Shown here: positions 1 to 43,179 of the stretch, in pieces
Layout: every line of letters starts with the position of its first letter
How positions within the stretch are numbered: position 1 is the stretch's first letter
IMG/VR virus record: IMGVR_UViG_3300046369_001028
Coordinates: 1 to 43,179 of that record
Direction: 5' to 3' (one strand)
DNA length: 43,179 bases
Source of the DNA: a virus
Notes under the pieces: model-generated
Databases searched by the model: none
Told to the model about the DNA's origin: nothing
Seen by the model: only the letters and a program-made list of their open reading frames with translations
Translations under genes and position numbers: made by a program

Positions 1-485
1 ACAATGCTTACGAAGGTGGTTATATAGACCATGTTATGAATGTGGCGAGAAACTCACTTCGTATGATGAAACTCTACAAAGAAGCTGGTGGAATTATAGA
101 TTTTACACAAGAAGAATTATTATTCGCTGCATTCCATCACGATTTAGGTAAACTTGGTGATAAGGGTAAACTACATTATTTAACTAATGATAGCGACTGG
201 CATGTTAAGAATCGAGGAGAAACTTACAAAAGAAATACAGAGTTATCTTATTTAACACATACTGATAGAACATTTTTCTTACTTCAAAAGTATGGTATAA
301 CTTATGCAGAAAATGAATATTTTGGAATCAAACTTACTGATGGTATGTATGATGAAGATAACGTAAAATACTATAAAGTATTTGATGTATCAAAATATCT
401 AAAAAGTAATATTCAATATATTCTTCATTGGGCAGACCATATGAGTACTACAATCGAAAGAGATATAGAACTTAAACAAAAATAA
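1..485 (+). CDS. HD-domain phosphohydrolase, 5' end outside window
   Basis: The reading frame is open to the left edge (first full codon at position 3), so the gene starts upstream. The ATG at 36 would cut off the conserved YEGGYIDHVMNV segment, whose His is likely the first metal ligand of an HD domain. The HHDLGK motif, at residues 34-39 counted from that ATG, is the hallmark HD pair. HD proteins hydrolyse phosphate esters, often of nucleotides; the substrate here cannot be told. A late HWADHMST segment could supply the last metal-binding Asp. The stop lies 3 nt before the asparagine synthetase start, so the two are probably co-transcribed. The fold is well supported, the substrate is not. 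Confidence 0.8.
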   Translation, partial: NAYEGGYIDHVMNVARNSLRMMKLYKEAGGIIDFTQEELLFAAFHHDLGKLGDKGKLHYLTNDSDWHVKNRGETYKRNTELSYLTHTDRTFFLLQKYGITYAENEYFGIKLTDGMYDEDNVKYYKVFDVSKYLKSNIQYILHWADHMSTTIERDIELKQK

Positions 486-488
486 CGT

Positions 489-2186
489 ATGTGTGGAATC
501 TTAGGAGGTAATCTCTTTAAGAACAACGATGACATGAAGAATGGACTTACTTCTATGATGCATCGTGGTACTGATGGGAATACTATAATATCATTTAAGA
601 ATAATATGAAGTTATCTCATAACCGATTATCTATTCAAGATTTATCAAAAGCAGCAGGCCAACCAATACCATCAGAAGATGAAAGATATTGGATTGCTTT
701 CAATGGTGAATTATGGAAATCAACATTTAAAAAGTTTGATAAAAAACTTAGGTCAAAATATAATTTTACAACAGAAAAATCTGATACTGAGTTATTACTT
801 TATATTCTAATTGATAATATAGATAATCTTGAGTCAATAATGAATGAAATAGAGGGAATGTTTTCATTTGCTTTATATGATAAAAAAGAAGATAAAACAA
901 TTCTTGGTAGAGATTTTATGGGTAGATTGCCTTTTTATTATTACTATGATAATATTGGTTTTGTATTTTCAAGTGAAGTAAAGGGATTAACTGAATCAAT
1001 GGATGATTTAAAATATTTTCACATTGATAAAGGTTCTCGTTTTAATTCAAAATATAAAGCAGAGGAAAAGATAAAAATAGTTGAACCAGGTACTTTGATA
1101 ACCTTTGAATCAGATAAAACATTAGAAGGATATAAAAAATCAGAAACAGTTTGGTTTGATTTTAAACCATCACCATTTGATAAAAAACACTTAACAGGAT
1201 ATTATCCAAGAACCGAAGAAGAGTTTAGTTTATATGAAAATGAAGATAAAGGAATTGATTACTATTCATCTGAATTTAAAAGATTATTAGAAGAAGCTGT
1301 TGATGATGAAATGATTGCAGATGTTCCTATTTGTACAATTCTTAGTGGAGGTATTGATAGTACTATTATCAGTTATATACTTTCTAAGAAACTAAAAAAA
1401 CAAGGAAAACGATTAACTGCATATGTTGTTAATGTAAATAAGAGTAGAAAAACAAAAGTAAAAGATGATTTATACTACGCTACATTAGCTGCTAAATTAT
1501 TTGATATTGATTTAAAAGTTATTAATTATGATGAAATTGATGTAAAAAGAAAATTAATACATTCAATATGGGCATCTGAAACTCATAAATGGACTCAAAT
1601 ATCTCCTGCAGTTATACAACTTGCATTAGCATGGCAAATAAGAAAAGATGGATTTAAAGTTGTATTTGGTGGAGAGGGAGCTGATGAAATATTTGCTTCA
1701 TATGGTGATGTAAAAAGATTCTGTTGGCATAAACCAATTTGGTATCATCAAAAGAGAGTTAATTTGATTAATAACTTACATAAAAGTAATCTTATTAGAA
1801 CAAATAAAGCAATGATGTATGGTGGTGAGGTAGAATTAAGAACTCCATTTATTAATAAAAAGGTTATTGATTTTGGATTAAGAATACCTACAAAATACAG
1901 AGATGATAAGGAAGGAACAGGTCAAAGAATGAAATATGTTCTAAGAAAGGCCTTTGAAAAAGAAATAGGTTCATTAGATACAGAACTCTTATGGAGACCA
2001 AAGAAAACATTCCAAGTTGGTGCACATAGTGATTTCTTAAAAAAACCTATTTGGAAAACGAAAATAGAAGATATATTTGAACAATTATTTATAGAAAAAA
2101 ATGACAATATCGAAATACGAGAGTTGCTTGCTCAAGGACAAAGCGGACATAACCGAGGTAGTATTGCAGAGATTACCATCGATTAA
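489..2186 (+). CDS. asnB: Asparagine synthetase-type glutamine amidotransferase
   Basis: A 565-residue class II glutamine-dependent amidotransferase fused to an ATP-dependent synthase domain. Cys2 of the MCGILGG start is the N-terminal nucleophile once Met is removed, which fixes the start. RGTDG (26-30), FNGELW (71-76) and SDTE (98-101) form the glutaminase site. The C-terminal half has the PP-loop SGGIDST (286-292) and GGEGADE (394-400). The family releases ammonia from glutamine and transfers it to an AMP-activated carboxylate, classically aspartate. Length is normal for AsnB. The following dehydrogenase and PLP-enzyme genes suggest a dedicated small pathway, so the acceptor may not be aspartate. 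Its last 86 nt overlap the next gene in another frame. Confidence 0.9.
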   Translation: MCGILGGNLFKNNDDMKNGLTSMMHRGTDGNTIISFKNNMKLSHNRLSIQDLSKAAGQPIPSEDERYWIAFNGELWKSTFKKFDKKLRSKYNFTTEKSDTELLLYILIDNIDNLESIMNEIEGMFSFALYDKKEDKTILGRDFMGRLPFYYYYDNIGFVFSSEVKGLTESMDDLKYFHIDKGSRFNSKYKAEEKIKIVEPGTLITFESDKTLEGYKKSETVWFDFKPSPFDKKHLTGYYPRTEEEFSLYENEDKGIDYYSSEFKRLLEEAVDDEMIADVPICTILSGGIDSTIISYILSKKLKKQGKRLTAYVVNVNKSRKTKVKDDLYYATLAAKLFDIDLKVINYDEIDVKRKLIHSIWASETHKWTQISPAVIQLALAWQIRKDGFKVVFGGEGADEIFASYGDVKRFCWHKPIWYHQKRVNLINNLHKSNLIRTNKAMMYGGEVELRTPFINKKVIDFGLRIPTKYRDDKEGTGQRMKYVLRKAFEKEIGSLDTELLWRPKKTFQVGAHSDFLKKPIWKTKIEDIFEQLFIEKNDNIEIRELLAQGQSGHNRGSIAEITID

Positions 2187-2958
2187 CATTTTAGGTGCAT
2201 TTGAAAAACCAACTTTAGATAAAGATAAAGTAAAGGTACTTTCAGTTAAATTTAGTAAGGTTGGTAAAAAAACCTTTACTGATTATAAAAACTTAGAATG
2301 GGTAATATGTCGTTCTCATGGTATTGATAATGTTAATATTGAAGAAGCTAGAAAAAGAAACATAGGTATTGTTGCAACTGCACCAACTGCTAAACCATGT
2401 GCTAATTGGATTCATAGTAAAATTAAAGAAGATGATTCTGTATTAATTTTTGGTAATGGTGCAATATCAAAAGAATTACAAAAGAAAATAGGTAATTTTA
2501 ATCTTGTAAATTCTAAAACATCTCAAGAAGAAATTGATAGATATTTAAAATTCTGTAAAACTATCGTAATTACAATACCTTTTAATAAAAGAACTAAAAA
2601 CTACTTTGATAGAACTTTCTTTTCTAAGATAAAAAATAAAGTAGATATTATTTCTATATCTCGTGGAGAAGTTTTTGATAATGGAGCAATATTGGATTTC
2701 TCAGTAAATAAAAAACTAAGAAATGGACATTTCGATATGTTAACTACTGATGGTAGAAAAAGATTATTAGAAAGAAAAGAAATCAGATACTATGAGCACA
2801 CTTCATGGGAATATAATCAACCAAAGGATTCTCATGGTAAATTAGGTGGTTATGTAAACATTGAGTTTGCAGAGAACTTAAAATTAGTAGTAGATAGTTG
2901 TTTAGAAGATAGAGTACAAGATGCTCATTTAAATAGAATAAAGAATTTATGGTTCTAA
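2101..2958 (+). CDS. D-2-hydroxyacid dehydrogenase-like protein
   Basis: A 285-residue protein of the NAD-dependent D-isomer 2-hydroxyacid dehydrogenase family (SerA/lactate dehydrogenase type). Visible features are the N-terminal WVICRSHGIDNVN segment, the Rossmann loop VLIFGNGAISKEL, the ITIPFNKRTKNYF strand, the SISRGEVFD block that carries the family's substrate-binding Arg, and a late EHTSWEY whose His fits the catalytic base. It is shorter than the usual 310-330 residues. The start at 2101 lies inside asnB (86-nt overlap); there is no in-frame ATG after the asnB stop, and the only other candidates, TTG at 2128 and 2164, also overlap. The stop overlaps the next start by 10 nt. Substrate unknown. 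Confidence 0.78.
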   Translation: MTISKYESCLLKDKADITEVVLQRLPSINILGAFEKPTLDKDKVKVLSVKFSKVGKKTFTDYKNLEWVICRSHGIDNVNIEEARKRNIGIVATAPTAKPCANWIHSKIKEDDSVLIFGNGAISKELQKKIGNFNLVNSKTSQEEIDRYLKFCKTIVITIPFNKRTKNYFDRTFFSKIKNKVDIISISRGEVFDNGAILDFSVNKKLRNGHFDMLTTDGRKRLLERKEIRYYEHTSWEYNQPKDSHGKLGGYVNIEFAENLKLVVDSCLEDRVQDAHLNRIKNLWF

Positions 2959-3800
2959 CACCAATAGAAGAATATAAATTAAAAGGAAAGACAGTTCATG
3001 TCAAACGAGATGATTTAGTTGGAAATGGTACAACTCTTCCTCGTTGGGCAAAGATTGAAGGTATTCGTAAAATATTAGAATCAGATTACATTGATAAATC
3101 AAAACCACTTACACATCTTTCAGTTTATGGAAGTTGGACAGGTTGGGTTTTATCTGTATTATGTAAAGAGTATGGAATTGAATTTATATCTTCATATCCT
3201 AATTCTAAAACTTATCCACCAGAGCTATTGGAAATAATCAAAAGTAATGGTGCTAAGTTAAATCCTTTGAAACCAAATATGATGTCTATTATGGAAAATA
3301 AGTTGCGTAGTATTTCATCAAAGGAAGGGTATCAACAACTTCCGTACGCATTTAATCATCCTGTATATGTTTCATATATGCAAGATAGAATGAAACAAGT
3401 TTTGGAAGAACAAGATTTCGACCATCTTGTAGTATCAATGGGAAGTGGTGTTACCGCTTCTGGTTTGATTAGAGAATTTTTAGAATATAAAGATTGGAAA
3501 GATATCTTAAACAATAAAAGAAAAGTACATACAGTTACAATGTCATCAATTAAATCCACAAAAAAGATTTTAAACGAAAACAAAGCTGGTGATTTAAATA
3601 ACATTAACATTTACAAATCAGAATATGCATTTGATGATTTTATGGATGATGTTTTTGATTGGGATTCAGTTTGGGATTTAAATGAATTTTGGGAGAGAAA
3701 GATGTTTTGGTGGCTGTACAATAATATAGAACAACTTGATGGTAAAATATTGTTTTGGAACATAGGTGGTTCTTATAGAAAATCGTTAAACTTAAAATAA
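2949..3800 (+). CDS. PLP-dependent ACC deaminase/D-cysteine desulfhydrase-like enzyme
   Basis: A 283-residue fold-type II PLP enzyme (tryptophan synthase beta superfamily). KRDDLVGNG (19-27) matches the KREDL opening of ACC deaminases and D-cysteine desulfhydrases, and Lys35 in PRWAKIEGI aligns with their PLP-binding lysine. MGSGVTASGL corresponds to the glycine-rich phosphate-binding loop, and FWNIGGSYRKS closes the fold. Such enzymes carry out beta-elimination, beta-replacement or ring-opening deamination of amino acids. Its start overlaps the dehydrogenase stop, so amidotransferase, dehydrogenase and PLP enzyme form one translational unit. The usual GGNK signature is altered around the lysine, so a non-canonical substrate is likely. 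Confidence 0.75.
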   Translation: MVLTPIEEYKLKGKTVHVKRDDLVGNGTTLPRWAKIEGIRKILESDYIDKSKPLTHLSVYGSWTGWVLSVLCKEYGIEFISSYPNSKTYPPELLEIIKSNGAKLNPLKPNMMSIMENKLRSISSKEGYQQLPYAFNHPVYVSYMQDRMKQVLEEQDFDHLVVSMGSGVTASGLIREFLEYKDWKDILNNKRKVHTVTMSSIKSTKKILNENKAGDLNNINIYKSEYAFDDFMDDVFDWDSVWDLNEFWERKMFWWLYNNIEQLDGKILFWNIGGSYRKSLNLK

Positions 3801-3803
3801 ATA

Positions 3804-3844
3804 AAAAAAGACTTGGATATATGAAAATAATTTCGTATATTGTA
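3804..3844 (+). promoter_or_regulatory. Bacteroidota-type promoter P1 (variant -7 box)
   Basis: TTG at 3813-3815 is followed by 20 nt and then TATATTG at 3836-3842, which lacks one T of the TATATTTG seen in the other copies. Positions 3804-3841 are identical over 38 nt to 21203-21240. It precedes the 822-residue gene. Confidence 0.75.
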
Positions 3845-3864
3845 GGACAATTAAAAATTAAACT

Positions 3865-6333
3865 ATGCTAAAGCAGATTATAGAAAAATGGAAAAATAAT
3901 CGATTGAAAAAAGAAATCGAACATTATTTTACCAAACACGAAGAACAAGTTGCAATTGAAAGTATTGCAAAAGGACTAGGTATTGAAGTATCAGAAGTAT
4001 CAGATTTTTTGTTAACTCTTCAATATCAAAAGCTTGTTTATACTGATATTAATGAACTGAAAACAAGGTTTAAAATCTTTTTAAAAACTAAAAAAGGTAA
4101 ATCTTTATCAGTAACTACTAAACTTTTAATTAACAATTATCAAATCGGTACTTGGGCAAATCTTGTAGTTGAAAAAACTAAAAAACAACTATCTAAACTC
4201 AAAACCTTTATACAATCTCCACAACAAAGGCGTAAATTGTCTGCAATATTTTCAAAGGAAAATTTAAAAAAGGTATTCTCTACTACTTGGAAGAAAAAAG
4301 ATGTAACAGGATTAGTTATCACTCAATTACTTGATGTTAGTATAAGAACTGTTGAGGTAAATTTAAATAAGTTTGAAGAAAAAGGATTAGCAAAAGTATT
4401 TGATGGGGATACCAAATCTCTTTTAATTCTTGATTTTCACGCAGGAAAAGAAATAGCCAGGGTATTTACAGATGATAAGGGTAAAAAATATCATCCTGAT
4501 ATTGAACGATTAGTTATTGACACACCACCTGGTGAAACAAATAAAAAACAACACTCGGCACTTAAGTATGTTATTCTTCAGATGGAAAAAAATAATAAAA
4601 CAAGTGAGGTTTTAGAACTATATCTTACGCCTGAGATTATAAAAAAATATAAACCAGAATTATATGAAAGTTTTCTTAATACAGAGGTTACTTTAAAATT
4701 ACACGATTCAACAGATATATGGGAAAGTATTATATATAATTTAATGTCTATTACATATGCTGGTCACTCGATATCTCAACAAATAATGTCCTTTGTTAGT
4801 TCAAGTTATGAAACACGAGTTTTCACAGGTACTTATTCATTTACAAACATATTTAAAAATTCATTTTTTGCTGATTCTGATACAAAACCAGATTATTTTA
4901 AAAAATTCAGAAACAAAATTCATAAAGGAGAAGATTATGACCAATCTGAGGAATCTTTAATCAATACCATTTGTCAGATTTTCTTTAAAGAAGATGATTT
5001 TAGAATTGATAATTTAATATCATCAAACATACCAGATGTACTTGCAACTCCTTTTCAAACTGAATCATTAGAACTTTCAAAGGATTTTCAAAAAAGATGG
5101 GAACAATCTAATGTAACTGAAAGAATAACTTGGATTAAGAACTGGCAGAAGTTACTTATTTTGATAAAAGAATTTTTATCATTTGATGGTCATATTAAGA
5201 TTTCTGAAAAGTTTGTAAAAGATATGGAAGATGCTATATCACGCAGAGTTAATTTAGAAAGAGATAATGGCAAAATACTAAATGTATCAGATGATGATAC
5301 TAAAAAACTCACTTATAATAATAGTACTTTAAAGAAGTTCAAATTTAAACATTCTGATTATCAACAACTTTTACATATTTGGTTATTTACTCTTGGATTT
5401 ATATTCAACAATTCAAATAAAGAATTAGATAAAAGAAATATTAAAGAGGTCTATAAGAAAATATTGAGTATTTATCAAAATGAATGGTTAAACTTTTTAT
5501 CTAGTAACGAATCACTACATTCAATTTCAGATAAAGTTAAATCATATAATCAAAGAAAAGATAAAGATAATAATCTTGTTAACCAAAAACCTATATCCGC
5601 ACTTAATGTATTAATGAATGTAGATTGGGATTTAAATGTATTAACAAAATTACATTGTGATTTTTATACTAAATACATTAAATTATCACTTGATAGTAGG
5701 TTTATAAAAAACGAAAAGTTAGCTAAAATAAGAGATGAATATGAAGAAGGTTATTATGATTATTTTAAAAAGAAGGTAAAAACTTCATTTAGAATAACTT
5801 CAGATGGTGTGATGTTTTCATGGTCAGAAACCGATGGTGGACATGGAGATAGAGATGATAGAGATACCGTAAGGGAAAATATTTTTTGGGAATATAAAAT
5901 TTATAATAGAGATGAAAATTTAGAAAAATTATATAACAAAAACCCAAAACTGGCTACCTTATTATCATATTGTACTGTTCAAAAAATTCTTAAATATTCA
6001 TTGAAACATACCAAAGAAATACGAGATATTGTAGGTATGGGTGATGAGTTAACTGATGAACAAAATAGGTTATATCAACATCATTTGCAACTTGTTAATA
6101 TCAAAAAGAATATAGAATTTGATTATGAATGGTTATATGGTGAAGTTCTTTCTTCCCACCTAGAAAAATGTAATGAACACAAGTGTTCAGATTACCTATT
6201 AGATGCACCTCAAGATTACATAAATCAAAAAGAAAAGAAATACAATCAACTAATAGAATCATTAGAAGATGGAACTTATTTTACAAAAATAAAAGAAACA
6301 GGTTGTTCTGCAACCTGTAACTCTAACGTATAA
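3865..6333 (+). CDS. Large unknown protein with two winged-helix-like segments
   Basis: An 822-residue protein whose family I do not recognise. Residues 15-60 look like a winged helix-turn-helix (a helix pair around AIESIAKGLGIEVSEVSDFLL, then a short wing). A second similar unit occurs near residues 145-195, with VTGLVITQLLDVSIRTVEVN followed by an acidic wing. The long remainder is mostly helical and charged. Near the end Cys769, His772 and Cys774 plus Cys814 and Cys818 could bind a metal. There are no membrane segments or signal peptide. It has its own promoter and ends 5 nt before an SPPY methyltransferase, so the two probably form a unit. DNA binding is an inference from the helix-turn-helix units. 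Confidence 0.7.
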   Translation: MLKQIIEKWKNNRLKKEIEHYFTKHEEQVAIESIAKGLGIEVSEVSDFLLTLQYQKLVYTDINELKTRFKIFLKTKKGKSLSVTTKLLINNYQIGTWANLVVEKTKKQLSKLKTFIQSPQQRRKLSAIFSKENLKKVFSTTWKKKDVTGLVITQLLDVSIRTVEVNLNKFEEKGLAKVFDGDTKSLLILDFHAGKEIARVFTDDKGKKYHPDIERLVIDTPPGETNKKQHSALKYVILQMEKNNKTSEVLELYLTPEIIKKYKPELYESFLNTEVTLKLHDSTDIWESIIYNLMSITYAGHSISQQIMSFVSSSYETRVFTGTYSFTNIFKNSFFADSDTKPDYFKKFRNKIHKGEDYDQSEESLINTICQIFFKEDDFRIDNLISSNIPDVLATPFQTESLELSKDFQKRWEQSNVTERITWIKNWQKLLILIKEFLSFDGHIKISEKFVKDMEDAISRRVNLERDNGKILNVSDDDTKKLTYNNSTLKKFKFKHSDYQQLLHIWLFTLGFIFNNSNKELDKRNIKEVYKKILSIYQNEWLNFLSSNESLHSISDKVKSYNQRKDKDNNLVNQKPISALNVLMNVDWDLNVLTKLHCDFYTKYIKLSLDSRFIKNEKLAKIRDEYEEGYYDYFKKKVKTSFRITSDGVMFSWSETDGGHGDRDDRDTVRENIFWEYKIYNRDENLEKLYNKNPKLATLLSYCTVQKILKYSLKHTKEIRDIVGMGDELTDEQNRLYQHHLQLVNIKKNIEFDYEWLYGEVLSSHLEKCNEHKCSDYLLDAPQDYINQKEKKYNQLIESLEDGTYFTKIKETGCSATCNSNV

Positions 6334-6338
6334 AATAA

Positions 6339-7592
6339 ATGAATAGTATAGAATCAATACTAAATAAATACAAAAAGGGTACTTACGAAGGCGAATATCC
6401 TACTGTTTCTGAATCAGATTTTAATTTACTTAAAACTTTTGATAAGTTAAAAGTAAAGGAAGCTTTGGCAGACTTGTTTATGGAGTATCCTCTACCTTTG
6501 GCCACAAAAAAGTATTCATGGGAAGATGTTAGGGATGAGTACCTTAAACTTAAGGGAGTTCGTTGGAATACATTGTTACTTGAAGATGAGTGGTATCAAA
6601 GGCAATCAAGAGAATCTAAGTATCCTTTAACATATGAAGGTAAACAACTTTATTTTAGAAGATATAATTTAGGTAACTTATCAAGTAATAAATTTTTTGA
6701 AGAGGAACGATTTGGAGTTGAATCTTCAGGTTATCCATCTGGTACAAGAACATGGAATACAAGAGCCTTTATGGTTACTTTGATGGGTGCCGCTTATACT
6801 TTAAAACTACCAAAAATCGGAAGAAGGGAATTGAGAACAATGGTAGGATTGAGAAAATATATCGCGTCTCAGCATAAACCTTGTATCACAAAAGCACTTA
6901 CTGAATATTTTGGTAGTGAGAAAATGCTTGATTTTTCTGCAGGATGGGGAGATAGGTTATGTGGAGCTATGGCAAGTGAAACAATAAATCATTATGTTGG
7001 CATAGACCCAAGAACTCAGAATCACCCAATATATAAAAACCAAGTAGAGTTTTATCAAAAACATACTTCATTCTTTGAGAATCCAACAAAGGTAGATTTA
7101 CATGAATCACCGGCAGAAGATTTTGATTATTCAGATTACCAAGATTATTTTGATTTGGTTTTTACTTCACCACCTTATTTTAATGTAGAGAGATATAGTA
7201 ATGATGATACTCAAAGTTGGATTAGATATGAATCAATTCAATCATGGAATAAAGATTTTTTACACAAAACTTTAGAAAAAGTTATACCAACTGTAAAAAA
7301 AGGTGGTAAGATTGCAATCAATATCGCAGATGTTTACACTTCAGAAAAAGGTGGTGGTGGAAAAAATTGGAAAGAAATAACACAACCAATGTGTAAGTTT
7401 ATAGAATCAAAGGGATTAACTTACAAAGGTTGTATTGGTATGGAACTTGCAAAAAGACCTAATAGTGGTGGAGCAGGAACTGTAAAACAAACTGAACATA
7501 ATCAAAATCAGTATAAACAAGAAACTTTAAAGAACTCAGAAGAAAATCAAGATAAAAGATTTTGTGAGCCGATTTGGATATTTGAAAAATAA
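6339..7592 (+). CDS. SPPY-motif SAM-dependent DNA methyltransferase-like protein (paralogue A)
   Basis: A 417-residue protein with a Rossmann methyltransferase core. DFSAGWGDRL (198-207) is the SAM-binding motif I in an unusual SGWG form, GIDPR (221-225) is the following acidic strand, and TSPPYF (276-281) is the catalytic motif IV, usual for amino-methyltransferases acting on cytosine N4 or adenine N6. The first 190 residues are a separate N-terminal region with no clear match. It is clearly related to the protein at 13143-14780: both share the motif order, the spacing after SPPYF and an INIADV/WNIADI strand. No partner restriction enzyme is visible. Its last codons overlap promoter P2. DNA as substrate is inferred. 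Confidence 0.72.
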   Translation: MNSIESILNKYKKGTYEGEYPTVSESDFNLLKTFDKLKVKEALADLFMEYPLPLATKKYSWEDVRDEYLKLKGVRWNTLLLEDEWYQRQSRESKYPLTYEGKQLYFRRYNLGNLSSNKFFEEERFGVESSGYPSGTRTWNTRAFMVTLMGAAYTLKLPKIGRRELRTMVGLRKYIASQHKPCITKALTEYFGSEKMLDFSAGWGDRLCGAMASETINHYVGIDPRTQNHPIYKNQVEFYQKHTSFFENPTKVDLHESPAEDFDYSDYQDYFDLVFTSPPYFNVERYSNDDTQSWIRYESIQSWNKDFLHKTLEKVIPTVKKGGKIAINIADVYTSEKGGGGKNWKEITQPMCKFIESKGLTYKGCIGMELAKRPNSGGAGTVKQTEHNQNQYKQETLKNSEENQDKRFCEPIWIFEK

Positions 7593-7608
7593 TTCGTATA
7601 TTTGTATA
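7574..7608 (+). promoter_or_regulatory. Bacteroidota-type promoter P2 for DNA polymerase
   Basis: TTG at 7574-7576, 20 nt spacer, TATATTTG at 7597-7604, with TTCG just before the -7 box. The -33 element lies inside the last codons of the methyltransferase gene. The DNA polymerase start follows 24 nt after the -7 box. Confidence 0.82.
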
Positions 7609-7628
7609 ATAAAATAAAACAGTAGAAT

Positions 7629-10145
7629 TTGTATCAAAACATTTATTACCAACGAGAAAGAAATTTAATCCATCTTTGGGATGACCAAAGAGGATATTCT
7701 GCATTTCCATATACAAGATATGCCTATGAACCTGCACAACGAGGTGAATATAAATCTATTTATGGAGATACTCTAACTAAAATTTATAAGTTTAAGAAAG
7801 ATGATGTTAACTTATTTGAATCAGATGTACCTGAAACTACACGAGCATTGGTAGATATGTATTCTGAATCAGATGATATATCAAAAGGTCATGTTATCCT
7901 TACATACGATATTGAGTGTGAAATGATAAGTGGATTACCAGACCCATTAGAAGCTAAGAATGAATTAACTTCAATTGCACTTCACGATTCGGCTACAAAC
8001 CAATATTGGGTATTGGTTGTTGATAAAGAAGGTGGTATGAAAGAAAAAACTACCGATAAGTGTATTGTTCTTCCATTTCAAGATGAAAGAGATATGTTAA
8101 TGAAGTATTTGGAGTTATATGAAATGATTAATCCAAGTATTGTTACAGGTTGGAATATTGATTTCTTTGATACACCAATGTTATACAATAGAATCAAAAG
8201 ATTATTAGGTGAAAGACAAGCAAATAGATTATCACCAATCGGACAATGTTTCTGGTCTCCTTATAGAAAAAGATATTTTATGGCAGGTGTATCTTATTTA
8301 GATTACATTGCTTTGTATAAAAATTACAACTATGGTGAATTAGCTAATTATCGATTAGATACTGTTGCTCAAAAAGAATTGGGTAGAGGTAAGATTGAAT
8401 ATCAAGGAAACTTAGACCAATTATTCAGAGATGATATTGAAAAGTTTATTGAGTATAACTTAGTGGATGTTGAGTTGGTTGTTGAGTTTGATAAAAAACT
8501 TCAGTTCATTGATTTATGTAGAGGTATCTGTCATGCTGGTCATGTACCATATGAAGATTTTGTTTATTCATCAAAGTATCTTGAGGGTGCTATGTTGACT
8601 TATCTAAGAAGAAGAAACTTAGTTGCACCAAACAAACCAGCGGATAGACAAGAGAGAATGCAGGCTATTAGAGATAATAACCAAGAGAAGTTTATCGGAG
8701 CTTATGTAAAGGCACCAATCGTTGGTAAGTATGAATGGATATATGATTTAGATTTAACTTCACTATATCCTTCAATCATTATGACTGTAAACATTTCACC
8801 TGAAACCAAGATTGGTAAGATTCAAGATTGGGATGTTCAGAAATATTTAAACAAAGAAATAGATACTTATTATATCGGTGAAGATTCTATCTCAAAGGAA
8901 AACTTAAAAGAATATTTGGATAAATCAAAATTTGCAATAGCATCTAATGGTGTACTTTACAGAACAGACCAAGTTGGTTGTATACCTGGTATTCTTGACT
9001 TGTGGTTTCAGAAACGAGTTGAGTATAAAAACGAAATGAAAAAATATGGAAAAGCAGGAGATAAAGAAAAATATGCCTTCTTTCACAAACGTCAGTTGGT
9101 TCAGAAGATTTTACTTAACTCTTTATATGGTGTGCTTGGGCTTCCTGCCTTTAGGTTCTATGATGTTGATAATGCTACCGCTGTTACCACGACAGGACAG
9201 ACAGTTATTAAATCAACTGCGGATATGGCTAACATCAAGTACAACAAGGAGCTTAATACTCCTGATTTGGATTCTAACATATACATCGATACTGATTCTG
9301 TATTCTTCTCAGCAGTTCCTTTAATGGATAAAAGATTTCCTAATTGGAAAAATGAAGAACAAGATACAATTGCTGGTTATGTAAATGATATTGCAGAAGA
9401 GATGCAAGATTACCTTAATGATTTCTATGATATTATGTCAAAGAAGATTTTCAATGTAGATGTTGATAAACACAGATTGGAGATTAAGAAAGAGTATGTT
9501 GCAAAAGCAGGATTGTGGGTAGCAAAGAAAAGATATGCACAATGGATTATATCAGATAATGGTGTACCAGTAGATAAGTTAGATGTAAAAGGATTAGATG
9601 TTAAACGAAGTTCATTCCCTAAAGCATTCCAAGAATGTATGGGTACAGTTTTGATTGATATTCTAAAAGGTAAAACAGAAGAAGAAATTTCAGATTATGT
9701 TTTAGATTTCAAAAAGAATATGATAAACAGACCTACATCTGAGATTGCAAAGAACTCAGCGGTAAAGAATCTTAAGAAATATATGCCGAAAGGTAAGAGA
9801 GAACCATTTACAATAATGAAAGGAACACCTGCTCATGTTAAAGCATCTATTTTATATAATGATTGTTTGAAACATTTCAACGCTCCTTTCAAATATGAAC
9901 CAATGAAAAATGGTGATAAAGTAAAGTGGGTTTACCTTAAAGATAATCCATTAGGAATAGATGGATTAGCATTCACAGGTTATTCAGACCCACCAGAAAT
10001 AGAAGAATTTTTAGCTACTTACATTGACCACAATAAAATCTTTGAAAGAGAATTAGGACATAAACTTCAAGTTTTCTTTGATGCAGTTGGTTGGGGTGAA
10101 GTAATTAGTGAACAAAGAACTGCAGAAAAGTTCTTTAGTTTTTAA
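7629..10145 (+). CDS. Family B DNA polymerase, T4 gp43-like
   Basis: An 838-residue replicative polymerase with proofreading exonuclease. The exonuclease motifs are YDIECE (93-98, Exo I), GWNIDFFD (174-181, Exo II) and YNLVD (276-280, Exo III). The polymerase motifs are DLDLTSLYPS (373-382, motif A), KILLNSLYG (493-501, motif B) and YIDTDS (552-557, motif C), with all catalytic Asp residues present. The start is TTG: an in-frame TAG at 7623 leaves only one codon upstream, and the next Met (residue 77) would remove the beta-strand region before the exonuclease. It acts with the gp45-like clamp and gp44/gp62-like loader encoded downstream. It has its own promoter and ends just before a hairpin. 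Confidence 0.95.
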   Translation: MYQNIYYQRERNLIHLWDDQRGYSAFPYTRYAYEPAQRGEYKSIYGDTLTKIYKFKKDDVNLFESDVPETTRALVDMYSESDDISKGHVILTYDIECEMISGLPDPLEAKNELTSIALHDSATNQYWVLVVDKEGGMKEKTTDKCIVLPFQDERDMLMKYLELYEMINPSIVTGWNIDFFDTPMLYNRIKRLLGERQANRLSPIGQCFWSPYRKRYFMAGVSYLDYIALYKNYNYGELANYRLDTVAQKELGRGKIEYQGNLDQLFRDDIEKFIEYNLVDVELVVEFDKKLQFIDLCRGICHAGHVPYEDFVYSSKYLEGAMLTYLRRRNLVAPNKPADRQERMQAIRDNNQEKFIGAYVKAPIVGKYEWIYDLDLTSLYPSIIMTVNISPETKIGKIQDWDVQKYLNKEIDTYYIGEDSISKENLKEYLDKSKFAIASNGVLYRTDQVGCIPGILDLWFQKRVEYKNEMKKYGKAGDKEKYAFFHKRQLVQKILLNSLYGVLGLPAFRFYDVDNATAVTTTGQTVIKSTADMANIKYNKELNTPDLDSNIYIDTDSVFFSAVPLMDKRFPNWKNEEQDTIAGYVNDIAEEMQDYLNDFYDIMSKKIFNVDVDKHRLEIKKEYVAKAGLWVAKKRYAQWIISDNGVPVDKLDVKGLDVKRSSFPKAFQECMGTVLIDILKGKTEEEISDYVLDFKKNMINRPTSEIAKNSAVKNLKKYMPKGKREPFTIMKGTPAHVKASILYNDCLKHFNAPFKYEPMKNGDKVKWVYLKDNPLGIDGLAFTGYSDPPEIEEFLATYIDHNKIFERELGHKLQVFFDAVGWGEVISEQRTAEKFFSF

Positions 10146-10162
10146 ACTGACAATATGTCAGT
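10146..10162 (+). other. Perfect 7-bp hairpin after the polymerase gene
   Basis: ACTGACA and TGTCAGT form a 7-bp stem with a 3-nt loop, starting directly after the polymerase stop codon. A shorter TACC-AAAT-GGTA repeat follows at 10167-10178. There is no T-run, so it is not a normal terminator. It may protect the mRNA 3' end or bind a regulator. Confidence 0.5.
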
Positions 10163-10212
10163 ATAATACCAAATGGTACAAAAATTGAAATTAATAAATT
10201 AAATATAAAACA

Positions 10213-10332
10213 ATGAGTAAAAAGCTATCACAAAAAAGAAAGATACATTTAGAAAGTACGGCTACTAAAAGTGTAAACAAAAAAGTAAAAAGAAAAAACT
10301 ACGCAGTTCTTAGAAAAAAACAAGTTGCGTAA
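10213..10332 (+). CDS. Very small basic protein (39 aa)
   Basis: ATG at 10213 and TAA at 10330-10332 enclose 39 codons. The product begins MSKKLSQKRK and has 14 Lys or Arg residues out of 39, so it would be strongly basic and could bind nucleic acid or ribosomes. An A-rich leader (ATATAAAACA) precedes the start, as for other genes here, and the next gene starts 18 nt later with a similar MS-start. I do not recognise a family. The case for a real gene is its position in an otherwise unexplained gap, its good leader and its consistent codon use. Confidence 0.5.
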   Translation: MSKKLSQKRKIHLESTATKSVNKKVKRKNYAVLRKKQVA

Positions 10333-10350
10333 TAATTTAAATAACAAATC

Positions 10351-10716
10351 ATGAGTGAAAAAATTTATGTAAGAAAGTGTGAAAGATACACACTATGGGA
10401 AGCAACAAAACCAATTGAGGTTGATGTTGAAAAATTAAGAAAGTGTGAACCACCATATGAGGGTAACACACCAGAAGAACTTTTAAATTATCTTGGAGAT
10501 AATGTTTGGTGTAACGAAGAATTCTATGACAATGAAACTAATAAAGAAGTTTATGGTGAAGATGAAGTATATGATTTATCTATGGAAGATGCATATGAAA
10601 TGGAAGTATATTCAGATTCAAGAAATAAAGGATGTGAAGATTGGATAGATGTTGGAGTACCAAATGAAGAATACACCAAATATGGTGGATTTGAAGTAAA
10701 AGCAACAAATGTATAA
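10351..10716 (+). CDS. Unknown acidic protein (121 aa)
   Basis: A 121-residue, strongly acidic protein with no family I recognise. It has four Cys residues, in RKCERY, RKCEPP, VWCNEE and KGCEDW, and an Asp/Glu-rich middle (YGEDEVYDLSMEDAYEMEVY). It lies between the basic 39-residue ORF and groEL, 15 nt before the groEL start, so it is probably co-expressed with both. The position after polymerase recalls RegA in T4 and the length is similar, but the sequence shows no RegA likeness. An acidic small protein in an early phage operon could be a DNA mimic or a host-takeover factor; that is speculation. Confidence 0.6.
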   Translation: MSEKIYVRKCERYTLWEATKPIEVDVEKLRKCEPPYEGNTPEELLNYLGDNVWCNEEFYDNETNKEVYGEDEVYDLSMEDAYEMEVYSDSRNKGCEDWIDVGVPNEEYTKYGGFEVKATNV

Positions 10717-10719
10717 TAA

Positions 10720-12348
<1,629 letters not shown>

Positions 12349-12365
12349 AATAAATACGAAAAGAC

Positions 12366-12400
12366 TTGGTAGTTTCAAATAAATTTCGTATATTTGTACA
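12366..12400 (+). promoter_or_regulatory. Bacteroidota-type promoter P3 for sliding clamp
   Basis: TTG at 12366-12368, 20 nt spacer, TATATTTG at 12389-12396, again with TTTCG before the -7 box. It lies between the groEL stop and the clamp start, with 33 nt from -7 box to ATG. Confidence 0.82.
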
Positions 12401-12429
12401 AATATAAATTATAATTAAGTAAATAAACA

Positions 12430-13143
12430 ATGGAAAAACAATCATTAAATAGGTTTGTATCAAAATACAACCTTGCAGGTTTAGTAGAATCTGTAAAATG
12501 GGAATCAAAAGATGGTTCTCTAACTACTTCTTTCATCTCTGATGATAAATCAGTTTTAGGAAGTGTAAGTATGAAAGAATTTGAAGGTTCAGATTCAGAA
12601 TTTGGTGTATATGATACAACTAAATTAACAAAGATGTTATCAGTTCTTGGTAGCGATGTAGATTTCTCAATCAATGATATTGATGGGAAACCAGTTTCTT
12701 TGAAATTCAAAGATGGTTCAACAAATGTAAATTATATGTTAGCTGATTTATCAGTTATCCCTAATGTACCAGATTTGAAACAATTACCACCATTCAATGT
12801 GGAAATTAAATTAGATGCAAACTTTATCTCAAAGTTTATCAAAGCAAAAGGTGCTTTGGCTGATGAAAATAACTTTACGTTTACTTGTAAAGATAATAAA
12901 GGAACTATTGTATTAGGTTATTCTAATATTAACACAAATAGAATTAACATTGATGTTGATTGTACTTGTGAGGGTGATGTTGACCCAATTTCTTTCTCAG
13001 CTACATACTTAAAAGAGATACTAGTTGCAAACAAAGAAGCAACAGATGCTACCTTAAAGATTTCATCTCAAGGATTGGCACATATTTCTTTTTCAATCGA
13101 TAACTACGAATCAAATTATTATCTTGTAGAAATTCAATCTTAA
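12430..13143 (+). CDS. Sliding clamp, T4 gp45-like
   Basis: A 237-residue protein close in length to T4 gp45 (228). The pattern fits a trimeric two-domain clamp: an N-terminal domain with FGVYDTTKLTKMLSVL, similar to the DVAIYDLNGFLGILSLV region of gp45, a linker with PNVPDLKQLPPF near residue 115, and a C-terminal domain ending SIDNYESNYYLVEIQS. It would encircle DNA and hold the family B polymerase on the template, loaded by the proteins at 21492 and 23549. It has its own promoter, and its stop overlaps the next start (TAATG), so methyltransferase paralogue B is translationally coupled to it. Confidence 0.85.
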   Translation: MEKQSLNRFVSKYNLAGLVESVKWESKDGSLTTSFISDDKSVLGSVSMKEFEGSDSEFGVYDTTKLTKMLSVLGSDVDFSINDIDGKPVSLKFKDGSTNVNYMLADLSVIPNVPDLKQLPPFNVEIKLDANFISKFIKAKGALADENNFTFTCKDNKGTIVLGYSNINTNRINIDVDCTCEGDVDPISFSATYLKEILVANKEATDATLKISSQGLAHISFSIDNYESNYYLVEIQS

Positions 13144-14780
13144 TGAGTAACAAACACTTTTACGAAAGAAGTAAGTTTTCCGAGTTTAAATCCAATACTA
13201 CTTATCATCAGTTGTTAGAAATGACTGATGATGAGTTTGTGGTATGGGCTCGTTTACTCCGTAAAGAAGTTACTGAACAATGGGATGAACGAGGTACTCC
13301 ACCAGTAATTGGTAGAGATGAAGATGGTATTATTGAAAAATTCAAGAAACTTAAATCTAACCCAGCAGATTATTGGGAAAAGGATTTAAGTGGTGATGAT
13401 GAATCATTGGGTATCATTAAAAACTTTAATAAAGATGCATCAGTTGTAAATCAGTTTTTTCCTACAATGTTAAAAACTAAGATTTCAATTGGTAAATCTG
13501 CTGATAATGGTTTATCTATTTATGACCACTTCTCAGACCCTAATATGGAAGATAAGTTTGTTCATATTATGAAACGAGCAGTTAAAAGAGATTCTATGTA
13601 TTCTTGGTCTCGTTCAATTGTAGATAAAAAAGATGAGAATCCTTTTTGGAATGGACAAGGTGCGATTGATTTTATCAAAGATGTACATAATGAAAAGATA
13701 TTTAATGGTAAGTATTCTGATTTAGGTATTTGGATTGCTAAAGTAAATACAAGAACCATTGAAAACTATGGTACTTTTAATCAACAATATATAGGTTCTA
13801 AGAATCTATATCTAAAAGCTGAACAAGTTCAGAAATTAAAAGATGATGGTTTCTTATCAGATACTCAGTTATCCAATATAGATAGAATTGAATCTTCATG
13901 GACATCTGAAGCAGGTACAACTCAAACTTATGTATATCAAATACGTTGGTATGAAAAGGATTCGGGTATCTTCCCTAAGATATTACAAGTATTCAGATTA
14001 AGTTGTGGACAACCAGCTGTAAACTTTCCAGCATTAACTGCTAAATGGATTTACGAAAACTATACCAAACACATTGATACAGATGAACCATTACATATTT
14101 ATGATTCATCAAGTGGTTGGGGTGGTAGAATCTTAGGAGCAATGAGTTCTCGTAAGAAAATTCACTATGTTGGTACAGACCCTAATCCTGATAACTTCTT
14201 AGATGAAGAAGGTATTTCTCGTTATGAATATGTTGCTAAGTTCTTCAATGATAAATGTGTAGATAATTATTCAGATAAACTTACATCATTCTTTGATGTA
14301 ACACCACAAGGTAACACATATGAATTATTTCAAGATGGTTCGGAGTTAATTAAAAACAATCCTGAGTTCCAAAAGTATAAAGGTAAATTAGATATTTCAT
14401 TTACTTCACCTCCTTACTTTAATAGAGAACAATATTCACAAGATGAGAACCAATCGTTCAAAGCTTATGGTGAGTATGAAGATTGGAGAGATAACTTCTT
14501 AAAACCTACTTTAACAACAATTTATGAATATCTTAAAAACGATAGGTATATCCTATGGAATATTGCAGATATTAAGATTGGTGAAAGTACCTACTATCCA
14601 TTGGAACAAGATTCAATTGATATCTTAAATGAATTAGGATGTGAATATAAAGGAAAACTTAAAATGTTAATGACACGAATGGTTGGATTAGACCCTTCTA
14701 AGAGTGGAATTAAGAATGCAGTTCAGTACGATGGAAAGGCATATAAATTTGAACCAATATTCGTTTTTTACAAACCTTAA
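13143..14780 (+). CDS. SPPY-motif SAM-dependent DNA methyltransferase-like protein (paralogue B)
   Basis: A 545-residue relative of the protein at 6339-7592, with an N-terminal extension of about 130 residues. DSSSGWGGRIL (321-331) is motif I, GTDPNPDN (344-351) the next acidic strand, and TSPPYFNREQ (421-430) the catalytic motif IV. The shared block after SPPYF (Tyr-Ser, then a D-x-x-Q-S turn) and the WNIADI strand make the relationship plain. Its coupling to the sliding clamp gene suggests it works at or soon after replication, for example modifying new phage DNA. No restriction partner is seen. The two copies differ greatly outside the core, so they may modify different targets. Confidence 0.72.
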   Translation: MSNKHFYERSKFSEFKSNTTYHQLLEMTDDEFVVWARLLRKEVTEQWDERGTPPVIGRDEDGIIEKFKKLKSNPADYWEKDLSGDDESLGIIKNFNKDASVVNQFFPTMLKTKISIGKSADNGLSIYDHFSDPNMEDKFVHIMKRAVKRDSMYSWSRSIVDKKDENPFWNGQGAIDFIKDVHNEKIFNGKYSDLGIWIAKVNTRTIENYGTFNQQYIGSKNLYLKAEQVQKLKDDGFLSDTQLSNIDRIESSWTSEAGTTQTYVYQIRWYEKDSGIFPKILQVFRLSCGQPAVNFPALTAKWIYENYTKHIDTDEPLHIYDSSSGWGGRILGAMSSRKKIHYVGTDPNPDNFLDEEGISRYEYVAKFFNDKCVDNYSDKLTSFFDVTPQGNTYELFQDGSELIKNNPEFQKYKGKLDISFTSPPYFNREQYSQDENQSFKAYGEYEDWRDNFLKPTLTTIYEYLKNDRYILWNIADIKIGESTYYPLEQDSIDILNELGCEYKGKLKMLMTRMVGLDPSKSGIKNAVQYDGKAYKFEPIFVFYKP

Positions 14781-14794
14781 ATACTTATACAAAG

Positions 14795-14917
14795 ATGAGT
14801 GAAACTTATAATATAAATTTTACGAATTACGAAGATAATCCATACTTTTTAAATACTACTGTAACCACAGATAGTATAACCTTCTATTCAACAAATACGA
14901 ATCAAAGTAATAGTTAA
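14795..14917 (+). CDS. Small unknown protein (40 aa)
   Basis: ATG at 14795 and TAA at 14915-14917 enclose 40 codons, starting MSETYNINFTNYEDN and rich in Asn, Thr and Tyr. Its stop overlaps the start of the next gene (TAATG), the same coupling used by confirmed genes here, which supports it as a real coding region. No family, membrane segment or motif is recognised. It could also serve mainly as a leader that couples translation into the downstream enzyme gene. Confidence 0.5.
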   Translation: MSETYNINFTNYEDNPYFLNTTVTTDSITFYSTNTNQSNS

Positions 14918-15987
14918 TGAAAAACTATCTAACATACGATGATATTCAGTTAGTACCACAATACTCAGAAATTCCCTCTCGTACTCAAATAAATTTAAAA
15001 ACACTCGTATCACGAAGATACGGTATTCTAAATCCAATTGTAGCATCTCCGATGGATACAGTTTGTGAATTAGAAATGGCATATAAAATATTTTTACTCG
15101 GTGGAGTTGGTTGTATCCATCGATTTAATACAATACAAGAACAATCAAAAATAATCAAAGAACTATATCACAGAATTTATTCCGAAGAATGGGGAAACCA
15201 ATTTGAATCATGGGGAGTCATGGTTGATAATTGGCATTCAGAAATTCCTCATATACCAATTATGGCATCTATCGGAGTAAGTGAAAGTGATAAAGATAGA
15301 GCTAAATCTTTAGTAGATAGTGGTTGTAACATTATCGTTATTGATGTAGCTCATGGCCATCACAAAAACGTTGAAAAAATGTTGATGTGGTGTAAAAATA
15401 ACCTTGATGATAAGGTGGATATAATCGCTGGAAATATCGCTACAAAAGAGGCGGCTCAAGAATTAGAATCTTGGGGTGCTGATGGATTAAGAGTCGGTAT
15501 CGGTGGAGGTTCACTTTGTACTACGAGAGTTAAGACAGGATTCGGTGTACCGAATGTAAGTTGTTTGGAAGATATAATATCTGTTGCGAAAACACCCGTT
15601 ATGGCTGATGGAGGTATTCGTTCAAGTGGTGATATATCAAAAGCTCTAGCAATTGGAGCGAGTTCTGTTATGTTGGGTTCATTAATCGCTGGTACTGATG
15701 AAGCACCAGGTCAGATTGTTGAAACTCAAAAAGGTCTTTATAAGAGATATAGAGGTTCTGCATCGTTAGAAACGAAAGTAACACATGGTCAACAGACCAG
15801 AAACGTAGAAGGTGAATCTACAACCATTCCCTACAAGGGCGGAGTTAAGTTCATAGTGAATGGGTTAATTGATGGAGTGAAATCTGCACTATCTTATGGT
15901 GGCGCTAAAGATTTGGAAGATTTTAATCCACCATATGTCAAAGTTACTAATTCAGGTATTAACGAAGCTAAACCACATTTATTATAA
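14917..15987 (+). CDS. IMP dehydrogenase/GMP reductase family protein without CBS domains
   Basis: A 356-residue TIM-barrel purine enzyme. MKNYLTYDDIQLVPQYSEIPS is the family start, ASPMDTV and GGVGCIHRF follow, and GGGSLCTTRVKTGFG (196-210) is the active loop with nucleophile Cys201. RYRGSASLE and the flap with IPYKGGV come later. In place of the two CBS domains there is only a short insert near residues 85-115. The TTRVKTG wording resembles GMP reductase, but the family split cannot be settled by eye. IMP dehydrogenase would raise guanine nucleotide supply; GMP reductase would recycle GMP to IMP. It sits 43 nt before the receptor gene, with no terminator between. Confidence 0.85.
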   Translation: MKNYLTYDDIQLVPQYSEIPSRTQINLKTLVSRRYGILNPIVASPMDTVCELEMAYKIFLLGGVGCIHRFNTIQEQSKIIKELYHRIYSEEWGNQFESWGVMVDNWHSEIPHIPIMASIGVSESDKDRAKSLVDSGCNIIVIDVAHGHHKNVEKMLMWCKNNLDDKVDIIAGNIATKEAAQELESWGADGLRVGIGGGSLCTTRVKTGFGVPNVSCLEDIISVAKTPVMADGGIRSSGDISKALAIGASSVMLGSLIAGTDEAPGQIVETQKGLYKRYRGSASLETKVTHGQQTRNVEGESTTIPYKGGVKFIVNGLIDGVKSALSYGGAKDLEDFNPPYVKVTNSGINEAKPHLL

Positions 15988-16030
15988 AGATTAGGTTACA
16001 ATTAAATTAAATTAACAAAAATTAATTATT

Positions 16031-18742
16031 ATGAGAAAACTATTATTAGTTGGATTGATGCTCTTAACGAGTATCACTACTTTTGCACAAGTTAGTGGGA
16101 AAGTATTAGACATCGAAACTAATGACCCTCTACCAGGAGCAACCATCATCGTTCAAGGAACGGCGGATGGAGTTGTAACTGGTTTTGATGGTACATTTGA
16201 ACTCGATGTTAAAAACGGAGAAGAATTGATTATCTCCTATCTAGGGTATGAAACTGCATTTGTTGTTTCTACTGTGGATGATTTTATGGAAATCTACTTA
16301 GAACCAGACCTAAATCAATTAGGTGAGGTTGTAGTAACTTCTGGTGTAATTGATATTGCGAAGGTGAGAGAAACACCTGTTGCTGTATCAACTATTTCAC
16401 CTGCAGAAATTGCTTTAAAAGTAGGTAACCAAGAGTTTCCTGAAATCATGAATAAAACTCCTGGAGTTTACGCTACCAAACAAGGTGGTGGTTATGGTGA
16501 TTCAAGAATCTCTTTAAGAGGATTTGACCAAAGAAACACTTCTTTCCTTATTAATGGGCAACCAGTTAATGATATGGAAAACGGATGGGTTTATTGGTCT
16601 AACTGGCAAGGTTTAACTGATGTTGCAAGTGGTATCCAATTACAAAGAGGTCTTGGGGCTTCGAGATTAGCAGTACCATCAGTAGGTGGAACTGTATCAA
16701 TCTTTACAAAAGCTGCAGAGGCTAAAAAAGGTTCATCGGTACAACAATCATTTGGTAATGATGGGTACTTTAAAACTACTGCTTCTGTATCAACAGGATT
16801 ATCTGATAATGGATGGGCTACATCTGTGTTACTTTCTAAGTGGCAAGGTGATGGTTATATCTATAACACAAAAGGAGAAGGTTACACTTACTTCTTTGCG
16901 TTAGGATATGCACCTGAAGATTCAGACCATTCTGTTAACTTTTCTTTCTTAGGTGCTGGACAATGGCACCACCAAAGAGATGTTTGGGTTTCTATTAGAG
17001 ATTACCAAAACTTCGGTGAAGAAGGAATTGATAGAAGATGGAATTCCAATGGTGGTGTTTTAAATGGTGAAGAATTCTCAATGAGAAGAAACTTCTATAA
17101 CAAACCATTAGCAACATTGAATTGGGATTGGGATATTTCTGATAACCTTAAACTAGCTACATCATTATATGGTTCAGCTGGTAGAGGTGGTGGAACAGGA
17201 CCAAGAGGTAGAAATTACTACAACTCGGAAACTGATATCTTACCTTTCAGAAAAGACCTTACAGAACACTACTTAGAAAATGGTAGAGGTTCAAGAACAC
17301 CAGAAGGATTCATTGATTTTGATGCAGTTGTTGCATTTAACCAATCAAACACAGACCCTTATAGTGGTGATTTACCATTTGCTGGTCAGTTAATTGGTTC
17401 TAATGGATTCAATGATGATGGTGTTAACAGAAGTGCACTTGTAAGAAGAGCATCTATGAACTCTCATGACTGGGTTGGAGCAATCTCTAACTTAGAATAT
17501 GAAAGTGGTGATTGGAAATACTCAATAGGAGTAGATTTAAGAAACTACACAGGTTATCATTATAGAACTATAAATAACCTAATGGGATTAGATGGATATT
17601 ACTCAACAGGTAATAAGAATTCTGCTGGTCAGATTATCAACACTACAATCGAAGCTTCTCCGTTCAATGATACAGGTATCAGAGGACCGAAGATAGATTA
17701 TTATAATGTTGGTAAAGTTGGATGGCAAGGATTAAATGGTTTAGTTGAATATAACAACGAAACTATTTCAGCTGTTTTACAAGTAGGTGGTTCTAATCAA
17801 TCTTTCCAAAGAATTGATTACTTTGACCAACCAGGTAATCCTGAATCAGATACTAAGAATGTAGATGGTGGATACATTAAAGGTGGTGCAAACTACAATA
17901 TTGATGAGAAACAAAACGTATTCTTTAATGCTGGTGTGATTTCAAGACAACCACAATTCGGTGCTGTATTCCCTAACTATGGAAATGCAATCAACGAAAA
18001 TTTACAAAACGAAGAAATTAAATCATTCGAATTAGGATATGGTTTCATTGGTAGTAACTTTAAAGTTAATGTTAATGCATATTCAACAATATGGGGTAAT
18101 AGATTCGTTCAAAGAAGTTTATCTAACCAACAAGGTGTAGATGGTTCAGCTCAATTTAAAGATATCGATGTATCACACAAAGGTATTGAAATTGAAACTT
18201 CTTATAACCCAACAGATAAGTTGAGATTAAAAGGTATGTTATCAATCGGTGATTGGAAATATACTAAAGATTTCGATGCAGAATTATTTGATGATAATCA
18301 ACAATCAATTGGTACAGGTACATTGTACTTGAAAGATGCTAAAGTAGGAGATGCGGCTCAGTTCACATCTTATGTTGAAGCAGATTACCAAATTGGTAGT
18401 AAACTAAGAGTTGATTTAGGATACAGATTTGTTGATGGATTATACGCTGATTATTCAATCACAGATTCAGAGTTTACTCAACCTGGTAACAAGGGAGCTT
18501 TAAAATTACCATCTTATGGATTGGCTGATTTAGGAGCAACTTACAGATTTGAGATACTTGGAAGTGATGCTTCGTTTAGAGTTAATGTAAACAACTTGTT
18601 CGATACTTACTATATTGCAGAATCAAACACTAATATTCATGCTGGAGATGCTTCAGAAACATGGAATGGTGTAGATACTAGAAACTCAGTATGGTTTGGA
18701 TTTGGACGTACGTTCAATACTTCTCTAAAAGTAAGATTCTAA
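16031..18742 (+). CDS. TonB-dependent outer-membrane receptor
   Basis: A complete 903-residue outer-membrane receptor. Residues 1-19 are a signal peptide (MRKLLLVGLMLLTSITTFA, cleaved before Gln20). Residues 21-95 form a carboxypeptidase-D regulatory-like domain (VSGKVLD to ISYLGYETAF), typical of Bacteroidota receptors. The plug follows at about 100-225 (PGVYATKQGGGYGDSRISLR, SVGGTVSIFTKA), then a 22-strand-type barrel ending in Phe (LKVRF), the usual assembly signal. Such receptors import siderophores, cobalamin, oligosaccharides or peptides using TonB energy. No SusD partner is present. It lies between phage replication genes and has its own terminator. Cargo, or a role as decoy or exclusion factor, cannot be read from sequence. 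Confidence 0.93.
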   Translation: MRKLLLVGLMLLTSITTFAQVSGKVLDIETNDPLPGATIIVQGTADGVVTGFDGTFELDVKNGEELIISYLGYETAFVVSTVDDFMEIYLEPDLNQLGEVVVTSGVIDIAKVRETPVAVSTISPAEIALKVGNQEFPEIMNKTPGVYATKQGGGYGDSRISLRGFDQRNTSFLINGQPVNDMENGWVYWSNWQGLTDVASGIQLQRGLGASRLAVPSVGGTVSIFTKAAEAKKGSSVQQSFGNDGYFKTTASVSTGLSDNGWATSVLLSKWQGDGYIYNTKGEGYTYFFALGYAPEDSDHSVNFSFLGAGQWHHQRDVWVSIRDYQNFGEEGIDRRWNSNGGVLNGEEFSMRRNFYNKPLATLNWDWDISDNLKLATSLYGSAGRGGGTGPRGRNYYNSETDILPFRKDLTEHYLENGRGSRTPEGFIDFDAVVAFNQSNTDPYSGDLPFAGQLIGSNGFNDDGVNRSALVRRASMNSHDWVGAISNLEYESGDWKYSIGVDLRNYTGYHYRTINNLMGLDGYYSTGNKNSAGQIINTTIEASPFNDTGIRGPKIDYYNVGKVGWQGLNGLVEYNNETISAVLQVGGSNQSFQRIDYFDQPGNPESDTKNVDGGYIKGGANYNIDEKQNVFFNAGVISRQPQFGAVFPNYGNAINENLQNEEIKSFELGYGFIGSNFKVNVNAYSTIWGNRFVQRSLSNQQGVDGSAQFKDIDVSHKGIEIETSYNPTDKLRLKGMLSIGDWKYTKDFDAELFDDNQQSIGTGTLYLKDAKVGDAAQFTSYVEADYQIGSKLRVDLGYRFVDGLYADYSITDSEFTQPGNKGALKLPSYGLADLGATYRFEILGSDASFRVNVNNLFDTYYIAESNTNIHAGDASETWNGVDTRNSVWFGFGRTFNTSLKVRF

Positions 18743-18755
18743 AAACTTATAAAAT

Positions 18756-18786
18756 AAGGGGGAGTTTTTAACTCCCCTTTTTTTTA
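18756..18786 (+). terminator. Intrinsic terminator after the receptor gene
   Basis: AAGGGGGAGTT and AACTCCCCTTT form a stem of up to 11 pairs (one G-T wobble) with a TTT loop, and the T-run continues to 18785. It is the only strong rho-independent terminator I found in the window. The next ATG is only 8 nt downstream of it. Confidence 0.9.
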
Positions 18787-18793
18787 TTATGAT

Positions 18794-19711
18794 ATGATTT
18801 TCAATTATAAAAAAGATTTAGATTATTTAAATACCTCATCAATCTATAAAGTAAACCCAAATAGAATTGATGAAACACTCAGTCCATATCTAAGTAAAAT
18901 AGTAGATAAAACAACTCTTACAACTACTGATGAGATTTTTACTCAAAGAATTGAATTTGAAAAATTACAAAGCTTTTGTTTACAAAAGAAAAAAGAAGGA
19001 ATAGAAGTAAGAATTTTAATTTCTTCTCTAAAAGAAGTTGAAAATGGATTTAATCCGATAATTAACTTTTTATGTTGGAATGATGCAAAACATATTACTG
19101 ATAAAAAAGGAAAAAAAGAATTACATTTTGATATAAAAAACTTTATAGATTTTAAACCTAAAACAAATAAATTTATATTATCGTGGAGAAAACAAAGTCC
19201 TTTGAGAGACTCTATAGCGAATAACTTAGTAAAAAATGAATCGGAGATAATTAGGTATCATGGTATTACACCTGAAGAATTAATGAACTCTGTACCAGAT
19301 AAACAAACTTATTTATCTTGGAAAGAATTGATAGAAGAATACAAATCTTCTTTAATTTCATTTATTATTGAAACTGAATATTGGATTGAAAATCCTAAAG
19401 TTATTTGTAATGAAGTAATCCCATTTACTGAAAAAATAATGATACCATTCTTAACTAAATCACTCCCTATTGTATTTGCAAAAGAAGATTATAATGAATA
19501 CTTAAATAATATGGGATTTTTTACGTTAAATAAAGAATATGGAATAAATGGTACAGATGTAATTGAATATAAACAATGTATCCAAAAAATTCAATCATTA
19601 TCATTTAATGATGTTAAAAAAATATACGATAACTACCAAAAAGAAATAGAAAATAATTATAAATTAATAATAGATATAATAAAATATCCAAAATTAAAAA
19701 TAAAAAATTAA
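18794..19711 (+). CDS. Glycosyltransferase-like protein, paralogue of 20240-21223
   Basis: A 305-residue protein. Its C-terminal half has FTEKIMIPFLTKSLPIVFA followed by NNMGFFTL, a pattern seen in GT10 fucosyltransferase and exostosin-like enzymes, where a TEK/SEK motif before a small-residue loop binds the sugar nucleotide. The same arrangement, plus KTNKFxxxxRKQ and an EEYKSSLISFIIETE strand, occurs in the gene at 20240. The start at 18794 comes right after the receptor terminator with no promoter in between, so expression must depend on read-through or an unseen signal. Its stop overlaps the next start (TAATGA). The N-terminal 100 residues match nothing I know. Confidence 0.6.
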   Translation: MIFNYKKDLDYLNTSSIYKVNPNRIDETLSPYLSKIVDKTTLTTTDEIFTQRIEFEKLQSFCLQKKKEGIEVRILISSLKEVENGFNPIINFLCWNDAKHITDKKGKKELHFDIKNFIDFKPKTNKFILSWRKQSPLRDSIANNLVKNESEIIRYHGITPEELMNSVPDKQTYLSWKELIEEYKSSLISFIIETEYWIENPKVICNEVIPFTEKIMIPFLTKSLPIVFAKEDYNEYLNNMGFFTLNKEYGINGTDVIEYKQCIQKIQSLSFNDVKKIYDNYQKEIENNYKLIIDIIKYPKLKIKN

Positions 19712-20253
19712 TGAGTAAGTTAGTAAACCTCTTCGGTGGACCAGGTATTGGAAAATCTTCAATAGCAAATGGAATCACCTACAAACTCAAAAAGAAACAT
19801 ATAAGTTGTAACAATCCCTATGAATTCCCAAAGAAATTAGCTTGGGACCATAATATACCAGCGATATCAGACCAACTTTATGTATTTGCAAACCAACATA
19901 GAGGAATAGCAGAATGTTATAATAAAGTAGATTATATAGTGATTGATTCACCAATTATGTTTTCTACAATTTATCATAGATATTATACAAAAGGATATCC
20001 TGCCGAATTTTATGGAGAACCTTTCCATAATTTAGTTATTGATTTACATAAAAAATATGATAGTATCAATATCTTATTAGAACGAGGTGAAACAATACAC
20101 AATGATGATGAACGATTCCAAGATTATCAGCAATCACTAGAAATTGATAAATTGTGTAAAAAAATATTAGAAGAAAATAACATTCCTTACCATACAATCA
20201 AAGTTGATGGTAAATCAGTAAAAAAAATTATAAAATTACTTGATGTTAAATAA
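19711..20253 (+). CDS. P-loop kinase-like ATPase (NadR/AAA_28-like)
   Basis: A 180-residue P-loop protein. NLFGGPGIGKSSIANGI (7-23) is the Walker A region, and YIVIDSP near residue 75 is the Walker B-like strand seen in small-molecule kinases. A Glu/Arg-rich lid segment (ERGETIHNDDERF) follows. The layout resembles the NadR-type or AAA_28 ATPases common in T4-like phages, which phosphorylate nucleosides or related small molecules. It lies between two paralogous glycosyltransferase-like genes and overlaps both, so it may act with them, for example on a sugar or lipid substrate. The substrate is not known. Confidence 0.65.
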   Translation: MSKLVNLFGGPGIGKSSIANGITYKLKKKHISCNNPYEFPKKLAWDHNIPAISDQLYVFANQHRGIAECYNKVDYIVIDSPIMFSTIYHRYYTKGYPAEFYGEPFHNLVIDLHKKYDSINILLERGETIHNDDERFQDYQQSLEIDKLCKKILEENNIPYHTIKVDGKSVKKIIKLLDVK

Positions 20254-21223
20254 TAAACAAAAATATCAATATGAGTTTCTAAGAAACAATCCTATATTAA
20301 GAAATGCAGGGCCTTGGGAAGATGATATATACAGACATAATTACAAATTCGCTTTTGAGCATTTTGATAAGTTTACTATATTATGTCCTCAAGAGGTTTT
20401 TCCTAAAACAGATTATTTAAATAAGTTACAAGATGTAATTAGAAGTTATCCTGAGAAAGAAATTTACATATCGTGTAGTACTACATCAAATTTTGAATTT
20501 TCACTAGACCCTTTAATAAACATTATGTTTTGGAGAGATGTATATAGTAGAAATAAAATCGCATGGGAAAGTGGTGATATACCTATTTTTGATGAATCGT
20601 ATTATAACAATATCAATAAAACAAATAAATTTTTATTTATATCAAGAAAACAAAGAAAGATACGAGATTATGTTTTTTCAAAATTAGATACAATATCAAA
20701 TAATGATTATACATACTTTGATGGTATTGTAAGATATGCAAAATGGCCAGAGCAAGGTTGGGAAGATAAAAACTGGGAAAAACAGAATCAAGATAATTTC
20801 CCTACATTAATAGAAGTAATTGAGGAACATAAAAAAAGTTATTTAACATTTGTTTTAGAAACAGATGCGAGTTCTTGTATGACACAAATTAGTGAAAAAT
20901 CATTTTTACCTTTCCTTACAAAATCATTACCAATCATATGTAGTACTAGGGAGCTAAATAAGGAAATAAAAGAAATGGGATTTTATACATTTAATGATAT
21001 GTTTGGTTTTGGTGATACAGTAAATGAAACAGAAAATCTTGATAATTTTACTAAAACAATAAATTTGGTAAATCAAATGAAAATAAATAAAATTGAGAAA
21101 TTTTATAATGATAATATAGATAAGATAGAACACAATTATAATTTAATAACGTATTTATTGTGGGGAAAGTCTATCGTAGAACATAAAGTAGATAAATTTA
21201 ACAAAAAAGACTTGGATATATGA
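20240..21223 (+). CDS. Glycosyltransferase-like protein, paralogue of 18794-19711
   Basis: A 327-residue relative of the gene two places upstream. Shared blocks are KTNKFLFISRKQRKIRD (about residue 130), EVIEEHKKSYLTFVLETD (about 193-210) and ISEKSFLPFLTKSLPIICS (about 217-235), followed by EMGFYTFNDMFGF. The SEK motif suggests a GT10/exostosin-like sugar transferase. The start overlaps the kinase-like gene by 14 nt; the second codon is also ATG, so the true start could be 20243. The C-terminal residues KKDLDI are encoded by promoter P4, so the end of the protein is shaped by a regulatory sequence and is probably dispensable. Confidence 0.6.
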   Translation: MMLNNKQKYQYEFLRNNPILRNAGPWEDDIYRHNYKFAFEHFDKFTILCPQEVFPKTDYLNKLQDVIRSYPEKEIYISCSTTSNFEFSLDPLINIMFWRDVYSRNKIAWESGDIPIFDESYYNNINKTNKFLFISRKQRKIRDYVFSKLDTISNNDYTYFDGIVRYAKWPEQGWEDKNWEKQNQDNFPTLIEVIEEHKKSYLTFVLETDASSCMTQISEKSFLPFLTKSLPIICSTRELNKEIKEMGFYTFNDMFGFGDTVNETENLDNFTKTINLVNQMKINKIEKFYNDNIDKIEHNYNLITYLLWGKSIVEHKVDKFNKKDLDI

Positions 21224-21246
21224 AAATAATTTCGTATATTTGTATA
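21203..21246 (+). promoter_or_regulatory. Bacteroidota-type promoter P4
   Basis: TTG at 21212-21214, 20 nt spacer, TATATTTG at 21235-21242. The first part lies inside the coding end of the preceding gene. Positions 21203-21240 repeat 3804-3841 exactly. It drives the clamp-loader operon. Confidence 0.85.
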
Positions 21247-21265
21247 ACAAATAAAAATAGATAAA

Positions 21266-21490
21266 ATGGCAAACTTACAAGAAATCGCTAAAAAGTTCAG
21301 AGTATCAGATAATTTTCTGAACTCAAAAGAAGATGCTCTATTAATAGTAGCATCATCATTACAAGATATCATTGGTGAATTAAACCGAAATGATAAACGA
21401 GGTATTGATGAGAATGGAAAACAATCCATTATCACTAAATTAGAAAAATTAATTGATTTTAGTAAAGAAGTAAAAAACTCTTCATTCTAA
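21266..21490 (+). CDS. Small unknown protein ahead of clamp loader (74 aa)
   Basis: A 74-residue, mostly helical, charged protein beginning MANLQEIAKKFRVSDNFLN. There is no family match, no membrane segment and no Cys. It is the first gene after promoter P4 and ends 1 nt before the clamp-loader start, so it is made with the replisome proteins. The IAKKFRVSDNFL stretch has a weak helix-turn-helix look but is too short to call. A small accessory to the clamp loader or polymerase is possible; the small loader subunit itself is encoded at 23549. Confidence 0.6.
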   Translation: MANLQEIAKKFRVSDNFLNSKEDALLIVASSLQDIIGELNRNDKRGIDENGKQSIITKLEKLIDFSKEVKNSSF

Positions 21491-21491
21491 A

Positions 21492-22442
21492 ATGGCGTTT
21501 TTCGAGGATAATAACACAACTAAGAAGGTAAACAACTCTCTATGGGTAGAGAAGTACAGACCTTCCAAACTAACAGAATATGTTGGTAATGAACATTTAA
21601 AGGATAAGGTAAAGGATTATCTTGAAAGTGGAGAAATCCCTCATCTTTTATTCTTCGGTAAAGCAGGTACAGGTAAAACAACATTAGCTAAGTTAATAGT
21701 TAATTCAATTGATTGTGACCATATAATCATAAATGCATCTGATGAAAACAATGTAGATACAGTTCGTAATAAAGTAAAGGGATTTGCTTCAACTGTTGGT
21801 TTCAAAGATATGAAAATAATCATACTTGATGAGTTTGATTATATGACACCAAATGCACAAGCAATCTTAAGAAACCTAATGGAAACGTTCTCAAGACATT
21901 GTAGATTTATCCTAACTTGTAATTATGTTGAGAAAGTAATCTCACCAATTAGAAGTAGAACACAAGAATTTCAGATTGTACCTCCAACTAAAAAAGATGT
22001 TGCAGTACAAATCTCACAGATTTTAGGTAAAGAAGGTGTGGGTTTTCAACCAAAAGACCTTGTACCTATCATTGATTCTTCATATCCTGATATTAGAAAG
22101 ATTATCAATACTTGTCAGTTAAATTCATCTAAAGGACAATTAAAACTCGATACAACCTCTGTAATTGATTCTGATTTAAAATCAAAGGTAGTAGAGATTC
22201 TTAAAGGAAAGGATGCAAAACCCAACAAATGGAAAAACATTAGACAGGCTGTTGCTGATTCTCGTACACAAGATTTTACAGAACTATATACATTCTTATA
22301 TGAAAAGGTAGATGATTATGGTGGTACTAATACTTCAAACATAATTCTAATTCTTTCAGAATCACAACACAAAGATGCATTGGTAGTAGATAAAGAAATT
22401 ACTTTTATGTCTTGTATAATTCAAATAATAGGAATTTTATGA
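21492..22442 (+). CDS. Clamp-loader large subunit, T4 gp44-like
   Basis: A 316-residue AAA+ ATPase, the size of T4 gp44 (319). LWVEKYRPSKLTEYVG (17-32) is the classic clamp-loader start. Walker A is GKAGTGKTT (56-64), Walker B is IIILDEFD (109-116), sensor 1 is LTCNY (141-145), and SRTQEF (155-160) carries the Arg finger, in an SRT rather than SRC form. It would open and load the gp45-like ring at primer junctions, in a complex with the gp62-like subunit. Its TGA overlaps the ATG of the SGNH hydrolase gene, which interrupts the usual 44-62 neighbourhood. Confidence 0.93.
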   Translation: MAFFEDNNTTKKVNNSLWVEKYRPSKLTEYVGNEHLKDKVKDYLESGEIPHLLFFGKAGTGKTTLAKLIVNSIDCDHIIINASDENNVDTVRNKVKGFASTVGFKDMKIIILDEFDYMTPNAQAILRNLMETFSRHCRFILTCNYVEKVISPIRSRTQEFQIVPPTKKDVAVQISQILGKEGVGFQPKDLVPIIDSSYPDIRKIINTCQLNSSKGQLKLDTTSVIDSDLKSKVVEILKGKDAKPNKWKNIRQAVADSRTQDFTELYTFLYEKVDDYGGTNTSNIILILSESQHKDALVVDKEITFMSCIIQIIGIL

Positions 22443-23290
22443 TATATTTTTTTGGAGATAGTTTTACTTGGGGACAAGGATTATATTTTGAAAAATGGCA
22501 CGAAAAAGGAATTAAAAGTGATTTGATGGCAAAACATATGCCTGATACATTTCCTCAAGAGTGTTTATCATATGATGATAATAAAATTAGAAAAGAAAGA
22601 CATTTTCCAAACCTAGTTGCAAAACATTTTGATAGAGATTATATTACAGATTGGCATAATGGTGGAACTAATTATAATGTTTTAAGATTTTTAGGATTAG
22701 TTACAGGTTCACCAATACAAGATATTACAGTTTTTCAGTTTACATCTCCATTGAGAATGCATCATCCACTTGTTCCACCACCAACTCCAAAAGGTTGGCC
22801 AGAGATAATACCAACTAGAAAAGAATTACCCTTGGATGTAATGAATGATATTGAAGCATCTTATCACAATAATAATGTTGGTAGTTGGATTAAAGAAATG
22901 AAGAATTTAACTGATAGACAAGAAGATAAAGATGTAGTAGAAATTTATAAATTGGCATATGAACAGGCATGGTTAGTAGATTATGTTGCACCACATTGTT
23001 CAAACAATGGTATTACATGGATTGGATTTGGTTGGTGGCCAGAAACAGGTCAAATATTAAAAGAATTTTTTCCACAACATTATGTTCCTTTATACTATAA
23101 GGGTAAGGAACATTTTGGTTTTGAATCTCTTCTTGAATTAGATAACTTAAAATTAAAAAATAAATTTGAATGTCCTGATGAACATTTATCATCAGAAGGA
23201 CATGAGGTTATTGCGAAATCAATAATAAAAAAAATAGAAACAGACGGCCTATTTGATAATAATAGGATAAAATCATTTAAATTAACATAA
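22439..23290 (+). CDS. SGNH/GDSL-type hydrolase
   Basis: A 283-residue esterase-like protein. FFGDSFTWGQG (4-14) is block I with the Ser nucleophile in GDS, HNGGTNYN near residue 75 fits blocks II/III with their Gly and Asn oxyanion residues, and CPDEHLSSEGHEVIA near the end is block V with the catalytic Asp and His. The start is taken at 22439, where ATGA overlaps the clamp-loader stop and the protein opens directly on the block I strand; an earlier ATG at 22412 adds only 9 residues without homology. There is no signal peptide, so it acts in the cytoplasm. Many SGNH enzymes remove acetyl groups from sugars. Confidence 0.82.
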   Translation: MIYFFGDSFTWGQGLYFEKWHEKGIKSDLMAKHMPDTFPQECLSYDDNKIRKERHFPNLVAKHFDRDYITDWHNGGTNYNVLRFLGLVTGSPIQDITVFQFTSPLRMHHPLVPPPTPKGWPEIIPTRKELPLDVMNDIEASYHNNNVGSWIKEMKNLTDRQEDKDVVEIYKLAYEQAWLVDYVAPHCSNNGITWIGFGWWPETGQILKEFFPQHYVPLYYKGKEHFGFESLLELDNLKLKNKFECPDEHLSSEGHEVIAKSIIKKIETDGLFDNNRIKSFKLT

Positions 23291-23556
23291 TGGCAAAAAT
23301 TATAGGAATGAATAATGGTGGTGGGAATACACCTCCACCTCAACAACCAAAGATAGATTTATCTAAGGCAACAGAAATGAAATGTCAAGAATGTGGTGGT
23401 ACTGTGTTTATACCAGGTACTAAGTTCTTGAAGATTTCAAAAATGATAACAGGTACTCCACAAGATGCAATCATACCGGTAGAATTATATCTATGTGGGG
23501 ATTGTGGTGAAATCAATAAAGAGTTATTACCAAAGGAATTACAGAATAATGGCTAA
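23290..23556 (+). CDS. Zinc-ribbon protein
   Basis: An 88-residue protein with two Cys pairs, CQECGG (residues 33-38) and CGDCGE (about 69-74), spaced as in a zinc ribbon. A Pro/Gln/Gly-rich N-terminal tail (NNGGGNTPPPQQP) is probably disordered. Small zinc-ribbon genes beside clamp-loader genes recur in T4-like marine phages, and the position here, between the gp44-like and gp62-like genes, fits. Its role is unknown; nucleic-acid or protein binding at the replication complex is likely. It overlaps its neighbours at both ends. Confidence 0.75.
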   Translation: MAKIIGMNNGGGNTPPPQQPKIDLSKATEMKCQECGGTVFIPGTKFLKISKMITGTPQDAIIPVELYLCGDCGEINKELLPKELQNNG

Positions 23557-23998
23557 ATCTTTATTTGACCACATAAAGGCAGTAACACAATTTCAAGACC
23601 CAAAGTATTGGGATAAACTTGAGGATGATGATAAGAAAACTTGGAGTAACTATATGGTACATCGTTTTCTTTCTATGAATCCTGATTGGATAGAAGTTCT
23701 TTCAGAGATACAACCATACACACAAGTTTTAGAACCGAAACAATTATATCTTGCTCTTATTGGTATATTACCAAAGGGTAGATATTATTTGAAATATACA
23801 AAAGGAAAGAAATCTGAAAAATATGAATCTTGGTTAGTTGATTTACTAATTAATGAATTTATGTGTTCAACAAAAGAAGCCGAAGATTATTGTGAAATAC
23901 TATATTCAACCAAAGAAGGGAAAGAAAATATAAAATATATTTGTGAGAAATATGGTATTGATAAAAAACAAATAACTAAACTTAAGTTAAAGATATGA
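23549..23998 (+). CDS. Clamp-loader small subunit, T4 gp62-like
   Basis: A 149-residue protein similar in pattern to gp62. SLFDHIKAVTQFQDPKYWDKL, the YMVHRFLSMNPDWIEVL helix and the PKGRYYLKYTKGK block correspond to the gp62 segments around FMVENALSQFPE and PRGKRYGKWAK. It has no ATPase motif, as expected. The start is placed at 23549, an 8-nt overlap with the zinc-ribbon gene; the longer frame from 23495 adds 18 residues that only shadow the zinc-ribbon coding sequence. It is shorter than T4 gp62 (187) but of marine-phage size. It would join gp44-like subunits in the loader. Confidence 0.75.
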   Translation: MAKSLFDHIKAVTQFQDPKYWDKLEDDDKKTWSNYMVHRFLSMNPDWIEVLSEIQPYTQVLEPKQLYLALIGILPKGRYYLKYTKGKKSEKYESWLVDLLINEFMCSTKEAEDYCEILYSTKEGKENIKYICEKYGIDKKQITKLKLKI

Positions 23999-24705
23999 AA
24001 ATTACTCAGTTAATAACGATAGTAATACCATCTTACAATGAAGAAAGATATATCTATAACACTTTATGGAAAATATCAAGACAAAGATTTATTGGTAGTT
24101 TAGAAGTTATTATAGCTGATGGTAATTCTACTGATGATACACTTAAATTTATAAATAAGGCCTCTGAAGATTTCAAAAACTTATCAATTAAAGTTATAAA
24201 AGGAGGTAAGGTTGGTTATGGTAGAAATCAAGGAGCTAAAATAGTAACAACTCCTTATATTCTGTTTATGGATGCGGATTCTATTCTTATAGAACAAGAT
24301 ATACTAATGGAATCACTAAAGTACTTAGAAACACACGAAATAATATCAGTAAAACAAAAATCAATAACACCAGAAGATAGAAAATCAACATACACTTACA
24401 AAATATTAGATTGGATTAGAAAAATAATGCCAATCACATTTTGTACAGGTTGTTTCTTCTTAATATCAAAAAAGAAATTTGATGAATTAGGGGGATTTGA
24501 TGAAACCTTACAAAACTCAGAGGATTTTTGGTTAAGTAAAAAGGTTAAAACCTCTAAGTTTAAAATATTAGATAAACATATAGGCCAAGATAATAGAAGA
24601 TTTTTAAAAATTGGATATTGGGGATTCTTAAAACTTAATATTTTAAATTATATAAACTTTTGGAATATTAAATGGTTTAAACAAGATGTTGGTTATTGGA
24701 ATTAA
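23995..24705 (+). CDS. Family 2 glycosyltransferase
   Basis: A 236-residue GT-A enzyme. TIVIPSYNEERYIYNTL (8-24) is the GT2 opening, ADGNSTDDT (39-47) contacts the nucleotide, GYGRNQGAK (74-82) and FMDADS (91-96, the DxD motif) bind metal and sugar nucleotide, and GGFDETLQNSEDFWLSKK carries the ED acceptor/base motif. Catalytic parts are complete. The C-terminus has aromatic, partly hydrophobic segments but no certain membrane span. It overlaps the clamp-loader subunit gene by 4 nt (ATGA), which places a sugar transferase at the end of the replisome operon. Confidence 0.85.
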   Translation: MKITQLITIVIPSYNEERYIYNTLWKISRQRFIGSLEVIIADGNSTDDTLKFINKASEDFKNLSIKVIKGGKVGYGRNQGAKIVTTPYILFMDADSILIEQDILMESLKYLETHEIISVKQKSITPEDRKSTYTYKILDWIRKIMPITFCTGCFFLISKKKFDELGGFDETLQNSEDFWLSKKVKTSKFKILDKHIGQDNRRFLKIGYWGFLKLNILNYINFWNIKWFKQDVGYWN

Positions 24706-24717
24706 ATCACTTTTTGC

Positions 24718-24752
24718 TTGGATATATCAAATAATTTTCGTATATTTACATA
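24718..24752 (+). promoter_or_regulatory. Bacteroidota-type promoter P5
   Basis: TTG at 24718-24720, 20 nt spacer, TATATTTA at 24741-24748 (last base A instead of G), with TTTTCG before the -7 box. It lies between the GT2 gene and the nuclease gene. Confidence 0.78.
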
Positions 24753-24771
24753 GTAAATAAAACATAAAAGT

Positions 24772-25629
24772 ATGGCAAGAGTAAGTTATTCTCAGTATGG
24801 TATGTATAGTTCATGCCAACAACAGTACAAATTAAATTATATTGATAAGTTAGGTATTAGTAATGCTAATATTCATCTTATCTTTGGTTCAGCAATGCAC
24901 GAAGTAGTACAACATTTCTTAGATGTAATGTATAATGTTACTAAAAAACAGGCATTACAACTAAACCTAGAAGAAATGTTACATTCTAAACTAGTAGAAC
25001 ATTTCATGAAGTACAAAGATAAGATGGGTGAAGATGACCCATGTACCCAAGCAGAACTTGGTGAGTTCTTTGAAGATGGTAAGAAAATCTTAAAATACTT
25101 CACAAGTAAATTAGATAAGTTATACACTAAAAGTGGATTCGAACTAGTAGCAATAGAACAGAGATTAAATGCAGAGATTAAACCTGGTGTTAACTTCATT
25201 GGTTTTATTGATGTACTTCTAAAAGATAAAGTTAAAGATGAATACATTATCATTGATTTAAAAACTGCTACAAGAGGTTGGAGTAAGTATCAAAAGAATG
25301 ATAAGGTTAAAACATCACAGATGTTACTATATAAGAAGTTCTATTCTGAAAAGTATAACATACCTCTAAACAAGATTAAAGTAGAATATCAAATACTTAA
25401 ACGAAAAATAGCAGAAGGATTAGATTTTCCTATCCCAAGAATATCTAAGTTTGTTCCTGCAAATGGTACTCCATCTATGAACATGGCTTGGAAAAACTTT
25501 ATGGGATTTGTTGATTCTGTATTTGGTGAGAATGGTGAGATTATACAAACAGATTTTCCAACTAATAAAGGTAAACCTTGTGATTGGTGTGAATTCAAAG
25601 AAAGAGGATTATGTTCCGCTTGGAATTAG
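24772..25629 (+). CDS. PD-(D/E)XK nuclease, Cas4/RecB-like with probable Fe-S cluster
   Basis: A 285-residue exonuclease-like protein. YSQYGMYSSCQQQYKLNYI opens the RecB-nuclease fold, GSAMHE (39-44) is motif I, FIGFIDVLL then IIIDLKTA give the catalytic Asp and D-x-K, and QMLLYKKFY is the QxxxY motif. Cys15 together with Cys270, Cys273 and Cys281 (CDWCEFKERGLC) matches the four-Cys 4Fe-4S site of Cas4 and AddB. There is no CRISPR array, so a role in recombination, end processing or host DNA breakdown is more likely. It has its own promoter, P5. Confidence 0.87.
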   Translation: MARVSYSQYGMYSSCQQQYKLNYIDKLGISNANIHLIFGSAMHEVVQHFLDVMYNVTKKQALQLNLEEMLHSKLVEHFMKYKDKMGEDDPCTQAELGEFFEDGKKILKYFTSKLDKLYTKSGFELVAIEQRLNAEIKPGVNFIGFIDVLLKDKVKDEYIIIDLKTATRGWSKYQKNDKVKTSQMLLYKKFYSEKYNIPLNKIKVEYQILKRKIAEGLDFPIPRISKFVPANGTPSMNMAWKNFMGFVDSVFGENGEIIQTDFPTNKGKPCDWCEFKERGLCSAWN

Positions 25630-25660
25630 TATGTTTTTTAGATTTATATATATTTATATA
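25626..25660 (+). promoter_or_regulatory. Possible weak promoter before the 64-aa gene
   Basis: TATATTTA at 25649-25656 has a TTA, not TTG, 20 nt upstream at 25626-25628, and the TTCG extension is missing. The region is very AT-rich, so this could be chance. Confidence 0.3.
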
Positions 25661-25679
25661 AAACAATACAAAACAAGTT

Positions 25680-25874
25680 ATGGCAAATACAAAACTTACA
25701 ACAGTAAAAATTATTAAAGATATCTATTCTAAATTTAAAAGATTATCATTCGATTCAAACATTACATTACAAAAACTAGTAAATCGTTCTGTTGATAAAT
25801 ACGTTGAAGATGATTCATTTAGAACAGAAATCAATAATTATGAAAATTTGAAAGAAAGCGGTTCAGTATTTTAA
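25680..25874 (+). CDS. Ribbon-helix-helix-like small protein (64 aa)
   Basis: A 64-residue protein with a strand (KLTTVKIIKDIY), a helix (SKFKRLSFDSN), a turn (ITLQK) and a second helix (LVNRSVDKYVEDD), the order of Arc/CopG-type ribbon-helix-helix DNA-binding proteins. Such proteins dimerise through the strand and act as repressors. It starts 50 nt after the nuclease stop and is followed by another tiny gene. It could regulate the repeated promoters of this genome, but no operator is identified. The fold call is by pattern only. Confidence 0.6.
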   Translation: MANTKLTTVKIIKDIYSKFKRLSFDSNITLQKLVNRSVDKYVEDDSFRTEINNYENLKESGSVF

Positions 25875-25899
25875 AAACAAAAAAAGAAAAAAACAAAAA

Positions 25900-26037
25900 A
25901 TGAGTACAGAAAAAGCAAGTGGACCTCAGTTAAATTCACTTAGAGATAATTTTAATGAATTAGTTTCTAAGAAAAGAATGGTCGGTAGCACGAAAAGAGT
26001 AATTTGGAAATCTAAGAGAAGATTCGGAAACATTTAA
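25900..26037 (+). CDS. Very small basic protein (45 aa)
   Basis: ATG at 25900 and TAA at 26035-26037 enclose 45 codons; the product starts MSTEKASGPQLNSLRDNF and ends with a basic patch (WKSKRRFGNI). Eleven of 45 residues are Lys or Arg. The leader is a long A-rich stretch, as at other starts here. Codon use matches its neighbours and it fills an otherwise empty gap before the GT4 gene. No family recognised; nucleic-acid binding is plausible from charge alone. Confidence 0.5.
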   Translation: MSTEKASGPQLNSLRDNFNELVSKKRMVGSTKRVIWKSKRRFGNI

Positions 26038-26059
26038 AAAAATTATTAATTAAGGTTAT

Positions 26060-27448
26060 ATGAGTAAAAAGAAGAAAATTTTATTACTATCTGATGATTT
26101 AAGAATGTCATCAGGTATCGCAACAGTATCCAAAGAATTAGTTTTAGGAACTTTAGATAAGTTTCATTGGGTTCAATTAGGAGCGGCAGTTAATCATCCT
26201 GAAAAAGGTAAAGAAATAGATTTAGGAAATGATGTTCGTAAAACAACAGGTATCAAAGATGCTTCTCTTAAAATCATTCCATGGACTGGTTATGGTGATG
26301 CAAATATTCTAAGAGAGTTGATAATGAGACATCAACCTGATGCTATTCTTCATTTCACAGACCCAAGATATTGGAGATGGTTGTATGATATGGAGGCTGA
26401 AGTTAGACAAAACATTCCAATCTTATTTTATCATATATGGGATGATTTACCAGACCCTGATTACAACAGAAATTACTACGAAAGTTGTGATTGGTTAGGA
26501 TGTATCTCAAGACAAACTTATGGTATCGTAAGTAGAGTTGGTAATATAGAATCAGAAACAATAAAAACTCTTGAAGATTGGCAAGTTGATTATGTACCAC
26601 ATGGAATCAATTCTAATACATACAAACCAACAGAAGTTCCAAGTGATTTTAGAAAACAAGTTACAGGTGGTAAAGATTATAAGTTTGTTCTATTTTGGAT
26701 GAATAGAAATATCAAACGAAAACAACCATCAGATGTTATTTGGGCATTCAAAAAATTCGTTGATGGATTACCAGAGGAAGATAAAAATGAAGTTTGTTTA
26801 ATAATGCATACTGCACCAAGAGATAAAAATGGAACAGATTTATTTGCAGTAGCTGAGAAAATTGCACCTGGATTAGATATCAAATTTTCAACAGAAAGAA
26901 TAAATCAAAAAGAACTTAATTACATTTATAATATTGCAGATTGTACAATCAATATTGCAGGTAACGAAGGATTTGGATTAGTAACTGCTGAATCAGTAAT
27001 GGCAGGTACTCCTATCATTGTAAATGTTACAGGTGGATTACAAGACCAATGTGGATTCAAAAAGAAATCAACTAAAAAATACTTTACTGCTCAAGATTAC
27101 AAACAAATCGGTTCACTTCACAATTACAGAGAATGGCAAGATAAGGTAACACATGGGGAATGGGTAAAACCAATTTTCCCAAAGGTTCAAACAATGGTTG
27201 GTTCACTTCCAACACCTTATATAATAGATGATAAAGTAGATGTGTATGATGTTGCCGATTCAATTAGATATTGGTATGATAAAACACCAGAACAAAGAAC
27301 TAAAGCTGGATTAAAAGGTAGAACTGAGTTTTTAGGTGAAATGGGATTGAATTCTGAAAATATGTGTAAAACACTTGTTGATGGAATTGAAACTACATTT
27401 AAAAATTGGAAACCAAAGAAAAAGTTTAACGTTTATAAAATTAGGTAA
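26060..27448 (+). CDS. Family 4-type glycosyltransferase
   Basis: A 462-residue GT-B enzyme. The N-terminal domain opens with KKILLLSDDLRMSSGIATVS, the usual acceptor-side loop. The second domain starts near residue 210 (YKFVLFWMNRNIKRKQPSD) and contains GNEGFGLVTAESVMAGTPII (about 301-320), the E-x7-E donor-binding motif of GT4. Such retaining enzymes transfer sugars from nucleotide donors to glycan, lipid, protein or DNA acceptors. It is the first gene of the long glycan locus and overlaps the next start by 1 nt. A relative lies at 27716. Sugar and acceptor are unknown. Confidence 0.85.
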   Translation: MSKKKKILLLSDDLRMSSGIATVSKELVLGTLDKFHWVQLGAAVNHPEKGKEIDLGNDVRKTTGIKDASLKIIPWTGYGDANILRELIMRHQPDAILHFTDPRYWRWLYDMEAEVRQNIPILFYHIWDDLPDPDYNRNYYESCDWLGCISRQTYGIVSRVGNIESETIKTLEDWQVDYVPHGINSNTYKPTEVPSDFRKQVTGGKDYKFVLFWMNRNIKRKQPSDVIWAFKKFVDGLPEEDKNEVCLIMHTAPRDKNGTDLFAVAEKIAPGLDIKFSTERINQKELNYIYNIADCTINIAGNEGFGLVTAESVMAGTPIIVNVTGGLQDQCGFKKKSTKKYFTAQDYKQIGSLHNYREWQDKVTHGEWVKPIFPKVQTMVGSLPTPYIIDDKVDVYDVADSIRYWYDKTPEQRTKAGLKGRTEFLGEMGLNSENMCKTLVDGIETTFKNWKPKKKFNVYKIR

Positions 27449-27723
27449 TGAGTAAACCTATTTTCGTAATTAGATTTCCTGGTTATTGGACTCAACAACA
27501 GGTTGAGTTATCAAGAAACGCAATACATCAAAGAAAAGAACTAAACGAAGATTATCATGTAATTGTATTACAAGATAACGAAATACATTCAAGTACTAAA
27601 TTTGAATGTTATAACTCACCACACGAACCAGAAAAGTTGGAAGAGGTAACAAGACTAACTGAATTATCAATCCAACGATGTTTAAGACAAGAAGAAGAAA
27701 AATTAAATAAAGAAAATGAGTAA
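27448..27723 (+). CDS. Small unknown protein between two GT4 genes (91 aa)
   Basis: A 91-residue protein starting MSKPIFVIRFPGYWTQQQVE and ending in a charged helix (CLRQEEEKLNKENE). The first 50 residues suggest one strand-helix-strand unit (FVIRFPG, a helix, then YHVIVLQDN), like a fragment of an alpha/beta fold. It overlaps both flanking GT4 genes (1 and 8 nt), so it is translationally coupled to them. No family recognised. Confidence 0.65.
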   Translation: MSKPIFVIRFPGYWTQQQVELSRNAIHQRKELNEDYHVIVLQDNEIHSSTKFECYNSPHEPEKLEEVTRLTELSIQRCLRQEEEKLNKENE

Positions 27724-28975
27724 ACCAATATTAGTATTTCAGGCACCAATAGCAACTAGAAGTGGTTATGGTGACCATTCAAGAGATATCTTGAAATCAT
27801 TATTTGAATTAGATAAGTATGATGTTAAAGTTGTACCAACTAGATGGGGAAATACCCCACAAGACCAAATTAATCCACAAACTGAGTTTGGACAAAGGAT
27901 ATTACAAAATATCGTAACTCAATTAAATACACAACCAGATATTTTTATACAAGTATCAGTTGCTAATGAATTTAAAAAAGTTGGTAAATATAATATTGGA
28001 ATTACTGCAGGAGTAGAAACAACATTAGCACCACAAGAGTTTATTCAAGGTGGTAATAATATGGATTTGATAATAACTCCATCTCAATTTACTAAAGATG
28101 TATTAGTTAAATCATCTTATACACAAGTAGATAAAAATACTAACCAAAAAGTAGGAGAATTAAAAATACAAAAACCAGTTGAGGTTTTATTTGAAGGAGT
28201 TGATACTAATATTTTTAATGGTAAATCTAAATCATCAATATTAGAATCAGTTGATACAGATTTTAATTTCTTATATGTTGGTCATTGGTTACAAGGGGAT
28301 TTAGGACATGATAGAAAAGATACAGGAATGATGATTAAAACATTTTGTACCATTTTTAAATCATTACCAAAAAACCAACAACCTGGTCTTATACTAAAAA
28401 CATCATCAGCTGGGTTTTCTGTAATGGATAGGGAAGAAATTTCTAAAAAGATTAAAGATATAACTAAAGAGTTTGGTGATAAGTGTCCTCCTATTCATTT
28501 AGTATTCGGAGATTTATCTGAATCAGAGTTAAATGATTTATACAATGATGATAAAGTTAAATCATTTGTAATGTTTACCAAGGGAGAAGGATATGGTAGA
28601 CCACTTGCAGAGTTTGCAACAACAGGTAAACCAATTATAGTTTCAGATTGGAGTGGATATAAAGATTTCTTACCAAGTGAAAATACTGTTTACTTAGAGG
28701 GTGAACTAAAAGAGGTTCATCAATCGGCACAAAACAAGTTCTTGTTAAAAGAATCTAAATGGTTTTATGTAGATTACTCAAAAGCAGCAAGTAAGATTTT
28801 TGATGTATATAAAAACTATAAAAAATATCTAAAACAATCAGAAGGATTGAAAACAAATATAAATAGTAATTTTTCATTGGATAAAATGACAAGTAAATTA
28901 TCTAAAATATTTGATAAATATGTAAAAGTTAAAAAACATATTGAACTAAAATTACCAACTATTAAAAAACTATAA
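27716..28975 (+). CDS. Family 4-type glycosyltransferase
   Basis: A 419-residue GT-B enzyme. The N-terminal part has ILVFQAPIATRSGYGDHSRDI, an acceptor-side loop like that of the enzyme at 26060, and the C-terminal domain has FTKGEGYGRPLAEFATTGKPII (about residues 284-305), the E-x7-E donor motif. The linker YVGHWLQGDLGHDRKDTGMM marks the start of the second Rossmann domain. It overlaps the preceding 91-residue gene by 8 nt and the next gene by 1 nt. It is probably a paralogue of the 26060 gene acting in the same glycan pathway. Confidence 0.83.
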   Translation: MSKPILVFQAPIATRSGYGDHSRDILKSLFELDKYDVKVVPTRWGNTPQDQINPQTEFGQRILQNIVTQLNTQPDIFIQVSVANEFKKVGKYNIGITAGVETTLAPQEFIQGGNNMDLIITPSQFTKDVLVKSSYTQVDKNTNQKVGELKIQKPVEVLFEGVDTNIFNGKSKSSILESVDTDFNFLYVGHWLQGDLGHDRKDTGMMIKTFCTIFKSLPKNQQPGLILKTSSAGFSVMDREEISKKIKDITKEFGDKCPPIHLVFGDLSESELNDLYNDDKVKSFVMFTKGEGYGRPLAEFATTGKPIIVSDWSGYKDFLPSENTVYLEGELKEVHQSAQNKFLLKESKWFYVDYSKAASKIFDVYKNYKKYLKQSEGLKTNINSNFSLDKMTSKLSKIFDKYVKVKKHIELKLPTIKKL

Positions 28976-29508
28976 TGGCAAATTTTACAAGACAATATAC
29001 TAAATTTTTAAAACCTGAGAGAAGAATACCTCGTAGTGAGATTAGACCAAGAAATATCTATCGTATAACTACATATAGAGGTGGTAATCCTCCAACAAAA
29101 ACGGCTGAGGAATCAAGATATGTTTTTGTAATAGGAATTCTTGATAAAAAAATACATTGTATAAAAATAAATCCAATCAATCCACTACACTTTACACAAT
29201 TGATTGGCAGATTAAGAGATAAAAGATTACCACTAAGTTCAGATTTACGATTAGAATTAATGTTAAAGAAATTTGATAGAACTGGTAATTCACTTTTTGA
29301 TGGATATATTAAAAATAATAAGAATGTGTATCGTAAAGACTTTAATAATTACAGAACTTATTTTTTAGATAAAATACAGAATGTATATGAAATTAGATTT
29401 GAACAGGATATATTAGAAAATCTTTTTGGAGAAAAAACAACATCCTCTCAAAAAAGACAGATAATAAAAGATGAACAATCCGAAATAGACTCACCAGATG
29501 ACAATTAG
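28975..29508 (+). CDS. Unknown protein (177 aa)
   Basis: A 177-residue basic protein. Residues 20-75 look beta-rich (IRPRNIYRITTYRG, YVFVIGILDKKIHCIKINP), like a small barrel or SH3-type unit, followed by a helical part and a charged tail ending SEIDSPDDN. It shares no motif with glycosyltransferases. Overlaps of 1 nt with the upstream GT4 gene and 11 nt with the GT2 gene tie it to the locus. No family recognised; the arrangement could suit a small structural or adaptor protein. Confidence 0.6.
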   Translation: MANFTRQYTKFLKPERRIPRSEIRPRNIYRITTYRGGNPPTKTAEESRYVFVIGILDKKIHCIKINPINPLHFTQLIGRLRDKRLPLSSDLRLELMLKKFDRTGNSLFDGYIKNNKNVYRKDFNNYRTYFLDKIQNVYEIRFEQDILENLFGEKTTSSQKRQIIKDEQSEIDSPDDN

Positions 29509-30121
29509 TTACGCAATTACAGTTTGTAACGAGATAGAAGAAATAACAAAACTACTTAATTTCTTACAAACTAATATTAGAAAAGAAGATGAAATTGTAA
29601 TTCAATATGATGAAACCTCTGTTACAGATGAAGTAAAAGAGTATGTTACATTAATGGATTCAATGCACGAAAATCATAAAGTAATTGGATTCCCACTTAA
29701 TAAAGATTTTGCAACATTTAAAAATAATCTTAAATCTCATTGTAGTAAAGATTATATCTTTCAAATAGATGCTGATGAAATTCCACATGAATTTTTGGTA
29801 GAATATATAGGACAAGTACTAGAAGATAATCCTGTTGATATTGTATTTGTACCAAGAGTAAACACAGTTGAAGGATTGACACAATCACATATTGATAAAT
29901 GGAAGTGGAATGTAAACGAAAATGGTTGGGTAAACTTTCCTGATTATCAAACAAGGATTTATAAGAATACAGATGATGTAAAGTGGATGAATAAAGTACA
30001 CGAAAGAATTACAGGATATGATACATTCTCAAACTTTCCTGCAGAGGAACAATGGAGTTTATATCATCCAAAACAAATAGATAGACAAGAACAACAAAAT
30101 CAATTTTATGAAACAATTTAA
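29498..30121 (+). CDS. GT2-like glycosyltransferase
   Basis: A 207-residue GT-A fold protein. ISYAITVCNEIEEITKLLNF is the GT2 start, DEIVIQYDETS the second strand, and FQIDADEIP (91-99) the DxD metal site. WNVNENGWVNFPDYQTRIYKN and KVHERITGYD resemble the acceptor region of the KdtX/WaaE-like GT2 subgroup. It is shorter than most GT2 enzymes but the core is complete. Its 3' end overlaps groES by 14 nt in a different frame, which ties chaperonin translation to a glycosyltransferase gene. Confidence 0.78.
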   Translation: MTISYAITVCNEIEEITKLLNFLQTNIRKEDEIVIQYDETSVTDEVKEYVTLMDSMHENHKVIGFPLNKDFATFKNNLKSHCSKDYIFQIDADEIPHEFLVEYIGQVLEDNPVDIVFVPRVNTVEGLTQSHIDKWKWNVNENGWVNFPDYQTRIYKNTDDVKWMNKVHERITGYDTFSNFPAEEQWSLYHPKQIDRQEQQNQFYETI

Positions 30122-30407
30122 ACCTTTAGGGGATAGAGTTTTGGTAAAACCAAACGAAGTTAAAGAAGAAAAATCAGGTGGTGGAATTATCATTTCAGAA
30201 TCTATGACACATGGAAAAAAAGTCCAAGGTGAAGTTATTGAAGTAGGAGCAGGTATATTTTCACAGAATGGAGAAAGAATACCAATGACTGTACAAGTAG
30301 GTGATACTATATTATATGAAAAAGGACAAGGTACAAATGAAATAAAAATAGGTGAAGAAACTTATCTATTATTTAATGAACATCAACTAATTGGTATTGT
30401 AAAATGA
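30108..30407 (+). CDS. groES: Co-chaperonin GroES, phage-encoded
   Basis: A 99-residue co-chaperonin, normal for GroES (97). PLGDRVLVKP (6-15) is the family start; SGGGIIISESMTHGKK (23-38) is the mobile loop with the hydrophobic III tripeptide that docks on GroEL; GEVIEVGAG (41-49) and VGDTILYEKGQG (64-75) follow. The fold is complete. It lies 18 kb downstream of groEL, inside the glycan locus, overlapping a GT2 gene at its start and an Mpo1-like gene at its end. Cellular groES normally directly precedes groEL, so the pair has been separated or acquired separately. Confidence 0.95.
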   Translation: MKQFKPLGDRVLVKPNEVKEEKSGGGIIISESMTHGKKVQGEVIEVGAGIFSQNGERIPMTVQVGDTILYEKGQGTNEIKIGEETYLLFNEHQLIGIVK

Positions 30408-30697
30408 AACTAAAAGATTATTACAAGATGTATTTAACACTACATCAAAACAAGAATTGTATCAGATTACATTTTATAGGACAATGGGTAACTCTAATTA
30501 GTGCCTTTCTAATTTTTTATCATTGGTTATGGTATCTAATACCAATTATACCATTTATTATATATCCATTTGCATGGAGTGGTCATTATCTATTTGAAAA
30601 GAATGAACCCGCTGCATTTAAAGACCCAGTCAAAGCAAAACTATCTGATTGGATGATGTTTTGGGATATACTAAGAGGAAAAATAAATATATTTTAA
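30404..30697 (+). CDS. Mpo1-like (DUF962) membrane protein
   Basis: A 97-residue protein with the DUF962/Mpo1 pattern: an early LHQNKNCIRLHFIG (13-26), two membrane segments at about 27-40 and 43-58, and FAWSGHYLFEKNEPAAFKDP (56-75), then a TM-edge SDWMMFWDIL. Conserved His14, His23 and His61 fit the iron-binding His set of yeast Mpo1, a dioxygenase that shortens 2-hydroxy fatty acids by one carbon. Bacterial members are poorly characterised. It overlaps groES by 4 nt. In a phage glycan locus it might alter 2-hydroxylated lipid or lipid A acyl chains; that is inference. Confidence 0.75.
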   Translation: MKLKDYYKMYLTLHQNKNCIRLHFIGQWVTLISAFLIFYHWLWYLIPIIPFIIYPFAWSGHYLFEKNEPAAFKDPVKAKLSDWMMFWDILRGKINIF

Positions 30698-30699
30698 AT

Positions 30700-31548
30700 A
30701 TGAAAATACTAGTAACAGGTGGTGCAGGTTTTATTGGAAGTAATCTTATTAAGAGATTAAAAGATGATGGTCATCGTGTTGTAGTAATAGATGACTATTC
30801 AACTGGTGATAGAAAAAATCATATAGAAGGTGTAAAGTATATAAACGCAGATATTGAACAGATAGAATACATTAAAGGACAGGATATTGATTTATGTTTT
30901 CATCTAGGTGCAGTATCAAGAGTACAACCATCATTTGATGACCCAACCGAATGTTTACGAGTTAATGTAAATGGAACTGAAAAGGTAATGGAATGGGCAG
31001 ATAATTGGGATATACGAGTTGTATATGCTGGTTCATCTTCTAAACACCATGACCCTACCGATTCACCATATGCTATGTACAAATATCTTGGAGAAGAAGT
31101 TTGTAAGTTATACAAAAATAGTTTTGATGTTGATGTTAGAATTGCTAGATTCTATAATGTATATGGACAAGGTGAATCATTAGATGAAAAATATGGTAAT
31201 GTAATTGGTATTTGGAGAACAAAGAGCTTCAATTGTGAAAAACTACCAATTGTAGGAGATGGAGAACAAAGAAGGGATTTTACTCATGTAGATGATATAG
31301 TAGATGGTTTGATTAAAATATCAGAAACAGATGATATACACGAAGATGCATGGGAACTTGGTTGTGGAGTAAACTACTCAATAAATCAGTTGGCAGGATT
31401 CTTTAATGAAAGATTCGAAACTGAAACAATTTACATACCAGAACAAAAAGGGAATTATAGAGAAACTCTTAATACCAATACAGATGCTATTGATAGATTA
31501 GGGTGGAATCCACAAGATAGATTAGAAGATTATATAAAAAGTTTATAA
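30700..31548 (+). CDS. NAD-dependent sugar-nucleotide epimerase/dehydratase
   Basis: A 282-residue extended short-chain dehydrogenase. MKILVTGGAGFIGSNLIKRL holds the GxxGxxG NAD site, the acidic strand VVVIDDYSTG follows, AGSSSKHH gives the catalytic Ser/Thr region, and YAMYK is the YxxxK pair. VVGDGEQRRDFTHVDD-type wording (IVGDGEQRRDFTHVDD) is typical of UDP-glucose 4-epimerase-like enzymes. The start is set at 30700, 2 nt after the preceding stop, because the upstream ATG at 30649 would add 17 residues inside the Mpo1-like gene. It overlaps the dehydrogenase gene by 1 nt. The exact sugar is not known. Confidence 0.88.
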   Translation: MKILVTGGAGFIGSNLIKRLKDDGHRVVVIDDYSTGDRKNHIEGVKYINADIEQIEYIKGQDIDLCFHLGAVSRVQPSFDDPTECLRVNVNGTEKVMEWADNWDIRVVYAGSSSKHHDPTDSPYAMYKYLGEEVCKLYKNSFDVDVRIARFYNVYGQGESLDEKYGNVIGIWRTKSFNCEKLPIVGDGEQRRDFTHVDDIVDGLIKISETDDIHEDAWELGCGVNYSINQLAGFFNERFETETIYIPEQKGNYRETLNTNTDAIDRLGWNPQDRLEDYIKSL

Positions 31549-32378
31549 TGATAGGAATCATAGGACAAGGTTTTGTTGGTAATGCAGTTTACCAAAAATT
31601 TAAAAAATATTATGATGTACTTACATATGATTTAGATGAAACAAAATCTAATTCCACAAAAGAAATGGTTATACATCAAAGATATGTATTTCTTTGTTTA
31701 CCAACTCCAATGAATAAAAATGGAAGTTGTAATGTTGATATAATAGAAAAAGAATTAGATAATATAGATTTGATTGCAGATAATCAAGAAACTGTAAAAA
31801 CAATTATAATTAAATCAACTGTTCCACCAGGTACAATAGAAAAATGGAATGAAAAATATGAATCATTAGATATAATATTTAATCCAGAATTTTTAACTGA
31901 AGCAAATGCTGTATCTGATTATGAGAATCAAGATAGAATTATATTAGGTGGTGTAAGACCTGCAACTACTGAATTGAAAACTATATTTTCAAAAGTATTT
32001 CCAAAGGCACATATAATCAAAACAGATTCAACTCATGCCGAGATGGTTAAGTATTTAACCAATACATTCTTAGCAACAAAGGTATCTTTTGCAAATGAAA
32101 TTTATCAACTATGTCAAGTAGTAGGAACAGATTACGATAAAGTAATTGAATATGCAACTTTAGATGATAGGTTAGGAAAATCACATTGGAATGTACCAGG
32201 TCATGATGGAGATTTTGGATTCGGTGGACATTGTTTTCCAAAAGATTTATCTGCACTTTTACATTTATCTAATAAGTTTGGAACAATTAATAATGTTCTA
32301 CAATCAACTAAAGATACTAATGATGAAATTAGAAAAAATAGGGATTGGGAACAAATGAAAGGAAGAGCCGTAGTATGA
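31548..32378 (+). CDS. UDP-glucose/GDP-mannose dehydrogenase family, short form
   Basis: A 276-residue member of the UDP-glucose 6-dehydrogenase family. MIGIIGQGFVGNAV is the NAD site, FLCLPTPMNKNG and IIKSTVPPGT are family blocks, IIFNPEFLTEANAV positions the substrate loop, and FGFGGHCFPKD contains the catalytic Cys229. It stops shortly after the central helix and lacks the usual C-terminal UDP-binding domain (full enzymes have about 390-450 residues). No frameshift or remnant is seen downstream, where the next gene starts by ATGA overlap. It may use a different substrate, or pair with another subunit. The product would be a sugar acid. Confidence 0.82.
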   Translation: MIGIIGQGFVGNAVYQKFKKYYDVLTYDLDETKSNSTKEMVIHQRYVFLCLPTPMNKNGSCNVDIIEKELDNIDLIADNQETVKTIIIKSTVPPGTIEKWNEKYESLDIIFNPEFLTEANAVSDYENQDRIILGGVRPATTELKTIFSKVFPKAHIIKTDSTHAEMVKYLTNTFLATKVSFANEIYQLCQVVGTDYDKVIEYATLDDRLGKSHWNVPGHDGDFGFGGHCFPKDLSALLHLSNKFGTINNVLQSTKDTNDEIRKNRDWEQMKGRAVV

Positions 32379-33262
32379 AAGTAACTTTTATATATGCATA
32401 CGAAAATGAAGAATGGTCAACACCACTTGCACTTGCAACTGAATTTGGTTCATTGGGTTGGGAAGTAGAAATAGTTTCTATTGGTTCTAATAGATTACGA
32501 AATTGGAATGATACTCAAATAAGAAAGTGGTTAGATGATAAACCAAACTCAGATATTGTTTTGTTTATGGATTGGGGTAGATTTGATTCTCCTTTATTAG
32601 ATAAGAAATTAGTAAATGCATTTTGGGTACAAGAAAGTGGAGATGACCCACAAAACTTTGATAGAAACTTTCCTAAATCAGAAAGGTTTCATATAACTCT
32701 TTCACCTGATTTTGAATCAACAACTGAATATCGAAAAAGAAATCAAGATGCAGATTGGTGGACACACTTTGCAGATACTAGAGTTCAGTTTCCTATGGAT
32801 ATACCAGCTGAATATGTTGCAGTAACCACACGAGGAATGGGTAGTTCGGAATTTTTAGATACATTAACCAATCATAGTGATGGTGGAGTTGGAAATCAAA
32901 ATGGATTTGATTCCAAACAACATACTGAGTTTCTTAACAAAGGATTGATGGTTATTCAGAATTCAAGATGGGGTGAGGTAACTCGTAGAATATTTGAAGG
33001 TATGGCTTGTGGTAAAATGGTTCTATGTGATAGATTACATGAGAACAAAAAATTACACGAACTATTTATTGATGGAGAAGATATAGTTTATTATGATGAT
33101 ATAGTAGATTGTATTAATAAGATGAATAAATACAGAGAAGATGAGAAAGAAAGAGAAAGAATCGCTAGTAATGGATTTAAAAAAGTTTTAGAGAATCATA
33201 CTCAAAAACAAAGAGTAGAATTTTTAATAGAAAAATATAACGAATGGAAAAACTCCCATTAA
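32375..33262 (+). CDS. CgeB-like GT-B glycosyltransferase
   Basis: A 295-residue protein, taken to start at 32375 (ATGA overlap with the upstream stop); an ATG at 32345 adds 10 residues that lie over the dehydrogenase gene. MKVTFIYAYENEEWSTPLA opens an alpha/beta domain. The C-terminal part has RRIFEGMACGKMVLCDR and LFIDGEDIVYYDDIVDCIN, the donor-side pattern of CgeB-like transferases, followed by a helix with SNGFKKVLENHTQKQRVEFL. The motif set is good, but sugar and acceptor are unknown. It overlaps the next gene by 19 nt. Confidence 0.75.
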   Translation: MKVTFIYAYENEEWSTPLALATEFGSLGWEVEIVSIGSNRLRNWNDTQIRKWLDDKPNSDIVLFMDWGRFDSPLLDKKLVNAFWVQESGDDPQNFDRNFPKSERFHITLSPDFESTTEYRKRNQDADWWTHFADTRVQFPMDIPAEYVAVTTRGMGSSEFLDTLTNHSDGGVGNQNGFDSKQHTEFLNKGLMVIQNSRWGEVTRRIFEGMACGKMVLCDRLHENKKLHELFIDGEDIVYYDDIVDCINKMNKYREDEKERERIASNGFKKVLENHTQKQRVEFLIEKYNEWKNSH

Positions 33263-33984
33263 GTATTGGTATATTATCTTGGAAAAGTGGACAAACTTTA
33301 GTTAACACTTTACAAACTTATTTTGATAGAAAATTTCTTCATCAAGTAAATGATGTATGTATTTTATTTCAAGAAGTTTCAGAACAAGATAAACAAATAG
33401 CAGAACATTTTAATATTCCTTACATTGGATTAAATGATAATATAGGAATAGGACAGGGATTTATACAATTAACTGAACAAGCTAAAACTGATAATGTAAT
33501 GGTTTTAGAACACGATTGGAAATTAATTGAAGATGCTCAAATAACAATAGATAGAGTAAAGAGTGGAATTGAGTTATTGGATAATGGATATTCTTGTATC
33601 AGATATAGACACAGAAAAGAACCAGGTCATCCACATTTTTCTTTTAGATATCAAGGTAAGGAATTAGATTATTACGATAGAGAAATAGAATGTACATCAC
33701 CACACCTCTTAGATTCAGTTCATTGGTGTGACCCATTTGAAAAGTTTCCACAACATATTGGAAAAGAAGGTGAGTACTTTACTACAACATCTCGTTATGG
33801 TAATTGGACAAACAATCCTTGTTTATATAAAAAAGATTTTTATTTAGAAACAGTAAAACAATTCGCAGGTGAGGGAATTGCATTAGAAGGTAACATCTCA
33901 AAGTGGTGGGCTAAACAAACTTACAAAGTTGCTCATGGTGAGGGATTATTCAAACATATAGATGAGGGTAAACATGGCAGATAA
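33244..33984 (+). CDS. GT-A-like glycosyltransferase
   Basis: A 246-residue protein with a GT2-like beginning: LSIGILSWKSGQTLVNTLQT (6-25), a second strand VCILFQEVSE, then LNDNIGIGQGFIQL and MVLEHDWKLIED (about 86-97), which takes the place of the DxD strand but reads EHD. It also has many His, Tyr and Trp residues in the middle (IRYRHRKEPGHPHFSFRY). The C-terminal half may bind the acceptor. The catalytic motif is not standard, so a sugar transferase role is probable but not certain. It overlaps genes on both sides. Confidence 0.65.
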   Translation: MEKLPLSIGILSWKSGQTLVNTLQTYFDRKFLHQVNDVCILFQEVSEQDKQIAEHFNIPYIGLNDNIGIGQGFIQLTEQAKTDNVMVLEHDWKLIEDAQITIDRVKSGIELLDNGYSCIRYRHRKEPGHPHFSFRYQGKELDYYDREIECTSPHLLDSVHWCDPFEKFPQHIGKEGEYFTTTSRYGNWTNNPCLYKKDFYLETVKQFAGEGIALEGNISKWWAKQTYKVAHGEGLFKHIDEGKHGR

Positions 33985-35344
33985 AATTAAATTAGTTATA
34001 TTCGATTTGGATGGGGTTCTTGTAGAAGCAAAGAACATTCATTATGATGCACTTAATGATGCATTGGGTAAGGAATATGCAATTAGTTGGAACGAACACT
34101 TATCTACTTACGATGGATTAAAAACCAATCAGAAGTTAGATATGTTAACCGAAAGAAAAGGATTACCTACATCATCTCATACAGATATTTGGATTCATAA
34201 ACAAAAACTAACTTTAGAAAAACTAAAACAATTAGAACCAAGTGATGTTCTTATTGAATTAATGGATAGTTTAGTTGAACGAGGATATAAAATAGCAGTA
34301 TGTTCAAACTCAATTAGAAAAACAGTTCTAACTGTACTTTCAAAGTTGGGTATTATGGAATTTATGGATTACATTATTTCAAACGAAGATGTTGAAAATA
34401 GTAAACCACATCCTGAGATGTATTGGAATGCAATATCAAAGATGAAATGTTTACCAGAGGAAACTTTGATAGTAGAAGATTCACCTTATGGATTACTTGC
34501 AGCAGCTCGTTCTAAATCACACATACTTAGAGTTAAGAATACAAAACAAACTAATTTAAAAAACATAAATAACAAATTAAAACAAATAGAAATGGGAGAA
34601 CAACAATCAACACCAGCATGGAGAGATGAAACATTAAATGTTTTAATTCCAATGGCAGGAGCAGGAAGTAGATTCCAACAAGCAGGATATACTTTTCCAA
34701 AACCACTTATTGAAGTAAAAGGAAAACCTATGATTCAAGTGGTGGTAGAAAATCTAAATATCAAAGCAAACTTTATCTATGTAGTACAGAAAGAACATAG
34801 AGAAAAATATAACTTAGATACTTTGTTAAATTTAATCACACCAAATTGTAAAATTGTTGAAGTAGATGGTATTACAGAGGGTGCAGCTTGTACTGCACTT
34901 CTTGCTAAAGAATATATAGATTCGGAAAATCCTTTATTCTTCGCTAACTCAGACCAGTTCGTAGAATGGGATTCAAATGAGTTCTTATATAAAATGAACG
35001 AAACAAATGCAGATGGTGGGATTGTATCATTTAGAGCAACACACCCAAAGTGGAGTTTTGCTAAGATAGATGAACAAGGATTAGTAACTGAAGTTGCTGA
35101 AAAGAATCCTATATCAGATATAGCAACAGTTGGATATTATTATTGGAAGAATGGTTCTGATTTTGTAAAGTATGCAGAAGAAATGATTGAAAAGGATATC
35201 AGAGTAAATGGAGAATTCTATGTTTGTCCTGTATTTAATCAAGCAATTGAAGATGGAAAACAGATTCGTACCTTTGATATTCCTAAGATGTGGGGATTAG
35301 GTACACCAGAAGATTTAAAAGAATATTTAGAAAATTATAAATAA
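33974..35344 (+). CDS. HAD phosphatase fused to sugar-phosphate nucleotidyltransferase
   Basis: A 456-residue two-domain protein. Residues 1-205 form a HAD phosphatase: VIFDLDGVLVEAK (DxD motif I), VCSNSIRKTV (motif II), KPHPEMYW (motif III Lys) and IVEDSPYG (motif IV), as in beta-phosphoglucomutase-like enzymes. Residues 220-456 form a nucleotidyltransferase: VLIPMAGAGSRFQQAG, then FPKPLIEVKGKPMIQ and FFANSDQFVEW with the metal Asp. The start at 33974 has GAGGG six nt upstream, better than the ATG at 33962. One protein could thus remove one phosphate and activate a sugar-1-phosphate. Exact sugar and nucleotide are unknown. Confidence 0.87.
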   Translation: MADKIKLVIFDLDGVLVEAKNIHYDALNDALGKEYAISWNEHLSTYDGLKTNQKLDMLTERKGLPTSSHTDIWIHKQKLTLEKLKQLEPSDVLIELMDSLVERGYKIAVCSNSIRKTVLTVLSKLGIMEFMDYIISNEDVENSKPHPEMYWNAISKMKCLPEETLIVEDSPYGLLAAARSKSHILRVKNTKQTNLKNINNKLKQIEMGEQQSTPAWRDETLNVLIPMAGAGSRFQQAGYTFPKPLIEVKGKPMIQVVVENLNIKANFIYVVQKEHREKYNLDTLLNLITPNCKIVEVDGITEGAACTALLAKEYIDSENPLFFANSDQFVEWDSNEFLYKMNETNADGGIVSFRATHPKWSFAKIDEQGLVTEVAEKNPISDIATVGYYYWKNGSDFVKYAEEMIEKDIRVNGEFYVCPVFNQAIEDGKQIRTFDIPKMWGLGTPEDLKEYLENYK

Positions 35345-35346
35345 AT

Positions 35347-35381
35347 TTGGTAAATCCAAATAAAATTCGTATATTTGTAGT
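35347..35381 (+). promoter_or_regulatory. Bacteroidota-type promoter P6
   Basis: TTG at 35347-35349, 20 nt spacer, TATATTTG at 35370-35377, with ATTCG before the -7 box. It lies in the only sizeable gap of the glycan locus and starts its second half; the ATG follows 9 nt after the -7 box. Confidence 0.82.
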
Positions 35382-35386
35382 TACAT

Positions 35387-35839
35387 ATGAAGTTAATATC
35401 ACATAGAGGAAATATAAATGGTAAGATTGAAAAGTTTGAAAACAATCCAAACTATATAGATACTGCTATTGAACAAGGATATGATGTAGAAATAGATTTA
35501 CGATATCATCAACATGAATTTTGGTTAGGGCATGATGAACCAAATTATGAAGTTACTTTAAAATGGTTAACTGATAGAAAGGATTTTCTATGGATTCATT
35601 GTAAAGATTTAATAACAATTGATATGTTAAGAGAATTACAAATTCATAATAAAGTTAATTTACATTATTTCTTTCACGATGAAGATGATTGTACAATAAC
35701 TTCAAAAGGAGATTTATGGGTTTATCCTGGTAAACAACCAGTTAAGAATAGTATAGCAGTAATGCCTGAATGGCATCGAGATGATGTTAGTTTATGTAAA
35801 GGAATCTGTTCAGACAATATAATAAATTTTAAAGAATGA
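35387..35839 (+). CDS. Glycerophosphodiester phosphodiesterase-like protein
   Basis: A 150-residue protein related to the GDPD/PI-PLC-like TIM-barrel family. KLISHRGNINGK gives the first catalytic His and Arg, ENNPNYIDTAIEQGYDVEIDLRY supplies the metal-binding Glu and Asp, and FWLGHDEPNYEV contains the second catalytic His. This is the usual HRG...E-D...GHD order. At 150 residues it is much shorter than full GDPD enzymes (about 240) and looks like a compact form found in phages and polysaccharide loci. It is the first gene after promoter P6 and overlaps the epimerase by 4 nt. Confidence 0.77.
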   Translation: MKLISHRGNINGKIEKFENNPNYIDTAIEQGYDVEIDLRYHQHEFWLGHDEPNYEVTLKWLTDRKDFLWIHCKDLITIDMLRELQIHNKVNLHYFFHDEDDCTITSKGDLWVYPGKQPVKNSIAVMPEWHRDDVSLCKGICSDNIINFKE

Positions 35840-36831
35840 AAATACTAATAACAGGAGTTGCAGGATTACTTGGAAGTAGATTAGCAGATTGGATTATAGA
35901 AAACAAACCAGAAGTTGAGGTAATTGGAGTAGATGATTTAAGTGGTGGTTATTTGGAGAATATTAATCCAAAGGTTGAATTATGGCAAATGAATATTACA
36001 GAACATCCAATTGAAAACATATTTGAATTTCATCAAATTGATTATGTTTTTCATTTTGCGGCTTATGCTGCTGAAGGATTATCTCCTTTCATTCGTTGTT
36101 ACAATTATGATAATAACTTAAAGGCAACTGCCAAGATTGTTAATGAGTGTATTAAACACGATGTTAAGAGATTGGTATTTACTTCAACACTTGCTGTATA
36201 TGGACATGGTGATGGTGGTATATTTAACGAAACCCAAGTACCAAAACCAATAGACCCATATGGAGTTGCAAAGTATGGATGTGAAATGGATATACAAATT
36301 GCTGGTGAACAACATGGATTGGATTGGTGTATTATCAGACCACATAATGTTTATGGTGTAAAACAAAACATATGGGATAAGTACAGAAATGTATTAGGTA
36401 TTTGGATGTTCCAACATTTGAATGGTGAGGATTTAACTATCTTTGGAGATGGTGAACAAACAAGAGCATTTAGTTTTATTGATGATTCATTAGAACCATT
36501 ATGGAATTCAGCAGTGAGAAAAGAAGCATCAAAAGAAATTATTAACTTGGGTGGTGTTGAAGAAATATCTATAAATGAAGCATCTTCAGTATTATTACAA
36601 GTTCTAGGAAAAGGAACAAGAACCTATTTAGAACCTAGACATGAAGTTAAACATTCAATACCTACATTTCAGAAATCAATTGATTTGTTAGGGTTTGAAC
36701 ACAAAACAGATTTAGTAGAAGGGTTAACCCAAATGTGGGAATGGGCGAAAGTACAACCAATGAGAGAAAGATTTGTATGGCCTGAATACGAATTAGATAA
36801 AGGAATTTATAGTTTTTGGAAAAATGAGTAA
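35836..36831 (+). CDS. NAD-dependent sugar-nucleotide epimerase/dehydratase
   Basis: A 331-residue extended short-chain dehydrogenase. MKILITGVAGLLGSRLADWI holds the NAD motif, FHFAAYAAEG the Rossmann core, FTSTLAVYGHG the active Ser/Thr region, and PYGVAKYGCEMD the YxxxK pair. IIRPHNVYGVKQN and FGDGEQTRAFSFIDDS are typical of UDP-sugar epimerases. It is longer than and only distantly similar to the epimerase at 30700, so the locus probably makes more than one sugar form. It overlaps the cytidylyltransferase by 8 nt. The substrate is not determined. Confidence 0.88.
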   Translation: MKILITGVAGLLGSRLADWIIENKPEVEVIGVDDLSGGYLENINPKVELWQMNITEHPIENIFEFHQIDYVFHFAAYAAEGLSPFIRCYNYDNNLKATAKIVNECIKHDVKRLVFTSTLAVYGHGDGGIFNETQVPKPIDPYGVAKYGCEMDIQIAGEQHGLDWCIIRPHNVYGVKQNIWDKYRNVLGIWMFQHLNGEDLTIFGDGEQTRAFSFIDDSLEPLWNSAVRKEASKEIINLGGVEEISINEASSVLLQVLGKGTRTYLEPRHEVKHSIPTFQKSIDLLGFEHKTDLVEGLTQMWEWAKVQPMRERFVWPEYELDKGIYSFWKNE

Positions 36832-37258
36832 AATAGGATTTACAGCAGGTAACTTTGATTTATTACATCCTGGTTACATTTATACTTTTGAAGAAGCAAA
36901 GAAACATTGTGATAAGTTTTTTGTATTTCTACACGCAGACCCATCTGAATATAGAAATAATAAATACAAACCAGTAGTTCCTTTATATGAAAGGTATAAA
37001 ACTCTAATGGCTATTAAATACATTGATGCAGTTTATACTTACAAAACAGAAGAAGAATTATTAGAGTTAATTAAGTATTGGAAACCTGATGTAAGAATAT
37101 TGGGTGAAGATTATATTGGGAAATCATTTACAGGAGATGAATTACCTATTGAAGTTATTTACACTACTCGTTCACACGAATGGTCAACAACTAAAATTAA
37201 AAATCTAATTACAAAACAAACAATTAAACAAAATCCTGATATACTAAAAGATGAATAG
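36824..37258 (+). CDS. Glycerol-3-phosphate cytidylyltransferase-like nucleotidyltransferase
   Basis: A 144-residue nucleotidyltransferase of the TagD/RfaE C-terminal type. GFTAGNFDLLHPGYIYTF (5-22) aligns with the HxGH signature but reads HPGY, with Tyr in place of the second His. PLYERYKTLMAIKYID is the helix with the conserved Arg, ILGEDYIG follows, and STTKIKNLI is the late RTEGISTT-like site. The family joins CTP or ATP to a phosphate such as glycerol-3-phosphate. With the GDPD-like gene upstream, a CDP-polyol is possible, but a sugar phosphate fits as well. It overlaps the aminotransferase gene by 8 nt. Confidence 0.82.
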   Translation: MSKIGFTAGNFDLLHPGYIYTFEEAKKHCDKFFVFLHADPSEYRNNKYKPVVPLYERYKTLMAIKYIDAVYTYKTEEELLELIKYWKPDVRILGEDYIGKSFTGDELPIEVIYTTRSHEWSTTKIKNLITKQTIKQNPDILKDE

Positions 37259-38453
37259 ACCAGAACAATCAATTCCATTATTTAAAGTTTATATGAATCC
37301 ATCAGCAAAAGATGCTGCTTGTGAAGTATTAGATAGTGGTTATATAGGACAAGGACCAAAAGTAGATGAATTTGAAAAACAAATTGGAAATTACTTTGGT
37401 AATAAAAAAGTAGTAACAGTAAATGCAGGAACATCAGCATTACATTTAGCATTACATCTTTTGAAGAAACCTAAAGAAGATTGGATGGAAGATGTATTTC
37501 AAGGAGTTGCTTGGGTATCCCACAACTGGCCAGGTATTCAAGATGGTGATGAAGTTTTAGCAACTCCTCTAACTTGTACTGCTTCAAATTGGCCAATCGT
37601 AGCGAATAACCTTAAAATCAAATGGGTAGATATAGACCCAAAAACTCTTAATATGGATTTGGAAGATTTAGAAAGAAAATTAACTCCAAAAACAAAAGTT
37701 ATTATGGGAGTTCATTGGGGTGGATATCCATTAGATTTAGAAAAAATAAGAGACATCAGACTTAGATTTAGAAAAGAACATGGGTGGGCTCCTGCTTTGA
37801 TAGAAGATGGTGCACATTCAATTGGTACAAAATACAAAGGAGAGTATTTAGGTAATCATGGAAACTTCGTAATGAACTCATTACAAGCAATTAAACACAT
37901 CACATCAGTAGATGGTGGTATATTATATTGTCCACATGAAGAATTATACGAAAGAGCTAAATTACTTAGGTGGTATGGTATTGATAGAAACCCTAAAGGA
38001 AGAACTGATTTCAGATGTGAGGCAGATATAGAAGAATGGGGATTTAAATTTCATATGAATGATTTATGTGCAGCAATTGGTATGGAAAACTTTAAATCAG
38101 TAGATACCATAATTTCTAAACACAAAGATAATGCACAATATTATGATGATAATCTAAACGATGTAAATGGAGTTACCTTATTGGAAAGAGAAGAAGGATT
38201 TGAATCTGCATTTTGGATTTATACAATGTTGGTAGATGATAGACCATCTTTCTATGAGTATATGAAAGAGTGTAACATTACAGTATCTCAAGTACACGAA
38301 AGAAATGATAAACATAGTTGTATGGCTGAATTTAAATCAGAACTACCTAACTTGGATAAAACAATTGGTAACATAGTATCTATACCAGTTGGTTGGTGGA
38401 TTACTAACGAAGAAAGAGAATATATTGTAGATTGTATTAAAAAATGGAAGTAA
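37251..38453 (+). CDS. DegT/DnrJ/EryC1-family sugar aminotransferase
   Basis: A 400-residue PLP aminotransferase. IPLFKVYMNPSAKDAACEVLD and GYIGQGPKVDEFEKQI are the family start; VTVNAGTSALHLALHLL binds the PLP phosphate; IEDGAHSIGTKYKG has the Asp under the cofactor; MNSLQAIKHITSVDGGIL carries the PLP lysine. HMNDLCAAIGMENF is the usual late block. These enzymes put an amino group on a keto sugar nucleotide. The following acetyltransferase gene overlaps by 10 nt, suggesting amination then N-acylation of one sugar. A non-standard insert near residues 75-100 (KPKEDWMEDVFQGVAW) may shape the substrate pocket. Confidence 0.9.
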   Translation: MNRPEQSIPLFKVYMNPSAKDAACEVLDSGYIGQGPKVDEFEKQIGNYFGNKKVVTVNAGTSALHLALHLLKKPKEDWMEDVFQGVAWVSHNWPGIQDGDEVLATPLTCTASNWPIVANNLKIKWVDIDPKTLNMDLEDLERKLTPKTKVIMGVHWGGYPLDLEKIRDIRLRFRKEHGWAPALIEDGAHSIGTKYKGEYLGNHGNFVMNSLQAIKHITSVDGGILYCPHEELYERAKLLRWYGIDRNPKGRTDFRCEADIEEWGFKFHMNDLCAAIGMENFKSVDTIISKHKDNAQYYDDNLNDVNGVTLLEREEGFESAFWIYTMLVDDRPSFYEYMKECNITVSQVHERNDKHSCMAEFKSELPNLDKTIGNIVSIPVGWWITNEEREYIVDCIKKWK

Positions 38454-38866
38454 CCTTATTATCATTATTGGAAAGTGATTTACCATTTTTAATTGAAGTT
38501 AGAAATGATGAATCAACTCGTTCTCAATTAGGAAATGATTCTTTATTTACATTAGAAGATTGTAAAGAATGGTTTACAAAAGAACAGCCAGAGTGGTTAC
38601 TTATTATAAACCATAATTTAACTAAAGTTGGATATATGAGAATCGATGGTGATACAATAGGTATTGATATTCATCCTAATTTTCGTAGAAAAGGATATGC
38701 AAGATTGGCATATCAAAAATATTTAGAAAATACTGATTATGCTGACCTTTGGGTTTTTGAAGATAATCATGCTAAGAAACTATATGAAGAATTGGGATTT
38801 GTAGAAACAGGTGAATACGAAACGTTAAGAGATAGAAAGTATTTGAAAATGATATACGAAAAATGA
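38444..38866 (+). CDS. GNAT-family N-acetyltransferase
   Basis: A 140-residue GNAT protein. The N-terminus (LESDLPFLIEVRNDESTRSQLG) matches acyltransferases of the RimI/PseH-like type, IGIDIHPNFRRKGYARLAYQKY contains the RxxGxA acetyl-CoA loop, and VFEDNHAKKLYEELGFVETG is the closing block. Placed directly after a sugar aminotransferase (10-nt overlap), it most likely acylates the new amino group. Length is normal. The acyl group cannot be told. Confidence 0.83.
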   Translation: MEVTLLSLLESDLPFLIEVRNDESTRSQLGNDSLFTLEDCKEWFTKEQPEWLLIINHNLTKVGYMRIDGDTIGIDIHPNFRRKGYARLAYQKYLENTDYADLWVFEDNHAKKLYEELGFVETGEYETLRDRKYLKMIYEK

Positions 38867-39573
38867 AAGTAGCATTAATGTTAACAGGACTTGCTAGAAA
38901 AGTTCAAGAAGGATATGATGGTTTTTGGAAATATATTATTGATAATAATGATGTGGATTTATATCTTCATGCTTGGGAATCTAAACCAGATGAAGTAACT
39001 AATAATGAAGATAGTGATATTGTACATCAAGTTTACCCAAATGCAACTTATGTTAATATTGAGAAACCTTTTAAGTTCACAAAATACAGAGAAGGCATAA
39101 AAACACCAAGAGATGATAAATCAAGACCTCTTGCAGATTTTGATGTATTTAGTAATTTTAGAAGTTTTCCTATGTATTATTCTTGGCAATCTACTTATGA
39201 AAATATCAAATCTTCAAACATTGATTACGATTGTATTATAAGAAGTAGATACGATATTGGTGGAGATAATTTAAATATATCTGAGTTTGATTTAAATAAA
39301 ATATACACATCAAATCATCATTGGAAAAACAGTCATGTTCACGATGATAATTTTTACATATCAAATCAAAGTAATTCTGATAAAGTATTTACTAATATAT
39401 TTGAAAATATAGTTGGGTTCAATAGAGATAAAGGTATGATGGATAGTGCAGAAGAAAATCTCACTAAGTACTTAGAAAGAATAGGATTAATAAATATCTC
39501 AGAAAAATCAGATAAAATAAAATTTGATTTATTAAGAGATAATAAAGTTTGGTGGCCAAAAGATATAAAATGA
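38863..39573 (+). CDS. Putative glycosyltransferase-like protein
   Basis: A 236-residue protein. KVALMLTGLARKVQEGYDGF opens an alpha/beta domain, and YDCIIRSRYDIGGD (about residues 122-135) is a strand with RxRxD wording found in several poorly described polysaccharide-locus proteins, where it sits at the metal site. It shows a broad likeness to the next gene (LDLVISTRYDIKF). It overlaps neighbours by 4 nt at each end. A GT-A-like role is likely but not proven; no standard GT2 start is present. Confidence 0.55.
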   Translation: MKVALMLTGLARKVQEGYDGFWKYIIDNNDVDLYLHAWESKPDEVTNNEDSDIVHQVYPNATYVNIEKPFKFTKYREGIKTPRDDKSRPLADFDVFSNFRSFPMYYSWQSTYENIKSSNIDYDCIIRSRYDIGGDNLNISEFDLNKIYTSNHHWKNSHVHDDNFYISNQSNSDKVFTNIFENIVGFNRDKGMMDSAEENLTKYLERIGLINISEKSDKIKFDLLRDNKVWWPKDIK

Positions 39574-40244
39574 AAATAGGAATTAACTTAGTAGGAGTAT
39601 CTTATAACAATGCAATAACTGGTGGACGTTTACGAAACTATGAAGATGCAATTGAAAACTTCTTCAAGTATATTATAGAACCATTTAGAGAAAATGGAAA
39701 TGATGTTCAATTTTATTTGTATAGTTATGAAAACGAAAAACAAGATAAGATAGTAGATGATTACACTCCTTGTATCAAATCACAATTTGTAAAACCAGAT
39801 TATAATAAATTAGGTGGTGGAACACAAGTTTCTGAAGGATACAAAGTTATGTCAGTTAGTTATCTAAATAGTTTAGAACAACTAAAGAATCAAGATTTAG
39901 ATTTAGTTATATCAACTAGATATGATATTAAGTTTCTTAAAAATCCATTTGAAGAATATAATTTTGATTTTGATAAAATGAATTTCTTATGGAGAGAACC
40001 AGAACTTAAACACTTACCAATAGTTAATGATACATTCTTGGTATTTCCATATAAAATGTTAGATAATGTTATTGATTCTATAATTGAAATGGAAGAAAAC
40101 CCACCACATGGTAAAAATATAGCTATGCATAATTGGTATTTACCAATGGTAAATCAAGTTGGAGAAGATAAAGTACAATGGGTTGATGATGAATTCAGAA
40201 CTGCAATACAAAATGAGTTATACATATTAACAAGAAAGGCATAA
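39570..40244 (+). CDS. Putative glycosyltransferase-like protein
   Basis: A 224-residue protein taken to start at 39570 (ATGA overlap with the previous stop); the ATG at 39549 adds 7 residues over the preceding gene. KIGINLVGVSYNNAITGGRL begins the domain, DLDLVISTRYDIKFLKNPFE (about 117-136) is the RYD strand shared with the upstream protein, and FLWREPELKHLPIVNDTFLV follows. The shared RYD strand makes the two likely related, possibly an old tandem duplication. Sugar-transfer role inferred from context. Confidence 0.55.
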   Translation: MKIGINLVGVSYNNAITGGRLRNYEDAIENFFKYIIEPFRENGNDVQFYLYSYENEKQDKIVDDYTPCIKSQFVKPDYNKLGGGTQVSEGYKVMSVSYLNSLEQLKNQDLDLVISTRYDIKFLKNPFEEYNFDFDKMNFLWREPELKHLPIVNDTFLVFPYKMLDNVIDSIIEMEENPPHGKNIAMHNWYLPMVNQVGEDKVQWVDDEFRTAIQNELYILTRKA

Positions 40245-40247
40245 TAT

Positions 40248-41006
40248 ATGAGTAAATTAATAAGTGGTTATTGGTGGGCATGGAAAGAGATAGAAGCAGG
40301 AAAGAAATCTATGCAAACTCTAAGAAAGTATTATCCTGATGCTGATTTGTTTATCAATGTAGATTATGAAGGTGATGTAGATGGATATACCAAAGTAGGT
40401 AAAGAACTAAATGCAACAGTTACTCGTAATAATTTTCAGTTAGGATATTGTGGAAACTTTGGTGATAGAGATATAGGATATGATTATTGGTCAAAAGAAA
40501 AAGCAGTAGAATGGTTAAGAGGAGTATATGATGCTTGTACTAAAACTGATTCAAAGTATATGATGTTGTTTGAAGAAGATGATTTTGTATTAAAGAACAT
40601 CTCAATCTTAGATACAGATTTTTCAATAGCAATTCATCCAACTGCACCATCACCAGTTAGAATGAGACCAAATATGATACCAAAACAATTTTTAGATTAT
40701 TCTAAAGAGATTGGTGGTATTGGAGATTGTCCTGGTTATGCAAGTGGTGGAGGAACTATTTTTAATAGAGAACATTATATGGATAGTTACGAAAGAATAT
40801 TAGATAAGTTTACAGATGTATATGATGAGTTCTGTAAAATAAATAAAATATTTGGTTGGGAAGATTTTTTATTCCAATACATTTTTATGTTAGGTGGATA
40901 TGAAGTTACACAAAATCATGATTTATGTGAACTATGGGAAGTACCAAACTTTGAGGGATTTGAAATATTAACTGGTTGTAAAGACCCAAACTTAATTACA
41001 CTATAA
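40248..41006 (+). CDS. Putative GT-A-like glycosyltransferase
   Basis: A 252-residue protein. MSKLISGYWWAWKEIEAGKKSM begins a GT-A-like domain, DADLFINVDYEGD follows, YMMLFEEDDFVL (about 100-111) is an acidic strand that can take the DxD role, and PGYASGGGTIFNREHYMDSY with GWEDFLFQYIF gives the acceptor loop and the late ED motif. It starts 3 nt after the previous stop and overlaps the next gene by 1 nt. The fold call is by motif order; donor and acceptor unknown. Confidence 0.65.
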   Translation: MSKLISGYWWAWKEIEAGKKSMQTLRKYYPDADLFINVDYEGDVDGYTKVGKELNATVTRNNFQLGYCGNFGDRDIGYDYWSKEKAVEWLRGVYDACTKTDSKYMMLFEEDDFVLKNISILDTDFSIAIHPTAPSPVRMRPNMIPKQFLDYSKEIGGIGDCPGYASGGGTIFNREHYMDSYERILDKFTDVYDEFCKINKIFGWEDFLFQYIFMLGGYEVTQNHDLCELWEVPNFEGFEILTGCKDPNLITL

Positions 41007-41815
41007 TGGATGATGATACTTACACAATACTAGGTTGTATTACAAAATATAAGGCAGATGATATAAGACCTTATGTAGAATCAATTGAACAGACAGGTTT
41101 TAAAGGTAGAAAAGTAATGTTGGTATATGATGTACCACAAGAAACTATTGATTATCTTAAATCAAAAGGATGGGATTTGTTTGGAGGAGAACTTCAACAA
41201 CATATAATCTTACAGAGGTTTAGAGATTTATATAAACTATTAGGTTCAGAAATAAAAGGTACAGTTATTTGGACTGATGTTAAGGATGTGATATTTCAAA
41301 AAGACCCAACTGATTGGATTGAACATAATATGGAAGATGATATATTATCATTCTCAGAATGTATCACATTTAAAAATGACCCTTGGGCGTGTGTAAATGC
41401 AGGAACTTCTTTTCCTATGGAGTGGGAATGGTTACAAAATAAAACATCTTATTGTGCAGGAACTATCGTTGGTGATGCTTGTTATCTTAGAGATTTATTC
41501 ATTGATATTTACAGATGGAGTATGACAAGTTCAAATCCAGACCAACTTTCAGACCAAGCAGCTTATAATGTATTAATTAATTTACATCACATTAGTGATT
41601 GTGTTCAAACAGTAAAACAAGAAGAAGGATTTGTTACCCAATTAGGAACTGTGTTGGTAAAGAAAGATGAGTTTAAAGATGTTCTATTAGAACCAACACC
41701 AATCGTAGATGAAAACTATATAGTAAAGAATCAAAAAGGAGAACCATTCTGTTTAGTACATCAGTACGATAGAATACCAGCATTTAAAGAATTTATTTAT
41801 AACAAATACAAATAA
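41006..41815 (+). CDS. Putative GT-A-like glycosyltransferase
   Basis: A 269-residue protein. TYTILGCITKYKADDIRPYVE begins the domain, VMLVYDVPQETIDYLKSKGW is the second unit, and TVIWTDVKDVIFQKDPTDW (about 88-106) is a DxxD strand typical of sugar transferases that bind a metal-nucleotide sugar. YCAGTIVGDACYLRDLF and the D-x-x-A-Y-N segment SDQAAYNVLI resemble the acceptor side of GT8/GT-A enzymes. It overlaps both neighbours by 1 nt. Donor and acceptor unknown. Confidence 0.7.
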   Translation: MDDDTYTILGCITKYKADDIRPYVESIEQTGFKGRKVMLVYDVPQETIDYLKSKGWDLFGGELQQHIILQRFRDLYKLLGSEIKGTVIWTDVKDVIFQKDPTDWIEHNMEDDILSFSECITFKNDPWACVNAGTSFPMEWEWLQNKTSYCAGTIVGDACYLRDLFIDIYRWSMTSSNPDQLSDQAAYNVLINLHHISDCVQTVKQEEGFVTQLGTVLVKKDEFKDVLLEPTPIVDENYIVKNQKGEPFCLVHQYDRIPAFKEFIYNKYK

Positions 41816-42708
41816 TGAAAGTAGTAATATCAATTTTCTGTTTACCATATGAAATAGATGATTTAGAAAATACACTAAATCAACTAAAAAAGGCATCTCA
41901 TTATATAGATAAAAAAATAGATTGGTATTTAGATGTAACTATGTGTTTGGCAGATGATATGGTAAATTGGAATAAATCATCTTTACCAAAGAAGTTTTTT
42001 GAAGATAAATTATTAAAATTATTATCAACAACAGATTGGTGTACAAAGAATATTCAAACTTCAACAGAAATAAAAGGATGTGTATCTCAGAGAAGATATT
42101 CTTTAGAAAAACATAGAGAAGCAGATTACTTTATTTGGTTGGATTGTGATATTATATTTGATGAAAGAACGTTGTTCTATATCGAACAAGGTATGAAAGG
42201 TACAAATAAAGATTATTTAAACTCTGTAATTACACCAGAAATAGTTAGAGTTTGGGATAATACTTGGGATTGTATTGTAAATGAACAATTCTTAGATAAA
42301 CCACTTGAATATCAAAAAACAAATGACCCTTATAAAGATAGTGGTATCAAAGGAGATATTAGTATTGTACCTGTAAATAATTCAAACTCCCCTCAATCAA
42401 GATTTAAATTTGCAGGAGGATGGTTCACTTGTATAAGTGGAAAACTTCTAAATAGAATTGGAATACCAGATTCATTTGCTCACTATGGTTATGAAGATAC
42501 CTTTTTAATGGTGGGTAGTGAAAAACTCGTTAGAGAACAAAATGAAGAAATTCATCAATTCAAAATAAAAAACCTAGTAGTTTGTGAAAACTACAAATAT
42601 AGAGGACATTATCATTACCTAAATTCTCTCTCAGTTTACGATAGAAGAGAGGAATTTAAAAAAATATCCCACGATAATTTTCTACCAGAATTAAAAAAAA
42701 TTCAATAA
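41815..42708 (+). CDS. GT-A-like glycosyltransferase
   Basis: A 297-residue protein and the last gene of the glycan locus. KVVISIFCLPYEIDDLENTLN opens a GT2-like domain, YFIWLDCDIIFDERTLFYIE (about 105-124) is the DxD strand, FAGGWFTCISGKLLNRIGIP is the acceptor loop, and FAHYGYEDTFLMVG (about 226-239) carries the ED catalytic motif. The set is complete for an inverting GT-A enzyme. Nothing follows on the same transcript before the 167-nt gap. Confidence 0.77.
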   Translation: MKVVISIFCLPYEIDDLENTLNQLKKASHYIDKKIDWYLDVTMCLADDMVNWNKSSLPKKFFEDKLLKLLSTTDWCTKNIQTSTEIKGCVSQRRYSLEKHREADYFIWLDCDIIFDERTLFYIEQGMKGTNKDYLNSVITPEIVRVWDNTWDCIVNEQFLDKPLEYQKTNDPYKDSGIKGDISIVPVNNSNSPQSRFKFAGGWFTCISGKLLNRIGIPDSFAHYGYEDTFLMVGSEKLVREQNEEIHQFKIKNLVVCENYKYRGHYHYLNSLSVYDRREEFKKISHDNFLPELKKIQ

Positions 42709-42875
42709 ACCTACCCTTTAGTATCTAATACTTATATTTATTCTTGTAAGAAATTACTTACATAAAACAAGTTATACCCAACAATCCCCATAAAAGGGCA
42801 GTTCTACACAATTAGTTTATATTAACCGTTTTTTTAATTAGTTACAGTAATCTATTAATAATATAGGAGATTACT
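42709..42875 (+). other. Gap between glycan locus and a secreted-protein gene
   Basis: The longest non-coding gap in the window. It holds a 6-bp palindrome (TGTAAG-aaatta-CTTACA at 42745-42762) and a weak CCC/GGG repeat near 42786-42798, with no T-run directly after either. No TTG-20-TATATTTG promoter is present. The ribosome site AGGAG at 42865-42869 belongs to the next gene. Confidence 0.5.
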
Positions 42876-43179
42876 TTGAAGTACGCTACATTAAATGTAT
42901 TTAAAATATTCATTTTGTGTATCTTTGTTTTATTACCGACTGGTTCAAACGAGATTCACACAAGTGATGATAGCCTCATTAAAGTCGGTGAAGTGACCAA
43001 CGAAATCCGAATGGGACAGTTTGCAGGTAACCGAAACCTAGCAGTTGGTGTCAAGAATATCCTCGAAGAATTATTAATGGATTTAGATTATGATTTATCA
43101 GACCAAGCATCTACGCAAATAAATGTAAGATTGGTCTTTTTTGATATAAAAAATATTGGAACATCAGTTGCGGTGTTTC
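42876..43179 (+). CDS. Secreted protein of unknown function, 3' end outside window
   Basis: The first 101 codons of a gene that runs off the right edge. The start is TTG at 42876, with AGGAG at 42865-42869, a spacing of 6 nt, and an in-frame TAG at 42864. Residues 6-25 (LNVFKIFILCIFVLLPTGSN) are a signal peptide or membrane anchor. The following part has IKVGEVTNEIRMGQFAGNRN and a strand-rich INVRLVFFDIKNIGTSVAVF. A weak likeness to secretion-type (CsgG-like) phage proteins crossed my mind but is not established. The strong ribosome site and richer GC differ from the rest of the window. Confidence 0.7.
   Translation, partial: MKYATLNVFKIFILCIFVLLPTGSNEIHTSDDSLIKVGEVTNEIRMGQFAGNRNLAVGVKNILEELLMDLDYDLSDQASTQINVRLVFFDIKNIGTSVAVF

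Follow-up and report, generated by a model that had tools for sequence, protein, structure and literature searches.

Two adjacent plus-strand genes of a T4-type phage of Bacteroidota-type bacteria, one coding for an 822-aa ORFan (P822; positions 3865–6333) and the other for a 417-aa SPPY amino-methyltransferase (MT; positions 6339–7592), appear to be neighbours within a cargo hotspot and not the two parts of one new system, since related viruses lack P822. Both genes lie on a 43,179-base virus fragment from IMG/VR, hereafter the window. We consider it somewhat probable that MT, an orphan phage DNA methyltransferase, and P822, a recently gained piece of hotspot cargo, are independent accessory genes, which would share one transcript. 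MT would methylate amino groups (N4-cytosine or N6-adenine) in the phage DNA, so that host restriction enzymes would be blocked. P822 would be lineage-specific cargo, acquired along with a phage promoter of its own at the junction between a PALP-type gene and MT; as a putative DNA-binding protein, mostly helical and with two winged-helix units near its N terminus, it might act in host takeover or counter-defence. This last step is the weakest of the explanation, and the proposed role is tentative.

An earlier note on this DNA had reported the two genes, their coordinates and the gap between them, all of which were reproduced in an ORF check; the stop of P822 and the start of MT are separated by exactly 5 nt. 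That the P822 frame arose by chance or belongs to a decayed gene, as the absence of its relatives wherever we searched might suggest, is scarcely credible: the chance of an 822-codon frame staying open at the local base composition is about 5e-36, the codon-position composition is of coding type and, like the codon use, resembles that of other phage genes, and a promoter is found immediately 5' of the frame.

This Bacteroidota/phage promoter (positions 3814–3843, + strand) consists of a -33 TTGG near 3814 and a -7 region, TTCGTATATTGT, with TTCGTATATT at 3832, 33 nt 5' of the ATG. In the window, TTCGTATATT occurs six times on the plus strand and never on the minus strand (0.05 copies expected per strand); a TTGG-like element is located about 20 nt 5' of each of the six, and most of them lie 21–45 nt from a gene start. 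In relatives, the same motif precedes polB and clamp genes. The motif fits the -33/-7 promoter consensus of Bacteroidota (TTTG/TAnnTTTG; PMC6847099). The single promoter described in the earlier note was recovered, with one copy 5' of P822 and none between P822 and MT, and polB possesses a separate promoter (positions 7575–7604, + strand) that is conserved in L002, L003, L004, L027, L029, L030, L038 and L042. Since one promoter precedes P822, none separates the two genes and polB has its own, P822 and MT are likely to be co-transcribed. The strong phage-wide motif TTGG-N-TTCGTATATTTG was also retrieved at window positions 12385, 21231, 24737 and 35366, as well as in relatives, always on one strand only, and could be used for mapping transcription units.

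In MT, the SAM-binding motif I, D198-F-S-A-G-W-G-D-R206 (positions 6930–6956, + strand), and the catalytic motif IV, T-S-P-P-Y-F (residues 276–281, with SPPY at 277–280; positions 7164–7181, + strand), are present, and residues D198, S200, G202-R206 and S277-F281 are invariant in 30 relatives. The N6_N4_Mtase family (PF01555) is matched by 28 of the 30 members of the MT family, while the score of the window MT by itself, 24.9, stays below the cutoff of 26.7. The AF2 model of MT is well folded (pLDDT 88) and matches SAM-methyltransferases in the PDB (E down to 7e-7) and annotated N4-cytosine DNA methyltransferases in BFVD (E to 1e-17), which identifies a Rossmann methyltransferase fold. MT relatives were detected on 25 contigs in a first IMG/VR scan and, after a polB scan, on 58 contigs in all, duplicate contigs excluded. 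On many of these contigs MT is located directly upstream of T4-type polB, ending 17–36 nt before it. No restriction enzyme is fixed beside MT; its neighbours vary and are often PALP, HD or polB only. From its motifs and modelled fold, MT is most likely a conserved orphan phage amino-methyltransferase acting on N4-cytosine or N6-adenine. Orphan methyltransferases of phages protect against host restriction (PMC4190342), and by analogy MT plausibly protects the phage DNA by self-methylation.

Could P822 then be a target-recognition or regulatory subunit of MT? The likely co-transcription and the HTH units of P822 would suit such a role; however, the N-terminal region is conserved across the MT family, whose members occur on their own in dozens of phage contigs. 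MT thus seems to need no such subunit, and we hold this reading to be very improbable.

Several relatives possess tandem MT copies overlapping by 19–22 nt (L013:5279-7716, L014:9608-12045, L020, L031:7500-9934 and L085-L088). Those of L013, L014 and L020 are each about 47–50% identical to the window MT, a sequence pattern that suggests duplication followed by divergence. The window itself carries a second methyltransferase-like gene near polB (13143-14780); its 545-aa product matches the SPPY-type DNA methyltransferase families phrog_498 and phrog_12517 in the C-terminal part.

P822 was said in the earlier note to belong to no known family, and indeed none was found in searches of Pfam, PHROGs, NCBIfam and PADLOC, nor was there a match among PDB sequences. 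Nothing credible was retrieved by five pattern scans of IMG/VR, run with full-length P822 as well as with portions of it, by one pattern scan of GTDB genomes, or by tblastn against phages, plasmids, 71 related virus records and 428 Bacteroidota genomes; pattern scans reach close relatives only, so that distant relatives of P822 may escape them. One match with an E-value of 0.006 was treated as chance.

Within the 200 N-terminal residues of P822, seven HTH-type Pfam families match at two spots (residues about 11–61 and 144–192), and a control with nine shuffles yielded no match. The first winged-helix-like unit (residues 21–61; positions 3925–4047, + strand) is matched by HTH_IclR, HTH_69 and Sigma70_r3, HTH_IclR reaching E 0.003 on an 82-aa fragment, and the second (residues 144–192; positions 4294–4440, + strand) by HTH_Crp_2, HTH_20, HTH_11 and HTH_23. 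The two winged-helix units proposed earlier thereby find support at these two spots, from matches that all fall below the curated cutoffs. The Cys-rich end noted earlier is real, four of the seven cysteines being found within the last ~60 residues; the coding sequence of the final Cys pair, GCSATC, lies in a perfect 8-bp hairpin (inverted repeat I20; positions 6298–6318, + strand). Beyond the HTH region P822 is predicted to be mostly helical, a prediction taken from an AF2 model of P822 alone with a pLDDT of 34, which carries no weight and was left out of fold searching. PHROG and Pfam matches outside the HTH spots are at chance level. A HEPN reading of the FRNKIHKG stretch was dropped, as its spacing is R-x3-H; the usual HEPN spacing is R-x4-6-H. 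On the HTH-type matches, P822 probably binds DNA. Support for this activity and for the role of P822 is indirect, given that there is no relative for a conservation test and that the model has a pLDDT of 34.

The genomic setting of the two genes is a gene-swapping hotspot. On the right it is bordered by the T4 gp43-type family B DNA polymerase gene, polB (positions 7629–10145, + strand; phrog_262, E 3e-186), and on the left, in relatives, by a gene that looks ribonucleotide-reductase-like from its sequence (nrdA). Between these borders the relatives carry anything from no cargo (L085-L094) to many genes, the list including HD, AsnB-like, PALP, MT, GroEL, Mom, glycosyltransferase-like, AAA and GmrSD_N(DUF262)-HNH genes. 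DNA-modification genes are thus part of the cargo; the Mom family (PF25680, E 2e-45), which is common in the hotspot, forms a cluster of 24 ORFs (L069:6097-6900 and 23 related ORFs). AsnB and PALP turn up repeatedly next to MT in the cargo, and their products could synthesise a modified base or some other metabolite; in the window, AsnB-like amidotransferase, 2-hydroxyacid-dehydrogenase-like and PALP genes occupy 489-3800. The phage GroEL gene is mobile around polB: it follows polB in the window (10351-12348), where it adjoins a gene for a 121-aa protein, and is also present at L060:5053-6672 and L102:1394-3016. The identity of phage GroEL to the Bacteroidota GroELs retrieved does not exceed about 63%.

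The co-occurrence check suggested in the earlier note found the P822–MT pair on none of the 58 MT contigs, and P822 was likewise missing from the 71 whole virus records searched, though a fragmentary contig is weaker evidence of absence than a complete genome. The left neighbour of P822 is a PALP-type (PLP-enzyme-like) gene (positions 2949–3800, + strand; phrog_7093, E 3e-15; PF00291, E 2e-6, below cutoff), whose stop bounds the P822 insertion on the left. By blastn and junction comparison, the segment comprising the promoter and P822 (positions 3801–6338, + strand) is absent at the PALP-MT junction of L004, L038, L042, L045 and L070; in these and in L043, PALP leads directly into MT. In L004, whose MT and PALP are 77% and 84% identical to those of the window, the PALP stop overlaps the MT start, and the other five are alike. 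In L003 an HD gene abuts MT, again without P822, and the PALP-MT junction of L060 and L102 contains a GroEL gene. The simplest account of these alignments is that P822 and its promoter were gained in the window lineage. With the pair absent elsewhere and close relatives possessing P822-free junctions, the undescribed two-gene system that the earlier note had envisaged is not upheld.

The same comparison bears on the possibility that P822 serves in replication or origin binding alongside the adjacent DNA polymerase, to which we assign only a small probability. The HTH units, the neighbourhood of polB and clamp-loader genes, and a weak match of unit 2 to a DnaD-like helicase loader (phrog_186, E 0.02–0.03) speak for it. 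However, P822 is missing in relatives with a 90–96% identical polymerase, the phrog_186 match is at chance level, and polB has its separate promoter. The origin-binding role suggested earlier is left with proximity to polB, which is common to many unrelated cargo genes.

A further alternative holds that the slot before MT receives exchangeable effectors that attack unmodified DNA of the host or of rival phages, MT marking the DNA of the phage itself. The slot holds P822 in the window, a GmrSD_N(DUF262)-HNH nuclease-like gene in L030 and a ParB-like-looking 500-aa protein in L027 and L029, all in the same place with gaps of 3–12 nt; the L030 gene ends 3 nt before MT and has its own promoter, almost the same as the P822 promoter. 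Since this nuclease-like gene occupies the MT slot with a promoter copy of its own, a functional link between MT and the slot genes is possible. GmrSD_N and/or HNH nuclease-like genes were found at L030:6365-7966, L060:8530-9999 and L076:6843-8537 and, by clustering, in L054, L062, L066, L075, L077, L078 and L102. These domains lie near MT in L030 and L060 (by clustering, also in L062, L066 and L102) and near glycosyltransferase-like or Mom genes in L076 (by clustering, also in L054, L075, L077 and L078). To judge from their domains and neighbours, such genes beside modification genes before polB are possibly phage-borne restriction-like modules.

P822, however, resembles no nuclease family by HMM searches or profile comparison: no nuclease family was found in it in Pfam, PADLOC, PHROGs or NCBIfam, neither a DUF262 nor an HNH domain was matched, and hhalign detected no remote similarity to the other slot proteins, slot nucleases included. 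Moreover, MT often has an empty slot before it, or one filled by GroEL. We thus regard the exchangeable-effector reading as unlikely, and quite unlikely its specific form in which P822 is an effector outside the known nuclease families, recognising unmodified DNA and tolerated through the marking by MT. A functional partnership between a P822 effector and MT, which has no direct support, is possible. Under the preferred reading of two independent accessory genes, the earlier picture of a DNA-binding protein next to a protective methyltransferase is retained in its parts, namely a likely DNA-binding ORFan, plausible protection and one transcription unit, but not as a system.

What takes the place of the proposed new system is a cargo hotspot of T4-type Bacteroidota phages, defined by nrdA and polB, in which DNA-modification genes (MT, Mom) adjoin exchangeable genes, among them several that resemble GmrSD_N-HNH nucleases. 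Should the slot genes act against unmodified DNA, such phages would possess restriction-like modules of their own.

Among known systems, MT belongs to an already described kind, the orphan methyltransferases of phages, and P822 is an ORFan. Like M.Phi145I and M.Phi93DAM of lactococcal 936-type phages (PMC4190342), MT is a stand-alone enzyme that bears motifs for SAM binding and catalysis and lacks a constant restriction partner; unlike them, it is of another sequence family, is located beside polB in T4-type Bacteroidota phages, and has a methylation activity that is predicted. GmrSD and BrxU are GmrSD/DUF262-HNH nucleases, and genes of the same kind occupy the MT slot of relatives such as L030, whereas P822 has none of these domains. 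The nrdA-polB interval as a whole resembles phage accessory-gene hotspots such as those of P2 and P4, which hold antiviral systems (PMC9122126), in its fixed core borders and its turnover of cargo, part of which is related to restriction or DNA modification, but it differs from them in belonging to T4-type Bacteroidota phages and in that its cargo can carry a phage promoter.
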